NCBI GenBank assembly: GCA_904420005.1
Contig: CAJFTT010000021.1
Span: 22,538 to 86,537 of the forward strand
Direction: 5' to 3'
Source of the DNA: Candidatus Tabaqchalia intestinavium
GTDB lineage: Bacteria > Bacillota > Clostridia > Oscillospirales > CAJFTT01
Length of the DNA: 64,000 nt
A model generated the notes under the pieces. It ran no database searches. It was given only the letters and a program-made list of their open reading frames with translations, and was not told the origin of the DNA. The position numbers were made by a program, and so were the translations under genes. Below are positions 1-64,000 of the stretch, piece by piece. Position 1 is the first letter of the stretch. Each line of letters opens with the position of its first letter.

Positions 1-954
1 GCGCTGCATTTCCTCCAGGACATACCGGTCGCCCACGCCCGTGACCCGGACGGCGATGCCGTTCTCCTTGGCGAAGGCGTAAAAGCCCATATTGGTCATG
101 GTGGTGACAACGGCTGTATCTCCGCGGAGCCGGCCCTGGCGCTTGAGGCGGCGGGCGAACACCGCGATCATACGGTCGCCGTCAATCTCCCGGCCCGCCC
201 GGTCGACGGCCAGGCAGCGGTCGGCATCCCCGTCGAAGGCGACGCCGATGTCGCAGTGCTGCTCGAGCACCGTGCGTTTGAGATTCTCCAGATGGGTCGA
301 GCCGCAGCCGTCGTTGATATTGATACCGTTGGGCTCGTCGCTGACGATGACGGCGTCCGCGCCCAGACGCTGGAATAACGCGCGCGCCGTCGTGGAAGCG
401 GAACCGTTGGCGCAATCGACCGCGACGCGCACGCCGGCCAGTCCCTCCGGGACGGTCGAGGCGAGAAACTCGACATATTTCTCCCGCGCATCTTCCGCCA
501 CCGTGCAGCGGCCCAGCGCCGCGCCGGATACCGGCGGGCCGGCCGGCGTCTCGCCCAGGATGACGGCCTCGATCTCCTCCTCGATGGCGTCGGCCAGCTT
601 GAAGCCCTGGCCGTTAAATATCTTGATGCCGTTATATTCAAAAGGATTGTGCGACGCGGAGATCATGATGCCCGCGTCGGCGTCCAGCTCCCGCACGAGA
701 TACGCCACGGCCGGCGTCGGCACCACGCCCAGCAGCACCACGTCCGCCCCGGCGGAGGTCACGCCGGCGGCCAGCGCATTCTCCAGCATATCGGAAGAAA
801 TGCGCGTATCCTTGCCGATGAGGATCTTCGGCTTTCTGCCGATGTCTCCGGTGAGCACGCAGGCCGCCGCATACCCCACCTTCACCGCCAGCGCGCAGGT
901 AAGCTCGGTGTTCGCCACGCCGCGCACGCCGTCCGTGCCAAATAATTTCCCCAT
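1..954 (-). CDS. glmM: Phosphoglucosamine mutase GlmM, C-terminus beyond the window
   Basis: Converts glucosamine-6-phosphate to glucosamine-1-phosphate in the cytoplasm, feeding UDP-GlcNAc and hence peptidoglycan. The 318 visible codons begin MGKLFGTDGVRG, the typical GlmM N-terminus, and contain the phosphoserine loop ISASHNPF with the reactive Ser near residue 101. The family is about 445 residues, so roughly the last 130 residues, including most of the C-terminal domain, lie beyond position 1. The start is supported by AAAGGTGG about 10 bases upstream. It lies 85 bp downstream of ruvB on the same strand with no obvious terminator between, so co-transcription with ruvCAB is possible. The phospho-sugar mutase superfamily includes ManB/PGM, but this N-terminus and the absence of an insertion point to GlmM. 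Confidence 0.95.
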   Translation of the reverse strand, partial: MGKLFGTDGVRGVANTELTCALAVKVGYAAACVLTGDIGRKPKILIGKDTRISSDMLENALAAGVTSAGADVVLLGVVPTPAVAYLVRELDADAGIMISASHNPFEYNGIKIFNGQGFKLADAIEEEIEAVILGETPAGPPVSGAALGRCTVAEDAREKYVEFLASTVPEGLAGVRVAVDCANGSASTTARALFQRLGADAVIVSDEPNGININDGCGSTHLENLKRTVLEQHCDIGVAFDGDADRCLAVDRAGREIDGDRMIAVFARRLKRQGRLRGDTAVVTTMTNMGFYAFAKENGIAVRVTGVGDRYVLEEMQR

Positions 955-1039
955 GGATCATCGTCCACCTTTCACAAAATTCAATCTGGAAAAGCCCCGG
1001 CCGGCGCGCCGATCGCACGGGCGCCAGTCCCCGCCGCGT

Positions 1040-2095
1040 TCATTCAAACAGCGTCGGCTGCTCGGCCGCGCCCTCCGGCGGCGTCATGCCGAGATGGTCA
1101 TACGCCAGCCGCGTCACGCACCGGCCGCGCGGCGTACGCGTGAGATAGCCGATCTGCATCAGGTACGGCTCATAGACGTCCTCAATGGTCACCGCTTCTT
1201 CCCCCACGGCCGCCGCCAGCGTCTCGATACCGACCGGGCCGCCGCCGTAATTGGTGATGATGGTCTTGAGCATGCGGCGGTCGATATTGTCCAGCCCCAT
1301 CGCGTCGATACCCAGCCGATCCAGCGCCGTGAACGCGATGTCGCGCTCGACGACGCCGTCGCCCAGCACCTGCGCAAAATCGCGCACCCGGCGCAGCAGC
1401 CGGTTGGCGATGCGCGGCGTACCGCGGGAACGGGACGCGATGGCCGCCGCGCCGTCCGGCGAAATCTCGATGCCGAGGATGCCCGCGCTGCGCAGGATGA
1501 TGGAAGCCAGTTCCTGCGGCGTATACAGCTCCAGCCGCAGCTGCACGCCGAAGCGGTCGCGCAGCGGGGAGGAAATCTGCCCGGCCCGCGTCGTCGCGCC
1601 GATGAGCGTGAATTTCGGCAGGTTGAGGTGATAAGCCGCGGCCCCCATGCCCTTGCCGGTGATGATGTCGATGGAGAAATCCTCCATCGCAGGATACAGC
1701 ACTTCCTCCACGGTGCGGGCCAGGCGGTGGATCTCGTCGATGAACAGGATATCGTTGGGTTCCAGCTGCGTCAGCAGCGACGCAAGGTCGCCCGGCCGCT
1801 CGATCGCAGGGCCGGAAGTGATGCGGATCTTGACGCCCATCTCGTTGGCGATGACGCCGGCGAGCGTGGTTTTGCCGAGGCCCGGCGGGCCGTAAAGCAG
1901 CACATGGTCCATCGCCTCGCCGCGCTGCCTGGCCGCCTGGATGAAGATCTTCAGATTTTCCTTCGCGCCGCTCTGCCCGATATACTCCTCGATGGTCTGC
2001 GGGCGCAGCGACAGCTCGTTGTCCGCGTCGAGCGGGTTATATTCCGGCGCCACGATCCGGTTCTCGAAATCCGACTCAAATTCCAATCGTTTCAT
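1040..2095 (-). CDS. ruvB: Holliday junction branch migration ATPase RuvB
   Basis: Hexameric AAA+ motor that drives branch migration of Holliday junctions together with RuvA. The 351 residues match the usual family length (about 335-350). Visible motifs are Walker [10 protein letters not shown] (about residues 69-77), Walker B FIDEIH (about 118-123), the sensor stretch GATTRAG, and the C-terminal winged-helix region ending TPRGR. It is the third gene of ruvC-ruvA-ruvB. The start ATG is preceded by two overlapping purine-rich stretches, GGAGG at 8 bases and AGGAGG directly abutting the ATG; the first gives normal spacing. A TTG three codons in would fit the second, so the exact start carries slight doubt. 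Confidence 0.97.
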
Positions 2096-2182
2096 CCTCC
2101 TGCCCTCCGCCCCGCCGCCAAGGCGGCGCGGAAACGCTCTTCTTTATTGTATGCCGGCGCGGGACAAACGGCTCCGTCCGGC

Positions 2183-2770
2183 TCATTTGGACAGCAGCTT
2201 GAGCGCCGCGGTGATGATCTGCTCGACGCTCTCGCACCCGGCGCAGCGGCCCGCCGCCGACGCCGCCTCCGTTTTCGTGAAGCCGAGCGCCGTGAGCGCC
2301 TGCACCGCGTCCTCCACCATGGAGACGTCCACCGGCGCCGCCGCGTTGCCCACCGCGGCGACAGGCGAAGCGGCGAGCTTGTCCTTCAATTCCAAAATAA
2401 TGCGCTGCGCCGTCTTGGCCCCCACGCCTGAGACGCGGGTGAGCGCACGGGCGTCCCCCGCCGCGACGGTCATCGCCAGCTGCGCCGGCGTCAGGTCGGA
2501 GAGGATCGCCAGCGCCATCTTCGGCCCGACGCCCGAAACCGCCAGAATCTTCCGGAAGCAATCGAGCTCCTCCTTCTCCGCGAAGCCGAACAAATCCAGC
2601 GCGTCCTCCCGGACATTCAGGTGCGTATACAGCGTCGTCTGCTGTCCTATCTGCCCCATGGTGCGCAGCGTATGCATGGTGGTGAGGCATTTGAACGCCA
2701 CGCCGCCGCAGCTGACGACGGCCATGCCCGGCTCCGAGGCGACATAGGTTCCCGTTAGGCTATAAAACAT
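2183..2770 (-). CDS. ruvA: Holliday junction DNA-binding protein RuvA
   Basis: Tetrameric junction-binding partner of RuvB. The 195-residue protein starts MFYSLTGTYV, as is typical for the OB-fold N-terminal domain, and carries the helix-hairpin-helix stretches VSGVGPKMAL and VSGVGAKTAQRI in the central domain, followed by a flexible linker rich in Ala/Val and a small C-terminal RuvB-binding domain (LGFTKTEA). GAGGGAG lies about 5 bases before the ATG. The ruvC stop is only 10 bp upstream and ruvB begins 88 bp downstream, so the three form an operon. Confidence 0.97.
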   Translation of the reverse strand: MFYSLTGTYVASEPGMAVVSCGGVAFKCLTTMHTLRTMGQIGQQTTLYTHLNVREDALDLFGFAEKEELDCFRKILAVSGVGPKMALAILSDLTPAQLAMTVAAGDARALTRVSGVGAKTAQRIILELKDKLAASPVAAVGNAAAPVDVSMVEDAVQALTALGFTKTEAASAAGRCAGCESVEQIITAALKLLSK

Positions 2771-2780
2771 CCTGGCTCCC

Positions 2781-3293
2781 TCATTTTCTCGTAATGGTCT
2801 GAATCACTCTCGCGGACGCGGCGTTGCGCCGCAGGTTCGCGTGGCAGATGGCGATGGCGAGCGCGTCGGCGGCGTCGTCGGGCCGCGGAATTTTCTCCAG
2901 CGCGAGCAGGCGGCGCGTCATTTCCATGACCTGCTTCTTCTCCGCCCGGCCGTACCCGCACACGCCCTGCTTGACCTGCAGGGGCGTATATTCAAACACC
3001 GGCAGCCCTGCCCGCTCGGCCGCGAGCAGCACGACGCCGCGCCCCTGCCCCACGGCGATGGCCGTAGTGGAGTTGGTGTTGAAAAACAGCTCCTCGATCG
3101 CCATTTCATCGATGGGATACCGCGCCATCACCGCGCTGATCTGCTCATAAATCTGATTGAGCCGGGCCGGCATCCGCTCTCCCGCCTGCGTGGTCGCGGC
3201 GCCATATTCCAGCATGGAGAAGCGGTTGCCCTCCACGCGCACGACGCCATACCCCACGATGGCATAGCCCGGGTCGATCCCCAGAAAAATCAT
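2781..3293 (-). CDS. ruvC: Crossover junction endodeoxyribonuclease RuvC
   Basis: Cuts Holliday junctions symmetrically after RuvAB branch migration. The RNase H-like fold starts with the catalytic segment MIFLGIDPG (first acidic residue Asp7), followed by the conserved AIEELFF with its catalytic Glu, and ends with DDAADALAIAICH holding the last catalytic Asp residues. The start is placed at the ATG giving 170 residues, the usual family length. An in-frame ATG eight codons earlier adds a tail absent from the family, and GGGAG lies about 10 bases ahead of the chosen start. First gene of the ruvCAB operon, about 180 bp downstream of a sigma-A-like promoter. Confidence 0.96.
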   Translation of the reverse strand: MIFLGIDPGYAIVGYGVVRVEGNRFSMLEYGAATTQAGERMPARLNQIYEQISAVMARYPIDEMAIEELFFNTNSTTAIAVGQGRGVVLLAAERAGLPVFEYTPLQVKQGVCGYGRAEKKQVMEMTRRLLALEKIPRPDDAADALAIAICHANLRRNAASARVIQTITRK

Positions 3294-3475
3294 CTCTGCT
3301 CTTCTCCCGTTTTGCATTTCCTTGCGACTCGCAAGCTGCCGGCCCCTTTCCGCCCAGGCCGCGCTGCCGCCGCCCGCTGAAATCCCGGCGAATTCGACTC
3401 TTCTTCTCGCCGGCTGCGTGCCCGCCCGTCGCGGCCGGCGCGCCTCTCCGCCGCTTCCAAAGGAATGTTCTTATT

Positions 3476-3504
3476 ATTATAGCATGTCCCGCACCCCTGC
3501 GCAA
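3476..3504 (-). promoter_or_regulatory. Predicted sigma-A promoter of ruvCAB
   Basis: On the minus strand TTGCGC and a perfect TATAAT are separated by exactly 17 bases. The -10 is consensus and the -35 matches 4 of 6. It points at ruvC, about 180 nt downstream. No LexA-type box was recognised next to it. Confidence 0.6.
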
Positions 3505-3657
3505 GGCCGGGAAGCGAGTTTCCGCCCCGTCGGCGCATCCGCCCGGCAAGGAAAAAACGGGCGCTCCCGCGAACGTGCCTGGCACCGGCTTTCCTTTCAT
3601 CGCGTTGCAAATCCGCCGCAATTTCGACTATGTTCCACGGTGCGCCACCCGCCTTGC
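3505..3657. other. Gene-free spacer between ruv promoter and upstream terminator
   Basis: Together with its neighbours this forms a gene-free gap from 3294 to 3955. It holds the ruv promoter (3476-3504) and a minus-strand terminator (3658-3694). I see no ORF with a ribosome binding site in the remainder, including 3695-3955 next to the discoidin-domain gene. Confidence 0.6.
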
Positions 3658-3694
3658 AAAAAACTCCCGTATGTTCGGAGGAACATACGGGAGT
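3658..3694 (-). terminator. Rho-independent terminator of the discoidin-domain gene
   Basis: A perfect 14-bp inverted repeat (3663-3676 with 3681-3694, stem strand ACTCCCGTATGTTC) closes a 4-base loop and is followed on the minus strand by six T residues. It faces transcription coming from the gene at 3956-4804, about 260 nt upstream, and insulates the ruv promoter. Confidence 0.85.
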
Positions 3695-3955
3695 GATAAT
3701 GCTTGTGTGCATTCGTCTGAGTTTTGGCTCTGCAGGACAACGAAACCACAACATGGCACACCCTGATTTCTATGTCCTTTGTTCAAGCCAGCGCATGGCG
3801 TCTCCGCCATTTCGCGGCAACAGTCCGCATCCCTTGCAGGAGCCTCGCCTACCGGACGGCACGATCACTTGCATTTTTTGCACTTGTCAAGTCTTTGCCC
3901 CGCGCACAGGCAGGCCAAGCAGAAACATTGCTTCGCGTTTCATGCCCCGCGCAGC

Positions 3956-4804
3956 TTATTTCTTATTCTTCTTGACAATAACCACGATCACAACAACCAC
4001 AACGGCCGCCACGATCACGCCGATCACGATGGGCAAAACGATGTTGCCCCCGTCGCTGTCCGCCGCCTGGGAAGAGGTTGCTGCCGTCGCGCGGCTGGAA
4101 GTCGTCGTCGTTCTCGACGAGGTCGCGCTGGTGGAAGAGGTCTCTTCCTCGCTCGCCGCCTCGGAGGAGGTCTCCGGCTCGGAAGCCGTCGAGCTCACCG
4201 GACCCTCGAAATCCGGGTTGGCTTCGCCCGTCGTGTCATACACCGCAAACTCACGGATCGTCTGATTGGCCTTCAGATCGATGCAGGGCTTGAGGAGCAG
4301 GACGCGAACATACTGCGCCGTCACCGGCTCAGAGAAGGTGATGGTATCGACCGTGTTGTCAGCCACCTTCTGCCATTCCGCTGTGAACTCGGCGAACTGA
4401 TAATTCGCGTTCTCCGCGTCGGTCCACGTTTCTCCGTCGTCGGAAACCTGAATCTTGTAACCAGATTCGTCGCCGGCCGGGCGGTCCACGCTGAAGGTAA
4501 TCTCAATCTGGTCAAACGTCACTTCCATACCGAAATCGACGCCAAGATAGACTTCATTCTGGAAAGTTTTATCGCTATCGTTGAGCGTAACCGTATCCTG
4601 CGCCGCGGTCCACATGGTGGACGTGCTGCCATCGAGCGCATTCGACGCCGCTCTCGAGGAACCGTCGTCCCCCTGCGGCAGGTCGCCGGAGCTGATCCCG
4701 GTCATGCCGAGCGCAAGGTTCGTGTCCGCATCCGCAGCAAACGCAGTCGTCCCCATCGCCAGGACAAGCGACAGAGAGCACAACATTGCCAGTGCTTTTT
4801 TCAT
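3956..4804 (-). CDS. Secreted F5/8 type C (discoidin-like) domain protein with C-terminal membrane anchor
   Basis: A 282-residue exported protein. Residues 1-23 form a Sec signal peptide (MKKALAMLCSLSLVLAMG, cleavage after AFA). Residues about 28-195 look like a galactose-binding/discoidin fold: NLALGM near the start, ASNALDGSTSTMW, then VYLGVDFGMEVTFDQIEI and YVRVLLL. A Ser/Thr/Glu-rich linker follows (about 205-250), then a hydrophobic anchor (IVLPIVIGVIVAAVVVVVIV) ending in KKNKK. Such domains usually bind carbohydrate, so a cell-surface glycan-binding role is inferred; no catalytic domain is present. The gene is monocistronic, with a consensus promoter upstream, a strong terminator downstream and GGGAGG before the ATG, which suggests strong independent expression. 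Confidence 0.8.
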   Translation of the reverse strand: MKKALAMLCSLSLVLAMGTTAFAADADTNLALGMTGISSGDLPQGDDGSSRAASNALDGSTSTMWTAAQDTVTLNDSDKTFQNEVYLGVDFGMEVTFDQIEITFSVDRPAGDESGYKIQVSDDGETWTDAENANYQFAEFTAEWQKVADNTVDTITFSEPVTAQYVRVLLLKPCIDLKANQTIREFAVYDTTGEANPDFEGPVSSTASEPETSSEAASEEETSSTSATSSRTTTTSSRATAATSSQAADSDGGNIVLPIVIGVIVAAVVVVVIVVIVKKNKK

Positions 4805-4843
4805 TTTAACTTCCTCCCACTTGTTTTATACAAATTTGACTAC

Positions 4844-4872
4844 AGTATAGCAGCAGCACCTGCGTTTGTCAA
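4844..4872 (-). promoter_or_regulatory. Predicted strong sigma-A promoter of the discoidin-domain gene
   Basis: Minus strand TTGACA, 17 bases, TATACT: a perfect -35 and a 5/6 match -10. The leader is short (about 35 nt) and contains GGGAGG ahead of the ATG at 4804. Confidence 0.85.
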
Positions 4873-5700
4873 TCGTTTTCTCCAAAATTCGCGATAGGCA
4901 TCTGCTTCTTCGCAAAATGCATTTCATAAATAATTTCCATTCTCTTATTCTTCTCTTGTTCAAAGCTGAAAAAATTTACCATTCATATGGAAAAAGCCTT
5001 CAACCGCAGTGCCTGGGCAAAAACGCCCGATCGCAAAGCACAGCCGCATGCCCTCGAGCATGGCGCTTTTCTGCACAATTTCTTCCTTTTCACCGCACAG
5101 GTTCAATCTGTACGTCGCCCGCGCCCGCGCCAGAAGCTCGCAAAGCAAAAGGTCCCGGTTCCTTTTTGTCCCCCCCAAATGAAAGCGTTTTCCGACCGTT
5201 TTGAATAAAAAGGTCGCGCGATGGCTATCCGCTTTCGGGCAGTAGAACAGAGGCGCAAGCGCAACGAATTTGAGTTTATCAGGGCATTAAAAATAAACAT
5301 TAGACACATCGGGAGTTTTTACATCTGAATTTATCGCTAAAATTTCTACCTTCGGTGAACAAGGGGCAATGCGCCCAGCGGCGGCTGGAACGGACGCGGA
5401 CGCGCATTCGGCAGGCGTCCCGTTTTATTAAAACCGGAATGGCGCACTCTGGCGCGCCCGCCGTCCTGCTGCGGTCTTGTTCGCGCCCCTTCCACCGCTG
5501 GGGCCATAGGGTTTTTCGGGTGGAAAACGGGCATAGATCCCGCCGACGCGGCGGCCGGGCGCTCGCCCGCGAGCGAGGAAAACACGCAGCCATGCTCGCG
5601 CATTTTCCGTTTCAAGCGGTGCACTCGCCCACGGGCGAGGAAAACACAGCCGACTGTCTGTTTGGCATCACAAAAACCGCGTTCTCTTTTGTCCGCCAAG
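4873..5700. other. Gene-free stretch with GC-rich repeat element (copy A)
   Basis: No ORF here has both a ribosome binding site and recognisable protein features. Positions 4873-5350 are mixed composition. Positions 5353-5660 are GC-rich: a box CGGTGAACAAGGGG at 5353-5366 recurs at 63391, and 5460-5585 matches 63441-63571 in opposite orientation. The motif GGAAAAC recurs near 5521, 5577 and 5639, giving a 57-62 bp rhythm. Confidence 0.6.
5460..5585 (-). repeat. Dispersed intergenic element, copy A
   Basis: Read on the minus strand this ~126 bp stretch aligns by eye with 63441-63571 on the plus strand. Shared blocks include GTGTTTTCCTC, CGCCCGGCCGCC, CCCGTTTTCC, CCCGAAAAAC, CTATGGCCCC and CCGCAGCAGGACG in the same order and near-identical spacing. 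Both copies sit in long non-coding gaps. No transposase or terminal inverted repeat is evident. Confidence 0.75.
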
Positions 5701-5707
5701 GGTACAG

Positions 5708-5777
5708 AACCACATGATAATCGCGTGGTTTTCGATATACAAAGAGAGGAGCAATGAAAGTTCATCGCTCCTCTTTT
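5708..5777. repeat. Two-hairpin 3' module, copy A (also at 55270)
   Basis: Contains the hairpin AACCAC...GTGGTT (5708-5730), a linker TTTTC..ATAC.AA, and a second 14-bp stem (5745-5758 with 5761-5774) followed on the plus strand by CTTTTACTCTTATTCA. The same order of hairpin, linker, second hairpin and CTTTTA.TCTTAT.CA is found at 55270-55352, although the second stem has a different sequence there. The conservation outside the stem suggests a mobile or duplicated terminator-like module. On the minus strand it marks the 3' end of the structured RNA starting near 6151. Confidence 0.6.
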
Positions 5778-6152
5778 ACTCTTATTCACTTGTCTGGAGG
5801 GGATTTCCGCCCTCCGCATGTTACTTCTTTGGACCGTCCTCCGACGCTTTGAGTTCCAAACGTCTCATCAAACGTCCCATGAGCAGAGCCTCCTATATTT
5901 CCTCAATATAGAAATCCCTCTTAAAATCAGGCGGGGAATCCACCCTTCGAGGAAAGCATCCCGCTCACACCGCGCCGACTGGTTATTTCCCTGAAAATCA
6001 AACCAACCGTTTCAAACTTGGATCCTTTGGTCAGGCCACCGGTGTGAGCCCGCAAACGCTCTCCATTTCAGAACAGTACACTGGACTCACCCCTTTCTGA
6101 AATTCAATCCTCTGGAAGGCTGCCACTCTGCAGCACCCTTTCCTTGATTGCA
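5740..6152 (-). ncRNA. Candidate structured leader or non-coding RNA with an internal small ORF
   Basis: A consensus promoter at 6158-6186 starts a minus-strand transcript near 6151 that runs into hairpins at 5745-5774. The first ~270 nt contain several paired elements visible by eye: CAATC/GATTG enclosing a GGAA..AGG..GCTGC hairpin, ATTTCAGAA pairing with TTCTGAAAT, a long-range GCTCACACC/GGTGTGAGC pairing about 80 nt apart, and CTATATT/AATATAG immediately before AGGAGG. A 19-codon ORF follows. Composition is less GC-rich than the surroundings. It could be a known structured RNA class that I cannot name with certainty (a raiA-type motif is one possibility to test), or a cis-regulator of the small ORF. 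Confidence 0.6.
5821..5880 (-). CDS. 19-residue basic small protein downstream of structured RNA
   Basis: The frame reads MGRLMRRLELKASEDGPKK then TAA, with AGGAGG 8 bases before the ATG, the best ribosome binding site geometry in the region. The RBS directly follows a 7-bp hairpin (CTATATT/AATATAG), so translation could be controlled by RNA folding. The N-terminal half is cationic and amphipathic, the C-terminal half charged. No similarity is recognised. It is the only ORF in a promoter-to-hairpin transcript of about 400 nt. It could be a genuine microprotein, a leader peptide or a chance ORF. Confidence 0.5.
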   Translation of the reverse strand: MGRLMRRLELKASEDGPKK

Positions 6153-6157
6153 TCTAC

Positions 6158-6186
6158 AGTTTAGCATGCTTTTTCGTGTTTGTCAA
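6158..6186 (-). promoter_or_regulatory. Predicted sigma-A promoter of the structured RNA
   Basis: Minus strand TTGACA, 17 bases, TAAACT. The perfect -35 and correct spacing give a transcript starting near 6151 that cannot serve any annotated long gene. It therefore defines the RNA/small ORF unit at 5740-6152. Confidence 0.8.
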
Positions 6187-6283
6187 TAGTTTTCACTATA
6201 ATTTATGCAAAAAATTTGAAAAATGTTCCAATCGCTGCCAAGCTGCAAACGAAATTCCTCCCTCCGCCCTGGCAGGCGATCTA

Positions 6284-8119
6284 TCACGCCGCCTGGGAAG
6301 CCGCCGCGCCCGACGCCTGCTGCACATAATTCTCGACCTGCTGCCGCAGGATGGCGAAGCTCGTCGGGCCCGTGCGCAAAACCGCCTCATGGAATGCCGT
6401 GAGGTCAAACGCATCGCCCAGCGCGAGCTCCGTCTCGGTCCGCAGATCCTGAAGATAAAGCCCGTTGAGGAAATAGGTCAGATAATTCCCCGGCGTTTCC
6501 AGATTCAGCGCATATTGCGCGTCAATCGTTTCATCATCCAGGGACGGATTCAAATTCTCCCGCAGGAACCGCGCGAATTCGTCGCGCGTCCAGCCGTCAT
6601 AATGCAGCCCGATATCGGCCAGGCAGAGGCAGCACCCCGTGATCGCGGTATTAAGCGCCATAAGCTGCGCGGGCGCCTGATCCTCCACATCCGCATAGCG
6701 CCAGCTGTTGAATTCCACATATTCCGCCCAGCCCTCCGTATAGCCCTGCACGTCCAGCAGATACCGCACCGTGGGCAGCTCCAGCGAGCTGAAGTAGGCG
6801 TTTTGATACATATGCCCCGGATACCCCTCATGCGCGATCGTGGGGAACAGGCTCTGCGAATATTCGCCGTTGATATAGATCACTTCCGGCTCGCTTGGCT
6901 GTTTGTCGATCTTGGCGCTGAGATACGCGGCCGGGGAAAAATTATCCTTCATCGAGTCCGGCACCTGCTGCACCTTATACGTCAGTTCCCCGACCTGCGG
7001 GAAATCCTCCTGCATCCTCTCGCGCAGGTAGTCGAGCGTCTCTTCCACCGACTGGAAGCTGGAATAGCGCACATCCTCGCTGGTCTCGATCTCCATCAGT
7101 TGCGGATTTTCCAGCATCAGCTCCACCATCTGCCGCATATATTCCTCCATCTTGCCTTCGAGATAGGCGCGGATCTCCTCCACGCTGTCATCGATGCCCG
7201 TCTGCTGCCGCAGCAGCGCCTCGTAATATTCCTGGCCGCCCGGCAGCGCCGCGAGGCCGCCTTCCTCCGTTTTGACCTCGATCTTCCCCAGCGCCTCTGC
7301 CAGCGCGCGGTAGGCCGGGACGAGCGAATGGAGCACCAGCTCTTCGTTGCGCTCCTTCATGGACGTTTTTTCTTCCTGTGTGAGGAATTCCGCCGCGTCG
7401 AGCTTGTCGTTCATCGAGTCGATGAGGAACTGATTGTCGCGGGAGGAAAAATTCTCGCACTGCTCGATGACCGCGTCCATGATCCGCTCGCACATGCCCA
7501 CGCCCTGCGCCTGCCGCCGCTCTTCGTTGGCTGCGTAGGACAAAAATGTTTCCTCCGCGGTGCTGAGGATATGGAAATAGGACTCCACATCGGTCTTGTT
7601 CTTGATCGTGAATTCATTGAGCAGAAGCGGCAGCTGCGCCTGGAACCCCAGGAAGCTGCCCAGCGGGTTGTTGGCCAGATCATAATACGGCAGGATCGCC
7701 TGATCCCGCAGCAGCGAGTCCTTCAGAATGTCTTAGGTCAGCTGCTGCGCCTCGGTCAGCGCCTCGCGGTCGAATTCCTCCAGCTCGTCGAGCAGCGCCT
7801 GTGTGAACTGCGCTGCCTCCTCGGCATCCGTTTCGGAAATCGTGGGCAGCGTGAGCACCGTGCGTTCGATCCCGAACTGCGTCTCGTCATAAAACAGGAA
7901 ATTGACATCGAGCGAATCCGCCGGGATCAGCCGCGCAGGCAGCGCCAGCAGAAATTCGTCAAACGCCTGGCTCCCCTTTTTCTCCGCCTGGCCGGCAGAG
8001 GAGACGTTCTCCCCGCTCTGCGTCCCCTGCGGCTGCCCCGTGCAGCCCGCCGACAGCGCCAGGACGGCCGCCAGCAGCAGCGCCAAAAGCCGTTGCTTCC
8101 ATTTCTTTCCCCTATGCAT
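6284..8119 (-). pseudogene. DUF885 family lipoprotein, interrupted by an in-frame TAA
   Basis: Would encode a ~610-residue exported DUF885 protein, a family with an HExxPGH-like zinc motif thought to be metallopeptidase-related. Visible features are a lipoprotein signal (LLALLLAAVLALSAGC, lipobox LSAGC), the DUF885 N-terminal helix region, and HEGYPGH near residue 430. At 7733-7735 the reading frame meets TAA (codon 129) in LT-stop-DIL, where relatives usually have an aromatic residue; the frame continues intact to 6284. It is therefore a single nonsense change (for example TAT or TAC to TAA), not a frameshift. The start at 8119 is chosen because AAGGGAGG lies 7 bases upstream; the ATG two codons earlier is too close. 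A sequencing error or translational restart cannot be excluded. Confidence 0.8.
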
Positions 8120-8271
8120 TCCCATACCTCCCTTATATCGTGGCGAGGCGCTCTGTCCTCGCCCGGTTCGCGAAATTCCCGCCCTCCGCCGGAGGGGGCG
8201 CACGCCGGCAGCTCGTCGCTGCAGGCGCCGCCTCCGTTTCATTGCATTATCTTATTGCATTCCGGTCCGGT

Positions 8272-9474
8272 TTATGCGCCGCGCGCAGGCCACGGAATCC
8301 GAAGAATTTCCCCGGAACCCGCCACCGTCGGCGCAACCAGATTGACCATACCGATGTAGAAAGATTCTCCGTCCGTCTCAAAGCTGAGCGGATTTTTCTG
8401 GGCAGAGAAGCGCAGCACCTGCGTAAAATTCTCCCCGTCCGTCGTCTTCTGCACCACCACCTGCTTTCCGCCCTGCGGATCCTCGCAGCAGGTCAGCGCA
8501 TACAGCGCATCGTCGTAGACCAGCAGATCCCACACGACAAAGTCCTCCAGCAGGCCGGCGTCCTCTATGTAGTTCGCGCCGTTAAAGCGCTTGAGCGTGC
8601 CGTTGGTGAACCAGTTGATCCCCCGCCACTCGACGGTGCTGCAAAACGGCGCGATACGATATCCCACCGCAGTTCCGGACAGCAGGCTGCTGTCCGCTTC
8701 CCCCACAACATCGAAGGCTTGCGCCGCCTGATTGTACCGCACGATACAATGCTGCGACTGCTGCTCGCCATCCAATAAAACCAAGCCGAAAAGCCCTCCG
8801 TTCTGGGCAAACAGGTAATAGCACCGCACCAGGGTATGGTTCGTTGTATCGATGACGTCCCCCTGCGCGCACAGCGGGACGTTCGTGAAGGTCGCGCCGC
8901 CATCCGAGGAGATGAGAATCGGGGACGAGCCCGGCGTCGCGCCGACAGCGGCAAAGAGCCGGCCGTCATATTCCAGCAGGTCGAAGCAGTGACGCGCCTC
9001 CGGCAAGACCCGGTGCTTGACCCACTGGCCGTCCTCCAGCTGATAATAATTCGCGGCTTCCCAGCCTTCCCGCGCGTCGGTGCCGGGAATGGTCAGCTGT
9101 CCGTCCACCGTCAGGAACCGCACGACAGCTTCTTCTTCGACGGTATAGCCGTCCAGCGTCCATTCGCCGGTCTGCGTGTCGTACCAGCTCAGAGGGACCG
9201 GCCCTGTGTTTTCATCGTAATCCCCCGCGCCGACATAGAGCTTGCCGTCCGCAAGCTTCATATCCCAGGGCACCAGGCTCACGTCTTCTTTGGAACGCAG
9301 CAGATACTGCTCTCTATAAGGGGTGCCGAGGCTCTCCACCTCGCCGGTGAGGTCGTTGTAGGGCGTGAGAAAGCGCGACACACCCCAGGCCAGCCCCAGA
9401 ACCAGGCACAGCCCTATTGCGGAACCGATCAGGAAACGCTTCGTTTTCCAGTGCATGGATTTTCGAGCACGCAT
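8272..9474 (-). CDS. Membrane-anchored hypothetical protein, possible beta-propeller
   Basis: A 400-residue protein with a basic N-terminus and one transmembrane segment (about residues 13-35, FLIGSAIGLCLVLGLAWG) and no lipobox, so the bulk is probably extracytoplasmic and anchored. The rest has recurring beta-rich blocks with W/Y, G and D (DGKLYVGAGDYDE, ILISSDGGATFTNV, KTTDGENFTQVL). SSDGG and TTDGENF resemble BNR/sialidase Asp-box repeats and suggest a propeller fold, but no catalytic residues were identified. AGAAGGGAG lies 9 bases before the ATG. It is 152 bp upstream of the broken DUF885 gene on the same strand. Function unknown. Confidence 0.7.
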   Translation of the reverse strand: MRARKSMHWKTKRFLIGSAIGLCLVLGLAWGVSRFLTPYNDLTGEVESLGTPYREQYLLRSKEDVSLVPWDMKLADGKLYVGAGDYDENTGPVPLSWYDTQTGEWTLDGYTVEEEAVVRFLTVDGQLTIPGTDAREGWEAANYYQLEDGQWVKHRVLPEARHCFDLLEYDGRLFAAVGATPGSSPILISSDGGATFTNVPLCAQGDVIDTTNHTLVRCYYLFAQNGGLFGLVLLDGEQQSQHCIVRYNQAAQAFDVVGEADSSLLSGTAVGYRIAPFCSTVEWRGINWFTNGTLKRFNGANYIEDAGLLEDFVVWDLLVYDDALYALTCCEDPQGGKQVVVQKTTDGENFTQVLRFSAQKNPLSFETDGESFYIGMVNLVAPTVAGSGEILRIPWPARGA

Positions 9475-9540
9475 ATCGTCTGACTCCCTTCTGCTGTTTC
9501 GCGCGTATCGTCTCTTTTGGAGTTATCGTCCAAGCCACTG

Positions 9541-9655
9541 TTAGAGCTTCTTCCTTGCCATGGCGACAATCCAGCTGCACGCCGCCAATAGACGGCGAAG
9601 GTTCAGCCTCACGCTCAGAATCACGCTGAAGATCCCCAGCGGTGCCAGAAGATCG
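9541..9655 (-). pseudogene. 3' remnant of a paralogue of the adjacent membrane protein gene
   Basis: In the frame ending at the TAA at 9541-9543 the sequence reads DLLAPLGIFSVILSV then ...CSWIVAMARKKL, which matches the C-terminal DLLHPLGIFSVILGV...YSWILTMTHRRL of the gene just upstream (9656-10345). DNA identity is also clear (9612-9650 versus 9782-9827). There is no start and no upstream part, so only about 38 codons of a second copy survive, directly behind the intact copy. This points to a partial tandem duplication or deletion between tandem paralogues. Confidence 0.8.
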
Positions 9656-10345
9656 TCAGGAAAAGGAATACTTTCTCTGCTCGCGCTGATCCTGCTCAAA
9701 CAGCCACCTGTCATACAGCCGCCGGTGCGTCATCGTCAGTATCCAACTGTACACCACCCAATACACCGCGAGATTGAGCGCCACGCCCAAAATCACGCTG
9801 AAAATCCCCAGCGGGTGCAGCAGATCGAAAAACGCATGCTGCGGCTTGAAAAAGGTGAGGCCGAAATCCAACAATGAAGTGCCTGACGCTCTATTGAAAA
9901 TTATATTCTGCGGCGCCGTATCCAAAAACCAGGAAACGGCGCAGGTGAAGGCCGGGAACGCCAGCAGCACCGCGTAAAGCCACAGCTGGGAATGCAGGAC
10001 TTCCGACAGGTTTGCGCGGAAATCCTTCTTGAAATCGAACGGATTGTGCGCCTGCAAATTCTCCGCCTGCGAATTCAGATATTGAATTCGATACGGATAC
10101 CGGGCGCGATACCACAGAAAAATCACGAGAAAAAAGAAGAAAATCAGGGCAAATGCCTGGAACCAGAAATATGGGCCGGACAGCACCAAACGCTTATTAT
10201 CGCTCGTCACGTTCGCGCCGCTCGCCTGCAAAATCAGAAGGATCGGCAATCCCACCAAATCGGTCAGGAAAAACGCCGCAAAGCTGGTAATGAGCCAGAA
10301 AAGCAGAAAGCGAATCACGGTTTTCAATCGCTGCAGCCATTGCAT
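9656..10345 (-). CDS. Hypothetical integral membrane protein, about four membrane spans
   Basis: A 229-residue protein with strong hydrophobic segments near residues 11-37, 55-76, 120-141 and 178-205, a loop carrying the polar stretch RYPYRIQYLNSQAENLQ, and a basic C-terminus. I recognise no family. The start is the ATG with GGGAG 8 bases upstream; a GTG three codons earlier overlaps the RBS. It is transcribed from a promoter about 250 nt upstream and followed at once by a fragment of a paralogue, so this family has undergone tandem duplication here. Possibly a YIP1-like or uncharacterised envelope protein, but that is only a topological resemblance. Confidence 0.65.
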   Translation of the reverse strand: MQWLQRLKTVIRFLLFWLITSFAAFFLTDLVGLPILLILQASGANVTSDNKRLVLSGPYFWFQAFALIFFFFLVIFLWYRARYPYRIQYLNSQAENLQAHNPFDFKKDFRANLSEVLHSQLWLYAVLLAFPAFTCAVSWFLDTAPQNIIFNRASGTSLLDFGLTFFKPQHAFFDLLHPLGIFSVILGVALNLAVYWVVYSWILTMTHRRLYDRWLFEQDQREQRKYSFS

Positions 10346-10599
10346 AAACAACACTCCCTTTTCTATCCATCTGTCCGTCTCTGTTTTCGTCCATTTTCAC
10401 ACCCAAGAATACATCGCTTCTCCCCGGTCGGGCCGGGCGGCCCGCGTTCCGCGCATTTCTTGCTGCCCCCAGCGCCCGGAGCCGCCTGCACAGCCTGCGC
10501 CGCGGCAATGCGCGAAAAGCGCTGTACCCAGCGGCCGCAGCATATAGAGGGGCGCAACCGCAACGCAAATTTTTCCCATATTTATATATATTTTGGAAT

Positions 10600-10629
10600 T
10601 ATATTACCACTAAATGTTCTATTTTGTCA
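10600..10629 (-). promoter_or_regulatory. Predicted promoter of the small membrane protein gene
   Basis: Minus strand TTGACA, 18 bases, TAATAT in an AT-rich patch. It implies a leader of about 250 nt before the ATG at 10345. Confidence 0.65.
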
Positions 10630-11185
10630 AGTTTTTCTTTCATTTTTATTTATTTTTCTTGCGTTTTTGAAGAAAAGTTGGAAGTATTCGCGTGATATCT
10701 TTTTCATCGCGCCGCAAATCCTGGCAATTTTTCGCAGTGCGCTGTCCAACTTTGCAAAAAAAGCTCGGCGCCGCCAACGCCCCGCAGGCGGCAAGCATTG
10801 CTTGCTCCGGGCATAGTCGCGCGCAAACGCGCAACGCGCTCCCGCGTCGGCGGCGGGCGTTCCTCCCTGCGGAAAACGCCGGCTCCCCTTCCCTGTGGGA
10901 ACAGGTCGCGACCGTGCGTGCAAAAGCGAATTTTCCCCGCAGAAAGCATCGCAGCAATCGCGAGCGCAGTCCGATTGCCGACAGCGCGGCGCGCGCCGGG
11001 GCGGCCAGACCGGCGGCGCCCGGTCGCCCCTGCCAGAACGAACCGGCGGAAACGTCGGCAACGCCGATCATGCATCGCGCCCCGTTCGAGGAATCGCCCG
11101 GATTTGTACGGTAAATTTCATAAAAATCCTGCTGTGGCAGCCGCGCAATCTGAGCATTTTCACAAAAATTTATTATTTTTCCCTC
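10630..11185. other. Gene-free GC-rich divergent spacer
   Basis: Lies between the minus-strand promoter at 10600 and the plus-strand promoter at 11186. It is GC-rich with short motifs recurring roughly every 30-60 bases (CCTGCGGAAAACGCC, CCCGCAGAAAGC). No ORF with an RBS and no recognisable RNA was found. Confidence 0.5.
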
Positions 11186-11214
11186 TTGACTTTTCCCCGA
11201 TCGGCTTGCATAAT
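11186..11214 (+). promoter_or_regulatory. Predicted sigma-A promoter of the GH172 gene
   Basis: TTGACT, 17 bases, CATAAT, in an AT-rich stretch. The ~190-nt leader that follows contains palindromes (TATG..GTATACATA near 11263-11284) and a 9-bp inverted repeat TTTATGATC/GATCATAAA flanking about 40 bases (11316-11380), plausible operator or leader structures for sugar-responsive control. Confidence 0.65.
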
Positions 11215-11414
11215 AGTATCGTATCGCTGATAACAATAAATTCACCATATTGGAACAGTTTATTCAAAATATGTTGTATACATAAATTTGTTTGGTACAA
11301 AATTCCAGTGTGTTTATGATCTTCGCAGCGCCCCCAACTTCTGCAATCGCAACGCCACAAGCGTTCCGATCATAAAGCAAATAAAAAAACAACCGTCATA
11401 AGGAGGAAACAAAC

Positions 11415-12482
11415 ATGCTTGGAGATCTCACCCCTTTGAGCAAAATCCGTCAGAACGTGCAGACGCGTTCCATCAGCGCGGAGAACTTCACCGGTGCCAA
11501 GGGCGGCGGTGCGCAGGCCACGGAGGGCATGGGCGCGGACGCCGCGCGCGAGCTGGGAAAGGGCTGGAAAATTTCCCCCTGCATCGTGGTCGGCCCCGGC
11601 CAGACCGTGACGCTCGCGGAAATCGACGGACCTGGCATCATCAAACACATCTGGATGACCGAGAGCTGCGCGCGCAACCGCGCGATGATCCTGCGCATGT
11701 ATTGGGACGACCAGGAGGAGCCTTCTGTGGAGACGCCGCTGGGCGACTTTTTCGCCAGCGCCGACCTGCAGGAATTCTCGCAGCTGACGTCGCTGGCCGT
11801 GTGCATCAACCCCCTGCGCGCGCTCAACTGCTATTGGGAAATGCCGTTTTATAAAAAGGCGCGCATCACCATCGAGAACATCGACCATGAAGGCACGTTC
11901 CTGTTCTACCAGATCGATTACCAGCTGCAGGATCTGGAGCCGGGTTATGGGTATTTCCATGCGCAGTTCCGCCGCTCCAACCCCCTGCCCTATAAGCAGG
12001 ATCACGTCATTCTAGACGGCGTGCGCGGCAAGGGCCAATATGTGGGCACCTACATGTTCTGGGGCGTCAACAACAACGGCTGGTGGGGCGAAGGCGAAGT
12101 CAAATTCTTCATCGACGGCGACAAGGAATACCCCACCATCTGCGGCACCGGGACGGAGGACTATTTCTGCGGCTCGTATGACTTCGAGGTGGCGGGCAAA
12201 TACGTCACCTACTGCACGCCTTACGCCGGACTCGCGAAGGTCACGAAAACCGACGGGACTTACAAGTGCCAGCAGCGCTTTTCGATGTACCGCTGGCATA
12301 TCTGCGACCCGATCTATTTCGACTCCGACCTGCGCGTGACGACGCAGGCGCTGGGCTGGCGGTCGAATCACCGCTATCTGCCGCTGCAGGATGACATCTC
12401 TTCCGTGGCCTACTGGTACCAGGATACGCCCGCGCCGAGCGGCTCCGTGCTGGGCACGAAGGACGATCTGGAGATCATCTGA
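11415..12482 (+). CDS. GH172 (DUF2961) family glycoside hydrolase
   Basis: A 355-residue cytoplasmic protein without signal peptide, at the family's usual length. GH172/DUF2961 enzymes act on alpha-D-fructofuranosides, difructose dianhydrides or alpha-D-arabinofuranosides and assemble as trimers or hexamers of jelly-roll units. Matching features are GPGIIKHIWMT, the conserved acidic stretch GTGTEDYFCGSYDF (about residues 244-257) and YKCQQRFSMYRWHI. AAGGAGG sits 8 bases before the ATG. It is monocistronic, with its own promoter and a strong terminator. The cytoplasmic location implies its substrate is imported; no sugar transporter is adjacent. The exact substrate cannot be read from sequence. 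Confidence 0.85.
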   Translation: MLGDLTPLSKIRQNVQTRSISAENFTGAKGGGAQATEGMGADAARELGKGWKISPCIVVGPGQTVTLAEIDGPGIIKHIWMTESCARNRAMILRMYWDDQEEPSVETPLGDFFASADLQEFSQLTSLAVCINPLRALNCYWEMPFYKKARITIENIDHEGTFLFYQIDYQLQDLEPGYGYFHAQFRRSNPLPYKQDHVILDGVRGKGQYVGTYMFWGVNNNGWWGEGEVKFFIDGDKEYPTICGTGTEDYFCGSYDFEVAGKYVTYCTPYAGLAKVTKTDGTYKCQQRFSMYRWHICDPIYFDSDLRVTTQALGWRSNHRYLPLQDDISSVAYWYQDTPAPSGSVLGTKDDLEII

Positions 12483-12546
12483 CCGGCCGGCAGCGCCGCT
12501 GCACACGAAGGCAGCAGCGTGAGAGAACCTCCTTCGCATAAAGCTC

Positions 12547-12594
12547 CGCCCCCGCATCCGGCAGCAATACGCTGCTGGGTGCGGGGGCGTTTTT
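12547..12594 (+). terminator. Rho-independent terminator of the GH172 gene
   Basis: Stem CGCCCCCGCATCC pairing with GGGTGCGGGGGCG, with an inner GCAGC/GCTGC helix, followed by TTTTT. It starts about 65 bp after the stop codon. Confidence 0.9.
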
Positions 12595-12794
12595 CGGCCG
12601 GGCCGGCGCCGCCGAGGCCGGCAACGCCGCGCACCGCAGCAAGGCTGGGCTGCAGCGCCGCGGGGATGCGGTTCTCCCTGCCGGCGCGGAGTCTTCGGCC
12701 GGTGGGCAGGACCGCAGCGCCCCAGGAACACGGCCGGCAGGATGTCCCCGGCAGGGAGAGGCCGCAGCGGAGCGCGCCGCGGCATATGGCGTTT
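12595..12794. other. GC-rich gene-free stretch
   Basis: Part of the gap 12483-13467, which contains the GH172 terminator, this unassigned GC-rich stretch, two periodic repeat arrays (12795-13165) and a hairpin at 13186-13227. No ORF with an RBS was found in it. Confidence 0.5.
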
Positions 12795-13000
12795 GCGCCA
12801 AGCGCGGGTAGGCGGCCGCGATTCCGGTCCGCATGTGCCGTCCGTTTTGACGGTTCACCCGAGCGCAGGTAGGCGGCGATTTTTGACGGTCTACGCCAGG
12901 GGGAAATCCAAGGGTTGCGCCAAGCGCGGGTGGACGGCGGCGTTCCAGCGGGGCCGCTCAAGAACACCGGAACAGGTTGCGCTGAGCGCGGGGGGATGGC
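12795..13000. repeat. Four degenerate repeats, 61-bp period
   Basis: The motif GCGCCAAGCGCGGGTAGGCGGC and variants end at 12816, 12877, 12938 and 13000, so the spacing is 61, 61 and 62 bp. About 22 bases of each unit are conserved and about 39 are variable. There is no cas gene, and the repeats are too degenerate for an active CRISPR. Confidence 0.7.
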
Positions 13001-13020
13001 GGGGCGGAAGGCAGGCGGCA

Positions 13021-13165
13021 CAGCCCCGTGCATAAAGGCGGCCCGTTTCTATTGGAGCATTCGGCCTCATAACTTTGGCCCAGCCCCGCGCACGAAGGCA
13101 GCCCCTCACGCTTCTGTGCTTTGTTCATCTGTGTTACGGCCCAGCCCCGCGCGCGAGGGCCGCCC
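13021..13165. repeat. Three degenerate repeats, 60-61-bp period
   Basis: CAGCCCCGyGCryrArGGC.GCC starts at 13021, 13081 and 13142. The sequence differs from the preceding array but the period is the same. Intervening segments are unrelated to each other. Confidence 0.7.
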
Positions 13166-13185
13166 ACAAGCAGGCTATAGGCACA

Positions 13186-13227
13186 AACAGCGGGACAGGA
13201 AACCCGCCGGCCTCCTGTCCCGCTGTT
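13186..13227. terminator. 15-bp perfect hairpin, probable terminator of the ftsK-downstream genes
   Basis: AACAGCGGGACAGGA (13186-13200) pairs with TCCTGTCCCGCTGTT (13213-13227). It lies about 240 bp beyond the DUF3006 stop on the minus strand. The following T tract is short in either direction, so the direction is uncertain. Confidence 0.6.
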
Positions 13228-13467
13228 TATGTCCTGCGCAGCGCCACAGCTCCCGCGACGCCCCGGTTTCCCGCCGGCAAGCGGCAGCAGATGCGACGAG
13301 CCGCGCGGCCGCCCGAGCCGCCCGGCCGCCAAATTCCCGCCGCGCCGGAGCGCCGCCCCGGGCGCTTCCCTCCCGCCAGGCGCAGCGCTCCGCACGGCCC
13401 CGCGGACACGGCCGCCATTGGTTCATCCCTTCCCCTGCTGCGCATTTTTCCACGCCCGGTTTTGGCT

Positions 13468-13686
13468 TCACCGCTTCTTTTTCAGCCGCTGGAACCGATC
13501 CTCCACCGCAGCGCGGCGGGCCGCGGTGCCCGGCTCGTCGACGCGCAACACCCCGTCCTCGCGGAGGAGCACATCGCCCTCGCGCGCGCCCTGCGGCAGC
13601 GCCGCGCGCGGGAGCTTCTCCATGCCGCCGTCCGTCTCGCAGACGGCCCAGTCCCCTTCGATCCGGTCAATCAGCCACCGCTGCAT
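13468..13686 (-). CDS. DUF3006 domain-containing small protein
   Basis: A 72-residue protein with the family pattern: IDRIEGDWAVCE at the start, LPRAALPQGAREGDVL in the middle and a basic helical tail ending LKKKR. DUF3006 proteins typically sit beside metallo-beta-lactamase-fold ComEC-like hydrolases, and such a gene lies two positions upstream (14202-15107). It is 12 bp downstream of the VOC gene, so they are co-transcribed. Role unknown; it is probably an accessory or small beta-barrel partner. Confidence 0.85.
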   Translation of the reverse strand: MQRWLIDRIEGDWAVCETDGGMEKLPRAALPQGAREGDVLLREDGVLRVDEPGTAARRAAVEDRFQRLKKKR

Positions 13687-13698
13687 CGCGCCGCCTCC

Positions 13699-14100
13699 TC
13701 ATTCACGGTCAAGCGTGCGCTGGATGCCGTCGGGCTGCATCTGCATCAGCTCGATGCGGTTGCCGTCCGGATCGGCCAGCCACGCCTGATAGTTGCCATC
13801 CTCGCCGAGCGAAACGTCGCCCACTTGCACGCCCAGCGCTCGCAGCCGGGCGACCTCCTGCTCAATCTCCGTCACCTGCAGGCACAGGTGGGAGAAGCAC
13901 TGCTTCTCCCGCTGCGCCGCCTCCTTCTCCGGGAACAGCTCAATATACTGCCCGTGGCTGACGCGCAGATACACCAGCCACGGCGCGTCGTCGCTCCCGA
14001 GGTGGAACAGCCGCCGCAGCCCCAGCTTCTGCATATAAAATTCCAGCGCCGTGTCCAGATCCCGGACGCAAAACGCCAGATGCCCGATCCCCTGAATCAT
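13699..14100 (-). CDS. VOC (glyoxalase/bleomycin resistance fold) family protein
   Basis: A 133-residue vicinal-oxygen-chelate protein. GIGHLAFCVRDLDTALEFY opens the first beta-alpha-beta-beta-beta unit with a metal-ligand His, and SHLCLQVTEIE plus WLADPDGNRIELMQ form the second with the conserved DPDGNRIE. The family includes lactoylglutathione and methylglyoxal lyases and many uncharacterised members; the four metal ligands look compatible with H, E, H, E. The start at 14100 is chosen because AAAGGAG lies 10 bases upstream; longer in-frame starts lack an RBS. It is inserted between the usual MBL/DUF3006 pair. Confidence 0.85.
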   Translation of the reverse strand: MIQGIGHLAFCVRDLDTALEFYMQKLGLRRLFHLGSDDAPWLVYLRVSHGQYIELFPEKEAAQREKQCFSHLCLQVTEIEQEVARLRALGVQVGDVSLGEDGNYQAWLADPDGNRIELMQMQPDGIQRTLDRE

Positions 14101-14201
14101 GACAGAACCGCTCCTTTCCATACCCGCAGCGGCAAGCTGACGCACTCCGCGCGCCCACTTGACTTCCCGCCGCTGCCGCGCCGTTTGTCAATTGTTTTGC
14201 C

Positions 14202-15107
14202 TCACGCCGCGCCGGCCTGCGTGGTGAACGTCACGCCGTTGCCCTGTGTGCTGGCGACGACCGTCCCGTCCTCATCCGTGCGGAACACCTCGGTCCCCAG
14301 CGCCGCGAGACGCTCGAGCGTCTCTGCATGCGGATGGCCGTAGCTGTTGCCCTCGCCGCACTGGATGACGGCGTATTGCGGCCGGATGGCAGCGAGGAAT
14401 TCCTCTTCATTATTCTCGGCGCTGCCGTGATGCGCCACTTTATAGACCGTCGAGCGCAGCGTGCGCCCCGAAGCGAGCATTTCGCCGTTGGGGATTTTGC
14501 CGCTGTCGCCGGTGAACAGGAAGCTGTCCGCGCCGTATTCTACACGCAGCGCGATGGAATAATCATTCAGATCGCTGTAATCGTTTCTTTGCGGCGAGAG
14601 GATCGTGAAGGTCGCGCCGCCGAGCGTATATTCTTCCCCCACTTCCGGGATCGTGATTTCGAGATTCTTCGCTTCGATCGCGTCGAGCATATCCTCAAAG
14701 GTCTTGGAGGTGTGCGACTTATCCGGCAGCAGCACATCCTGCACGCCGAACGCCGCGATCACGTCATCCAACCCGCCGATATGATCCTCATGCGGATGCG
14801 TGCCGACGACATACCGCAGCGTCTCGACTCCCTGGTCCTGCAAATACCGCACGACGTTCTGCCCCTGCTCGTTGGTGCCCGCGTCGATGAGCATCGCTTC
14901 CCCGTCGCAGACGAGCAGCGTGCTGTCCGCCTGGCCGACGTCGAGGAAATGCACCTGCAGCCCGTCGCCCGGCAGCGCCGGCGCTTGGGAACTGCCGGTG
15001 GGAAAATCCCACTGAAACGAAAATTCACACGCGCTCAGCAGCGCCAGGCAAGCCGCCAGCGCACCCGCCAGGAGCATTTTTCCAATTTTCCGCTTTCTCC
15101 ACCGCAT
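14202..15107 (-). CDS. MBL-fold metallo-hydrolase lipoprotein, ComEC C-terminal-like
   Basis: A 301-residue lipoprotein: basic N-terminus, hydrophobic core and lipobox LLSAC (Cys near 26), then a metallo-beta-lactamase fold resembling the ComEC nuclease-like domain. VHFLDVGQADSTLL, THPHEDHIGG (metal-binding HxHxDH, about residues 100-107), LFTGDSG and VAHHGSAENN are the expected metal-site motifs in order. Such stand-alone lipoproteins are probably extracytoplasmic hydrolases, possibly nucleases; the substrate is unproven. AAAGGCGG precedes the ATG. It begins about 100 bp after ftsK on the same strand. Confidence 0.85.
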   Translation of the reverse strand: MRWRKRKIGKMLLAGALAACLALLSACEFSFQWDFPTGSSQAPALPGDGLQVHFLDVGQADSTLLVCDGEAMLIDAGTNEQGQNVVRYLQDQGVETLRYVVGTHPHEDHIGGLDDVIAAFGVQDVLLPDKSHTSKTFEDMLDAIEAKNLEITIPEVGEEYTLGGATFTILSPQRNDYSDLNDYSIALRVEYGADSFLFTGDSGKIPNGEMLASGRTLRSTVYKVAHHGSAENNEEEFLAAIRPQYAVIQCGEGNSYGHPHAETLERLAALGTEVFRTDEDGTVVASTQGNGVTFTTQAGAA

Positions 15108-15208
15108 GGGGCAACCGCCTTTCTGTCCTCCCCGCCGCCTTGCACGGCGCGGGGGATCGATTGTGTCAACAGCCTCTTCCGCCGGACCGCCGCGCCCGGT
15201 CCGGCCGC

Positions 15209-17743
15209 TCATTCGTCGGCAAAATCCGCATTGTCCGCGCCGCCCACCGCGTCGTCGCGCGAAACATTCATCTCCAGCCACTGCTTGCGCGTCAGAAGCA
15301 CCTTCCGCGGCTTGCTGCCCTCAGCCGGGCCGATGATGCCGCGGCTCTCCATCTCGTCCATGATACGCGCCGCGCGGGCATAGCCCAGGCTCAGGCGCCG
15401 CTGCAGCAGAGAGGTGGACGCCATCCCGGCCTCAATGACGCATTCGATCGCCTCGCGCAGCTTGGCGTCGCTGGCGTCGGCCGTTTCCTTCTCGGCGGCC
15501 TTGGCCGCGCTCTTCTCCTTGACGGCGAGCTTGTCGATCTCGTCGAGGACCTTCTCGTCATAGCTGGGCGTGCCTGCCTGCTTGATGAAATCGATGACCG
15601 CTTCCACCTCCGCGTCGGAGACAAAGCAGCCCTGGATGCGCATGGGCTTGGAGGTGCCCATCGGGTGGAACAGCATATCGCCGCGGCCGAGCAGCTTCTC
15701 CGCGCCGCCGCTGTCGAGGATGGTGCGGCTGTCCACCTGGCTGGAGACGGCGAACGCCAGCCGCGAGGGGACGTTGGCCTTGATGATGCCGGTGATGACG
15801 TCGACCGACGGCCGCTGCGTCGCGATGACCAGATGCATGCCGGCGGCGCGGGCCATCTGCGCCAGGCGGCAGATGGATTCCTCGATCTCGTTGGGCGCGG
15901 TCATCATCAGGTCGGCCAGCTCGTCGATGATGATGACGATCTGCGGCATGCGCTTGAGGTCGTCCCGCTTGTCGGCCAGGGCGTTATAGCCCCGGATGTC
16001 GCGGACGTTATTCTCCGCGAAGGCGTTATATCGCTTGGTCATCTCGCCGACCGCCCAGCCCAGCGCGCCCGCCGCCTTGCGCGGGTCGGTCACGACAGGG
16101 ATGAACAGATGCGGGATACCGTTATAGATCCCCAGCTCCACCATTTTCGGGTCGATCATCATCAGCTTGACCTCGTCGGGCGTCGCTTTATACAGCAGGC
16201 TGATGATGAAGGAGTTGATGCACACCGATTTGCCCGAGCCGGTCGAGCCGGCGATGAGCAGATGCGGCATTTTCGACAGGTCCGCGACGGCGACGTTGCC
16301 GGCGATGTCCCGCCCGAGCGCCACGGTCAGCCGGCTCTCCGCCGAGCGGAAGGCCGGGGAATCGATCACTTCCCGCAGCCCGACCACCTGCACGCTCTTG
16401 TTGGGCACCTCGATGCCGACCGCCGACTTGTTGGGGATCGGCGCCTCGATGCGCACGCCGGAGGCGGCGAGATTGAGCGCGATGTCGTCGGCGAGGTTGG
16501 TGATGCGGCTGATTTTCACGCCGGCGCAGGGCTGCAGCTCATAGCGCGTGACGGCGGGGCCGCGGCTGATATTGAGGATGCGCGTCTCCACGCCGAAGCT
16601 GCGCAGCGTCTCCACCAGCCGCTCGGCGTTGGCGCGCAGCTCCTCGCTGCCGCCCGTCTGCGCGCTGGTGGTGTTTTTGAGCAGCGTAACCGGCGGCAGG
16701 ATGTAATCCGCTGTGGCGGGCGTATCCAGCGCCTCTTCCGGCACATCGACAGGAATGGGCGCTTCCTCCGGTTTCTTCTTGCCTTCCGTGCGCGCGACAT
16801 GATCGATCAGATCGTCCAGCTGCACGCCGGGCAGCGGCGCCGGCGCCGGCACGTCGATGGGCGGCGCCGGGATGAAAATCTCCGGCTGCTTAGCCTGGAG
16901 CGGCAACGCCTCCGGCGCGCTCTCCGGCTCCGGGCCGAGAGAAACATCGGGATTGAATTTGCTCCTGCGGCGGCGCGGCGCGCTCTCCGGCTCCGGGGCG
17001 ATCTCCGGCTGCGGCAGATCCTCCAGCAGGAAATCCTCGTCGTCCTCCTCGTCCCGCCGGCCGAACAGCTTCCGGAAGAACGCGACACAATCGGCCAGCG
17101 TGATGGAGCTGACCAGCAGGAAGAACAGCAATATCAGCAGCATAACGGCGATCACCGCGCCGACCTTGCGGAACGCGATCAGCAGCAGGCCGCCGAAAAT
17201 CGCGCCGATCACACCGCCGGAATGCCACCCGGAATGATAATACCGCGACATCGTCGCGCCGGAAAAGAGCGTCCCGGCGTCGAGATAGTCCTGTGTGAAA
17301 ATATGGATCGCCGCGCAAATCAGGCACACCAGCACAATCCCCTGGAACACCTTGGCGCGCATGGAAACCGGCTGCTTGTCCCGCACGGACAGCACCGCGA
17401 TGTAAACGAGCAGAAACGGGATAAAAAACGCGCAAATGCCGAACAGGCCGGAGAAAAAGGTCTTGATCCCGTTGCCCAGCACGCCCGACTCGCTGATGCA
17501 CAGCAGCGCGAACAGCATGATCGCCACGGCGATGGTCACCAGCGCTGCGGTCTGCCGCCGGCGGGCGCGCGCCGCAGCCGCCCGCGCCGCGGCGCGCTGT
17601 CTGGCCACTTTGGACGCTGCGGAAGATTTCCGCCCGCCGGCCGTACTGCGCCCGCCTGTGCCGCGGGACGACGCGCCGCGGCCGGACGATGCGCCGCGCG
17701 CGGAGGCGGATTTCCCCGCCGAAGTGGATTTTTTTGCAGCCAT
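15209..17743 (-). CDS. ftsK: DNA translocase FtsK/SpoIIIE
   Basis: An 844-residue septal DNA pump that moves chromosome ends across the division or sporulation septum. The N-terminus is a low-complexity Ala/Ser/Arg stretch followed by four to five membrane spans (about residues 65-235), a charged Pro/Glu-rich linker, then the motor: Walker A GSTGSGKS near residues 497-504, Walker B VIIIDELADLMM, and ATQRPSVDVITG. The C-terminal gamma winged helix (SLLQRRLSLGYARAARIMD) recognises polar DNA sequences. The start is MAAKKS, with AGGGAG 10 bases upstream. It follows tepA, as spoIIIE does in Bacillus, although a terminator lies between them. Whether it is the division or the sporulation paralogue cannot be told. 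Confidence 0.95.
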   Translation of the reverse strand: MAAKKSTSAGKSASARGASSGRGASSRGTGGRSTAGGRKSSAASKVARQRAAARAAAARARRRQTAALVTIAVAIMLFALLCISESGVLGNGIKTFFSGLFGICAFFIPFLLVYIAVLSVRDKQPVSMRAKVFQGIVLVCLICAAIHIFTQDYLDAGTLFSGATMSRYYHSGWHSGGVIGAIFGGLLLIAFRKVGAVIAVMLLILLFFLLVSSITLADCVAFFRKLFGRRDEEDDEDFLLEDLPQPEIAPEPESAPRRRRSKFNPDVSLGPEPESAPEALPLQAKQPEIFIPAPPIDVPAPAPLPGVQLDDLIDHVARTEGKKKPEEAPIPVDVPEEALDTPATADYILPPVTLLKNTTSAQTGGSEELRANAERLVETLRSFGVETRILNISRGPAVTRYELQPCAGVKISRITNLADDIALNLAASGVRIEAPIPNKSAVGIEVPNKSVQVVGLREVIDSPAFRSAESRLTVALGRDIAGNVAVADLSKMPHLLIAGSTGSGKSVCINSFIISLLYKATPDEVKLMMIDPKMVELGIYNGIPHLFIPVVTDPRKAAGALGWAVGEMTKRYNAFAENNVRDIRGYNALADKRDDLKRMPQIVIIIDELADLMMTAPNEIEESICRLAQMARAAGMHLVIATQRPSVDVITGIIKANVPSRLAFAVSSQVDSRTILDSGGAEKLLGRGDMLFHPMGTSKPMRIQGCFVSDAEVEAVIDFIKQAGTPSYDEKVLDEIDKLAVKEKSAAKAAEKETADASDAKLREAIECVIEAGMASTSLLQRRLSLGYARAARIMDEMESRGIIGPAEGSKPRKVLLTRKQWLEMNVSRDDAVGGADNADFADE

Positions 17744-18150
17744 AGCACCGAAGCTCCCTGTCCCGGCGAAAAATTCAAACAGGGGCCAGCCGCGCCCGCC
17801 GGTGCGCGCCCCACTTTCTTCCATCCCACCCGCAGGCGGGTTTCCTCCCCAGTCCGCGCGCTGTCAGCGCCGCGGCGCCGACCATGACGCAATCCTGCGC
17901 AAGCCGGGGAAACGTACTGGTAACATATCGATTACTGATTCGCCGCCCGGCCCGACGACAATCTGGCCCGCGACGAAAGCCGCCGTCCTCCCACCGGGCG
18001 GGGACAAGCGCCAGCTCCGCCTTGGCGGCTGCCACGGCGCCTTTCCCCCACAGGAACGCCGCGCGGGAGCAACCGGCCCCCAGGGAGGCGGGAACTTGCC
18101 CAGACGCTTCCAGCATCTTCCCTGCGCCTCGCGGAATGCCCACACGGGAA
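17744..18150. other. Spacer between tepA terminator and ftsK
   Basis: No confident gene. A minus-strand open frame (18143 to 17775) contains VARRAFLWGKG-like and FPRLAQDCVMVGAAAL segments that faintly recall the end of a ROK or BadF-type kinase, but there is no RBS and the rest is unrecognisable, so it may be a decayed remnant or chance. No promoter for ftsK with good spacing was found here. Confidence 0.35.
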
Positions 18151-18179
18151 AAGCGGACTCCCGCGATGCCGGAGTCCGC
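18149..18179 (-). terminator. Terminator of tepA
   Basis: GCGGACTCC (18153-18161) pairs with GGAGTCCGC (18171-18179). On the minus strand the stem is followed by TTTT. It lies about 25 bp after the tepA stop. Confidence 0.75.
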
Positions 18180-18201
18180 GCCGGGATAAAAGGGGCCGCG
18201 G

Positions 18202-19005
18202 TCAAGCTTTGTCCTTTTCAGGCTGCCCGTCGCCGTTGGCTTTGCCTTCTTCGATCATACGGTGCAGGCACTCGATCGCGTCGTGCAGCGAGCCCAGCTG
18301 GTCGATCAGGCCCTCGCGCACCGCCGCCTCGCCATCGAGCACGCTGCCCACGTCGAGCACCAGCTCGCTGGTATTCATCATGAAGCCGGTCAGCCGCTCG
18401 GCGGAAATATGGCTGTTGCGCGTGATGAAATCCACGATGCGCTCCTGCATTTTCTGGAAATAATAAAACGTCTGCGGCACGCCCAGCACAAGGCCGGACA
18501 TGCGCACGGGATGGATCGTCATGGTGGCGCTGGGCACGATGAAAGACCGCTTCGCGCTCACGGCCAGCGGCACACCGATCGAGTGCCCGCCGCCCAGCAC
18601 GATGGAAACCGTCGGCTTCTTCATCCCGGCCAGCAGCTCCGCCAGCGCGAGGCCAGCCTCCACATCGCCGCCCACCGTATTGAGGATGACGAGCAAGCCC
18701 TCGATGTCGGGGCTTTCCTCAATGGCGACGATCTGCGGAATGATATGCTCATATTTGGTGGTTTTATTTTGCGACGGCAGAGAATAATGCCCCTCGATCT
18801 GCCCCACGATGGTCAGGCAATGAATGGTATGTTCGCCGTTGTTGGTGGTGATGGAACCAAAATCGCGCACCGCATCGGCGCGCGGCTGTTCCGATACCTG
18901 CTCCTCACTTTCCTGCCCGGGGGGATTCTGCTCCACGTCCGGCCGCGGCGCGGCAGGCGCGGGGATCTCCGAACGCTCACGATTCTCCAAATTTTCAAAG
19001 CGCAT
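18202..19005 (-). CDS. tepA: TepA-type ClpP family serine protease homologue
   Basis: A 267-residue ClpP-fold protein of the translocation-enhancing protein (TepA/YmfB) group, known from Bacillus as a sporulation/germination- and secretion-associated peptidase encoded next to spoIIIE. Motifs are [30 protein letters not shown] with the nucleophile Ser near residue 141, and [19 protein letters not shown] with the catalytic-site His. A Pro/Glu-rich N-terminal tail of about 45 residues precedes the fold. The start is the ATG with AAGGAAG 8 bases upstream rather than a GTG three codons earlier. It has its own consensus promoter and terminator, so it is transcribed separately from ftsK. Confidence 0.9.
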
Positions 19006-19095
19006 CGCTTCCACTTCCTTGCAATCTTTTTGCTGTTAGTGTGCCGCACGGCAAGCAAAAATATGCAGCGCTGGAAATGCACGGAGAATCAATTT

Positions 19096-19124
19096 ATTAT
19101 AATTCTATTCGCGCGGGTTGTCAA
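19096..19124 (-). promoter_or_regulatory. Predicted sigma-A promoter of tepA
   Basis: Minus strand TTGACA, 17 bases, TATAAT, a perfect consensus match about 90 bp before the ATG. This is a vegetative-type rather than a sporulation sigma promoter. Confidence 0.85.
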
Positions 19125-19140
19125 TCGGAATTATGTAAAT

Positions 19141-19222
19141 CTCGGACCCCGCCGGGGGCGGATTTTCCGCGAGTGAGCCCGTGTAGCTTCGTTGAGAAAC
19201 CTCGGGCCCCGCCGGGGGCGGA
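19141..19222. repeat. Two direct repeats, 60-bp period
   Basis: CTCGGrCCCCGCCGGGGGCG starts at 19141 and 19201, with GA following each. The core CCCCGCCGGGGGCGG can also fold on itself. The rest of the gap to 19498 is GC-rich and gene-free. Confidence 0.65.
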
Positions 19223-19498
19223 CGCCTTTCGGGACTGCGCTTATACGGTCACGTGCAAAATGGGCGCTTTTCTGCCCGCCGGCGCAGTCCGGCTTTCCTC
19301 CAACGCGCAGGGGGCGCGCGGCCGTTCCTGCGCGGCCCGCCCTATCGGGCACAGGGCCGGCAAGGGGGCGCCCCCGCCAGCAGCTATAGGGCGCAAGGCA
19401 TGTCGGCGGTGGGGGCGGCTGCCGGCGGATCCTTACGGCAGCCACCCTTAAAGCCGGCGCGGGTTGCCTGTGCAGCGCACGCCGCTGTTCGCGCGCCG

Positions 19499-20473
19499 TC
19501 AGGTATTCCTTTGCTTGGCCGGCGTATGCTGCACTTCGTCATACATCACCAGCTCCGACTGGCCCCAATGAAATTCTGCGCCGTCATACTGAATCGGAAT
19601 ATGCACTTCCCCATAAATATAGTATCCGTCATGATCAAACTCGTCCCAGAAATAGCTGCCGCAGTAGCCGATCGCATAATAGCAGAAATACATCTCCCCT
19701 GTTTGCTCGTCAATGCAGAAGGTCCCGTCGTTGTCTAGCAGAATACGCTCCTGATTGGTAATCCCCGGATAAATCGCAAAGGATGCGGAATTGGTCTGCG
19801 TACGAATCGTCACAACGCCATCCTGCAGCGACTCCGTCGCATAGGAAGGGATCCGGTCGCAATAGGTCTGCCAGAGGAGCGCCGCCTCGCAGCGATCCTC
19901 CGTCCAGTCAAGGACATAGAGACTTTCGCACGAAAAGTCCTCTCCGAAATTCAGAATACAGAGCAGCTCCTCCGTCCCGTCATGATCCAGATCGGTCTTG
20001 CGGAAAGACGCATCGTTGATCCCAACATCCCCATATAGCTGTGCAGGCTGTATCACATAGATAAAATCGTCATATACCACCAGCACCATTTTGAATTCGT
20101 CGTAATAGCATTCATAGGCCGCGGCTTCCACTGTTATTTCCCCATACTGATGCAATGTGTAGAAACGGAAACCGCTTCCCAGCGTCTCCAGCTGGAGCTC
20201 GCGAACCTCTGGGTGCGCCTCGTACAGTTTCTCAAGCTCCGTTTTTTCCGGCGGCTGCATTGGCGGCGGATTTTTCGACGAAGTCTGGGGGGCTGGCGTC
20301 TGAGATGCGGCCGCAGAAGAAGAATACGACGGTCCGGCCGCCTGCTGGCCGGCCGAAGAGAAATGCGCCGATTCGGCAGGATACGGCTCGGCCGGGGCCG
20401 GCTCGCATCCTGCCAGGCAGAAAATGGATACGATCAGCAACATGTAAGAAAACAAAATTTTCATCTTTTTCAT
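19499..20473 (-). CDS. Lipoprotein of unknown function with a DxDxDG calcium-loop-like motif
   Basis: A 324-residue exported lipoprotein: signal MKKMKILFSYMLLIVSIFCLAGC with Cys23, then a Ser/Pro/Ala-rich linker (about 25-75), then a folded domain with DLDHDGTEELL near residue 170. DxDxDGxxE loops of this kind occur in VCBS/FG-GAP-like and dockerin-like surface proteins and usually bind calcium. Aromatic-rich segments (YFCYYAIGYCGSYFWDEFDHDG) follow. No enzyme motif was found. GGAGG lies 7 bases before the ATG, with a promoter upstream. It is separate from the tryptophan transporter genes. Confidence 0.7.
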   Translation of the reverse strand: MKKMKILFSYMLLIVSIFCLAGCEPAPAEPYPAESAHFSSAGQQAAGPSYSSSAAASQTPAPQTSSKNPPPMQPPEKTELEKLYEAHPEVRELQLETLGSGFRFYTLHQYGEITVEAAAYECYYDEFKMVLVVYDDFIYVIQPAQLYGDVGINDASFRKTDLDHDGTEELLCILNFGEDFSCESLYVLDWTEDRCEAALLWQTYCDRIPSYATESLQDGVVTIRTQTNSASFAIYPGITNQERILLDNDGTFCIDEQTGEMYFCYYAIGYCGSYFWDEFDHDGYYIYGEVHIPIQYDGAEFHWGQSELVMYDEVQHTPAKQRNT

Positions 20474-20525
20474 ACTAATCCCTCCATATTCTTTTTATTT
20501 TTGAAAATATTTTTAACTCAATTTT

Positions 20526-20554
20526 ATAATAGTGCAACGCATCCATTTCGTCAA
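20526..20554 (-). promoter_or_regulatory. Predicted promoter of the calcium-loop lipoprotein gene
   Basis: Minus strand TTGACG, 17 bases, TATTAT, about 50 bp upstream of the ATG at 20473. Confidence 0.7.
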
Positions 20555-20649
20555 CGCAAAAATAGAATAAATTTTTCTTCGAAAATGCTGTTTGCCATCT
20601 GGCTCCGCCCCGCGGGGCCCCGCACGGAGCCGATCGTCCGGCAGGGCGT

Positions 20650-20693
20650 TGAAAAAGCAGCGGCCCGTGCGGGGTATCCCCGTCCGGGCCGTT
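20650..20693 (-). terminator. Terminator of the tryptophan transporter operon
   Basis: CGGCCCG..CGGGG/CCCCG..CGGGCCG-type stem at 20661-20691 with a 4-base loop, followed on the minus strand by CTGCTTTTTC. It lies about 40 bp after the trpZ stop. Confidence 0.8.
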
Positions 20694-20732
20694 TCCTTGT
20701 TCGGTTTTGATCGTTTTCCTTAACAAGCGCGG

Positions 20733-21506
20733 TCAATTGCCGCATTCAATGCTGATCTCATTGAACAAAGACAGCAAATCCCCTACCTGCAGCTGCGCCT
20801 TCTCTTCACCCGTGCGGTCGAAGATGCATTTTCCTTCATGCATCATCACCAGCCGGTTTCCATATTCCACCGCGAAGCGCAGGTTATGCGTCACCATGAG
20901 CGTCGTCACGCCCTTCTCCCGCACGAACCGGTCGGTCAGCTGCATGATGCGCTCGGAGGATTTGGGGTCGAGCGCCGCCGTGTGCTCATCCAGGATCAGC
21001 AGGTCGATATCCGTCATGTTCGCGATGACCAGCGCCAGCGCCTGCCGCTGCCCGCCAGACAGCGAGCCGACCTGCACGCGCAGGCGATCCTCCAGGCCCA
21101 TGCCGCACCGCTCGAGCAGCGTACGGTAATATTCGATCCGGCGGCGGCTGACGGCGGGCGTCAGGCCGTAGCGCCCGCGTTTGCAGTCGGCCAGCGCCAT
21201 GTTCTCCAGAATGGTCAAGTCGGCGCAGGAGCCCTTCTGCGGATCCTGAAACACCCGGCCGATGAACGCCGCGCGCCGATGCTCCCGCATATGCGTGATG
21301 TCCCGCCCGTCAAAAAGGATCTTGCCTTCATCGACGGGCAGAGAGCCGCACAGAAGATTGAGCAGCGTCGTTTTGCCCGAGCCGTTGGAGCCGACGATGG
21401 AGACGAACTGCCCCCGCTCGACGGAGAAATTGAAGTGATCGAACAACGTCGTTTCGTCGGGCGTGCCGGCGTGAAAGCGCTTGACAATATCCTGCAACTG
21501 GATCAC
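20733..21506 (-). CDS. trpZ: Tryptophan ABC transporter ATP-binding protein
   Basis: A 257-residue ABC ATPase: Walker A GSNGSGKTT (about residues 39-47), Q-loop VFQDPQKG, signature LSGGQRQALAL, Walker B LLILDEHTAALDP, H-loop THN. The Walker B Glu is followed by His rather than Pro (DEHTAALD), typical of this TrpZ/YufO-like subgroup. It starts with GTG overlapping the permease stop by 4 bases, so translation is coupled. It is the last gene of a Trp T-box-controlled operon, which is why tryptophan is assigned as substrate; the substrate is inferred from regulation. Confidence 0.85.
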   Translation of the reverse strand: MIQLQDIVKRFHAGTPDETTLFDHFNFSVERGQFVSIVGSNGSGKTTLLNLLCGSLPVDEGKILFDGRDITHMREHRRAAFIGRVFQDPQKGSCADLTILENMALADCKRGRYGLTPAVSRRRIEYYRTLLERCGMGLEDRLRVQVGSLSGGQRQALALVIANMTDIDLLILDEHTAALDPKSSERIMQLTDRFVREKGVTTLMVTHNLRFAVEYGNRLVMMHEGKCIFDRTGEEKAQLQVGDLLSLFNEISIECGN

Positions 21507-22459
21507 AGCGCCTCTCCCCCTTTCTTGCGGTTGAGCGCATGGGTCGCCACCAGCGCCACGGTCAACAGCGCCGCCATGAGGAAATTGAGCAGCTCGGTGG
21601 GGAGCCCAAGCGTCATGGCGATGGTCAGGCAGGCCTTATAGACCAGCGCGCCGAGCACCACCTTGCTGGTCGGGCGCAGGAAGCGCACCTTGCGGAAAAT
21701 GCTCAGCCCCACGATGACCGACGCGAGGCCCAGCACGACCATCCCCGTCCCCATCTGCAGGTCGGCCGAGCCCTTCTGCTGGGCGATGACGGAACCCGCC
21801 AGCGCCGCGAGGCCGTTGCCCAGCGCCAGGCCGATGATGCGGGAGACGCCGGGATTTCGCGCGAGCATCGTGACGTACTGCGCATTGCTGCCCGCCGCGC
21901 GCAGCAGCATGCCGGAACGCGTCGTGAGATACCAGTCGAGCAGATATTTCACGATCAGCGCGATGATGAGCACCAGCACGATCGTGCGCAGCTGGAAGGC
22001 GCTGCCCGCGATCTGCACGGATTTCGGAATCAGCGTGGTGGGCGCCGTGGAGAAAATCGTCGGGTCGGTGAAGAAATTCGCAACCGTCACGCCGTCCGTC
22101 AGGCCGTTGGGGCCCTCCACGCGGGTCCCGGTTTTGACAATGAGCAGGTTGATGGAGATCAGCGACGTCATCACCAGGATACCGCACAGCAGCGGCCGAA
22201 TCTTGAGCTTAACGTTGAGCAGCCCCGTCACGCTGCCGGCGAGCGCGCCGCAGGCAAACGAAATCAGGCAACACAGCCAGGGATTGACCCCGTGCAGGAT
22301 CAGCACGCCTGTCACCACCGCGCCGAGCGGCACCGTACCGTCAACCGACAGATCCGGGAAATCCAAAATACTATAGGTGATATAAACGCCGAGCGCCAGC
22401 ACGGCATAAATAAAGCCTTCTGTCAGCGTCACACGCAATATGCCGAGAAATGCATCCAT
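21503..22459 (-). CDS. trpY: Tryptophan ABC transporter permease
   Basis: A 318-residue inner-membrane permease of the branched-chain amino acid/sugar (BPD_transp_2) type with eight to nine predicted spans, for example GFIYAVLALGVYITYSILDF and GLALGNGLAALAGSVIAQQ. The domain pattern SVDGTVPLGAVVTG fits the TrpXYZ family. The start at 22459 (MDAFLG) is used because upstream in-frame codons encode a charged tail absent from the family. Its stop overlaps the ATPase start (GTGA). Confidence 0.85.
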   Translation of the reverse strand: MDAFLGILRVTLTEGFIYAVLALGVYITYSILDFPDLSVDGTVPLGAVVTGVLILHGVNPWLCCLISFACGALAGSVTGLLNVKLKIRPLLCGILVMTSLISINLLIVKTGTRVEGPNGLTDGVTVANFFTDPTIFSTAPTTLIPKSVQIAGSAFQLRTIVLVLIIALIVKYLLDWYLTTRSGMLLRAAGSNAQYVTMLARNPGVSRIIGLALGNGLAALAGSVIAQQKGSADLQMGTGMVVLGLASVIVGLSIFRKVRFLRPTSKVVLGALVYKACLTIAMTLGLPTELLNFLMAALLTVALVATHALNRKKGGEAL

Positions 22460-22581
22460 CTGATCGCCACGCCTTTCCGAACGTCCGGGCGCGCGACGCT
22501 GTTTCGCCGCGCGCCCGGATGCCCGTTTGATTGAAGTCATTCGCCGCGGGCCCGCCTGCGGCGGCCCGCGAAATTTACGGC

Positions 22582-23577
22582 TTACGCCGCCTGCGCCGTC
22601 ACCTGCTCCGCAGACTGATACTCCGCCGGAACGGCGAGGCCCAGCGCGGTCGCTACGTCAGGATTGACGACGGGTTTGCTGTCCTTGACAAGACCGACCG
22701 GCACCGTCGCGGCGTCCTGACCGCCGAGCACTTTCCCTGCGATGGCGCCCGTCTCGCGGCCGAGCGCGACGTAATCCAAACTTTCCGACGCAAGGCAGCC
22801 GTTGCGTACCTGCTCGATCTCCGAACCGTACACAGGAATCCCAGCATTGTTCGCCGCATCGAGCACCACGCCGAGATTGTTGACGACGTTGTTATCGTTG
22901 AGATTCGTCAAGCAGTCGACCTGGGTGACAAGCGTCGCAGCGGCCTGTGCCACCTCCGAACCGTTCTGCACGCCCTGCGTCACGATCTCAAAGCCGTATT
23001 CCGCCGCGTATTGCTGGAACTCCTGAATCTGCGAGCTGGAATTGGTCTCGTTGAAGGTATACAGGATCCCGATTTTCTTAGCGTCGGGCTGGAACGCGCG
23101 GATCATCTTGAGCTGCCCCTCGACGTTGAGCAGATCGGACGTGCCCGTGCAGTTGAGCCCCGGCGCGTCGAGCGTAGACACGAGTTTCGCGCTCACCGGG
23201 TCCGTCACCGCGCAGAAAACCGTGGGGATCTCCGTGTCGCGGCAGGCGGAGAAGGCCGCCGTTGCGGCGGGGGTCGCGATGCCGATGATGACGTCGTATT
23301 TTTTCGCGGCCATCGTCTGCGCGATCTGCGACGCCGTGTCGGAGGAATTGTTCGCGTTCTGGAAATCGATGGTGCAGGTTTCGCCGTCGGTATAGCCCGC
23401 TTCCTTGAGGCCCTCCAGCAGGCCCTGGTAGCAGTTGTCAAGGGACGCGTGGCTCGCGTACTGGATGACGCCGATGGTCTTCTTCCCGTCGTCCGGCGCG
23501 CTCTGGCAGGAGGCGAAGGCCGCGAGCGTCAGCGCGCCGGCGGTCAGCAGGGAGGCGAATTTGCAAAGCTTTTTCAT
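22582..23577 (-). CDS. trpX: Tryptophan ABC transporter substrate-binding lipoprotein
   Basis: A 331-residue periplasmic-binding-like protein of the ABC_sub_bind family. The signal MKKLCKFASLLTAGALTLAA ends in the lipobox FASC. Family blocks are IGVIQYASHASLD, ANNSSDTASQIAQTM, ATPAATAAFSACRDTEIPTVFCAVTDP and NAGIPVYGSE. It captures the substrate outside the cell and delivers it to TrpY/TrpZ. AGGAG precedes the ATG by 9 bases. It is the first gene after the Trp T-box leader, so expression should rise when tRNA-Trp is uncharged. Confidence 0.87.
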   Translation of the reverse strand: MKKLCKFASLLTAGALTLAAFASCQSAPDDGKKTIGVIQYASHASLDNCYQGLLEGLKEAGYTDGETCTIDFQNANNSSDTASQIAQTMAAKKYDVIIGIATPAATAAFSACRDTEIPTVFCAVTDPVSAKLVSTLDAPGLNCTGTSDLLNVEGQLKMIRAFQPDAKKIGILYTFNETNSSSQIQEFQQYAAEYGFEIVTQGVQNGSEVAQAAATLVTQVDCLTNLNDNNVVNNLGVVLDAANNAGIPVYGSEIEQVRNGCLASESLDYVALGRETGAIAGKVLGGQDAATVPVGLVKDSKPVVNPDVATALGLAVPAEYQSAEQVTAQAA

Positions 23578-23734
23578 GAGAGATTTCTCCTTTTCTTCAT
23601 TCAAAATGGTGTTGGTCAGCGGCGGGCGTTTCTCCCCGCGCGCCATCGCCGCGTCCCGGACAAAACGGGCTGTCGGCCCCGGTATGTCTCTCGCTGCATG
23701 TCCCGTTTCCCCCTTTCCGCGAAAAATCAAAATG

Positions 23735-24020
23735 GCAAAAATAAAACGCCCTCATCCCAACAACTTGGGACAAGAGCGAACTCCTGCGGTACCACCCATC
23801 TTCGCCTTTTCTCAAAGGCGCACTCAACGCCGCGCACCGTCATGCGCGCTCCCTTGGTAACGGGCGGAGATCCCGTCTCCCCTAACGCAAAACGCGCTCG
23901 GGTCGCCCTCATGAGCCCATTCATCGAGGTCCGCGCTGCCGCAATTGCACCGTCTGCGGCTCTCTGCAAGCGCTTTTCCCTGGATTACTCTCCTCAATCA
24001 TCGGTTTGGCGATTCATTTT
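23735..24020 (-). ncRNA. T-box riboswitch, tryptophan specifier (trpXYZ leader)
   Basis: Minus-strand leader with the T-box core GGGTGGTACCGCAGGAG (revcomp of about 23780-23798) and the Stem I AGAGTA bulge. In the specifier loop (about 23910-23925) TGAATGGGCTCA gives the codon TGG, tryptophan. The mutually exclusive terminator stem is CGCTCTTGTCCCAA pairing with TTGGGATGAGGGCG (23747-23778), followed by TTTTATTTTT. Uncharged tRNA-Trp should stabilise the antiterminator and turn on trpXYZ. Confidence 0.93.
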
Positions 24021-24025
24021 TTATT

Positions 24026-24054
24026 ATTATACGAGGCCCGGCGGATTTTGTCAA
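24026..24054 (-). promoter_or_regulatory. Consensus sigma-A promoter of the trpXYZ T-box operon
   Basis: Minus strand TTGACA, 17 bases, TATAAT, a perfect match, directly upstream of the T-box leader. Confidence 0.9.
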
Positions 24055-24209
24055 CCCCTTTTTGTGAAATGCAGCCATGTCTATTTCCGGGCGCGGGCAC
24101 ATATGCTGGATAAAGGAAAAGCGATCGCGCGCACGCGGCGGCCCGGCCGGGCCGGCAGCGCGCAATCCCACAGACCGGCGACAGCCTCGATTTTCTGAAA
24201 ACGGGTGCG

Positions 24210-24806
24210 ATGAATATGATGAATTACGTCTGGAGCGGCATGCTCCTGCTCTCCATTCTCGGCGGCCTGCTGACCGGGCGCATGGACGCGGTGGCGGCCG
24301 CCGCCATGTCCGGCGCGGCGCAGGGGGTGACGCTGTGCCTGTCGCTGGTGGGCATGCTCTGCCTGTGGAGCGGGCTGATGAAGGTCGCGCACGCGGCGGG
24401 CGTGACCGCGCTGTTCGCCCGGGCGCTGTCGCCGCTGATTCGGGTGCTGTTCCCGGGAGTCGATCCCAAGGGCAGCGCGGGAGAGGCGCTGTCGATGAGC
24501 ATGGCGGCCAATTTCCTCGGTCTCGGCAGCGCAGCGACGCCGCTGGGGATCAACGCCATGCGCGAGCTCGCGCGGGACGCGCCGCCCGGCGTCGCCTCGG
24601 ACAATATGGTCATGCTGGTCGTGCTCAACACCGCCTCCATCCAGCTCATCCCGACGACCATCGCCATGTACCGCCAGGCGGCGGGCAGCAGCGTGCCGTT
24701 CTCCATCCTGCCGGCGGTCTGGCTCGCCTCGGTGCTGTCGGTGGCGGCCGGCGTGCTGTGCGCAAAGCTGCTCGCCCGGCGCAAAAGGGGGCGCGCGCAT
24801 GGATAA
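24210..24806 (+). CDS. spmA: Spore maturation protein A
   Basis: A 198-residue membrane protein of the SpmA/nucleoside-recognition (gate) family. In Bacillus, SpmA and SpmB are needed for spore core dehydration. Visible signatures are LSMSMAANFLGLGSAATPLGI and VLNTASIQLIPTTIAMYRQ, with hydrophobic spans at each end. It overlaps spmB by 8 bp, so they form an operon. The RBS is weak and a second ATG lies three codons in, so the exact start is uncertain. No sporulation-sigma promoter was recognised with confidence. Its presence supports a spore-forming lineage. Confidence 0.9.
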   Translation: MNMMNYVWSGMLLLSILGGLLTGRMDAVAAAAMSGAAQGVTLCLSLVGMLCLWSGLMKVAHAAGVTALFARALSPLIRVLFPGVDPKGSAGEALSMSMAANFLGLGSAATPLGINAMRELARDAPPGVASDNMVMLVVLNTASIQLIPTTIAMYRQAAGSSVPFSILPAVWLASVLSVAAGVLCAKLLARRKRGRAHG

Positions 24807-25323
24807 GATCGGCAGCTTCGTGCTGCCCGCCGTCATTGCGCTCATTCTCGGCGCGGCGCTGTTTCGCGGCGTGAAGGCCTTCGACCTTTTCCTCGACGGG
24901 GCGAAAGACGGGCTGCGCACGGCGGTGGGCATTCTTCCCTCGCTCATCGGGCTTGTGACCGCCATCACCATGCTGTCGGCCTCCGGCGTGCTGGATATGC
25001 TCGTGCAGGCCGTCGCGCCCGCGACCAATCTTCTCGGCATCCCGGAGGAAACGCTGCCGCTGGCGCTGCTGCGCCCGCTCTCGGGCAGCGGCGCGCTCGC
25101 GGTGTATCAGGACATCATCACCAAGAACGGCCCCGACAGCCCCGTGGGTCTCATCGCCTCGACCATGATGGGCTCGAGCGAAACCACATTTTACACCATC
25201 GCCGTCTATTTTGGCACGCTGAAGATCTCCAACATCCGGCACACGCTGCCCGCGGCGCTGGCGGCGGACTTCGCGGGGTTCGTGGCCAGCGTGTTTGCCG
25301 TCTGGCTGCTCATGCTGCGGTGA
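24799..25323 (+). CDS. spmB: Spore maturation protein B
   Basis: A 174-residue membrane protein paired with SpmA. Characteristic segments are FLDGAKDGLRTAVGILPSL, LRPLSGSGALAVYQDII and STMMGSSETTFYTIAVYFG (the SSETTFY motif is diagnostic). About five hydrophobic spans. The start codon overlaps the end of spmA. A convergent terminator hairpin lies 160 bp downstream. Confidence 0.93.
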   Translation: MDKIGSFVLPAVIALILGAALFRGVKAFDLFLDGAKDGLRTAVGILPSLIGLVTAITMLSASGVLDMLVQAVAPATNLLGIPEETLPLALLRPLSGSGALAVYQDIITKNGPDSPVGLIASTMMGSSETTFYTIAVYFGTLKISNIRHTLPAALAADFAGFVASVFAVWLLMLR

Positions 25324-25482
25324 CGCGGCGGGGCGGGGCATTGCCTCCCGCGGCGCAGCGGGAAAAAGCGCGGCATGCCGGCGGCGCGCCGCTGTGCAGA
25401 TTATTGCTGTCAGTCAGGCCTTCACAAGAGGCGCGCCCCCGCCGCTGTGCAGGCACGTTAAACGCGTCGCCCAGAAACAAGC

Positions 25483-25513
25483 AAAGAGCGCATCCACACA
25501 GGGTGCGCTCTTT
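25483..25513. terminator. Bidirectional terminator between spmB and rarA
   Basis: AAAGAGCGCATCC (25483-25495) pairs with GGGTGCGCTCTTT (25501-25513) across a 5-base loop, with one G-T pair. It sits between convergent genes and would work in both directions. Confidence 0.75.
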
Positions 25514-25561
25514 CCCGCTATCATGGCACAAATACGCCGCTGTCCGGGCCGGCCGGCAGCG

Positions 25562-26833
25562 TCAATCCCGGCGCTGGCCGCGGATCTTCTCCCAATAGGC
25601 CTTGGCCGCCTGTTCGTTTTTGTTGTCACCCGGATGATAATACACCGCGTCGCGCAGCGCGTCGGGCAGGTACTGCTGCGGGCACCAGTGATTGGGGCAA
25701 TTATGCGGGTAAACATACGTCTGTCCGTGACCGAGCTTGCCCGCGCCCTGATAATGCGAATCCTTCAGATGCGCGGGGATATCCCCCAGCCGCCCGGCGT
25801 CGACGTCCGCCAGCGCCGCGTCAATGCTGCAGATGGTGGAATTGGACTTGGGCGCGGTGGCCAGCAGGATCACCGCTTCCGCCAGCGGAATGCGCGCCTC
25901 CGGCAGTCCCAGCTGCAGCGCCGCCTCCACGCAGGCGCGCGTGACCACGATGCCCATCGGGTAGGCAAGCCCGATGTCCTCCGCCGCGATGACCGTCAGG
26001 CGGCGGCAGATGGACGGCAGGTCGTCGGCCCGGCACAGCCGCGCGAGGTAATGCAGCGCGGCGTCGGCGTCCGAACCCCGGATGGATTTTTGCAGCGCGG
26101 AGACGATGTCATAGTGCATGTCGCCGTCCCGGTCATATTTCATGCTGCTGCGCTGCGCCACGTCCCGGGCCGTCTCCATCGTCACCCGCAGCGCGTCGGG
26201 CGTGCGCTCGGCCGCGAGGCAGCACAGCTCCACCGCGTTGATGGCTTTGCGCACGTCGCCCGCGCAGGCGACGGAAATATATTCCACGATTTCGTCGGAG
26301 ACCTCGATCGGCTTGCCGTATTCCTTCTCGCAGAAAGCGAACGCCCGCCGCACCGCGACGGCCACCTCCTGCGGCGTGACAGGACGGAACTCAAAGACCG
26401 TCGAGCGCGACAGAATCGCGTTGTAGACGTAAAAATACGGGTTGTCCGCCGTGGAGGCGATGAGGGTGATGTCGCCGTTTTCGATGAATTGCAGCAGCGT
26501 CTGCTGCTGCTTTTTGTTGAGATACTGGATCTCGTCCAGGTACAGCAGGATCCCGCCCGGCGCGCCGAGCGTGCCGATCTCGCCGATGACCTCCTTGATG
26601 TCGGCGGTGGAGGCCGTCGTGCCGTTGAGCTTATACAGCCGTTTGCCCGCCCGATCGGCGATGATACGCGCGAGCGTCGTCTTGCCGATGCCGGCCGGGC
26701 CGTAAAAAATCATATTCGGGATCTGCCCGCTCTCAATGATGCGGCGCAGAATCCCGTTCTTTCCGATCAGATGCCGCTGCCCTACCACGTCGTCGAGCGT
26801 GGCGGGGCGCAGGCGGTCCGCCAACGGCGTCAT
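25562..26833 (-). CDS. rarA: Replication-associated recombination protein A (RarA/MgsA AAA ATPase)
   Basis: A 423-residue AAA+ clamp-loader-like ATPase that acts at stalled replication forks. Motifs are DRLRPATLDDVVGQRHL at the start, Walker A GPAGIGKTT, Walker B LYLDEIQYLN, sensor 1 ASTADNPYF, arginine finger LSRS, and the C-terminal oligomerisation region with CRRLTVIAAEDIGLAYP and GDIPAHLKDSHY, all typical of RarA. AAAGGAGG lies 7 bases before the ATG. Monocistronic by position. Confidence 0.95.
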   Translation of the reverse strand: MTPLADRLRPATLDDVVGQRHLIGKNGILRRIIESGQIPNMIFYGPAGIGKTTLARIIADRAGKRLYKLNGTTASTADIKEVIGEIGTLGAPGGILLYLDEIQYLNKKQQQTLLQFIENGDITLIASTADNPYFYVYNAILSRSTVFEFRPVTPQEVAVAVRRAFAFCEKEYGKPIEVSDEIVEYISVACAGDVRKAINAVELCCLAAERTPDALRVTMETARDVAQRSSMKYDRDGDMHYDIVSALQKSIRGSDADAALHYLARLCRADDLPSICRRLTVIAAEDIGLAYPMGIVVTRACVEAALQLGLPEARIPLAEAVILLATAPKSNSTICSIDAALADVDAGRLGDIPAHLKDSHYQGAGKLGHGQTYVYPHNCPNHWCPQQYLPDALRDAVYYHPGDNKNEQAAKAYWEKIRGQRRD

Positions 26834-26926
26834 GCCGCCGCCTCCTTTCCGTTTCTTCCGGCCGGGGGCCGCCGGATAGGCCGAGTTTGGTCTTGCAGCC
26901 CGCGATCGCCCCCGGGAAAGCGCCGG

Positions 26927-27052
26927 GGCCGCGGGGCATTTGGAGAGCGGTCAGGCGCTTTGCAGCACCGACCTGCCAGGCCCGCGGGGCGCAAGGGCCA
27001 TTTCATCCCGATGAGGGAAAGCGCCGGGATCAGGATGCCAGGCCCGCGGGGC
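26927..27052. repeat. GC-rich degenerate repeats upstream of rarA
   Basis: GGCCGCGGGGC-type motifs at 26927, 26978 and 27040 (AGGCCCGCGGGGC in the last two, 62 bp apart) and GGGAAAGCGCCGGG at about 26914 and 27015. Belongs to the same general class of intergenic repeats with a period near 60 bp. Confidence 0.5.
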
Positions 27053-27059
27053 ACACGGG

Positions 27060-27821
27060 TCATTCCCCCAGGAAAAAGGCCAGCGCCTTTTGAATGTATG
27101 CATCCCAGAAATCCCAGTCGTGCCGGCCCGGCCCTTCGTCATAGGTATACGCAAAGCCGAGCGCGTCAAGCCGCCCGCGGAACTGGCGGTTCTCCTCATA
27201 GAGGAAATCCTCCGTCCCGCAAGCGAGATACACCCGCGTGCGCGCCTCTGCCGGCAGCTGCATCTGCTTGTGCGCGAGCAGGGAAAGATCGCACTCCGGC
27301 GGCTCGGTCTGCGCGTCGCCGACCACGCTGTCCACCAGCTTGTGCCGCTGCGGGTCGTCGCCACGGCGCGCATTCTGCACCGGCGTGATGGCGGCGGACA
27401 GCCCGGCGCAGGCGGCGAACTGCCCGGGCTGCCCGAGCCCCAGCTTCAGCGCGCCGAAGCCGCCCATCGACAGCCCGGCGACAAACGTGCCCGCCCGCGC
27501 GGCCGTGACCGGGAAGGTGCTGCGGATGAAATCCGGCAGTTCCCTGGCGATGTACGAGCCGTACATCCCCCCGTGTACCATATCGCAATAAAAGCTCAGC
27601 TGCGCGTCCGGCATCACGACCGCGAGAGAATAGCGCGCGGCATATTGCTCGATGCGCGTGTTGCGCAGCCATGAGGTATGGTCGTCGGACATGCCGTGCA
27701 GCAGATACAGCACCGGGAAGCCGCCATCGGGCGTCTGCTCCCGGTCGGTTGGCATGAGGATGTTGACCCCGGTGTTCATGCCGAGGAAATGGGAGCGCAG
27801 GGTCGTCTGAAACAGGGCCAT
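27060..27821 (-). CDS. Esterase D-like alpha/beta hydrolase (tributyrin esterase family)
   Basis: A 253-residue cytoplasmic esterase of the EstA/S-formylglutathione hydrolase-like group. The nucleophile elbow is GLSMGG (Ser near residue 114), the oxyanion strand is LLHGMSDDHTSW, and the acid and His come late in CGTEDFLYEEN and GRHDWDFW (catalytic His). The N-terminal MALFQ...LGMNTGVNILMP matches the family. The start at 27821 has AAAGGAG about 8 bases upstream; longer in-frame versions have no RBS. Natural substrate unknown, probably short acyl esters on sugars or xenobiotics. Confidence 0.87.
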   Translation of the reverse strand: MALFQTTLRSHFLGMNTGVNILMPTDREQTPDGGFPVLYLLHGMSDDHTSWLRNTRIEQYAARYSLAVVMPDAQLSFYCDMVHGGMYGSYIARELPDFIRSTFPVTAARAGTFVAGLSMGGFGALKLGLGQPGQFAACAGLSAAITPVQNARRGDDPQRHKLVDSVVGDAQTEPPECDLSLLAHKQMQLPAEARTRVYLACGTEDFLYEENRQFRGRLDALGFAYTYDEGPGRHDWDFWDAYIQKALAFFLGE

Positions 27822-28028
27822 GGGCCTCTCTCCTTTCTTCCAGCCGCCCGCGGCCGCAGGCGGGGCGCAGGCGGCATCGCGGCCGGGCCAGCCGGGCCGG
27901 AACGCAGCGCGCCGGGCCTCGCGGCGCAACGCTGCCCCGCAGCGCCCGGCGCCGCTCTCCATCCGGCGGGAGGCACCGCCGGCGCGCCTCCGGCCGCCGC
28001 GGCGTCTCCCGCACGCAGTATCATTAAT

Positions 28029-29279
28029 TCAGTACAGCGGATATTCCTCGCAGATGGCCTGCACCATGCCGCGCACTTCGTCCGCGCTGGCCTCGAAATC
28101 CGTCGCCGTGCGGAAAATGCACTCCGCGATCTTGTCCATATCCTTCTCTTTGAGTCCGCGGCTCGTGACCGCCGGGGTGCCGATGCGCACGCCGCTGGTG
28201 ACGAAGGGACTCTGCGGGTCGTTGGGAATGGCGTTTTTATTGACGGTGATATACACCTCGTCCAGCCGGTGCTCCAGCTCCTTGCCGGTGATGCCCATGT
28301 TGCGCAGGTCGACGAGCATGAGGTGGTTATCCGTGCCGCCCGTCAGCAGCGAGAAGCCGCGGCGCACCAGCCCGTCCGCCAGCGCGGCGGCGTTCTTGAC
28401 GATCTGCGCCTGATAGGTCTTAAATTCCGGGGAAAGCGCCTCGCCCAGGCAGACGGCCTTCGCGGCGATGACGTGCATCAGCGGGCCGCCCTGGCTGCCC
28501 GGGAAAATGGCCTTGTCGATCTTCTTCGCCAGCTCCTCGCGGCACAGGATCATGCCGCCGCGCGGGCCGCGCAGCGTCTTATGCGTGGTGGTGGTGACAA
28601 CGTCGGCATAGGGCACGGGGCTCTGATGCAGGCCCGCGGCGACGAGGCCCGCGATGTGCGCCATATCGACCATGAAATAGGCCCCGACCTCTTTGGCGAT
28701 CTTGCCGATGCGCTCGAAATCGATGGCGCGCGGATACGCCGAAGCGCCCGCGACGATGAGCTTCGGCCGGATCTCCCGGGCCTGCGCCTCCATCTTGTCG
28801 TAATCGATCCGGTGCGTCTCGTCGTCCACGAGATACGGCACAAAGTGATACAGCACGCCGCTCATGTTGACCGGGGAACCGTGGGTCAGGTGCCCCCCGT
28901 GCGCGAGGCTCATGCCCATGACGGTGTCGCCCGGCTGCAGCAGCGCGAAATACACGGCCAGGTTCGCCTGCGCCCCGCTGTGCGGCTGCACATTGGCATG
29001 CTCGGCGCCGAAGAGCTTCTTCGCGCGCTCGATGGCGATGTTCTCCACCACGTCGACGCATTCGCAGCCGCCGTAGTAACGCTTGCCGGGGTAGCCCTCG
29101 GCATATTTATTGGTCAGCACGCTGCCCATCGCGGCCATGACCGCGCCGGAGACAATATTCTCCGAAGCGATCAGCTCGAGATTCCGCCGCTGGCGCGCCA
29201 GCTCCCGGCCCATCGCTTCGCCGACCTCGGCGTCAAATTTCGAAACAAAGCCGATGCTGTCCATCAGTTCCATATTCAT
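28029..29279 (-). CDS. glyA: Serine hydroxymethyltransferase
   Basis: PLP enzyme interconverting serine plus tetrahydrofolate and glycine plus methylene-tetrahydrofolate in the cytoplasm. At 416 residues it has the full family length. [33 protein letters not shown] and the PLP lysine in [14 protein letters not shown] (Lys near residue 233) are all present, as is the C-terminal [15 protein letters not shown] near-consensus promoter lies 40-70 bp upstream. No glycine riboswitch was seen. Confidence 0.97.
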
Positions 29280-29320
29280 TCTTCATCCCTGGCCTTTCCT
29301 GCGTTAGCAAATGATAGTTT

Positions 29321-29349
29321 ATTATACAACACTTTCCCTGCTTCGGCAA
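29321..29349 (-). promoter_or_regulatory. Predicted sigma-A promoter of glyA
   Basis: Minus strand TTGCCG, 17 bases, TATAAT. It is divergent from the nth promoter, whose -35 begins 32 bp away. Confidence 0.75.
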
Positions 29350-29380
29350 GGGTGCCAGCGTCGAATTCTGTCAGAATTGA

Positions 29381-29409
29381 TTGAAAAAATCGCCGCGATG
29401 TGCTATGCT
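29381..29409 (+). promoter_or_regulatory. Predicted sigma-A promoter of nth
   Basis: TTGAAA, 17 bases, TATGCT. The leader would be about 210 nt and GC-rich, without a recognisable RNA motif. Confidence 0.6.
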
Positions 29410-29621
29410 GGGAATATATTGCAGCGGGCAAGCATCGGCGCGCGCCCCGGCAGCCGCGGCGGGCGCCGCCCCCGGGCGGGAAGCCGCGTCCTCCGCCCCG
29501 CCCAAAATAGCGGAATTTTTTCTCTCCCTCAGCGCCGGGAACCCCCGCGGGAGGGAGGCCGCGCGCCGGCCGGCGGCGCACGCGCGGCCCGCATTCCCCG
29601 CCGGAGAAACGGAGCTTTCTC

Positions 29622-30263
29622 ATGACCAAGAAGGAACGTCTCGCCATCATCCTCGAGCGGCTCGCCGCGCGGTATCCCAACGTCGCCTGCGCGCTGGAAG
29701 CGCAGGAGCCCTATCAGCTGCTCATCGCGGTGCGCCTGTCCGCGCAGTGCACCGACAAGCGCGTCAATATGGTCACGCCCGCGCTGTTCGCGCATTTCCC
29801 TTCGGTGGAGGCCTTCGCCAACGCCGACGTGACGGAGATCGAGGAATATATCAAATCCTGCGGGCTTTACAAAACCAAAGCCAAAAGCATCAAGGAGATG
29901 TGCACCGACATCCTCACCCGGTTCGGCGGGCGCGTACCCGACACGATTGAGGAGCTCACGACCCTCTCCGGCGTGGGGCGCAAGACCGCGAACCTCATCG
30001 TCGGCGATGTTTACGGCAAGTCGGCGGTGGTCGTGGATACGCATTTCATCCGCTTATCCAACCGCATGGGGCTGACGAAATCGGACAACCCCGTCGTCAT
30101 CGAGCGGGAGATGCGCCGCCTGCTGCCGCCCGAGGAAAGCATGAAATTCTGCCACCGCATCGTGTGGTTTGGCCGGGAACAGTGCCCCGCGGCGCGCCCG
30201 CTGTGCAGCACCTGCCCGCTGGCCGACGTCTGCCCCAAGGTGGGCGTGACGAAAAGCCGCTGA
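29622..30263 (+). CDS. nth: Endonuclease III (DNA glycosylase/AP lyase)
   Basis: Base-excision repair enzyme for oxidised pyrimidines. 213 residues, the usual length. The helix-hairpin-helix is LSGVGRKTANLI with the catalytic Lys in GRKTA (near residue 120), the catalytic Asp is in VVDTHF (near 138), and the [4Fe-4S] cluster ligands are C-X6-C-X2-C-X5-C at about residues 187-203. CGGAG lies 7 bases before the ATG. Single gene, divergent from glyA. Confidence 0.97.
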   Translation: MTKKERLAIILERLAARYPNVACALEAQEPYQLLIAVRLSAQCTDKRVNMVTPALFAHFPSVEAFANADVTEIEEYIKSCGLYKTKAKSIKEMCTDILTRFGGRVPDTIEELTTLSGVGRKTANLIVGDVYGKSAVVVDTHFIRLSNRMGLTKSDNPVVIEREMRRLLPPEESMKFCHRIVWFGREQCPAARPLCSTCPLADVCPKVGVTKSR

Positions 30264-30454
30264 CCGGCGGGCGCCAGCCGGCTCGCCGATGAAACGGAGC
30301 TCGGCCGCAGGCGTTTCGCGCAAAAGGCGCGCCCGTGTTTTGTGCTTGGCCCGTGTTTTTCCCGTTGCAGCCCCATGGACCGCGCAGCGGACGGATGCGA
30401 AAAACGCAGTCACCCGCGGCGGGTGGTTCTTTGTTGCGCCCCGCCGCCTGAAAG

Positions 30455-30506
30455 CAGAAAAAAGAACGAGAGCCGGGAGACGTTTGCGGGCGTCCCCCGG
30501 CTCTCG
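30455..30506 (-). terminator. Terminator of the small helical protein gene at 30538
   Basis: A GAGAGCCGGG.GACG stem (30468-30482 with 30491-30505) is followed on the minus strand by GTTCTTTTTTC, about 30 bp after the stop codon. Confidence 0.85.
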
Positions 30507-30537
30507 CCGCCTGTACGCGAACGCGGCTTCGCTGGCT

Positions 30538-30969
30538 TCAGAGATATTTTTTCATTTCCTCGATGTTTTTCTGCTCCGTCTGCACGAGCTTCTCCGCCAG
30601 CGCCTGCGTCTGCGGATCGGTCAGCGGCAGCTCTTTGCGGTGCTTCGTGATCTCCACCACGCCCATGGTGCTGCCCTGGATCATCATCCGGGCCATGTTG
30701 GAAGGCGTCTTGTCCTTCATGGTGTTGATCTTGAGCATCAGGCTGGAGGACATCTTGGCATAGCCCGGGATGTCGGATGCGGTGACGCCCTTTTTCTGCG
30801 AAAGGCTCTGCGCGCTGTCGACAATGTTCTGGTATTCCGTCAGCTGGGTCTCCAGCGCGCGGCGGAACGGAATGTCGTCGGTGATCTTGATGAGCTGGGT
30901 GATGGTTTCCGTCCCCATCTGCGCGTTCTGATTGATGAAGCTGAGCAGCTGTTCGTCCTGTTGCAGCAT
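30538..30969 (-). CDS. Small all-helical protein of unknown function
   Basis: A 143-residue soluble protein, almost entirely predicted helix, with Gln/Glu/Lys-rich amphipathic stretches (LLSFINQNAQMG, RRALETQLTEYQNIVD, MMIQGSTMGVVEITK, LAEKLVQTEQKNIEEM). The layout suggests a four-helix bundle reminiscent of ferritin-like or DUF2383-type proteins, but the metal-ligand pattern of ferritins is not evident. The start is chosen for AAGGAGG 7 bases upstream; upstream in-frame codons are unsupported. It has its own terminator and ends up alone between nth and ribU. Confidence 0.7.
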   Translation of the reverse strand: MLQQDEQLLSFINQNAQMGTETITQLIKITDDIPFRRALETQLTEYQNIVDSAQSLSQKKGVTASDIPGYAKMSSSLMLKINTMKDKTPSNMARMMIQGSTMGVVEITKHRKELPLTDPQTQALAEKLVQTEQKNIEEMKKYL

Positions 30970-31044
30970 GAAAATGCCTCCTTCTGGTGATGAAATCTCC
31001 CTGTTAGGATGCCGGATTTCCACGCTGTTTATGCATCACGCGGG

Positions 31045-31644
31045 TTACGCCGCTTTGCCGCGCAGGATGGGCGAGATTTTCTTATAGATCAAAAACGTCA
31101 GCAGCACGCTGCACAGCCCCTTGCCGAACGTGAAGGGAAGATTGAACACAAGCAGCGCCTGCCAGAGATTCTGGATGCTGGGCAGGATGGTCTGGTACAT
31201 GCCGAGGATCGCCTCGGTGGGCATACCGATCTGGCCATAGAGCGGATAAACGATAAAATAATTCGTCAGCACGCCGCCCGCCGCCATGGCAAGCGCGCCG
31301 ACCAGCGACGCCAGCAGCGCGCTGCCCCGGCCTTTATGCCGGCGGTAAATCAGGCCAGCCGGCAGCACAAACAGCGTGCCCAGCAGAAAATTGGACAGCT
31401 CCCCCACGCCGGCGGTCGAGGTAAAAAACAGATGGATCAGATTCTTGAAAAAGCAGACCGCCACGCCGCTGAGCGGCCCGAGCGAGAACGAGGCCAGCAG
31501 CGCCGGGAAATCCGAGAAATCCAGCGACAGGAACGACGGCATGAACGGCAGCTTGATGGTGAAAAACATCAGCACCGTCCCGACGGCGGAGAGCATGGCG
31601 ATCATCGCGATGCGCCACAGATGCAGATAACTTTTGTTGACCAT
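31045..31644 (-). CDS. ribU: Riboflavin ECF transporter substrate-binding protein RibU
   Basis: A 199-residue S-component with six hydrophobic spans that binds riboflavin and works with the shared ECF energising module (not in this window). Family features are the N-terminal helix WRIAMIAMLSAVGTVLMFF, KLPFMPSFLSLDFSDFPALL and FFKNLIHLFF, and the loop NYFIVYPLYG. Assignment is strengthened by the FMN riboswitch directly upstream. The ATG at 31644 follows GTGAGG; expression should fall when FMN is plentiful. Confidence 0.93.
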   Translation of the reverse strand: MVNKSYLHLWRIAMIAMLSAVGTVLMFFTIKLPFMPSFLSLDFSDFPALLASFSLGPLSGVAVCFFKNLIHLFFTSTAGVGELSNFLLGTLFVLPAGLIYRRHKGRGSALLASLVGALAMAAGGVLTNYFIVYPLYGQIGMPTEAILGMYQTILPSIQNLWQALLVFNLPFTFGKGLCSVLLTFLIYKKISPILRGKAA

Positions 31645-31698
31645 GGGAAAAACCTCACAATGCAGAAAATTTTCAGGCTTGTGAGAAGCGCGGCCCGC

Positions 31699-31742
31699 GC
31701 CAAAAAACAAAACCGCCCTGTCTGCCGCAGCAAACAGGGCGG
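31699..31742 (-). terminator. Riboswitch-controlled terminator ahead of ribU
   Basis: CCGCCCTGT (31713-31721) pairs with ACAGGGCGG (31734-31742), followed on the minus strand by TTTTGTTTTTT. It lies between the FMN aptamer and ribU, so FMN binding likely causes termination. Confidence 0.85.
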
Positions 31743-31767
31743 ATCTTCCTCGCAAGAAGCCGCTGAA

Positions 31768-31902
31768 CCTTCTTCCATCCGGACTCACGCACGTCGTGCG
31801 GTCACCGTCGGTCCTGGATTCCAACCAGCGTCAGCTTTCGCTCGCGGACTCGTCGCTCAAGGCGCTTCACCGCCGGTGGGGAATTGCACCCCGCCCTGAA
31901 TT
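31768..31902 (-). ncRNA. FMN riboswitch (RFN element)
   Basis: Minus strand carries the RFN core in order: CAGGGCGGGGTGCAATTCC, CCACCGGCGGT, GAGTCCGCGAGC, CTGGTTGGAATCCAG-like variable arm, GACCGACGGT and GAGTCCGGATGG. It sits 120 nt upstream of ribU with a terminator between. Confidence 0.95.
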
Positions 31903-31908
31903 GAGTCC

Positions 31909-31937
31909 AGTATACGCCGTGCGCGCAGATTTGTCAA
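31909..31937 (-). promoter_or_regulatory. Sigma-A promoter of the FMN riboswitch-ribU unit
   Basis: Minus strand TTGACA, 17 bases, TATACT, immediately upstream of the RFN element. Confidence 0.87.
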
Positions 31938-32088
31938 CAGCAAATCCGAAGAGCGCCGACGCCGCGCCGGCCAATCGGGGGACTGGCGAGCGCCGCCCCA
32001 GGCCGCACGGCCAGGCGCGGCCGAATGCCGCGGGGCTCAAAGCTGGCGCTGCCGGATCAGGCACGGCCAGCCTCGCCCGAAAACCGTA

Positions 32089-32259
32089 TCCATGCAGGCG
32101 CGGAGCGGGTTAGAAAAAGATCGGGCAAAATCGCGGCCTGCCGACCGCATCCATGCAGGAAAAGCGGGGGACGCGCGGGCCGGCGCGGCCCCGCCGGAGA
32201 ACGGCCGCACAGGCGGGATGGGCGCGGCCCCGCCGGAGAACGGCCACGCGGGCGGGATG
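32089..32259. repeat. Repeat cluster: 61-bp spaced motif and a 39-bp tandem duplication
   Basis: ATCCATGCAGG occurs at 32089 and 32150 (61 bp apart). Then a 39-bp unit beginning GGCGCGGCCCCGCCGGAGAA and ending GGCGGGATG is duplicated head to tail at 32182-32220 and 32221-32259 with only a few differences. Non-coding gap between ribU's promoter and the transporter operon; no other gene is seen in 31940-32367. Confidence 0.75.
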
Positions 32260-32367
32260 GGCGCCCCATTGTCGGCCGCTCCCCGGTCTTATCCGCAACG
32301 GCCGCGCAGGCAAAAGCCGGCCCTTTTCGCCGCGCGCCGCCGGCCTTGTCAACCGGCCGGCGGCCTG

Positions 32368-34362
32368 TCAGCCGCGCGGCTCGCGGTTGATCAGGCTGCG
32401 GCTGCCCCAATAGGTCATGGCAAAATACGCGCCGTAGATCACCACGAGGAAAAACGCAGTGGCAACAAGGCTGGGAGCAATCTCCACCTGCCCGAATTCC
32501 AAAATGGCTTTGTGCGCGGCGGCCAGCCCCGCGACCGAATGCACCACAGCGAGCGCCAGCGGCAGCAGGAAATACGCGAGAATCTGGCGCAGCAGCGCAC
32601 GGTTGCGCATTTTCCGGTCGGCGCCGAGCTTGCGCAGCAGGTCGTAGCGCGCCTGGTTGTCGGCCGTCTCGGACAGCTGCTGCACCGCCAGAACGGCTGC
32701 GCTGGCGATCATGAACACAAAGCCCAGGTAAATGGCGAGAAAGGCCACCATCGCTTTGTCGGAAAGCGCGTCGGCATAGATGTCCTGCTTGCTGTCACAG
32801 CGCAGGAACGCGCAGTCCACCGTCGTTTCCTGGTAACGGTCCAGCGCGCGCTGCACGCCGGCGGCCGCAGCCTCATCCGTACACTGGAGATTGAGCATCT
32901 GCTGGCGCACCTGCAACCCCTGCGTGCGCGCGTCCTCAACGACAAACACGATGCCGCCGAAATACATGTTCGTGAAAGCAAGCGGCTCCACTGTCCCGGA
33001 GGGGCGCAGCGCCGTCTCGCCCAGCGACACGGAAAGGTTCTGGTCCCGGAATTGCGAAGCGAAGGCACGCAGCGTTTCATCCTGGAAAACGATGTGATAT
33101 TCCCCCGCTTCCAGCGGCTGGGCTTCCTTTCCCTGCAGCGCGCACAGCGCTTCATATTCCGAAACGCCCAGAAAATACAGCGGCGACCCGCTGACATCGG
33201 TGGACAGAATGGAAAAATCAAGATCGTAATCCCCATAGCGCCCGCCCTGCGCGTCCAACACGTGCAGCGCGCATTCCGCATGGCGCGCAATCCCCGGATC
33301 GCTCCGCAGGCTGTCCGGCAGGTTCTCCCAGATGGGCGCGGCATCGTCTTTTCCTTCGCGATAAAACGCGTTCAGCGTCAGGTCATAGGGCGCAGACTGC
33401 CGCAGGTGCTCCGACAGGATGTCCTGCGCGCTGTAGCCCGTGGAGAAAATCACAATCACGACCAGCAGCGTCAGGCACACCACCGACAGGGAGACGAAAT
33501 TGGTATTGATCCGGCTGCTCAGCTGCCGCAGCACAAACAGATTGAGTCCCTTGTAATACAGTTTCTTCCGCCGCTGGATCAGGTGAAGCAGCAGGCCGGA
33601 CAGCGAAAAGAAGAACAGCAGCGTTCCCGCCGCGCCAAGCACGAGCGAGAGCGTCGTCTGCGCGTCCACCTCGAGCAGCGAATTGCGCAGAATCAGCGTA
33701 TACGCGCCGGCCAGCAGCGCGAGCGACAGCGCGAACAGGGCCGCGCACAGCGGCAGACTGCGCAGGCGCGGCGTCTCGTTCTTGCGCCCGCCGGAGAGCA
33801 GGTCGATCAGGCGCACCTTCCCCACCACCAGGGTGTTAAACACCGCCACCACGACGAACACAACCGCAAAATAGACGATGCTTTTGCCCGCCGCAGGCAG
33901 AGAGAACAGAAATTTATATCCCGTCAGGTCGGCTTCAAACAGGTTGGCCGTGAAAACCGACATAAACAGCGAGCCAAAGACGCCGAGCAGCAGCCCCGCG
34001 CCGAGCGCCGCCAACGCCAGCAGCGAAGTTTCCAGCAGCAGGACAAGCGAAACCCGCGCGCGCGTCATGCCGAGCGTGAGATACACGCCGAGCTCTTTTT
34101 TCCGCCGCCGGAGGAAGAAGCCGTTGGCATAGACGATCAGAAAGCCAAGGATCACAGCGACGAACAGCGAGATATATTGCAGCAGCTCGCCGATGGCCGT
34201 CATCGCCTGGTCGGCGCTCTCCGTGATGTGCATGATCTCCCGCTGGGTGTAAATCGAGCCGAACATATAAAACACGCTCACGCCCAGCGTCAGGGTGAGA
34301 AAATAAATCGCATAGTCGCGCAGGCTCTTGCAGAGATTTTTGAACGCGAGCTTAATCAGCAT
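32368..34362 (-). CDS. BceB-like ABC transporter permease (FtsX family)
   Basis: A 664-residue permease with ten predicted spans in a 1+3+... FtsX-like layout and a large extracellular domain of about 200 residues (about 330-560, YDLTLNAFYREGKDD to LRCDSKQDIYAD) between spans 7 and 8. This architecture is that of BceAB/VraDE transporters that free cell-wall intermediates from peptide antibiotics and signal to a partner kinase. RRRKKELGVYLTLGMTR is the conserved coupling-helix region. GGGAGG lies 8 bases before the ATG. It overlaps the ATPase gene by 11 bp. The kinase/regulator pair upstream at 35768-37437 fits. Confidence 0.87.
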   Translation of the reverse strand: MLIKLAFKNLCKSLRDYAIYFLTLTLGVSVFYMFGSIYTQREIMHITESADQAMTAIGELLQYISLFVAVILGFLIVYANGFFLRRRKKELGVYLTLGMTRARVSLVLLLETSLLALAALGAGLLLGVFGSLFMSVFTANLFEADLTGYKFLFSLPAAGKSIVYFAVVFVVVAVFNTLVVGKVRLIDLLSGGRKNETPRLRSLPLCAALFALSLALLAGAYTLILRNSLLEVDAQTTLSLVLGAAGTLLFFFSLSGLLLHLIQRRKKLYYKGLNLFVLRQLSSRINTNFVSLSVVCLTLLVVIVIFSTGYSAQDILSEHLRQSAPYDLTLNAFYREGKDDAAPIWENLPDSLRSDPGIARHAECALHVLDAQGGRYGDYDLDFSILSTDVSGSPLYFLGVSEYEALCALQGKEAQPLEAGEYHIVFQDETLRAFASQFRDQNLSVSLGETALRPSGTVEPLAFTNMYFGGIVFVVEDARTQGLQVRQQMLNLQCTDEAAAAGVQRALDRYQETTVDCAFLRCDSKQDIYADALSDKAMVAFLAIYLGFVFMIASAAVLAVQQLSETADNQARYDLLRKLGADRKMRNRALLRQILAYFLLPLALAVVHSVAGLAAAHKAILEFGQVEIAPSLVATAFFLVVIYGAYFAMTYWGSRSLINREPRG

Positions 34363-35116
34363 GCAGATCGCCTCCCAACAGCGCGACGACCTCCATGATC
34401 CGGTCGAAAAATTCCCGCCGGCTCTGCTCGCCGCGCAGCAGCTGTGTGAAGATCTTGCCGTCCTTGATAAACAGGATCCGCCTGCAATAGCTCGCGGTGA
34501 AAGCGTCGTGCGTGACCATGAGGATGGTCGCGTGCATCTGCTCGTTGAGCGTGCGGAAGCTCTGCATAAGCAGGCGGGCGGACTTGGAATCCAGCGCGCC
34601 GGTCGGCTCGTCCGCCAGCACAAGGCTGGGGTTCGTGACGATGGCACGGGCGGCGGCCACCCGCTGCTGCTGTCCGCCGGAGAGCTGATAGGGATATTTC
34701 TCCAGCACCTCCCCGATGTCGAGCAGCGACGCGACTTTCCGCACGCGCGGTTCAATCTCCCCGGCGGGCGTGCCGAGGATCGTCAGCGCGAGGGCGATGT
34801 TCTCAAACGCCGTCAGCGTGTCCAGAAGATTGAAATCCTGGAAAATAAACCCCAGCTTCTCCCGGCGGAACCGGGCGAGCGCCGTCGGCTTCATGGCCGT
34901 GACGTCGCTGCCGTCGATGAAAATATGCCCCGCGGTGGCGGAGTCGATGGTCGAGACGCAATTGAGCAGCGTGGTTTTCCCGCTGCCGGACGCGCCCATG
35001 ATGCCCATAAACTCCCCCTGGCCGACCGAGAAGCTCACGCCGTCGACGGCTTTGGTAACGTTGCCCCGCGCGCCGTAATATTTCTCGAGATTCTCCACCT
35101 GCAAGACTTCCTGCAT
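34352..35116 (-). CDS. BceA-like ABC transporter ATP-binding protein
   Basis: A 254-residue MacB/BceA-type ATPase: Walker [11 protein letters not shown]-loop [18 protein letters not shown] (typical of the BceA subgroup), signature [14 protein letters not shown], Walker [16 protein letters not shown]-loop VTHD. GGAGG lies 7 bases before the ATG. Forms the transporter with the overlapping downstream permease; the likely substrate is a cell-wall-active peptide such as bacitracin or a lantibiotic. That is inferred from family and neighbourhood, not shown. Confidence 0.9.
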
Positions 35117-35767
35117 AAAATTCCCTCCTGACGCCCTCGCGCAGCCGGGACGCTGCGCGGACGGTATTCCCCGCCGGACCGCCGCAAGCGCGCGGCGGCC
35201 GCCTTCTTCCCGGCGCGGGCCCGCCGTCGCGCAACGAAGCAGGCCCGCCCCACGGGGTACCCCCAGTATAAAATAATTCGCCTGCCGCAGCCATGCATTT
35301 GGCTGACGGCAAACGAACAGTTTTGTCACCCAGACGCTGGGGCCGCGGCAGATCGGACGGCCGCTCGCCCCGGCGCACCCGGCGGCGCGCCTCTCCGGCG
35401 CCGCTTTCCCTCCGCCGCGGGGGCCGGATCTGTATGCGCAAGGCCCGGCCGCAGCGGCACAAGTCAAGTTTTTCCCGGGGCGGCCGATTTTATGTCTTTC
35501 CGCTCCATCCTGTACAGGCATCCGCGACCCGCAGCGGCGAGCGCCGCCCTGCCGCGCCGTCAGGCGACGCGGGGCCGGCGCTCGGGGTCGCTTCCTGCGC
35601 GGCGTCGCTTTCCCCGGCTCGGGGCGTTCTTGCATCTCGTAGGATTTGAAATAGGTCCTGAACGCGCGCCCGCCGCGGTTGGAGCGTCTCCCCTGCCCGC
35701 GCCGCGCCAATTGAATTTTCCATATTACTTGAACATCGTGGTTCGCATTTCCTCGGCCCGCGCCGCG
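35117..35767. other. 650-bp gene-free GC-rich gap inside the BceRS-BceAB-like locus
   Basis: Separates the two-component genes from the ABC genes, all on the same strand. A possible promoter for the ABC pair is TATACT at 35264-35269 (minus) with a weak TGGCTG at -35. No BceR-type inverted repeat was identified by eye, and no ORF with an RBS. An AT-richer patch at 35705-35745 follows the kinase stop. Confidence 0.45.
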
Positions 35768-36781
35768 TCAGTCCTGCAGAAGCGACCGGCTGTCCTTGGG
35801 GAACGCGATGGTCATCGTCGTCCCCTCTCCCGGCGTCGAGGCGGCGGTCAGCTGCAGATGCAGCTTCCGGCAGAGCCGACTGCAAAGGTACAGGCCGATC
35901 CCCGTGGATTTCCCGCGGCGCCGGCCGTTTTCGCCGGTGAAGCCCTTATCAAACACGCGCGGCAGATCTTCCGGCGGGATACCGGCGCCGTTATCGCGCA
36001 GCTGCAGCAGCACCGCATCCCCGCTCTCCCGCGCGCAGAAAGTCAGCCGCGGCGTGCCAGCGGTATACTGCAGGCTGTTGGCGATCAGCTGCCCGAGGAT
36101 GAAATCCAACCATTTGGGGTCGCAGTACACCGTCTGCTCCAGCCCGTCAAACTGCAGCTGCGTGTTGCGCGCGATGAGCGAGCGCGCGTGCTTTTTCACC
36201 GCCGCCTTGACGAGCGTGTCGAGCCGCAGCTCCCGCACGCTGTAATCCTGCTCCACATGCACGCTGCGCGCGTAATACAGCGCCTGCTCGACGTAGCGCT
36301 CAATCCGTTCCAGCTCTTCGCGAAGGCTGTCGGCCAGTTCGCCGGGATGATTCTCGCACAGCAAATCCGCGCAGGCGATGGGGATCTTGACTTCATGAAT
36401 CCACGCCTCGATATATTCGTGATATTCCGCCTGGCGCTGCCGCAGCGCGGCAAGCTCGTCCTGTGCGGCCTTGCCCGTCTGGCGCAGCACGTCGCAGAGG
36501 ATCTCCCCTTCGGCGAAATCGGGCGTTTCCAGCACCAGCGCGAGATATTGTTTCTGATCCAGGCGCTCCAAAGACGCGGCCAGCGCGCGGTAAAACCGGC
36601 GCTTGCGGAAAAACTCGGCCATGAGCCCAGCCGCGGAGACAGCCAGCAGGCAGGCGCCGAAAAACGCGACGCCCGCCGCCGGAAAATGCAGGCCGATCAG
36701 CAGCGCCACAAGCAGCGCGACCATCCCTGCCTGGCAAAGGAGGAACGTCCATTTATCTTTCAGAAACGCACGCAATCTCAT
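35768..36781 (-). CDS. BceS-like intramembrane-sensing histidine kinase
   Basis: A 337-residue sensor kinase with two close N-terminal spans (about residues 14-32 and 38-57) joined by a very short loop, so it lacks an extracellular sensor domain. This is the mark of BceS-type kinases that read transporter activity. The phosphoacceptor is in WIHEVKIPI (His near 130). N-box LIANSLQYT, G1 DNGAGIPPEDLPRVFDKGFTG and G2 STGIGLYLC are present. The start codon overlaps the regulator stop (ATGA), so they are translationally coupled. Confidence 0.9.
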   Translation of the reverse strand: MRLRAFLKDKWTFLLCQAGMVALLVALLIGLHFPAAGVAFFGACLLAVSAAGLMAEFFRKRRFYRALAASLERLDQKQYLALVLETPDFAEGEILCDVLRQTGKAAQDELAALRQRQAEYHEYIEAWIHEVKIPIACADLLCENHPGELADSLREELERIERYVEQALYYARSVHVEQDYSVRELRLDTLVKAAVKKHARSLIARNTQLQFDGLEQTVYCDPKWLDFILGQLIANSLQYTAGTPRLTFCARESGDAVLLQLRDNGAGIPPEDLPRVFDKGFTGENGRRRGKSTGIGLYLCSRLCRKLHLQLTAASTPGEGTTMTIAFPKDSRSLLQD

Positions 36782-37437
36782 ATTTGATACCCCTGTCCGC
36801 GTTTGGTCGTGATGAAATCCGCCGCGCCGATCTCCTCCAGCTTGCGGCGCAGGCGGTTGACGTTGACGGTCAGCGTATTGTCGTCGACGAACACGTCCGA
36901 TTGCCACAGCGCCTGCATCAGCTCGTCCCGGGAGACAATCCGCCCCGCATGACGCAGCAGATAGGAGAGGATCTTCTGCTCGTTCTTGGTCAATTCCGTC
37001 TCGCGTCCCGCATAGGCCGCTCTGCCCTGCGCGGCGTGCAGCGTCACGCCCTTATACTGCGCACGGTCGGCGTCCGGTTTGCCCGCGCGCTTGAGCACAG
37101 CGGCGATGTGCGCGAGCAGGATCTGCGGGTGATAGGGCTTCACGATGAAGTCGTCCGCACCCAGCTGCATGCTCATCAGCTCGTCGAGCTCCGTGCTGCG
37201 GCTGGTGACGACGAGCACCGGGACATCCGAATGCCGGCGGATCTCCCGGCAGACGCCATACCCGTCCTCGCCGGGCAGGTTGACGTCCAGCAGGATCAGA
37301 TCCGCCCCCGCTGCCAGCGCGCGGCGCGCCGTGTCCTCGAATTCCTCCTCAAACGTGCATCGATAGCCCTCCCGCTCGAGCAGCTTCACCAGCTCGCCGC
37401 GCAACTTGCCGTCATCCTCGATGAGATGAATATGCAT
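36778..37437 (-). CDS. BceR-like OmpR-family response regulator
   Basis: A 219-residue regulator: receiver with acidic pair EDD, phosphoacceptor in LILLDVNLPG (Asp near 51), TSRSTELDELMSMQLGADDFIVKPY, and a C-terminal winged helix ending NRLRRKLEEIGAADFITTKRGQGYQI in short blocks typical of OmpR/BceR. The start is taken as the second ATG (MHIHLIEDD) because the first lies only 2 bases from AAGGAGG; the alternative adds three residues. It probably activates the transporter genes downstream. Confidence 0.9.
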   Translation of the reverse strand: MHIHLIEDDGKLRGELVKLLEREGYRCTFEEEFEDTARRALAAGADLILLDVNLPGEDGYGVCREIRRHSDVPVLVVTSRSTELDELMSMQLGADDFIVKPYHPQILLAHIAAVLKRAGKPDADRAQYKGVTLHAAQGRAAYAGRETELTKNEQKILSYLLRHAGRIVSRDELMQALWQSDVFVDDNTLTVNVNRLRRKLEEIGAADFITTKRGQGYQI

Positions 37438-37618
37438 GCCCTGCATGGCCTCCTTTTTCCGTTGTCTGCCGCGGGCGGGTCCCCGTCACGGCCCCCACCG
37501 CGCAGCGCACGCCCGGGAGGCCGGCTGCGGCGCAATCGGCCCTTCGTTTCACGCCGCGCCGCCCGTTTCCGAAGCGCGCCGCCGGTCCCGCCCCCGCCGC
37601 CAGCGCTCTTTTGTGCTT

Positions 37619-37647
37619 ATTATACCACACGCCGCGCCGCCCGCCAA
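37619..37647 (-). promoter_or_regulatory. Predicted promoter of the two-component system
   Basis: Minus strand TTGGCG, 17 bases, TATAAT, about 180 bp upstream of the regulator start. Confidence 0.65.
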
Positions 37648-37797
37648 CCGTTGCGAACCGAAGTCGCCGGCAAACGGCGGGACCGGCCAAATGCCGGAGG
37701 GTCAGCCCCGCTGTCTCCCGGAAGGGAGCAAGCTGCAAACTGGAACAGCCGCGCATCGGCCCGGCCCCCGCCCAAGCCCAGGCGCTTTTCTGCATAT

Positions 37798-37831
37798 AAA
37801 AAGCAGGAGGACGAAACGCCGTCCCCCTGCT
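37798..37831 (-). terminator. Terminator of the CHAT-like secreted protein gene
   Basis: AGCAGGaGGACG (37802-37813) pairs with CGTCCcCCTGCT (37820-37831), followed on the minus strand by TTTTTATA, about 30 bp past the stop codon. The remaining part of the gap to the regulator gene holds nothing recognisable. Confidence 0.87.
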
Positions 37832-37862
37832 CGTGTCCTATGGAATTGCGCCGTGTGGGATT

Positions 37863-38567
37863 TCACTGCACCAGGACGACCGAATCACGCAGCATCTGCG
37901 CATCAAGCCCAAACTGGCCGTTCATCTCTTCGATCAGATCAATGGTAAATGTAATCGATTCCTCCACATCCATCCCCTGGCTGAGGCAAACCGGTATCGT
38001 AGAGGAAAACACATACCGATTCGTGAAATCGGCGATTTCGCTTTCAAAACCGATGACGTTCTGCACACCCTTGCTCTTGAGCAGCGTGGCGAGATTGTCG
38101 GCCTGGGCGCCGCCCTCCGCGCTGCCGTTGGCCGCCAGAATCACCAGCTTCACATGAGACAGCGCATTGTCCGGCAGCGCTTCGATCTCGCTGAACAGGA
38201 GCATATCCTGCAGGTTCTGAGAAGCCCCGTTCAATGCCAACAACGATGTCTGAAAATCCAGCTCCCAGGCGGAATACCGGAGAAGCACCCAATAAGAAGA
38301 ATTCTGCAGATCTTCCAGCAGCGCCGTCTTAGTCGTAGTGGTCATCGCATTAATTTCGGAACAGCCGAGGTTGTCTGAATTAAGGTTCGCAAATGAGTTA
38401 TATACCATGTCTGCGTTGTTTTGTCCCAGTCCGCTGACACAGGCGCTGTAATCATTCCACGTGAACAGGAATTCCTTCTCGTCCTCCGCTGCAGCGGCCG
38501 GCACCGCCGCGATTCCCACCGCCAGGGCTGCCGCCATGACGACCGACAGGATCTTTTTCTTCAGCAT
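37863..38567 (-). CDS. Secreted protein with a CHAT-like (degenerate caspase-fold) C-terminal region
   Basis: A 234-residue exported protein with signal peptide MLKKKILSVVMAAALAVG...AAAA and no lipobox. The C-terminal half follows the CHAT peptidase pattern: VKLVILAANGSAEGG where CHAT proteins have a catalytic Cys (LxAC), then LATLLKSKGVQNVIGFESEI, then F...IPVCLSQGMDVEESITF. The nucleophile position appears to be Ala or Asn and no catalytic His is obvious upstream, so it is probably inactive or only structurally related. It has its own promoter and terminator. The assignment is by pattern only and should be tested by structure comparison. Confidence 0.55.
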   Translation of the reverse strand: MLKKKILSVVMAAALAVGIAAVPAAAAEDEKEFLFTWNDYSACVSGLGQNNADMVYNSFANLNSDNLGCSEINAMTTTTKTALLEDLQNSSYWVLLRYSAWELDFQTSLLALNGASQNLQDMLLFSEIEALPDNALSHVKLVILAANGSAEGGAQADNLATLLKSKGVQNVIGFESEIADFTNRYVFSSTIPVCLSQGMDVEESITFTIDLIEEMNGQFGLDAQMLRDSVVLVQ

Positions 38568-38620
38568 ATCCTTTTCTCCTTTTCATGAAATCCGCTCGAG
38601 CTTTATCCATATATTACCAT

Positions 38621-38649
38621 TTTAGGTATTTTTTGTCAATTGCGATCTT
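38621..38649 (-). promoter_or_regulatory. Predicted sigma-A promoter of the CHAT-like gene
   Basis: Minus strand TTGACA, 17 bases, TAATAT, about 55 bp before the ATG. Confidence 0.75.
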
Positions 38650-38771
38650 GTACCAAAAATTCGATGGAATTTTGGTGAAAACGCTAAATATAGCAGATAT
38701 GAATCAGAACAGATTGTTCTATTTTGCCAATTTCCGACCTGTTGCCTGCCGTCTTGCGGCGCCCTATATAC

Positions 38772-38806
38772 AAAAGAAAGCGGACGCTGGAAAACCAACG
38801 TCCGCT
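38772..38806 (-). terminator. Terminator of trpB2
   Basis: GCGGACGcTGG (38780-38790) pairs with CCAaCGTCCGC (38795-38805) across a 4-base loop, followed on the minus strand by TTTCTTTTG. Confidence 0.8.
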
Positions 38807-38834
38807 CTCTTTCTCTTCCCCGTTGCCTGCGGTT

Positions 38835-40214
38835 TCATTCCTGGATACCGGGAATCTTCGGGAGCGAATCAAAGCCTTTTTGCAGCTCTTCGTCCGAGGG
38901 GATATGGTCGACCATACGCTTCTCCAGATAAGCGGAATACGCCGTCATATCGAAATATCCCGTCCCCGTCAGGCCGAACAGGATGGTCTTGGCTTCGCCC
39001 GTCTCGCGGCAGCGCAGCGCCTCATCGATCGCGGTGCGGATGGCGTGCGCGGATTCCGGGGCCGGCAGGATGGTTTCCTGCTTGGCGAACAGCACCGCCG
39101 CCTCAAATACGCGCGTCTGCTCGACGGAAACGGCCTCCATATAGCCGTCGTGATACAGCTTCGACAGGACGGGAGACATGCCGTGATACCGCAGGCCGCC
39201 CGCGTGGTTGGGGGACGGCATGAAGCCGGAACCGAGGGTATACATCTTGGCCATCGGGGTGATCTTCGCGGTGTCGCAGAAATCATAGGCATAGCGGCCG
39301 CGCGTGAAGGACGGGCAGGACGCCGGCTCGACGGCGATGATGCGGGGATCGGCTTTGCCGGTGAGCTTGTCGCGCATGAAGGGAGCGATAAGGCCGCCGA
39401 GGTTGGAGCCGCCGCCCGCGCAGCCGATGATGATGTCGGGGTATTCGTCGATCATTTCCATCGCGGTCATGGATTCCAGGCCGATTACCGACTGGTGCAG
39501 CAGGACCTGGTTGAGCACCGAGCCGAGCACGTAGCGGCAGCCCGGCGTCGTGACGGCCTTCTCCACCGCTTCCGAAATCGCGCAGCCCAGGCTGCCGCCC
39601 GTCTCGGGATTCTCCGCGAGGATCTTGCGGCCGGCTTCGGTGGTGTTGCTGGGGCTGGGAATGACGTCGGCGCCGAACGTCTGGATCACCGCCTTGCGGA
39701 AGGGCTTCTGCTCGTAGGAAACCTTCACCATATACACCGTCAGCGGCAGGCCGAAGAAGGAGCAGGCCTCCGCCAGCGCGGTGCCCCACTGTCCGGCGCC
39801 CGTTTCCGTCGTCAGGCTGGTCAGGCCCTGCTCCTTGGCGTAATAGGCCTGCGCCACGGCGGAGTTGAGCTTATGGCTGCCGGAAGTATTGTTGCCCTCG
39901 AACTTGTAATAGATCTTCGCCGGGGTATCCAGCGCCTTCTCGAGATTATAGGCCCGGATGAGCGGCGACGGACGGTACATTTTGTAAAATTCCAGTATTT
40001 CCTCGGGAATGTCGACAAAGCGCGTCTCGTTGTCCATCTCCTGATGCGCCAGCTTCTCGCAGAAAACGGGATACAGATCCGCTTCCACCGCCGGCTTGCC
40101 CGTGGCGGGATTGATCATCGGATCGGGCAGCTGCTTCATGTCGGCGCGCAGGTTGTACCATTGCCGCGGAATCTGGTCTTCGGTGAGGTAAATTCTGTGG
40201 GGAATGTTTTTCAT
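38835..40214 (-). CDS. trpB: TrpB2-type tryptophan synthase beta chain-like PLP enzyme
   Basis: A 459-residue PLP enzyme, longer at the N-terminus than classical TrpB, with the opening IYLTEDQIPRQWYNLRADM typical of the TrpB2 group, which works without TrpA. The PLP lysine is in SGSHKLNSA (near residue 115), and the phosphate loop is CAGGGSNLGGL. It condenses indole (or phosphoserine/serine in some homologues) to make tryptophan. No trpA or other trp gene adjoins it, which fits an indole-salvage role. It is the only gene under the second Trp T-box, so it is induced by tryptophan starvation together with trpXYZ. Confidence 0.93.
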   Translation of the reverse strand: MKNIPHRIYLTEDQIPRQWYNLRADMKQLPDPMINPATGKPAVEADLYPVFCEKLAHQEMDNETRFVDIPEEILEFYKMYRPSPLIRAYNLEKALDTPAKIYYKFEGNNTSGSHKLNSAVAQAYYAKEQGLTSLTTETGAGQWGTALAEACSFFGLPLTVYMVKVSYEQKPFRKAVIQTFGADVIPSPSNTTEAGRKILAENPETGGSLGCAISEAVEKAVTTPGCRYVLGSVLNQVLLHQSVIGLESMTAMEMIDEYPDIIIGCAGGGSNLGGLIAPFMRDKLTGKADPRIIAVEPASCPSFTRGRYAYDFCDTAKITPMAKMYTLGSGFMPSPNHAGGLRYHGMSPVLSKLYHDGYMEAVSVEQTRVFEAAVLFAKQETILPAPESAHAIRTAIDEALRCRETGEAKTILFGLTGTGYFDMTAYSAYLEKRMVDHIPSDEELQKGFDSLPKIPGIQE

Positions 40215-40321
40215 GGGGATCCGCCTCTCTTTTTTGAAATTTTATCGCCAATTCCCGCAGCAAACGGAAATCTTTGAACGCCCTGCCCGCGCGCGGCCGT
40301 CGTGGATTTCGCAGCGCTTCG

Positions 40322-40615
40322 CCAAAAACAAAAAAGCCCTTGTCTCAGTTTCCACTGGGACAAGGGCTGTCGTTCAGCTCCTGCGGTACCACCCAAATTG
40401 ACGCGCCCCTTTCCGGACGCATCCGCTCCGCTCCGCGCACCATCATGCGCGCTTCCTTGGTAACGGGTGAAGCTCCCGTCGGGCACTACTGCGCATTCCT
40501 GCGGTTCGTCCCGCCCTCCTGAGTCCATTCAGCCGCCCCGCCCCGCTGCCTCGCACCAACCGGCAGTTCTCTGAACCGGGCAAACAGGAAGCTTACTCTT
40601 CTCAGTCATCGGTTT
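40322..40615 (-). ncRNA. T-box riboswitch, tryptophan specifier (trpB2 leader)
   Basis: Minus-strand leader with AAGAGTA in Stem I, a specifier loop CTGAATGGACTCA giving codon TGG (Trp) at about 40520-40530, and the T-box GGGTGGTACCGCAGGAG. The terminator is AGCCCTTGTCcCAGT pairing with ACTgaGACAAGGGCT (40335-40368), followed by TTTTTTTGTTTTTGG. It closely parallels the trpXYZ leader in layout and many sequence blocks. Confidence 0.94.
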
Positions 40616-40623
40616 TGTTTGAT

Positions 40624-40660
40624 TGGGCTTATTATAACGTCGTTTTCGCCCCTTGTCAAG
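40624..40660 (-). promoter_or_regulatory. Consensus sigma-A promoter of the trpB2 T-box unit
   Basis: Minus strand TTGACA, 17 bases, TATAAT within this interval, a perfect match. The upstream corA gene ends just before the -35, so corA transcripts may run into the leader. Confidence 0.88.
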
Positions 40661-40676
40661 AGTTTATTTTCAAAAA

Positions 40677-41624
40677 TCAAAACCACTTATTTTTGCGGAA
40701 GAGGAACACGCACAGCCCGACGGTCAGCACGCTGACCGCGATCACCAGCGGATACCCCCAGGGGCTCTGGTATTCCGGCATGTTGAAATTCATGCCGTAC
40801 CAGCCCGCAATGAGCGAAAGCGGCAGGAAAATGGCCGTCAGCACAGTAAAGACCTTCATGGTCTTGTTCAGGCTGATGTCCACCTGGGACTGGTAGGCTT
40901 CGCGGATCTGGGTGACGTATTCCGTCTGGGCCGAGACGCTTGCCAGCAGCCGGGAGGCGCGGCTTTTCTCGATTTTCAGCAGCTTTGCAGCACGCGTGTC
41001 CAGCAGCTTGTTTTCGTTGAGCAGCAGATATTCCATCGTCTCGATCAGCTGCGTATAATACCGCGAAAGATGCATCAGACGGCGGCGCAGCATGATAATA
41101 CGCCGGACGTAATCCCCGCGCTGCCGCTCGACGATGATCTCCCGCTCCAGCTGCATGATGCGCTCTTCCTGCCGCTCCAGCGCAGCACGGTCGCCGTCGA
41201 GAATCTGCTCAAACAGCCGGGCAAGAATCCTGCCAAAGCTCTCCGCCGGCGCGTCCGCCTGCCGGCAGAGGCGCGTCTCGAGCGTGGCGCGGTAGGCTTC
41301 GTCGCCGCAGAAAAGAACCAAATCGTCCTCCATCAGGAAAATATGCAGCACGCTACCGGAGTCCTCGGCCGCCACGGGGCCGTCCGCCACGCGCACGCAC
41401 AGCATATCCAGCCCCTCATGGCTCTCGAATCTTGGATACGGATTCTCCAGCGCGCGCTGCAGCAGGGTTTCCGGGATCCCTGTCTCCACTGCCGGATCCG
41501 GCGCTCCGCCCTTCGCAGGCCGATCTGCCGGCGCGCCCAGCAGCCAGAGCGTTTTTTCCCCCGGCACGTGCGGCGCATTCTCCGGCACGGCGGCGAGGCC
41601 CGCCGTGTCCAGTCGATACCGCAT
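40677..41624 (-). CDS. corA: CorA-family divalent cation transporter
   Basis: A 315-residue Mg2+/Co2+ channel-like transporter: large cytoplasmic N-terminal domain with a long coiled helix (LERQEERIMQLEREIIVERQ), and two C-terminal spans, the first ending in the signature YGMNFNMPE (GMN near residue 276). The C-terminal tail is basic, FRKNKWF. The start is the ATG with GGAGG 9 bases upstream; the ATG two codons earlier is too close. No M-box riboswitch was seen upstream. Confidence 0.93.
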   Translation of the reverse strand: MRYRLDTAGLAAVPENAPHVPGEKTLWLLGAPADRPAKGGAPDPAVETGIPETLLQRALENPYPRFESHEGLDMLCVRVADGPVAAEDSGSVLHIFLMEDDLVLFCGDEAYRATLETRLCRQADAPAESFGRILARLFEQILDGDRAALERQEERIMQLEREIIVERQRGDYVRRIIMLRRRLMHLSRYYTQLIETMEYLLLNENKLLDTRAAKLLKIEKSRASRLLASVSAQTEYVTQIREAYQSQVDISLNKTMKVFTVLTAIFLPLSLIAGWYGMNFNMPEYQSPWGYPLVIAVSVLTVGLCVFLFRKNKWF

Positions 41625-41846
41625 TTGCATCCACCTCCATCCGCTTCCTGCCCCGATCGGGCGCAGTTGTGCTTCAAACTGTCCGGAAAGGCCATGGACA
41701 TCCGGAACGGATCCGCGATCTTTCCTTTTCTCTTATCGTACCGCTTGGAAAAAGAAATTGCAAGCCGCCAGGCGAATATTTTTGCAGCGTCCGCACCTCG
41801 CGGTTCCCCCGCCCGCGTTCTCCCTTTGCGCCGGCTGAACCGGCGC

Positions 41847-41884
41847 AAAGGGCCTGCCGCCCGTTTCCCGGCGGCAGGCCCTTT
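41847..41884. terminator. Strong terminator after the glycosidase gene
   Basis: Perfect 15-bp stem AAAGGGCCTGCCGCC/GGCGGCAGGCCCTTT around a short loop, about 90 bp past the glycosidase stop on the minus strand. The T tract is better on the plus strand (GTTTTT a few bases on). The rest of 41631-41975 is unremarkable. Confidence 0.8.
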
Positions 41885-41975
41885 GTCGTGTTTTTATGCA
41901 TCCGGCCGTCGATTTTCCCGCATCGGCTTGCACGCGCGGCCGGGCGCGTGGTACGATAGCGGCGCAGCCCGCTTT

Positions 41976-43352
41976 TCAGTTGGAGCGCAGCTGCAGCGTC
42001 ACCTGCTCGCCTGTGTTGGTCTTGCAGGTTTTCTCCGTTTCCTCGCCCTTGGCGGAGATGGTGACGTCGAACGTGCAGCTGCCGATCGGCAGGCCGGAAA
42101 TATGCGCTTCCGTCACGCCCTGCGGCAGGCGCGGACGGAACGTGACCTCGCCGTCCTCCACCTTCGCGCCGAGAATGCAGTAGTAGATCAGCGACAGATA
42201 CGCCGTGGCGCTCCAGGTTTGGTGCGTGCAGGAGCCCCACTCTCCGATGTGCCCGTCGGCATATTCCTGCAGGCCGCCGTAAGGCTTGCCCGTTTCGGGA
42301 TGGTAGATCTCATGGAATTCCCCGTTCTCCACAGCGCGCTCTGCCAGCAGGCGCAGCTCCTTCTCGTATTTGTCCTCGAAGCCCGTCTCGAAGGCCGCGC
42401 GGGCGAAGAAGCCCTGCACATGCGGCCAGATCAGGCCCGCATGCCGGCCGTAATTGCCCAGGCGGGTATACCGCTCAAAGCAGGGCCAGACGCAGGCGAC
42501 GCCGCCCTCGGTGACCTGTGCGTTCTCCATGACGCGGCGCGCGCGGCCCGCGTCGGCCACGCCGAACAGGATCGCATAAGCGATCCCCATCCCTTCCTGG
42601 AAGTCGCATTCCTCCGCCATATAATCATAGCTGCCGATCTCTTCATTCCAGAAGCGGTCGTTGATGGCCTTTCTGAGCGCTTCGCCCTTCTTGCGGAAGC
42701 TGCCGCCGTCCATGCCCATCGCCTCGCACAGCTCGGCGCATACGACATACGCGCGATAATAGCAGCAGTTGGTCGACAGGGTGAACATCGGCACGCCGTG
42801 CCCCTTTTTCGGCACCATGCGGCGGTTCTCCCGGCGGGTGGGCCAGTTGGCGATGCCGGAATGGTTGGTGTTGGCGTATTTGTCCGGATAAGCCGAGACG
42901 CCGTCGCCATAGACCGCCGCGCCGCGGAACAGGCCGCGCTCCTTGTCAAATTCCTCGTCCTCGAGCAGCGCCAGCGTGTTGGCGATGGCCTCGCGCGCCG
43001 TCGAACGGAACGCCACGTCGCCCGTCACTTTGAGGTACTGGTCCGCGCCCTGCGCCCACAGGATGCAGTCCCAATATTCCCCGCCGATGCGCACCTTGCC
43101 GTCCGCGCCCTTTTCCAGAACCGAGCAGAGCGTATCCTTGGCCACCGTGCGGTCGCCCAGCGCCACTGCGTTCCAGACGTTGATGGCCGTGTCGCGCGTC
43201 CACGGCGTGTCGTAAAACGCGCCCGCCATCAGGCAGGGGCGCTCTTCTTCCAGCAGGCCCGCCTTATAGGGCTTGACGTTGCCGTTGACATCCTGCATCG
43301 CGATGGCAAACGCCTTCGTGAGGGTCTCGTCGTTACAGGTGAATTGAATCAT
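41976..43352 (-). CDS. Six-hairpin (alpha/alpha)6 glycosidase-like protein
   Basis: A 458-residue cytoplasmic protein built as an (alpha/alpha)6 toroid of the MGH1/GH63/GH15-like superfamily. It has the expected acidic and aromatic pockets AGAFYDTPWTRDTAINVW, GEYWDCILWAQGADQYL, FWNEEIGSYDYMAEE and HIGEWGSCTHQTWSATAYLSL. The Asp in WTRDT and the Glu in GEWGSCTHQTWSA are good candidates for catalytic acid and base. The last ~70 residues form a beta-rich cap. GAGGAGG lies 7 bases before the ATG. The exact GH family and substrate are unassigned (alpha-glucosidase- or trehalase-like annotations would be guesses). No transporter adjoins it. Confidence 0.8.
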   Translation of the reverse strand: MIQFTCNDETLTKAFAIAMQDVNGNVKPYKAGLLEEERPCLMAGAFYDTPWTRDTAINVWNAVALGDRTVAKDTLCSVLEKGADGKVRIGGEYWDCILWAQGADQYLKVTGDVAFRSTAREAIANTLALLEDEEFDKERGLFRGAAVYGDGVSAYPDKYANTNHSGIANWPTRRENRRMVPKKGHGVPMFTLSTNCCYYRAYVVCAELCEAMGMDGGSFRKKGEALRKAINDRFWNEEIGSYDYMAEECDFQEGMGIAYAILFGVADAGRARRVMENAQVTEGGVACVWPCFERYTRLGNYGRHAGLIWPHVQGFFARAAFETGFEDKYEKELRLLAERAVENGEFHEIYHPETGKPYGGLQEYADGHIGEWGSCTHQTWSATAYLSLIYYCILGAKVEDGEVTFRPRLPQGVTEAHISGLPIGSCTFDVTISAKGEETEKTCKTNTGEQVTLQLRSN

Positions 43353-43636
43353 GGTTTTGCCTCCTCATTCCCACGCGCGCCGCGTTTTTCTGCACGCGCT
43401 GCATTTGTTCCTATCATAGCATACCTCGCCGCAAAACGAAATAGTTTCTTTGAATTTTTAACGACATATCCAAATTTCCATTGCTATAAATCGATTGCCA
43501 GATCGGTCAAGCCTCTTTCCGAGAACAATGTGCCGATCCTTTGTTTGCAAAAAATTCGCCAAAATCGCTAACGCTTCCAAAAATTCCGCGACTATACAGT
43601 CGAGACATGCATGTTCCAACAGAAAGAAGGGGCCCC

Positions 43637-45265
43637 ATGAACGACATGATCCGGCGGCTGGAAGAGCCGGCGTTCCTCGACGCGCTGTACCGCTACGCCT
43701 ATCGGCGCTGCAACACTTCCTTTGAAGCCGAGGACCTGTGTTCGGAAATCACGCTGCGCCTTCTCCGGGCGCTGCGGCGCGGCGCCGAGGTCCGCAATTT
43801 CGAGGCGTTCGCGCGGACAGTGGCGCATCGAACCTACGCGGATTTCTGCGCGCGGCGTAAGCGCGACCGGGATGCGCTGCTGCCTGACGGGGATGCACCC
43901 GGCACGGCCGCCGCGCCCGATCCCATTGACGCGCTGGTCGACGCGGACGCCGACGCTGCCCTGCTCCGGCGCATCCTGCGCGAGATTTCCTTCCTGTCCC
44001 GCATACACCGCGAAGTAATGGTGCTGTACTACCTGGAGGAAAAAAGCGCAGCCGACATCGCCCGGACGCTGCATATCTCGGAAGCAGCCGTCCGGCAGCG
44101 CCTGTTCTCCGCCCGCAATATCATCAAGAAAGAGGTGCAAACCATGGAAAAAACCGTATCGCTGCAGCCTATTATCCTGGAATTCATCGGCACAGGCCAG
44201 CCGCTGGGCAACGACCCGTCGGAAAAGGTCGAACGCGCTCTGTCGAAAAATCTCCTTTATCTCTGCCGGCGGGAAGCCCGCAGCGCAAAAGAGCTCTCCG
44301 AGCAGCTGCAGATTCCCATGCCATACATAGAAGAAGAAATCGAGATCCAGCTGCACGGGTGCAACGGAACTTACGGCACGCTCGCAGACGCGGGAAACGG
44401 CAAATATATCGCCAATATCCTGCTGCCAACACCGCAGGAGTATCAGCAGGCCATCGCCGCCTATACCCGGCAGCTGCCCGACCTCTGCGCCGCGCTGCAA
44501 GATACCGTGGAACGCAACCGCCAAAGAATCCTTTCCTTCCCATACCGCAGCAGGCAAGACAACCTGTCGCTCCCACTCTGGCTGCTTATACACGCCGCCT
44601 CGCACACCGTCGTGCATGCGGTCCGGCAGCGCCTGCAGGAAGCGCATTTCCCCTGCGTGACGATTCCCCGCCGGGCCTTTTCCGTCGTCGGCCTGACAGG
44701 GCAGCCCGCGCTGGATTTGGCCCGGCAATGTTACGGCATGGACGGCATCGAAGCCGACGCGGTGGCGGGGTTCCGGCACGTCAGCGTCTCGAACCTATAC
44801 AGCGACCGGCTGGAAGCGCACTTCCACTGCGACCATAACCTCGCGACCGATCCCCTGCTGCTTCTGACGCTGCGCAGCCTTGATGGGCTGGAGGCTGCAT
44901 CGCTGGACGGGGAAGGAAAGGAAATCGCCGCCAAGGCCATCGCGTGCGGATATTTGCAAAAGCGCGGCGACCGTCTCCTGCCGAAAATCGTGGTCCTCGA
45001 CGCGGCGCAGATCGAAGATTTCTATGGTCTGCTGACGGACTGGCTGCCAGACGCCGCCGTGAAGGCCATCGCGGCCGAGCTGGCCGATATCATCCGCAAG
45101 GTCGTTCCCCGTCACCTGCTGGGCGACTATGCAATTTTCAACCAGCTGATCGCTTCCGTACGCTTCACCCATGACCTGCTGGAAGCCTGCATCGAGACGG
45201 GGCTGCTTGCGCCGCCCACGCAGCCGCTCTCCGCGGCGGGTGTGCTGATGACGGTCACGCGGTAA
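43637..45265 (+). CDS. ECF-like sigma factor with a ~370-residue C-terminal extension
   Basis: A 542-residue protein. Residues 1-75 form a sigma-70 region 2 (FLDALYRYAYRRCNTSFEAEDLCSEITLRLLR; FARTVAHRTYADFCARRKR), and about 105-165 a region 4 helix-turn-helix (SRIHREVMVLYYLEEKSAADIARTLHISEAAVRQRLFSARN). After VQTMEKTVSLQP a new part begins: a second winged-helix-like segment (SAKELSEQLQIPMPYIEEEIEIQLHG, about 220-245), then about 290 residues of mixed fold with no family I recognise. The frame is continuous, but an internal ATG (44144) preceded by GAGGTG could yield a separate C-terminal product. Probably an effector-gated or self-inhibited sigma factor. The start has GAAGGGG a few bases upstream. 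Confidence 0.75.
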   Translation: MNDMIRRLEEPAFLDALYRYAYRRCNTSFEAEDLCSEITLRLLRALRRGAEVRNFEAFARTVAHRTYADFCARRKRDRDALLPDGDAPGTAAAPDPIDALVDADADAALLRRILREISFLSRIHREVMVLYYLEEKSAADIARTLHISEAAVRQRLFSARNIIKKEVQTMEKTVSLQPIILEFIGTGQPLGNDPSEKVERALSKNLLYLCRREARSAKELSEQLQIPMPYIEEEIEIQLHGCNGTYGTLADAGNGKYIANILLPTPQEYQQAIAAYTRQLPDLCAALQDTVERNRQRILSFPYRSRQDNLSLPLWLLIHAASHTVVHAVRQRLQEAHFPCVTIPRRAFSVVGLTGQPALDLARQCYGMDGIEADAVAGFRHVSVSNLYSDRLEAHFHCDHNLATDPLLLLTLRSLDGLEAASLDGEGKEIAAKAIACGYLQKRGDRLLPKIVVLDAAQIEDFYGLLTDWLPDAAVKAIAAELADIIRKVVPRHLLGDYAIFNQLIASVRFTHDLLEACIETGLLAPPTQPLSAAGVLMTVTR

Positions 45266-45393
45266 GCGTCCGATCCCACTGCAACAGCGGCGCGCCGCAT
45301 GTCGCATTCCCACCGCAACGGCGCCGGGCGAGAAACGGGCCGCCGCCCCCTGCGAGGCGTTTTCCCACTCGATCCTTCCGCGCTGATCGCTTA

Positions 45394-45443
45394 TAAAAGC
45401 CGGGAGCTGATCCTTTGCAAAGGACCGGCTCCCGGCTCTTTTG
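45394..45443. terminator. Terminator after the extended sigma factor gene
   Basis: AGCCGGGAGC (45398-45407) pairs with GCTCCCGGCT (45428-45437), with an inner TCCTTTGCAAAGGA helix, flanked by AAAA and TTTT, so it can work both ways between convergent genes. A second small hairpin, ATCGG/CCGAT plus TTTTTCTTTT, follows near 45452-45475. Confidence 0.8.
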
Positions 45444-45695
45444 ATTGGCGCCATCGGCAAACCGATTTTTCTTTTATGCGTTCACCAGGGCGGATTTTAC
45501 TCTTCGCGCACGGAAACGCTTTTCCCCAGAAAGCAGGGCCCGTTTCCGTCATGGACAGCGGCGCCGATTCCCTGGCCGCACGGGAACCCCCTCCTTTTCG
45601 CGCGGTCGGGCCTCTCCCCCGCTTTGCCTTTCTCCCTGCGATGTCTTCCCCAAGCAGCAAATTTGTACCATTGAGCAGGGAAATCACGTTTCCTT
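45444..45695. other. Gene-free spacer between convergent genes
   Basis: Remainder of the gap 45266-45695. It contains a small hairpin with T tract near 45452-45475 and GC-rich sequence of no recognised function. No ORF with an RBS. Confidence 0.5.
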
Positions 45696-48191
45696 TCAAT
45701 TGACCGACGTATTTGTTATCGCCTCTATCGCCGCCCCTTCTTCCGCCACCCCATAATACTGCCCATCCAGGTAAAGCAAGGCGACTTTGTTCAAATACGG
45801 GTGGGTCCCGCTGATATAAGACGGAAGTCCCATTTGGCGTGTAAACAAACATTTGTGCAGCAGCTTCGTGTGATTTGTATTGACATACAGCAGACTTTTG
45901 CGCGGGTTGCATGGATTGGCAATAATCTGCATAATGACGTATTGGCATGCGCGATACTGTCCTTGATAAGAAAATCCTCGCGCATCCATTCGGATCGGCA
46001 GGCTGGCACGTATCCCCACCTCGTCGCGCATCGCATTATTATCCACCAAAACGATATTATGCGTGCGCCACGGCGCCTGCTCATATGGCACCATCGGATA
46101 GGCCACCTCCACATCGGGAAACGTGGCGCCTGTTTTGGGATTGGCTAATGCTTCCATCGTTTGGACAACAGCGGGATCTTTCTCCTGCGGAATCACAAAG
46201 GCAATCCCGTCCGCATAGATCTCCGTCAGCCCGCCGCCCTTGTGGGAAAGCGGCGCAGCGGACGGCGCCTCGCATTGACAAAGCCTCCCAGAACGATATG
46301 CAAAATGCACGCAATCTGGCGCATCAGCGCGCAAAAAGAAGCGTTTCCCGTTGAGGACGATCGTCATTGCCTTCCCCCGAAGATGCGGCGGACGCGTGAT
46401 GGAAATTCCCGTCGCGTGGCGCATTTGCACCATGATTGTATCCGCTTGCACCTTTGCATGCACATCGGCAGCAAGCGTTCCCTTTCGAATGCCATGCAGC
46501 GTCACCCAATAAGCGCGCCGGTACCGTTCGTTATCGCAGGAAAAAAACACTTCCTGCGGATATTCTTCTCTCCGGCATGCCAGCAACTGTCGAAGAAGGT
46601 CCTTTTTGTAAATATACTTCTCCATATAAACATGTCCAACATGCCGCAAACCGACGGCGTGATAGCGGGATTGTCCTTGCGCATCCCAGCCAAGCTCCCT
46701 CTTGCGCAAAGGTCGGCTTTCCAGATAGGACACTACATGAAACACAAAAACATTATGCAAATTCCGCACGGACGAGTAACGCGCCTCTCCCGAAACGCAA
46801 AACACGCCGGCAAACAGATGCGGCATCTTCTGCGCCAAGGTCAGCGCCGTATAAGCGCCGTGACAATAGCCCGCGAGATAAACCCGATCTTCATCCACGC
46901 TGTAGCGCGACTTGAGCTGTGAAAAGATATCCAGAAAGCTGGCAATCGAGATCGTCGACCCGGTCGTCATCCCCCGCAGCGGGAGCAGCACAAACAGCAC
47001 CGGTTCCTCTTTGTAACGAACAAAGTTTTCCAAATAGGGACAAAAGGTTCCCATATAGGCAAGCAAAACCACCGGATATTTCTTGCCGGGATCATACCCC
47101 TCGGGCACGGCGACCAGCAACGGAAACACCGCACCGTCAATGTTAGAAAAAAATATAGATTGACGGACGCCAGTTCCGACCGGCAATCCAATATAATCCG
47201 TCATCTTCTCCAAAGAAAACAAATCCAAAAGCTTCTGAATCTTGTCAATCCGAAACAGAATCATGATCGTCTCATCCTGCATTTCCGCAATCAGGCGATC
47301 GATTTCTTCCACTTCGCCAGCCCCCAGCTGCGCAAGCTGTTCGGATCTTTCCTCTCTCTGCGCACGAATCCAATCCATGTACGGTTGCAGACAATCAAAT
47401 ATGCCTAAAACATACTGCTTTCTATATGTGTGCTCCCCGCTTTGCAAGCAAACCTCCACATCCACATGGATCCGATGCGGAAACGCCGCGCGCCACTGCG
47501 CAACGGAAAAAATCAGCGGCGTTTTCAAACGGCCGGCCAACTGCGCAAGCGGTTGACCGCCGCAGGAAAAGCGCAGCATGCACGTCGGCTCCTCCTCGGC
47601 CAATTTCTCATCCAAGCAGAAAATCCAAAACCCGCGCTCGTCTTTCTGCAAAATTTCTTCCTGGATCGGAAGAATCAGAAGTTTGTTGTCATAATACAAA
47701 TTTTCAAACGCGACTGCATCTTCTCCCTGTGCAGTCGCCTCTTTCTTGGCCACGACCTGCAACGTATAAAGATTTCCCTGTTGCATGCGAGAGGACTCAA
47801 GCACGATCTGGTTCCATCCGCGCTGCATTCTGACCGTTACGCGGTTATCAAAATCGCCATCCACGAGAAATACCAATCTGCCGTTCACCCATAGCTTTTT
47901 GGAAGGTCCCGTGAAGCGAAGATCCAACGAAACATAGGGCTGCTCCGTGAAAACTTCAAACACATGGGCGACATGATGGTCCCAAAACGGCGAAATCCGC
48001 GGATCTTGTGTGTCCCCGATCGGATCATAAACAATTGGATCTTCCGTCCTGCATTGTGCAGCCTGCAACGCGCTTTGCAACTGCGCCGGCATGCTAAACG
48101 CCTCTCGGACATATGGTATCTCCGCCAAGTCCACAACCGTTAGATGGTCCAAGCAGATATTCTCCCGAACATACCGATATTTTGCAAACAT
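45696..48191 (-). CDS. Large multidomain alpha/beta-hydrolase with GxCxG nucleophile motif
   Basis: An 831-residue protein without a signal peptide. The N-terminal part (about 1-160) contains a beta-sandwich-like segment (VSLDLRFTGPSKKLWVNG...GWNQIVLES) similar in pattern to PA14/galactose-binding modules. A charged helical linker follows (EEIDRLIAEMQDETIMILFRIDKIQKLLD), then an esterase-type alpha/beta-hydrolase (about 330-550) with LLVAVPEGYDPGKKYPVVLLAYM and the elbow YLAGYCHGAYTAL (Cys near residue 439), then a C-terminal region of about 280 residues of unknown fold. G-x-C-x-G is a Cys elbow as in dienelactone hydrolases instead of the usual Ser. Base composition is lower in GC than neighbours, which may indicate transfer. 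AGGGGGG precedes the ATG. Confidence 0.65.
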   Translation of the reverse strand: MFAKYRYVRENICLDHLTVVDLAEIPYVREAFSMPAQLQSALQAAQCRTEDPIVYDPIGDTQDPRISPFWDHHVAHVFEVFTEQPYVSLDLRFTGPSKKLWVNGRLVFLVDGDFDNRVTVRMQRGWNQIVLESSRMQQGNLYTLQVVAKKEATAQGEDAVAFENLYYDNKLLILPIQEEILQKDERGFWIFCLDEKLAEEEPTCMLRFSCGGQPLAQLAGRLKTPLIFSVAQWRAAFPHRIHVDVEVCLQSGEHTYRKQYVLGIFDCLQPYMDWIRAQREERSEQLAQLGAGEVEEIDRLIAEMQDETIMILFRIDKIQKLLDLFSLEKMTDYIGLPVGTGVRQSIFFSNIDGAVFPLLVAVPEGYDPGKKYPVVLLAYMGTFCPYLENFVRYKEEPVLFVLLPLRGMTTGSTISIASFLDIFSQLKSRYSVDEDRVYLAGYCHGAYTALTLAQKMPHLFAGVFCVSGEARYSSVRNLHNVFVFHVVSYLESRPLRKRELGWDAQGQSRYHAVGLRHVGHVYMEKYIYKKDLLRQLLACRREEYPQEVFFSCDNERYRRAYWVTLHGIRKGTLAADVHAKVQADTIMVQMRHATGISITRPPHLRGKAMTIVLNGKRFFLRADAPDCVHFAYRSGRLCQCEAPSAAPLSHKGGGLTEIYADGIAFVIPQEKDPAVVQTMEALANPKTGATFPDVEVAYPMVPYEQAPWRTHNIVLVDNNAMRDEVGIRASLPIRMDARGFSYQGQYRACQYVIMQIIANPCNPRKSLLYVNTNHTKLLHKCLFTRQMGLPSYISGTHPYLNKVALLYLDGQYYGVAEEGAAIEAITNTSVN

Positions 48192-48844
48192 ACGAGCCCC
48201 CCTTTTGCACCTTGTAAAGTAATCGTCCAAGAATCCACTCGGCCAGCAACGTGAACCACGGTTTTCGCGGCCAGGCAGGCAGCCGGCTGCGTTCTCCTCG
48301 CCTCCGGGCACGGGCCGGCCCTGTCCGTTTTGCCAGCCGCCTTCCCCTCGAAAAAACTGTGCCGATCTTGCGTCAGCCATTCCCAACGTCCGTTTCCTGC
48401 CGAAAGAACGCCACCTGCCGGCGAAAAAGGCCGGAGGCGCGCGGGCCGCAGCGCGACGGTAGGCTGACACACCTGCCCAGCGCGGCAACGCATCCGCCTA
48501 GCGCGAGAGCGCGTCCACGTCTGCTTCGGCTGCCGCTGGACCCGTCGTCCTTTCCCCGCCGAGGGGAATTTCTTATATTATACATTAAATTTCATAAAAG
48601 TATATAAATTTTTATAATATTTTTATAAAACGATCAAATACATAGGAATTATATCCGAATTAGAATGGTTTTTATCTGGAAAATCATACAGGCCTCTTGC
48701 CCGCCGTGGAAAGCGGGCCCAGCCAGGCGTCCACCCGGCCAATGCGGGAACAAGTCCCTTGCCCGCTGTGAAACGCATCCGTCGGCAATGCCAGCCTATC
48801 ACCTTTTCCGGTGTACAAGCGTACATTGGAGTGGAGGTGAGGAA
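48192..48844. other. Divergent intergenic region with an AT-rich promoter block
   Basis: 48192-48560 is GC-rich and gene-free. Positions 48565-48665 are extremely AT-rich with several TATAAT-like hexamers (for example near 48613-48632) and probably hold the promoter of the glycosyltransferase operon. On the plus strand an open frame continues upstream of the glycosyltransferase start, but it has no RBS and is not protein-like. Confidence 0.5.
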
Positions 48845-50113
48845 GTGAAACTAAAATTTTTTCTCTCAATTCTTTTCGGCGGACTGTGGCTCGCCGTTTC
48901 GATTTATTTCGCCATCGGCTGGGCGCAGGAAATCTCGTATATATTCCCCAGTCTGTACGTCTGGTGGGTCATCGTCGGGATCGCCCTGCTCCCCGGATTT
49001 TTAATGAGCTCCATGTTCTTCTCCAATCTGCTGCATTGGAAGGTAAAGCGTTATCCGGACACCGCCGTGCCCACGACCGTCCTCATGTGCGCGCGCAATG
49101 AGGAACAGACGATCGCCCAGGCCATCCGCGCGATTTTTGCGCAGCAGTATGCCGGGCCGATCCGCCTGCTGGTCGTCGACAACGCATCCACAGACCGAAC
49201 GAAACAGGAAATCGCCGCCATGCAGGCGGCCTGTGCAAACCATGTGGAAATCGAATATATTTACTGCGGGCAGCCGGGAAAAGCGCACGCGCTCAACGCC
49301 GGCCTGGCCGCGGTGCGCACCCCGTATTTCATCACCGTGGACGCGGACACCTGTCTGGATCCGCGCGCGGTGCAAGCCATCATGAATCATATCGTCGCGC
49401 GGCAGAGCGCCTGCGTCGCCGGCAATCTGTTCGTGCAAAACGCCCGGGCTTCCCTGGCCGCCAAGATGCAAAATTACGATTACCTGCTCAGCATCGCCGC
49501 GATCAAGCGTTTCCAGGGCAGCTGTTCCTCCACGCTGGTGGCCCAGGGGGCCTTCAGCGCCTATCAGACGCAGGCGGTGCGGGACGTCGGCGGGTGGCGG
49601 GATGTGCTGGGGGAGGACATCGTCTTGACCTATCAGCTGCTTCGGCAGAAGCTCCCGTCCACGTATGAACCCGCCGCGGTCGGCTACACGACGGCCCCCG
49701 AAACGCTCAACGGCTTATATAACCAGCGCAAGCGTTGGGCGATCGGGATGCTGGAAGGCATCGCCGCCGTCGCGCCCTGGAAGCAGGGACGCGCCAGCTC
49801 GAAGTATTTTGCCTTTGTCAATCTCTCGGTCATTTATCTGGATCTTGCCTTTTTGTTCGGATTCCTTCCGGGCGTCATTCTGGCGTTGTTTGGGCATTTT
49901 TATTTCGCCGGGCTGCTCACGCTGGTCACGGTGGCCGTCTGCGCCCTGCTTTTCCTGAGCATGTACCTGTATCAGAAAAAGCTGAAAATCCCCTTTCAAA
50001 ACAGCCTGCTGGGATTCCTCTGTTTCCTTGTGTTCTTTCAGGCGATCCAGAGCGTGGCGGCGCTGCACGGCTATCTGACCCGCCTGCTGCGCAGGAAGGG
50101 GGCCTGGAAATGA
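48845..50113 (+). CDS. Processive family 2 glycosyltransferase (poly-GlcNAc or hyaluronan synthase-like)
   Basis: A 422-residue membrane glycosyltransferase. Two N-terminal spans (about 5-25 and 30-52) precede the GT2 domain with MCARNEEQTI, VVDNASTDRT, the substrate and metal-binding VDADT (near 165), GED (near 257) and the processivity motif QRKRW (near 292), and C-terminal spans follow. This is the layout of PgaC/IcaA/NodC-type synthases that polymerise and export a polysaccharide. Translation starts at GTG 48845, with GGAGG 7 bases upstream. It overlaps the deacetylase gene by 4 bases (ATGA), indicating a polysaccharide that is deacetylated outside the membrane. Polymer identity unproven. 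Confidence 0.87.
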   Translation: MKLKFFLSILFGGLWLAVSIYFAIGWAQEISYIFPSLYVWWVIVGIALLPGFLMSSMFFSNLLHWKVKRYPDTAVPTTVLMCARNEEQTIAQAIRAIFAQQYAGPIRLLVVDNASTDRTKQEIAAMQAACANHVEIEYIYCGQPGKAHALNAGLAAVRTPYFITVDADTCLDPRAVQAIMNHIVARQSACVAGNLFVQNARASLAAKMQNYDYLLSIAAIKRFQGSCSSTLVAQGAFSAYQTQAVRDVGGWRDVLGEDIVLTYQLLRQKLPSTYEPAAVGYTTAPETLNGLYNQRKRWAIGMLEGIAAVAPWKQGRASSKYFAFVNLSVIYLDLAFLFGFLPGVILALFGHFYFAGLLTLVTVAVCALLFLSMYLYQKKLKIPFQNSLLGFLCFLVFFQAIQSVAALHGYLTRLLRRKGAWK

Positions 50114-50805
50114 AGCGAAAAAACGTCCTGTTCGGCGTATCGATCTGTCTGGCGGTGGCGCTGGTGACCTGCAGCCTGCTGGCGGGAACGCAGCGCCGCC
50201 TGCACCGCGAGGCGATCGCCGTGCAGCTCGACGACCAAAAGCCCATCGTGGCGCTGACCTTCGACGACGGTCCCAATCCCCGCTATACGCCGCAAGTGCT
50301 GGACGTCCTGTACGCGCATCAGGTGCCGGCGACCTTCTTCCTGGTGGGGGAAAACCTGCGCGAAAACGAGCTGCTGGTGCGCGAAATGCACGCCAGCGGG
50401 CACGAGATCGAAAGCCATACCTTCTCCCACCCGGATCTGACCACGCTGGACGCGGAGCAAATCCAGGAGGAAATCCGCCTGTCCCGCGACGCGCTGCGGG
50501 AAATCCTGCCCGACTACTCGTTGCGTTACCTCCGTCCCCCATATGGAAGATATACGCAGCAAGTCGAATGCGCGAGCGATCTTCCGCTCCTGCTCTGGAC
50601 CATCGACAGCGGCGACTGGTTGCACCCCGATGCGCAAGCGATCTATACCACCGTCGTGACCCACGTCCAGGACGGGGACATCCTCGTCTTCCACGATGAC
50701 AACGACCAAACGGCGCAGGCGCTGGAGCGGATCATTCCGGAGCTCAAAGCCAGAGGGTTCCAGTTCGCCACCGTATCCCAGCTGCTCGCCGCGCGGGCGG
50801 CATGA
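50110..50805 (+). CDS. Membrane-anchored polysaccharide deacetylase (NodB domain)
   Basis: A 231-residue protein with an N-terminal signal anchor (VLFGVSICLAVALVTCSLLAG) and a carbohydrate esterase 4 domain outside the membrane. Motif 1 TFDDGPNPRYTP holds the catalytic base Asp and metal Asp, motif 2 SHTFSHPD the two metal His, motif 3 RPPYGRY, with LLWTIDSGDW and DGDILVFHDD completing the site. It most likely removes N-acetyl groups from the glycan made by the overlapping glycosyltransferase, as in IcaA/IcaB or PgaC/PgaB; peptidoglycan is the other possible substrate. Confidence 0.9.
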   Translation: MKRKNVLFGVSICLAVALVTCSLLAGTQRRLHREAIAVQLDDQKPIVALTFDDGPNPRYTPQVLDVLYAHQVPATFFLVGENLRENELLVREMHASGHEIESHTFSHPDLTTLDAEQIQEEIRLSRDALREILPDYSLRYLRPPYGRYTQQVECASDLPLLLWTIDSGDWLHPDAQAIYTTVVTHVQDGDILVFHDDNDQTAQALERIIPELKARGFQFATVSQLLAARAA

Positions 50806-50989
50806 TCCCGTCGAGCGAGGCGAACCCCGTTCTTCCCGCAGGCAAACGCCCGAACCGCCATCGGCTGGCGGCGCGGGCGTTCGCCCTTTCCCGCGGCGGC
50901 CGGCAGCGGCATTTCCAATCGCCGCCGGATATGTTATAATACAAGAAAAGAATTTCCCAACGGCAGGGAAACAAAGGCGGGGAAGGCAA

Positions 50990-53488
50990 ATGAAACAAGC
51001 TGCAAACACGCCGGGCGAGATCCGGATCCGGGGCGCCCGGGTACATAATCTGAAAAACGTGGACGTCAACGTCCCGCTCAACCGGATCGTCGGCGTCGCC
51101 GGCGTGTCCGGCTCGGGGAAATCCTCCCTCGCGCTGGGCGTGCTGTACGCCGAAGGATCCCGGCGCTATCTCGAGGCGCTGTCGACCTACACCCGCCGAC
51201 GCATGACGCAGGCCGCGAAGGCCGACGTCGACGAGGTGCTGTATGTTCCGGCGGCGCTGGCGCTGCATCAGCGGCCCGGCGTGCCCGGCATCCGCAGCAC
51301 CTTCGGCACCGGGACCGAGCTGCTCAACAGCCTGCGGCTGCTGTTCTCCCGGCTGGCCAGCCACCGCTGCCCCAACGGGCATTACCTGCCGCCGACGCTG
51401 GCCGTCGCGGCGGAGCAGGCGCTCGTCTGCCCGCAGTGCGGCGCGACGTTCTTCGCCCCGGGCGCGGAGGAGCTGGCCTTCAACAGCCAGGGCGCCTGCC
51501 GGACCTGCGGCGGAACGGGCGTCGTCCGCACGGTCGACCGGGCCACCCTCGTGCCGGACGAATCGCGCACCATCGACGAGGGCGCGGTCGCGCCGTGGAA
51601 CACGCTGATGTGGTCGCTGATGACCGACGTCTGCCGGGAGATGGGCGTGCGCACGGACGTGCCGTTTCGCGAGCTGACCGAGCGGGAGAAGGACATCGTC
51701 TATAACGGCCCCGCGGTCAAAAAGCATATCTTCTACCACGCCAAAGGCTCCAACCAGGCCGGCGAGCTGGATTTCACCTATTTCAACGCCGTCTACACGG
51801 TGGAAAACGCGCTGGCCAAGGTCAAGGACGAAAAAGGCATGAAGCGGGTGGAAAAATTCCTCAAGGAGGAAAGCTGCCCCGACTGCGGCGGCACGCGCCT
51901 GTCAGACGCGGCGCGCGCGCCCAAGCTGCGGGGCATCGGCCTGGACGAAGCCTGCCGGATGACGCTGCGCGAGCTTGTCCGCTGGGTGGAGGGCGTCCCC
52001 GCCTCGCTGCCGGAAGCGATGCGCCCCATGGCGCGCAGCATCTGCGAGTCGTTCCAAACCGTGGCCAGGCGGCTGATGGACCTGGGGCTTTCCTATCTCA
52101 CGCTCGACCGCGCCGCGGCGACGCTCTCCACCGGGGAGCGGCAGCGGATGCAGCTGGCCCGCGCGGTGCGCAACCGCACCACCGGCGTGCTGTATGTGCT
52201 CGACGAGCCGTCCATCGGGCTGCACCCGTCCAATATCGTCGGCCTGACCGCCGTCATGCGCGACCTGGTGGCGGATGGCAATTCGGTGCTGCTGGTCGAT
52301 CACGACACGCAGATCCTCTCGGAGGCGGACTGGATCATCGAGATGGGCCCGCAGGCCGGCGCGGAAGGCGGGCGCGTGATCGCCGAGGGGACGATCGGGG
52401 AAATCCAGGGCAACCCCGCGTCGCAGATCGGGCCGTTCCTCTCCGGGAAAGCGCCGGCCGAGGTCCGGCAGCGCGCGGCGGACGAGGAGATGTTCTCCCA
52501 AGGCAGGCTCCGCCTGATCACCGGCGCCATCCATACCGTCCATCCCCTCACGGTGGACATCCCCAAGGGACGGCTGACCGTGGTGACGGGCGTGTCCGGC
52601 TCCGGCAAGACGACGCTGGTGCTCGAAAGCCTCGTGCCGGCGCTGGAGGCCGCCATCGCGGGGAGCCGGCTGCCGGCGCATGTGGTCTCCGTCGAGGCCG
52701 CCGGCATCGAGCGGGTCCGGCTCATCGACGCCACGCCCATCGGGCTCAACGTGCGCTCCACCGTCGCGACCTATGCCAACGTGCACGATGAGCTGCGCAA
52801 AATTTACGCCAAAACGCCGGACGCCAAACGCCTGGGATATAAAGCCGGCGACTTTTCCTACAACACGGGCCGGCTGCGCTGCCCCACCTGCGACGGCACC
52901 GGCGTCATCAGCCTGGACGTGCAGTTCCTGCCCGACGTAGACATTCCCTGCCCCGATTGCCGCGGCTCGCGCTACGCCAAAGAAGCCGACCGCGTGCGCT
53001 ATCAAAACGCGGCGGGGACGGCCTTTTCCCTGCCCGCGCTGATGGCGATGGACATTCACGCGGCGCTCGCAGCCTGCGAGGACCTCGGCGTCGTGCGGCA
53101 GCGCCTGCAGGTGCTGCAAAGCCTGGGGCTGGGGTATCTGACCCTGGGAGAGGCGACGCCCAGCCTGTCCGGCGGCGAAGCGCAGCGGCTCAAGCTCGCC
53201 AGCGAGATGGGCCGGGGGCAGTCGGACGCCGTTTTCGTGTTCGACGAGCCGACCATCGGCCTGCATCCGCTGGACGTGCGCACGCTGCTGGGCGTGTTTG
53301 AGACCCTCCTCGGCGCCGGCGCCACCGTCATCGTCATTGAGCACGATCTGGACGTCATCCGCAACGCCGACTATATCCTCGACATGGGGCCGGGCGGCGG
53401 CCAGGAGGGCGGGCGGATCGTGGCGGCCGGCACGCCCCGCGACATCGCGCAGAACCCCGACAGCATCACAGGGCGTTTCCTGCGGTAA
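50990..53488 (+). CDS. UvrA2-like excinuclease subunit A paralogue
   Basis: An 832-residue tandem ABC ATPase of the UvrA superfamily. Walker A motifs GVSGSGKSS (near 38) and GVSGSGKTT (near 533), signatures LSTGERQR and LSGGEAQR, Walker B LDEPSIGLHP and FDEPTIGLHP, and zinc-module pairs CPQCG/CRTCGG and CPTCDGTG/CPDCRGS are all visible. It is about 110 residues shorter than UvrA and begins GARVHNLKNVDV; the shortening fits UvrA2/DrrC proteins that lack the UvrB-binding domain and are linked to antibiotic or DNA-intercalator tolerance. GGGGAAGG precedes the ATG, and TATAAT lies near 50935. No drug-biosynthesis gene adjoins it. Confidence 0.87.
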   Translation: MKQAANTPGEIRIRGARVHNLKNVDVNVPLNRIVGVAGVSGSGKSSLALGVLYAEGSRRYLEALSTYTRRRMTQAAKADVDEVLYVPAALALHQRPGVPGIRSTFGTGTELLNSLRLLFSRLASHRCPNGHYLPPTLAVAAEQALVCPQCGATFFAPGAEELAFNSQGACRTCGGTGVVRTVDRATLVPDESRTIDEGAVAPWNTLMWSLMTDVCREMGVRTDVPFRELTEREKDIVYNGPAVKKHIFYHAKGSNQAGELDFTYFNAVYTVENALAKVKDEKGMKRVEKFLKEESCPDCGGTRLSDAARAPKLRGIGLDEACRMTLRELVRWVEGVPASLPEAMRPMARSICESFQTVARRLMDLGLSYLTLDRAAATLSTGERQRMQLARAVRNRTTGVLYVLDEPSIGLHPSNIVGLTAVMRDLVADGNSVLLVDHDTQILSEADWIIEMGPQAGAEGGRVIAEGTIGEIQGNPASQIGPFLSGKAPAEVRQRAADEEMFSQGRLRLITGAIHTVHPLTVDIPKGRLTVVTGVSGSGKTTLVLESLVPALEAAIAGSRLPAHVVSVEAAGIERVRLIDATPIGLNVRSTVATYANVHDELRKIYAKTPDAKRLGYKAGDFSYNTGRLRCPTCDGTGVISLDVQFLPDVDIPCPDCRGSRYAKEADRVRYQNAAGTAFSLPALMAMDIHAALAACEDLGVVRQRLQVLQSLGLGYLTLGEATPSLSGGEAQRLKLASEMGRGQSDAVFVFDEPTIGLHPLDVRTLLGVFETLLGAGATVIVIEHDLDVIRNADYILDMGPGGGQEGGRIVAAGTPRDIAQNPDSITGRFLR

Positions 53489-53492
53489 TCCC

Positions 53493-53600
53493 CCGCCGGG
53501 AAGCGCCAAGCCGCCGGGCCGGGCAGTCTCCGCCGCCGGGAAACGCCTGGCGGAACGCACCCGCCGGGAAATGCCCCGCCGGGAAAGGTCCGCCGGAACA
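53493..53600. repeat. Short CCGCCGGGAA repeats after the UvrA2-like gene
   Basis: CCGCCGGGAA occurs at 53493, 53533, 53561 and 53576 with a variant near 53590. Spacings of 40, 28 and 15 bp are consistent with a decayed ~15-bp tandem repeat. Confidence 0.6.
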
Positions 53601-53743
53601 CAACCGCCAAGAAGCACCTGCAAAGAGGCGGCCGCAGGCAGACGCGGCAGCCGGCAAAAGCGAGGGAAGCCGTACAGCCGCCGGGCCCCTATGGCGGGGC
53701 CGCGCGTCGCCTGCCGTGCGCGCCGTCTCGGGCGAGGCCGGGT

Positions 53744-55126
53744 TCAGAAGGTGACGACCGCTTCGCAGCAGCGATAATCCGTATCGATGTTGTGCGCGAT
53801 GAAACGCGCCTTGAAATTCCGCTCGTTGCAAAGGCTCTGGGTGTCTCCGCCCGAAACGTCCAGGCTCTCCGGCACCACAAATTTGATGCACTTGACCTGC
53901 ACGTCGCGGCAGGCGGGCGCGCTGTGCGCCGGGATGGTCATGGTCTTCATTCCGCGCTGATATTCCATGCCGTTTTCGTCGACCTCCGTCAAAATGGCGG
54001 CCAGCGCCACCCGTTTGCCGGGGCAGACGTTCTTGATCGTCACATCCATCTGGATGATCCGTCCCGTGGACTCCAGCGCAACGTCGCCCATATCCACCAC
54101 AACGGCGTCGGAGCAGCCCGTCACCGTGAGATCGACCGGCGTGGGGCACGGCTCCGGATTGACGACCACGTCGCACTCGACGATGACCGTCGGCTGCGGG
54201 AACACGACGATGTTCCCCTCCGTGTCGGAATAGTCGATGGACTCGTTGATCGGCTTGGTGCCCGGATCTTCGCCGACGTGCCGCACATAGAACTCCAGCA
54301 GCGCGCTCTCGCTGGCTGTCGTGCCCAGCTGCTGGATATTCCACCGGATCGAGCGGTCGTCGAGCATCGTCGCGGTGCCCTTGCTGGGCTGCAGCATGCT
54401 CGTGATGGTGAAATTCGACGTCACCTTTTCGTCGATGACGATATTGGTGGCGCCGGGTTTGGAGATATTGGCGGCCAATTCCGCAAACAGCTCTTCCAGG
54501 TCGGCCGCATCCGGCGTGATCGCCACGTGCGAGACGTCGGGCTCGGACGCCCAGTCGTTGAGCGCATCTACATCGATTCCATCCGAGCCGATCAGCCCGA
54601 TGCAATAGATGATCGCGCCGTCGGCCTTGGCCTGCGCCGCGACAGGCGCGGGCGGCGGCCCCGCGGTCGTCTTGCCGTCGGTGAACATAACGATCACTCT
54701 GGCGTTGCTCGAGGAAGGATCGAACAGGTCGATGGCCTTGCTGAAGCCGTCGGCATGGTTGGTGCTTCCAGCCGCCGCCAACGCATCCACGGCGTTTTTG
54801 AGCGCATCCACCGAGGTGATCAGCTGCGTGTTTTGCATGGCGGTGCTCGCGAAGCTGACGATGCCGATCCGGCTGCCGGAGCCGATCTGGCCGTCGGCCG
54901 TGCCGCCGGTGGCCTCTGCAATGATGTCGATGAACGTCTTGGCGCCGATCTTGAGATTGGCCAGCGGGGCGCCGGCCATGCTGCCCGAACGGTCAAGAAC
55001 CAGCACGATATCCGTGGGGTTGGTGATGATGTCCGGCGCAGCCGTCAGGGCGAGCGTGACAAGCAGCGACCCGTCGCAGGCGATCCGATCCGCATTGATG
55101 ACCTTATTGGAATTTGTAATTCCCAT
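53744..55126 (-). CDS. von Willebrand factor type A domain protein without signal peptide
   Basis: A 460-residue protein. Residues about 35-225 form a vWA domain with an intact MIDAS: DRSGS (near 47), the T in NHADGFS/TDGKTTAG, and FTDG. Then come two beta-sandwich-like segments with an immunoglobulin/DUF11-like flavour (ITSMLQPSKGTATML; VVVNPEPCPTPVDLTVTGC), and a Cys-rich C-terminus (RDVQVKCIKF, RCCEAVVTF). No signal peptide, lipobox or membrane span is visible, which is unusual for this architecture and may point to a spore-surface or intracellular role. AGGAGG lies 8 bases before the ATG. The upstream promoter is unclear. Confidence 0.8.
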   Translation of the reverse strand: MGITNSNKVINADRIACDGSLLVTLALTAAPDIITNPTDIVLVLDRSGSMAGAPLANLKIGAKTFIDIIAEATGGTADGQIGSGSRIGIVSFASTAMQNTQLITSVDALKNAVDALAAAGSTNHADGFSKAIDLFDPSSSNARVIVMFTDGKTTAGPPPAPVAAQAKADGAIIYCIGLIGSDGIDVDALNDWASEPDVSHVAITPDAADLEELFAELAANISKPGATNIVIDEKVTSNFTITSMLQPSKGTATMLDDRSIRWNIQQLGTTASESALLEFYVRHVGEDPGTKPINESIDYSDTEGNIVVFPQPTVIVECDVVVNPEPCPTPVDLTVTGCSDAVVVDMGDVALESTGRIIQMDVTIKNVCPGKRVALAAILTEVDENGMEYQRGMKTMTIPAHSAPACRDVQVKCIKFVVPESLDVSGGDTQSLCNERNFKARFIAHNIDTDYRCCEAVVTF

Positions 55127-55269
55127 GATTTTTTCCTCCTTTTTTCTTGGGGTTGTCCCCCATGTCATGCTATGCGTCTGCGGCGCTTTTTGCCACCTTG
55201 TTGACGATTTTCCCACAGCGGCGCGGCGGCCCCGGCCGGGCGGCCGGCGTTCTGCCGCGGGCACAATAG

Positions 55270-55352
55270 AACCACGCGACTATTGCGTGGTTTTCTTGAT
55301 ACAAAAAATCCCCGCCGGCCCCGGCAGGGATTTTTCTTTTATTCTTATGCAT
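55270..55352. repeat. Two-hairpin 3' module, copy B (also at 5708)
   Basis: AACCACGC (55270-55277) pairs with GCGTGGTT (55285-55292). The linker TTTTC..GATACAAA is followed by a strong GC stem with A and T flanks (55304-55335) and TCTTTTATTCTTATGCA. Order and linker sequences match copy A. On the minus strand the second stem ends in TTTTTT and should terminate the mrp transcript. Confidence 0.65.
55304..55335. terminator. Bidirectional terminator downstream of mrp
   Basis: AAAAATCCCcGCCGG pairs with CCGGCaGGGATTTTT around a 3-base loop. T-runs on both strands. Lies between the mrp stop and the vWA gene, both on the minus strand. Confidence 0.87.
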
Positions 55353-55560
55353 TTTCCGCGCCCGCGCGAGTCCAAGCAACCCCCGCTGGCATACAAGAAA
55401 CAAGATGGAGCCTTTTCCGCGCCCGCGCGAATCCAAGCATCGCGCAGCCCGCAAGCCCCTGAACCACAAGGCCTTTTCCGTGCCCGCGCGAGTCCAGGAA
55501 TCCGTCGGCGAGCGCGGGCTTCCTCGTCCTGGATTCCTCCGCCGTCCCGCGCCCCTGGAA
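55352..55560. repeat. Three to four 27-bp repeats at exactly 61-bp spacing
   Basis: TTTTCCGCGCCCGCGCGAGT plus CCAAGCA starts at 55352, 55413 and 55474, with a decayed copy at about 55534. Conserved blocks of 27-29 bp alternate with ~32-bp unrelated segments, a CRISPR-like geometry. There are no cas genes, the repeats diverge, and the array sits right after the copy B hairpin module. Confidence 0.75.
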
Positions 55561-55596
55561 AAGCGCGCGAGGCCGGCCTGCGCCGCCGCGCGGGCG

Positions 55597-56433
55597 TCAC
55601 GCCTCGTCGAGCGCTTCCAGCCGGTCGGCCACCGGCGCGAGCCATCCTCCCCGCACCGTTTCCACCGCGCCGGCGTCGCAGGCCGCGGCGATGGCGGGAT
55701 CGATGGGGATCTTGGCCGTGCAGGCAACGCCGTATTTGGCCGCGATGCCGTCCATATGCCCCGCGCCGAAGATGTCATGCCGCTTGTGGCAGTCGGGGCA
55801 CTCGAAATATGCCATATTCTCCACCATGCCCAGCACCGGGATCTGCATCTTTTCCGCCATTTTGACGGCTTTTTCCACGATCATGGACACCAGCTCCTGC
55901 GGGCTCGCGACCACGACGATCCCCTTGATGGGCAGCGACTGGAACACCGTCAGCGGCACGTCGCCCGTTCCCGGCGGCATGTCGACGAACATGAAATCCA
56001 CGTCGTTCCAGATCACGTCCGTCCAGAACTGCTTGACCGTGCCGGCGATGATGGGGCCGCGCCAGACGACGGGATCCGTCTCGTCCGGCAGCAGGAGGTT
56101 GAGCGACATGACCTGCACCCCGCCGCGCGACTGCGCCGGGAACAGGCCCAGGTCGTTGCCCTGCGCCATTTCATGGATCCCGAACAGCTTCGGGATGGAG
56201 GGGCCGGTGATGTCGGCGTCGAGCACGGCGGTACTATGCCCCCGGCGCTGCATCTCCACCGCCAGCAGAGACGTCACCAGCGACTTGCCCACGCCGCCCT
56301 TTCCGCTGACCACCGCGATCACGTTGCGCACGCTGGACATCTCGTGCGGCTGCTCGACCATGCTCTGTTTCTCCCTGCGCTCGGCGCAGCTCTCGCCGCA
56401 GCTGGCGCAATTGTGGGAACATCCTTCGCTCAT
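55597..56433 (-). CDS. Mrp/NBP35-type iron-sulfur carrier P-loop ATPase
   Basis: A 278-residue ParA-like ATPase that binds and transfers Fe-S clusters. The N-terminal Cys-rich tail CSHNCASCGESC (four Cys in the first ~17 residues) resembles NBP35/Clostridial Mrp proteins. The deviant Walker A is GKGGVGKS (near 43-50), with DADITGPSIPKLFG, MFVDMPPGTGDVPLT, and the C-terminal cluster site FECPDCHKRHDIF. AAGGAG lies 9 bases upstream of the ATG. Maturation factor for Fe-S enzymes such as the NrdG and Nth encoded nearby (functional link inferred). Confidence 0.93.
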   Translation of the reverse strand: MSEGCSHNCASCGESCAERREKQSMVEQPHEMSSVRNVIAVVSGKGGVGKSLVTSLLAVEMQRRGHSTAVLDADITGPSIPKLFGIHEMAQGNDLGLFPAQSRGGVQVMSLNLLLPDETDPVVWRGPIIAGTVKQFWTDVIWNDVDFMFVDMPPGTGDVPLTVFQSLPIKGIVVVASPQELVSMIVEKAVKMAEKMQIPVLGMVENMAYFECPDCHKRHDIFGAGHMDGIAAKYGVACTAKIPIDPAIAAACDAGAVETVRGGWLAPVADRLEALDEA

Positions 56434-56559
56434 TGTTCGTTTCTCCTTCCGTTTGGAATGCTGATTTTTCTGTAACGCTGCGGGACGCCCGTCCCGCGAA
56501 GGTCGCCCGTCTGCTCCGGCGCGCCGGGAACGGCAAAGCCGCAGGGCGCCGGCGGCCTT

Positions 56560-57294
56560 TTAGAGCACTATGCCGCCGTTCGGGCTGAGGATCTGCCCCG
56601 TGATGAAGGAAGCGTCGGACGAGGCGAGGAACAGCGCCGCGCCCGCGACTTCTTCCGCCGTGCCGATCCGCCCGAGCGGCGTCTGCGCCCGCAGCGCGTC
56701 CAAATCTTCCTCCCGCAGTCCGGCGTTCATCTCGGTATCGATCACGCCGGGGCACAGGCAGTTGACGCGCACGCCCGCGGGACCGACCTCCTGTGCGAGC
56801 GCTTTGGTCAGGCCGATGACCGCCGCTTTGGCCGCGGAATAGGCCACCTCCATCGACGCGCCGCACAGTCCCCAGATGGAGCTGACATTGACGATGGCGC
56901 CGCGATGCCGGGGCAGCATATGCCGCAGCGCCGCGCGCGAGCACAAAAACACGCCGCGCACATCCACGGCGAACACGCGGTCCCATTCCTCCGCCGGCAT
57001 CTCCTGCAGCAGTCCGCGCGCCGCGATGCCGGCGTTATTGACCAGCACGTCGGGCGCGCCGAATTCCGCCGCCGCGCGGGCGAACATTTCCTCCACCTGC
57101 GCTTCCTCCGCCACGTCCGCGCCGTAGCACGCCGCATCGACGCCCTGCGCCCGCAGCGCGTCGCACAGCGCCCGCGCCTGCGTCTCATGGGCATGGTAAT
57201 GCACGATCACCCGGTAGCCCGCCGCGCCGAACCGCAGCGCCATCTGCCGCCCGATCCCGCGGGACGCGCCCGTGATAAGCACCGTCTGCGCCAT
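56560..57294 (-). CDS. SDR family oxidoreductase, 3-oxoacyl-ACP reductase-like
   Basis: A 244-residue short-chain dehydrogenase: cofactor loop TGASRGIG (residues 8-15), NNAG, catalytic Ser in NVSSIWG and YSAAK with the Tyr-Lys pair, and C-terminal LCPGVIDTEMN. It resembles FabG/YmfI-type NADPH reductases; the true substrate is not fixed by sequence, and no fatty-acid gene adjoins it. AAGGAGG lies only 4-5 bases before the ATG. Preceded by a 1.1-kb gene-free repeat region. Confidence 0.88.
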   Translation of the reverse strand: MAQTVLITGASRGIGRQMALRFGAAGYRVIVHYHAHETQARALCDALRAQGVDAACYGADVAEEAQVEEMFARAAAEFGAPDVLVNNAGIAARGLLQEMPAEEWDRVFAVDVRGVFLCSRAALRHMLPRHRGAIVNVSSIWGLCGASMEVAYSAAKAAVIGLTKALAQEVGPAGVRVNCLCPGVIDTEMNAGLREEDLDALRAQTPLGRIGTAEEVAGAALFLASSDASFITGQILSPNGGIVL

Positions 57295-57745
57295 AATGCC
57301 TCCTTTTCCCCGCGGCCTCCCGCCGCGCAGCCGCCATCGGATGGACGCCCGCGCCTGCGCGCCCCGGTTTGCGGCGACGCCGCCGCAGCCGCCCAGCGGT
57401 AAGCACGGCCGCGAACGGCAGCTTCCCCGCCAGGGATGGGGCCCGCATCGCCCGCCACCGGCGCGCCTCGCCCAGACGCCCGCAGGAAGCGCGCCTTTCC
57501 CCCGTCCGGAGAACGCTGCAGCCCAGCAGCGTCCCAATGCCCGGGGCGCCGGCCCCACCGCCCGCATACGCCGCGCCCGCACTTCTCCCCTATGCGGCCA
57601 TCCCGCCAGCGAACGAGGCGAATCCGAAACCGGTCGCCGCGCTTCTCTCCTGCGATAATCCGTCCCTATTATACCCCATTTCCGCCGCTTGTCAAACCGG
57701 CCGGGGAAACAAGGCCGTCCCCCGCCCGGCGACGCGCCGCCCGGC
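57295..57745. other. GC-rich gene-free stretch upstream of the SDR gene
   Basis: First part of the gap 57295-58455. A short less-GC patch near 57655-57700 may hold the SDR promoter (TATAAT-like GTATAATAG on the minus strand at about 57664-57672). No ORF with an RBS is convincing; long open frames here are a by-product of GC content. Confidence 0.45.
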
Positions 57746-57759
57746 AGGGGAAAGGCGCC

Positions 57760-58200
57760 CCGCGCAGAAAGCGCCACGGCGCGCGCAGCCCACCGCCGCC
57801 AGCCGATGCGGCTGCGCCTTTCGCCCAAAAGGCCGGGCGGGCCGGCCAAAATCGCCGCCCCCGGCAGCCGCCGCACAAAAGAGCGGCCGTGCGCGCAGGC
57901 CGCCGCCTCTGCCCGCGCAAAAAAGGGATCGCTACAACAATAACCCGGTTGACGCAGGGTGCTTGGGCTCGCCCACGCAAAAAGGGGGCCGCGCCCTGCG
58001 TTTCGCCGCGCCAGGCGAGGAAGTCCTGCCCCGCCCGCGCAAAAAGGGAACCCCACTGCCGAAAGGACGGAGCCCTTGATCGGCCGCCGCGCCTGCGCAG
58101 AAGCGGGGGAAACGAGGGAACACGGGCGGAATGTATCAAGAAGAGCGCCACCCCGCGCAGAAGCGGGGGAACAGCCGCGCAGAAAGCGCCACGGTTCCGC
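57760..58200. repeat. Degenerate forerunner array of the 60-bp tandem repeat
   Basis: Motifs of the form CGCrCArAArrsG recur at about 57765, 57828, 57887, 57917, 57974, 58033, 58092 and 58153 (many spaced 57-63 bp), grading into the perfect array that follows at 58201. Confidence 0.6.
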
Positions 58201-58425
58201 CGGCGAGCCGCGCCGCACAAAAGAAAGGCCGCCTGTTTGAACTGCCGATGGACGGCGTGCCGGCGAACCGCGCCGCGCAGAAGAAGGGCCGCCTGTTTGA
58301 ACTGCCGATGGACGGCGTGCCGGCGAGCCGCGCCGCGCAGAAGAAAGGCCGCCTGTTTGAACTGCCGATGGACGGCGTGCCGGCGAGCCGCGCCGCGCAG
58401 AAGAAGGGCCGCCCCGCAGGACGGC
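58201..58425. repeat. Near-perfect 60-bp tandem repeat, 3.5 copies
   Basis: Units at 58201-58260, 58261-58320 and 58321-58380 differ at only a few positions; a partial unit runs to about 58412. Each contains CGCCGCGCAGAAGAAGGGCC and CTGCCGATGGACGGCGTGC. Because 60 is a multiple of 3 the array is open in frame as a 20-residue repeat (RLFELPMDGV in each), but no RBS or plausible protein surrounds it. It ends about 40 bp before the nrdD stop. Confidence 0.92.
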
Positions 58426-58455
58426 CCCTCCCGGATTCGGCTTCCTACCGCGCGC

Positions 58456-60831
58456 TCAGCGGCGCTCCAGATACTGCCGGATGCTGCCCGCGCCGGCAAA
58501 TTTCTCCGCTCGGCCGCCGCCGACCACCACAAGCGTCGGCGCCTGGCGCACATCGTGGCTGCGCGTCAGCTCCGCCTGCTCCTCGGCGTCGATCTTCTCG
58601 AACGGGACGCCCGCCTTCTCCAGCAGGCCGGCCGCGATCTTGCAGTTGGGGCAGGTCTTGGTCGTGAAGAGCAGCACGCGCTCGCCGGCGTTATCCTGTG
58701 TCTGCGCGCCGGCCGGCGCCGCGTCCGCCTGCGGGGCGGGGCGATGCTCGCGCAGGTGCGATTTGCCGAGGTCGTAGAGCTTGCGGTCCTTGAATTCCTG
58801 CGCCTTGCCGTCGTTCCAGTTCTGCACCGGGCGGTAATAGCCGGTGATGCGGCTGTACACCTCCGTCGCCTCCCCGCAGTGCGGGCAGGTATACTGCTCG
58901 CCCGCGAGATATCCGTGCGAGCGGCAGACCGAATAAGTCGGAGAGAGCGTGTAATACGGCAGGCGGTAATTCTCCGCGATCTTGCGCACCAGCGTCGCCG
59001 CCGCCTTCCAGTCGGGCAGCTTCTCGCCGAGGAAGGCGTGGAACACCGTGCCGGAGGTATACAGCGTCTGCAGCTCGTCCTGGATGTCCAGCGCGGCGAA
59101 AATATCCTCCGTATAGCCGACCGGCAGATGCGAGCTGTTGGTGTAATACGGCGTGCCGCCCGGCTCCGCCGCCGTGATGATGTCGGGATAACGCGCGACG
59201 TCGTGCTTGGCGAAGCGATAGGTCGTGCTCTCGGCCGGCGTGGCCTCGAGGTTGTACAGGTCGCCGTATTCCTCCTGGTAATTCGCGAGGCGCTCGCGCA
59301 TATGGTTGAGCACGTCCTTGGCAAACTGCTGGGTCTTTTCATGCGTCATGTCGGCGCGCAGCCAGCGGGCGTTGAGGCCCACCTCGTTCATGCCGATCAG
59401 GCCGATGGTGGAGAAATGGTTCTCGAATGTGCCGAGATACCGCTTGGTGTACGGATACAGCCCCTCGCCAAGCAGCTTTGTGATGATGGTGCGCTTGACC
59501 TTCAGCGAGCGGGCGGAGATGTCCATCAGATGGTCGAGCCGGCGGTAAAATTCCCGCTCGTCCTCGGCGAGATAGGCGATGCGCGGCAGGTTGATGGTCA
59601 CGACGCCGACCGAGCCGGTGCTCTCGCCGCTGCCGAAGAAGCCGCCCGACTTCTTGCGCAGCTCGCGCAGGTCGAGGCGCAGGCGGCAGCACATGCTGCG
59701 CACGTCGCTGGGCTGCATGTCGCTGTTGATGTAATTGGAAAAATACGGCGTGCCGTATTTGGAGGTCATCTCGAAGAGCAGGCGGTTATTCTCCGTATCC
59801 GACCAGTCGAAATCCCGGGTGATCGAATAGGTCGGGATGGGGTACTGGAAGCCGCGGCCGTTGGCGTCGCCCTCGATCATCGTCTCGATGAAGGCCTTGT
59901 TGACCATGTCCATCTCGCGCTTGCAGTCTTTGTACTTGAAATCCATCTCCCGGCCGCCCACGATGGCCGGCTGCTCGGCCAGGTCGTCCGGCACGGTCCA
60001 GTCGAGCGTGATGTTGGAAAACGGCGCCTGCGTGCCCCAGCGGGACGGCGTGTTGACGCCGAAGATGAACGACTGGATGCACTTTTTGACCTCGCGGTAG
60101 GAGAGATTGTCCACCTTGACAAACGGCGCGAGATAGGTGTCGAAGGAGGAGAAGGCCTGCGCGCCGGCCCATTCGTTCTGCATGATGCCGAGGAAATTGA
60201 CCATCTGGTTGCACAGCGTCGCGAGGTGCTTGGCGGGCGAGGAGGTGATCTTGCCGGGGATGCCGCCGAGGCCCTCCTGGATCAGCTGCTTGAGCGACCA
60301 GCCCGCGCAGTACCCCGTAAGCATGGACAGGTCGTGGATGTGGATGTCGGCGTTGCGGTGGGCGCTCGCGATCTCCTCGTCGTAGATCTCCGACAGCCAG
60401 TAGTTGGCCGTGATCGCGCCGGAATTGGACAGGATCAGCCCGCCGACCGAATAGGTCACGGTGGAATTCTCCTTGACGCGCCAGTCGTTGACTTTGACGT
60501 AGTTGTCGACGATTTCCTTATAGTCCAGAATGGTCGACTTCATGTTGCGGATCTTCTCCCGCTGCTTGCGGTAAAGGATATACGCCTTGGCGACCTCGGC
60601 GTAGCCCGCCTGCACCAGCACGGACTCGACGCTGTCCTGCACGTCCTCCACCTGCACGAGCCCGTCGTGCACCTTCGGCGCAAAGTCGGCCGTCACCTTG
60701 AGCGCCAGCAGATCGATGATGCTGGGGTGATAGGGCGTCTCCTGCGCTTCAAACGCTTTCGTGATGGCGGCGCTGATCTTCTGCAGATCGAACTCTGCGA
60801 CCTTGCCGCCCCGTTTTACCACCTGGTACAT
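58456..60831 (-). CDS. nrdD: Anaerobic ribonucleoside-triphosphate reductase with fused C-terminal glutaredoxin-like domain
   Basis: Class III glycyl-radical reductase making dNTPs without oxygen. Of 791 residues, 1-95 form an ATP-cone (VVKRGGKVAEFD...YILYRKQREKIR). The catalytic barrel follows, with SGGFFGSGESTGSVGVVTINLPR. Near 640 is the glycyl-radical segment SVCRSHGYLAGE and the zinc site CPHCGE. After YRPVQNWNDGK and an Ala/Gln-rich linker, residues about 715-791 form a thioredoxin-fold domain with TKTCPNCKIA (CxxC) and QAPTLVVV. The fused domain likely supplies reducing equivalents directly. GGAGG lies 7 bases before the ATG at 60831; an upstream in-frame start adds a tail lacking in the family. 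Confidence 0.95.
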   Translation of the reverse strand: MYQVVKRGGKVAEFDLQKISAAITKAFEAQETPYHPSIIDLLALKVTADFAPKVHDGLVQVEDVQDSVESVLVQAGYAEVAKAYILYRKQREKIRNMKSTILDYKEIVDNYVKVNDWRVKENSTVTYSVGGLILSNSGAITANYWLSEIYDEEIASAHRNADIHIHDLSMLTGYCAGWSLKQLIQEGLGGIPGKITSSPAKHLATLCNQMVNFLGIMQNEWAGAQAFSSFDTYLAPFVKVDNLSYREVKKCIQSFIFGVNTPSRWGTQAPFSNITLDWTVPDDLAEQPAIVGGREMDFKYKDCKREMDMVNKAFIETMIEGDANGRGFQYPIPTYSITRDFDWSDTENNRLLFEMTSKYGTPYFSNYINSDMQPSDVRSMCCRLRLDLRELRKKSGGFFGSGESTGSVGVVTINLPRIAYLAEDEREFYRRLDHLMDISARSLKVKRTIITKLLGEGLYPYTKRYLGTFENHFSTIGLIGMNEVGLNARWLRADMTHEKTQQFAKDVLNHMRERLANYQEEYGDLYNLEATPAESTTYRFAKHDVARYPDIITAAEPGGTPYYTNSSHLPVGYTEDIFAALDIQDELQTLYTSGTVFHAFLGEKLPDWKAAATLVRKIAENYRLPYYTLSPTYSVCRSHGYLAGEQYTCPHCGEATEVYSRITGYYRPVQNWNDGKAQEFKDRKLYDLGKSHLREHRPAPQADAAPAGAQTQDNAGERVLLFTTKTCPNCKIAAGLLEKAGVPFEKIDAEEQAELTRSHDVRQAPTLVVVGGGRAEKFAGAGSIRQYLERR

Positions 60832-60866
60832 GCTCCCGCCTCCGTTTGTTTTTTGTTCATAATTGA

Positions 60867-60895
60867 ATTTTAGCACAGCCTATGGACCTTGTCAA
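60867..60895 (-). promoter_or_regulatory. Predicted sigma-A promoter of nrdD
   Basis: Minus strand TTGACA, 17 bases, TAAAAT, about 35 bp before the ATG. No NrdR box pair was recognised with confidence. Confidence 0.8.
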
Positions 60896-60937
60896 CTAGA
60901 AAATTCGATATATGGGGTTTTATTTATTTTTCAGGCA

Positions 60938-61072
60938 CTATATCTTGTTTTCCTCCGCCGCGCCCAGAATTTCCGCAATCGCTTCGTCCCGCACGGAAAA
61001 AACAGAGATTTTTTCCATTTGTCCGGCAAAAAATGTCTTTTCCCGCCCGGTGCAGACGCGAATGCGCGCCAT
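60938..61072 (-). CDS. Possible 44-residue small protein between nrdD and upp promoters
   Basis: The frame starts MARIRVCTGREKTFFAG and ends AEILGAAEENKI. Codon choice (GCG, CGC, CTG, GGC) matches the genome, and GAGG lies about 11 bases upstream. The sequence is soluble with an amphipathic C-terminal helix (VRDEAIAEILGAAEE). No family is recognised. It could be read from upstream minus-strand transcription, but no promoter of its own was found, so a chance ORF remains possible. Confidence 0.35.
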   Translation of the reverse strand: MARIRVCTGREKTFFAGQMEKISVFSVRDEAIAEILGAAEENKI

Positions 61073-61138
61073 TTTTTGACCGTCCTCGCCGCGTCCGCCG
61101 GGGCTGGCCGCGCGGGCTCGCGAATCCCCGCTTTGCCC

Positions 61139-61167
61139 TTGCATCGTCCGGCGTTCTCTGCTACTAT
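61139..61167 (+). promoter_or_regulatory. Predicted promoter of upp
   Basis: TTGCAT, 17 bases, TACTAT, about 75 bp upstream of the ATG. Confidence 0.6.
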
Positions 61168-61244
61168 TAATGCAGGAATATCCTCAATGGATAAAAACGC
61201 GAATCGACGACCGCCGGCCGGCGAAAAGAAAAGGAGGCAGCCAT

Positions 61245-61874
61245 ATGCCGCAAGTCACCGTTTTCGACCATCCGCTCATGCAACACAAGATTTCCTTCCT
61301 GCGCGACGTCAACACCGGCAGCAAACAGTTCCGCGAGCTGACCGGGGAGATCGCCGCGCTCATGGGGTTCGAGGCGCTGCGCGACCTGCCGCTGGAGGAG
61401 GTGGAGATCACCACCCCCATCGCCACGGCCAAGGTCCGCCGCCTCGCCGGGCGCAAAATTGTGCTGGTTCCCGTGCTGCGCGCCGGGCTGGGCATGGTGG
61501 GCGGATTGCTCTCCCTCGTGCCGTCGGCCAGGGTCGGGCACATCGGGCTGTACCGCGACGACGAGACGCTCGAGCCGCACGCTTATTACTGCAAGCTGCC
61601 CGCGCACATGGAGGACCGGCAGATCCTCGTGCTCGATCCCATGCTCGCGACGGGCGGCTCCGCGGCCGCGGCGGTGGATTTCATCAAGGCGCACGGCGGC
61701 AGGAAGATCAAATTCCTCTCCATCATCGCCGCGCCGGAAGGGCTCGAACGGCTGCGCACGGCGCACCCCGACATCGACATTTTCTGCGGCTGTCTGGACG
61801 AGCGGCTCAACGAAGCCGGCTACATCGTGCCGGGGCTGGGCGACGCGGGCGACCGCATCTTCGGCACGAAATGA
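61245..61874 (+). CDS. upp: Uracil phosphoribosyltransferase
   Basis: Pyrimidine salvage enzyme making UMP from uracil and PRPP in the cytoplasm. 209 residues, the usual length. [16 protein letters not shown] is the N-terminal signature, [11 protein letters not shown] the dimer and PRPP region, [11 protein letters not shown] the PRPP loop (about 130-140), and [18 protein letters not shown] the uracil-binding C-terminus. AAGGAGG lies 7 bases before the ATG. nrdG follows 63 bp downstream on the same strand, so the two probably form an operon. Confidence 0.97.
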
Positions 61875-61937
61875 GCGGCCGGCCGCGCCGATAAGACCGG
61901 GACGGCGCCGTCCCGGGAAAAGAAAGAAGGCTTCCCA

Positions 61938-62636
61938 GTGCTGATCCAAGGACTGCAAAAATTGACGCTGCTGGATTATCCCGGCGAAACGGCCTGTACG
62001 GTCTTTTTGGCCGGCTGTAACCTGCGCTGCCCTTTCTGCCACAACGCTTCGCTCGTGCGGCCGGGGGCGCGGGAGGGCGGCGTGGAGGAGGACGCGTTTT
62101 TCGCTTTCCTCGAGAAGCGGCGCGGCCTGCTCGACGGCGTATGCGTCACGGGCGGCGAGCCGCTGCTGCAGCCGGCGCTGCCCCGCCTGCTGCGGCGGAT
62201 CAAGGCGCTGGGCTATGCCGTCAAGCTCGACACCAACGGCTGCTTTCCCGCGCAGCTGGAGGCGCTCGTCGCGGCGGGGCTGGTGGACTTCGTCGCGATG
62301 GATGTCAAAAATTCCCCCGCGCGGTACGCCCAAACCGTGGGCGTGCCGGATTTCGACCTGCGGCCGGTGCAGCGCAGCGTCGCGTTTCTGCTGTCGGGCG
62401 CGGTGGACTATGAATTTCGCACGACCGTCGTGCGCGAGCTGCATACCGCCGGAGACCTGGCGGCGCTGGGCCGGTGGATCGCCGGCGCGCGGCGCTATTT
62501 TCTGCAGGCGTTCGTCGACTCGGGCGACCTGCTGCGCCCGGGCCTGACCGGCCTGTCCGGAGAAGAAATGGCGGCGCTGCTCGCGGCGGTGCGCCCCTTC
62601 GTCCCCGCCGCGGCGCTGCGCGGCGTCGGAGATTGA
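61938..62636 (+). CDS. nrdG: Anaerobic ribonucleotide reductase activating protein (radical SAM)
   Basis: A 232-residue radical SAM enzyme that installs the glycyl radical on NrdD. The cluster motif CNLRCPFC gives Cys27, Cys31 and Cys34, followed by VCVTGGEPLLQP and KLDTNGCFP for SAM binding. Starts at GTG 61938 with AGAAGG 7 bases upstream. It resembles the NrdG2/PflA-like group starting with GLQKLTLLDYPG. Encoded separately from nrdD, behind upp. Confidence 0.92.
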   Translation: MLIQGLQKLTLLDYPGETACTVFLAGCNLRCPFCHNASLVRPGAREGGVEEDAFFAFLEKRRGLLDGVCVTGGEPLLQPALPRLLRRIKALGYAVKLDTNGCFPAQLEALVAAGLVDFVAMDVKNSPARYAQTVGVPDFDLRPVQRSVAFLLSGAVDYEFRTTVVRELHTAGDLAALGRWIAGARRYFLQAFVDSGDLLRPGLTGLSGEEMAALLAAVRPFVPAAALRGVGD

Positions 62637-63440
62637 TCTGTGCGCAGGGGCGGGCCGCGGCGGCGCTGCTCGTCACTGCGGGAAAGACTGGGCGCCGCGA
62701 TCGTCCGGCGGGGCCGTTTGCAGCAGGGGCAACCCGGCCGTGCGCCGACGAATCTAATCTGCATGCGGGCGGCGCAGTTTCTCTCTGCGCCGCCCGCTCG
62801 GCGAGCGCGGCCGACCTCTGCGCAGATGGGGCCATCCAGGCCAAGCAGAAGAAGCTCGCTGCCGATATAGGCGCCGCTGCGCGGCTGGGGCCATCCCCAT
62901 TCCGCACAGCGGCGCCTTGTGCCGATTCTCTGCCCTGCGCGCGGGCGGGAGAACGCCTATCTCATGGCAAACGAGTTCACGAGGCGCGGCCCGCCCGCCG
63001 CACGAGTGTGGGAACGCCTGTGGCGTTCAAAGCGCAGCGTGCGGCGCTGCCTTCCAGGCAGGTGGAAGACGGCCATTTCCGTATGTTTCTCCCTCTGCAC
63101 CAGCAGCTGGCCTCCGCACGGGCCAAGGACGCCCCCGGCTCCCCGCGGTGGCGCACCGTCTCCGTCTGCCGGGCGGACAGAGGCGCCCCGCGCCACTGGC
63201 GCGAATCGCCCTCTGGCAAAGGAAGCCAGCCGGAGCCGTTCCCGCCATGCGAGTGCGGCAACGGCTGCCGCCTCCCTGCCGGCGCGCAGGGGCGGGCCCC
63301 TCTATGCCGTGGGGCCCGCCCCTGTTTTTCTTCCCTGCGCCTGTCAAAATTTTCCCGTCCGCTGCGCAAATTTTTTCCGCCGCGCGCCCTCGGTGAACAA
63401 GGGGAAAGACGGTTTTTCGGGGGCAAGCAAACGGCCGACC
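62637..63440. other. 1.3-kb gene-free GC-rich region with periodic motifs
   Basis: From the nrdG stop to the tRNA terminator there is no gene with RBS and protein features. GGGGCCATCC motifs at 62828 and 62887 (59 bp apart) and a hairpin at 62766-62804 (GCGGGCGGCGCAG/CTGCGCCGCCCGC) are the main structures. It also contains CGGTGAACAAGGGG at 63391, shared with 5353. Confidence 0.55.
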
Positions 63441-63571
63441 GTGTTTTCCTCATCCGCGGGAGCGCGCCCGGCCGCCTCGTCAGCGAGGTTTGCGCCCGTT
63501 TTCCTCCCGAAAAACTCTATGGCCCCGGCGGCGGAAGGAAAACGACTTGGACAAGGCCGCAGCAGGACGCC
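63441..63571 (+). repeat. Dispersed intergenic element, copy B
   Basis: Plus-strand partner of 5460-5585. Blocks GTGTTTTCCTC, CGCCCGGCCGCCTCGTC, CCCGTTTTCC, CCCGAAAAAC, CTATGGCCCC and CCGCAGCAGGACG appear in the same order. The two copies are inverted relative to one another. Confidence 0.75.
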
Positions 63572-63889
63572 GGGCTGACGCCCGCCGCGCAACGCCGTCT
63601 GCGCGCGACGATACAAGCTCTATAAAAAAGACGGCTGTGATTTTCACGTATTGGCGCGGCCCCGTTTCCCCGTCGCAAGCCCTTGGGAACCGCACGGCGG
63701 CGCTCGGCTCTGTCTCAGGGCAACAAGCCGCACCTTCGCGGGGGCATCGGCCCGCCCCGGCAGAAACCATCCGCCCGCCGCGCGCCAAACAGGCGGCGTC
63801 GGTTTTTCTCGCGTCCAGCCGCGCTCCAGGGCCGCCGAGGTCCGGCCGCCAAAATCGTCCGCCCGCCGCGCGCGCCGGGCGCTTTCCCC

Positions 63890-63924
63890 CGACAAAAACA
63901 AAAGCCCGTCGCAAACGACGGGCT
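63890..63924 (-). terminator. Terminator downstream of tRNA-Gly
   Basis: AGCCCGTCG (63903-63911) pairs with CGACGGGCT (63916-63924) across CAAA. On the minus strand it is followed by TTTGTTTTTG. It directly abuts the tRNA 3' end. Confidence 0.88.
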
Positions 63925-63999
63925 GGAGCGGATTACGAGGCTCGAACTCGCTACCTCCACCTTGGCAAGGTGGCGCTCTACCAGATGAGCTAAATCCGC
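63924..63999 (-). tRNA. tRNA-Gly (anticodon GCC)
   Basis: The minus strand folds as a complete 76-nt cloverleaf: acceptor GCGGATT/AATCCGC, D-arm GCTC.ATCTGGTAGAGC, anticodon stem CCACC-TTGCCAA-GGTGG with GCC, T-arm GAGTTCGAGCCTC, and an encoded CCA end. A terminator follows at once. Confidence 0.97.
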
Positions 64000-64000
64000 A

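Follow-up and report, generated by a model that had tools for sequence, protein, structure and literature searches.

Dual-function small RNAs (sRNAs), such as SR1/SR1P, RNAIII/delta-haemolysin, and SgrS/SgrT, are stand-alone structured RNAs with a short open reading frame (ORF) and a strong Shine-Dalgarno (SD) sequence; peptide coding in sRNAs has been surveyed (PMC5521070), as have structured RNAs (PMC8040213). In attenuators of the ermC and trp types, and at the rbf upstream ORF (uORF) of Staphylococcus aureus in a study of extended SDs and uORFs (PMC13009471), a leader ORF takes part in mutually exclusive pairings. The STAB-SD 5' stabilizers of Bacillus cry3A and its relatives (PMC4113751) carry an extended SD of the GAAAGG type close to the 5' end. 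Long, ornate, stand-alone RNAs of Firmicutes include OLE, ROOL, GOLLD, and raiA. Other stand-alone structured RNAs are 6S RNA and tmRNA, the latter holding a short ORF.

Oscillospirales count among the gut bacteria that are dominant and least studied. Here, we describe an intergenic element in a 64,000-nt stretch of DNA from Candidatus Tabaqchalia intestinavium (hereafter, the window). In the element (6186-5736, minus strand), a promoter is followed by a folded region, an ideal site for ribosome binding, an ORF of 19 codons, and lastly a terminator. It was not described in the literature covered by our text search; the supplementary tables of the surveys lay outside that search and could hold it as an unnamed candidate entry. 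Our best explanation, held tentatively and with slightly less than even confidence, is that it is one of two genome copies of a so far undescribed RNA family of Oscillospirales, in which stand-alone RNAs engage ribosomes and the 5' mini-ORF acts as a two-state switch.

Layout of the element

The element looks like a stand-alone transcription unit that runs from promoter to terminator (Table 1). Its sigma-70-type promoter had been proposed in an initial annotation of the window and is upheld by the match to consensus; transcription would start near position 6151 on the minus strand. Two promoter-like sites occur in a 901-nt region, compared with 0.4 expected from shuffles, and a promoter of the same type precedes the motif in the second genome copy and in relatives from families f13 and f23. 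Dense structure, another claim of the annotation, was borne out by the predicted fold of the 419-nt RNA (-150.3 kcal/mol; z = -3.63), which none of 100 shuffled sequences equaled in stability. The annotation had also listed a hairpin abutting an AGGAGG that serves a 19-codon ORF, and a terminal hairpin. Both are present (CTATATT/AATATAG with ATG 5880 and the 13-bp stem, respectively), though terminator-like sites are not rare by themselves (2 versus 1.1 expected). Absent from that description was the most telling part, namely ORF1 and its extended SD (SD1), AGAAAGGGGTGAGTCC; 20 nt 3' of the 5' hairpin, AGAAAGGGGUGAGUCC precedes the GTG of ORF1. SD1 forms a much stronger duplex with the anti-SD than does the SD of ORF2 (SD2) (-17.2 versus -10.2 kcal/mol).

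Table 1. Positions of features of the element in the window
Feature	Position	Strand	Basis or remark
Sigma-70-type promoter TTGACA-N17-TAAACT	6158-6186	-	10/12 matches plus TG of an extended -10
5' hairpin domain, CAAUC/GAUUG enclosing a CUGC/GCAG stem	6105-6150	-	Predicted fold
Extended SD1 AGAAAGGGGUGAGUCC (segment 1)	6083-6098	-	Anti-SD duplex, -17.2 kcal/mol
ORF1, GTG 6081 to TGA, 16 codons, MYCSEMESVCGLTPVA*	6031-6081	-	Reading frame and SD1
Segment 2, anti-SD GGGCUCACACCG within the ORF1 3' end	6040-6051	-	Pairs with segment 1 or 3
Segment 3, CGGUGUGAGC, rival of segment 1 for pairing with segment 2	5963-5972	-	P = 0.0055 versus shuffled linker
Hairpin CUAUAUU/AAUAUAG abutting SD2	5893-5911	-	Predicted fold
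SD2, AGGAGG	5889-5894	-	-10.2 kcal/mol; 8 nt before ATG 5880
Conserved hairpin AUGGG-ACGUUU-GAUG-AGACGU at ORF2 start	5860-5880	-	Pattern match and covariation
ORF2, 19 codons, MGRLMRRLELKASEDGPKK*	5821-5880	-	Resembles ORF2 peptides of the f1 paralog and f19
13-mer GAGGACGGTCCAA (ORF2 codons EDGP)	5829-5841	-	Common to L022, f22 L018, and f19 L037-L040
Hairpin GGAGGGCGGAAAUCCCCUCC	5796-5815	-	Counterpart in paralog L022, GAGGGACGGAAAUCUCCCUC
Predicted intrinsic terminator, 13-bp stem and U-rich tail	5736-5774 (stem, 5774-5745)	-	Sequence scan

A second copy and relatives in other families

The genome has a second copy (L022) on another contig, with its parts in the identical order, i.e., promoter, SD1, ORF1 (MVQSESSQIGGLRPAI), structured middle, AGGAGG, ORF2 (MKLMVAKRMNPMKDEDGPTIR), GGAAAU hairpin, and terminator. 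A search of the same genome with mismatches found no third copy. Whole-element blastn against 59 relatives gave only 24- to 25-nt matches. One of them (L002) sits in unrelated, apparently coding sequence and was rejected as a relative; another (L003) was the starting point for a motif search. The 15-mer AAAGGGGTGAGTCCA was present in 16 of 394 genomes of the order (reversed control, 0), and a scan of contigs with a 20-mer yielded one locus, L004. Genome G001, from the same family as the window genome, does not have the element, and the nearest relatives are distant.

In f13, the element was carried by 24/25, 5/6, and 1/2 genomes of g93, g41, and g170, respectively. The f13 RNAs range from about 280 nt (g41) to 750 to 900 nt (g93) and contain little else that is coding. 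With a covariance model built on the 5' module, members were detected in 20 of 295 genomes of the order (E <= 0.05), and f13 g14, g51, and g105, as well as f23 and f26, were added. Because the window copy was part of the training set of this model, a profile from g93 (f13) only provided an independent test; the element was its sole match in the window (E = 0.012), and the paralog was matched at E = 7.6e-5. The membership of f19, L018, and L004 rests on short motifs. Beyond the order, 326 genomes of the class were searched for the exact 17-base motif, and 2 had it. Searches of phages, plasmids, and viral contigs yielded no member of the family, the viral matches being ordinary ribosome-binding sites or chance. 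Exact-motif matches at L010, L012, L015, L041, L044, L045, and L047 were ordinary gene ribosome-binding sites or palindromes and were excluded from the members. On these sequence comparisons, there is good support for the element belonging to a real, conserved family of RNAs.

Several other features were observed in these genomes. In g93 (L098-L120), the 750- to 900-nt structured RNA, which is absent from Rfam, has further covarying helices beyond the 5' module (11 doubly changed pairs by RNAalifold). More SD-plus-mini-ORF modules occur in tandem on one RNA in L147 (upstream of position 1501), L153 (~330 nt past the module), and L146, e.g., GTGGTGAATCCAATGGGCAGGTGA, AAGTGGTGAGTCCAATGGGCACAGGCGAATTGCTGTAA, and AAAGGGATTAATCCAATGTACTAC, and are like the f19 mini-ORFs MY*, MNK*, and MAY*. 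A AAAGGGGTGAGTCCAATG start with an ORF of 3 to 6 codons precedes secreted-protein-like genes in L016 and L021 (f19 g103), L020 (f24), and L133 (another order of the class), the ORFs being MGS*, MFS*, MVHL*, and MCQNQD*. The palindromic GAGGACGGTCCAAAGGACCGTCCTC copies in f26 (L045 and L047), one of them right after a tRNA, are probably repeats resembling terminators that have no relation to the element.

A conserved hairpin at the start of ORF2

The pattern ATGGGN{5,7}TGATGAG, which was chosen after both sequences had been seen, occurs once in the 64-kb window (5880-5864) and was absent from all of 100 shuffles. In the corresponding hairpin, AUGGG-N6-GAUG-N6, 95% of the cells were paired across ten distinct sequences, and five of six pairs were doubly compensated (0/500 shuffles). 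The most conserved 25-nt block of the f13 RNAs, CCGAUGGGCAUACUGAUGAGUAUGG, matches the ORF2 start of the window. In the window lineage, this hairpin coincides with an ideal SD and ORF2.

ORF2 could be read in another way, as the second cistron of a short bicistronic mRNA in which ORF1 is a leader peptide, ORF2 encodes a functional microprotein of ~20 amino acids, and structure only tunes translation or stability. The SD of ORF2 is ideal, and the paralog retains both ORF2 and the AGGAGG. In f19 (L037-L040), a stand-alone RNA with the mini-ORFs named above also has two tandem ORF2-like genes (MRLLRIKETSEDSPPNG and MIRVKIKESSEGCPPETIRP), whose copies gave a dN/dS-like ratio of 0.29 in frame versus 2.26 and 1.71 out of frame, i.e., purifying selection. 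Among the ORF2 homologs, such in-frame selection was seen only in f19. The window ORF2 is collinear with the f19 peptides and ranks fourth of 280 small ORFs in similarity to them. This likeness and the shared 13-mer are suggestive of ORF2 being a gene, not proof. In g93 and g41, however, the ORF after AUGGG varies from 8 to 42 codons and has no clear SD, yet the hairpin is kept. Because the ORF of g93 is neither conserved nor preceded by an SD, the RNA hairpin is what g93 keeps. Further points against a bicistronic mRNA are that an ORF2 profile search of 295 genomes recovered only its input lineages and no further family, and that the 280- to 900-nt f13 RNAs code for little else. No Pfam or NCBIfam entry matched the peptides of the element. 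We consider the bicistronic mRNA improbable, if the most serious of the competing explanations.

The initial annotation had raised a leader controlling a microprotein as one possibility. A functional microprotein is not sustained across the family, most relatives keeping the ORF2 start as an RNA hairpin and not as a peptide. As for control by the leader, the predicted accessibility of SD2 was 0.22 in the free RNA versus 0.21 or 0.08 with ORF1 occupied. Since translation of ORF1 does not open SD2 in these computed folds, simple control of ORF2 of the ermC type is unsupported.

Predicted competing pairings around ORF1

The final codons of ORF1 (GGG CTC ACA CC) are complementary to SD1. They are also one arm of the long-range pairing that the initial annotation had given as 9 bp, which is real and in fact spans 10 bp (6049-6040 with 5972-5963). 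Since the ORF1 3' codons are thus the shared arm for SD1 and the long-range helix, pairings 1:2 and 2:3 are mutually exclusive. The SD1/anti-SD complementarity exceeded that of shuffled ORFs in the window (P = 0.016), L022 (P = 0.02), and g93 (P of about 0.003); L004 uses a different anti-SD, CUCCUUUC (P = 0.06). The competitor pairing 2:3 likewise stood out from shuffles in the window (P = 0.0055), L022 (P = 0.011), and g93 (P = 0.006 to 0.01), and no competitor segment was found in L004 (P = 0.66). Segment 3 of g93 is GCGAGTTCC in 23 of 23 sequences checked, one of which has a single change. In folds of successively longer prefixes, 1:2 is predicted to flip to 2:3 once segment 3 is included in both copies from the window genome; in g93, the two states were near balance or sequence dependent, with no clean switch. 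The g93 SD1 also has an upstream partner, GGGCAAACACC.

Helix 1:2 (9 bp) was 94.3% paired over 36 distinct sequences and contained 4 doubly changed cells in an alignment that was fitted to the model and hence is biased towards structure; none of 500 shuffles reached either value. When the partner was slid by 1 to 3 columns, at most 51% was paired. The compensatory changes include G-C to A-U (L117 and L151), U.G to U-A (the window and L145), and U.G to C-G (L153). An unfitted alignment gave a similar picture, with one doubly changed pair. The SD1/anti-SD helix shows some compensatory change. Together, these alignments show that the 5' module (a strong promoter, the extended SD1, and a short ORF1 complementary to SD1 at its 3' end) and the AUGGG-N6-GAUG-N6 hairpin recur across genera and families with compensatory changes at the sequence level.

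An ORF of similar length occupies the place of ORF1 in the f1 paralog and in f13. In g93, no coding selection on ORF1 was detected (in-frame ratio of 0.63 to 0.87, with out-of-frame ratios alike), and we therefore do not argue for ORF1 as a peptide gene. The frame of the anti-SD is shifted in g105. Given both observations, ORF1 is best seen, on sequence grounds, as a translated leader. The SD of ORF1 and its own 3' end are the best-conserved switch-like element of the RNA. The unselected ORF1 peptide would also suit a trans-acting RNA whose 5' SD binds the 30S subunit and shields the 5' end from RNases in the manner of STAB-SD, with neither ORF mattering; the extended SD is very close to the 5' end, and no neighbor gene is conserved. 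All lineages nevertheless keep ORF1 open, with an anti-SD in its 3' end and compensatory changes, none of which SD protection needs, and we judge this explanation decidedly unlikely.

Neighboring genes and known RNA classes

No neighbor gene was constant among the families compared. An iron-type alcohol dehydrogenase gene is divergent at most f13 loci examined, mraZ is found in f22, and tRNA-Val/ppdK is found in f19. In three f23 genera (L148, L150, and L152), the element is divergent to a 6S RNA gene several hundred bases away. These arrangements bear on whether the element is a cis-acting leader (riboswitch or attenuator) for a downstream gene. Its bistable structure and leader ORF resemble those of attenuators; a leader ORF with an SD and mutually exclusive pairings, the hallmarks of leader-peptide attenuators, were both found, and about 0.9 kb further downstream, the same strand carries a gene for a secreted protein (4804-3956). 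However, the predicted terminator (5774-5745) and a long gap intervene, and the neighbors differ by family. The terminator and the lack of a constant neighbor make it unlikely that the element is a riboswitch or attenuator acting on a gene next to it, and we assign a cis-acting leader only a slim chance.

No Rfam 15 family matched the window element or its relatives at gathering scores, consistent with the undescribed structured unit that the initial annotation had envisaged; at E = 10 with permissive filters, only chance-level matches were obtained, at the terminator hairpin and other short stretches. The same scan recovered known elements elsewhere in the window. These include a T-box leader (40353-40618, minus strand) and an FMN riboswitch (31766-31907, minus strand), both above the gathering score, and an M-box (magnesium) riboswitch (3701-3863, minus strand) just over it. 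The M-box lies upstream of ruvC-ruvA-ruvB (3317-1040, same strand) with no obvious transporter gene in between; ruvCAB would be an odd target if the M-box controls these genes.

Three known classes were tried and rejected. The tmRNA model (RF00023) matched a true tmRNA at G000:C49 (146 bits) and the 6S RNA model (RF00013) matched a 6S RNA at G000:C16 (57.1 bits), in neither case with the element among the matches; in each of the six genomes tested, an ordinary tmRNA and an ordinary 6S RNA were located elsewhere, above the cutoff. A hammerhead ribozyme, considered for CUGAUGAG in f13, does not have the CGAAA partner, and g14 members have CGAUGGG. A short ORF in a structured RNA and two paralogous copies would also suit the mRNA of a type I toxin, or a tmRNA or 6S RNA that has degenerated. 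This is highly improbable, given that the examined ORF2 peptide is charged and has no membrane segment, that tmRNA and 6S RNA are encoded elsewhere, and that Rfam gave no match. Lastly, each of these parts is common when taken singly (short ORFs, hairpins, SD-like words), and terminator-like sites are not rare, but a chance assembly of promoter-, helix-, and ORF-like sequence is refuted by the paralog, the cross-family conservation, and the covariation (both in helix 1:2 and in the GAUG hairpin), and its probability is close to negligible; the parts are jointly unlikely by chance, as the initial annotation had held. Overall, the structured, undescribed unit of that annotation stands, and the conservation and covariation that it had called for are both present in relatives; its leader-controlled microprotein is a candidate only.

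A proposed translation-dependent switch

In the two-state switch that we favor, the extended SD1 at the 5' end would load ribosomes, and segments 1 and 3 would compete for the anti-SD segment 2 in the end of ORF1. Early in transcription, before segment 3 is made, pairing 1:2 would hide SD1; once segment 3 has been made, 2:3 would free SD1 for ribosome loading. A ribosome that is translating ORF1, or terminating there, would cover segment 2 and hold the RNA in the other state. As a ribosome at the ORF1 stop would cover segment 2 and free segments 1 and 3, at least two translation-dependent states are expected, and the RNA would thereby report translation status. The output would be the folded RNA acting in trans. 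A small basic peptide encoded by ORF2 would be an added output in this lineage, with an ideal SD and a start inside the second conserved hairpin. We infer that a trans-acting role through the GAUG hairpin, with or without the ORF2 peptide, is the reading that fits all lineages, and the family may sense or control translation.

A wider proposal, to which we give a low probability, is an order-wide class of trans-acting RNAs in which a self-sequestered mini-ORF engages ribosomes and reads translation status, and the AUGGG-GAUG hairpin is the effector site. In some lineages of such a class, several tandem mini-ORFs of 2 to 7 codons would engage ribosomes, and the class would be unlike tmRNA, 6S RNA, and known attenuators. 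A fast-evolving yet near-universal RNA (24/25 genomes of one genus) that is not in Rfam would be a new regulatory RNA family. With its mixture of covarying structure and ribosome-binding mini-ORFs, the element would test how translation of tiny ORFs switches an RNA.

Comparison with known systems

With tmRNA and 6S RNA, the element appears to share a stand-alone structured form and, for tmRNA, a short ORF; unlike it, both are encoded elsewhere in the same genomes, and it scores with neither model. The f13 members (280 to 900 nt) would be long, ornate, and stand-alone like OLE, ROOL, GOLLD, and raiA, although no Rfam model matches the element or its relatives; SD/ORF modules are not known to define those families. 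The leader ORF in mutually exclusive pairings is common to attenuators and the element, which differs in that it has no linked downstream gene, the SD that is sequestered belongs to the leader ORF, and SD2 is not predicted to open on ORF1 translation. Like dual-function sRNAs, the element looks like a stand-alone structured RNA with a short ORF and a strong SD, but it bears no sequence relationship to them, and of its two ORFs, the first comes with an SD that is self-complementary. Finally, an extended SD of the GAAAGG type close to the 5' end is common to the STAB-SD stabilizers and the element, but in the element this SD leads into a genuine start codon and an ORF that, at its end, can pair with the SD.
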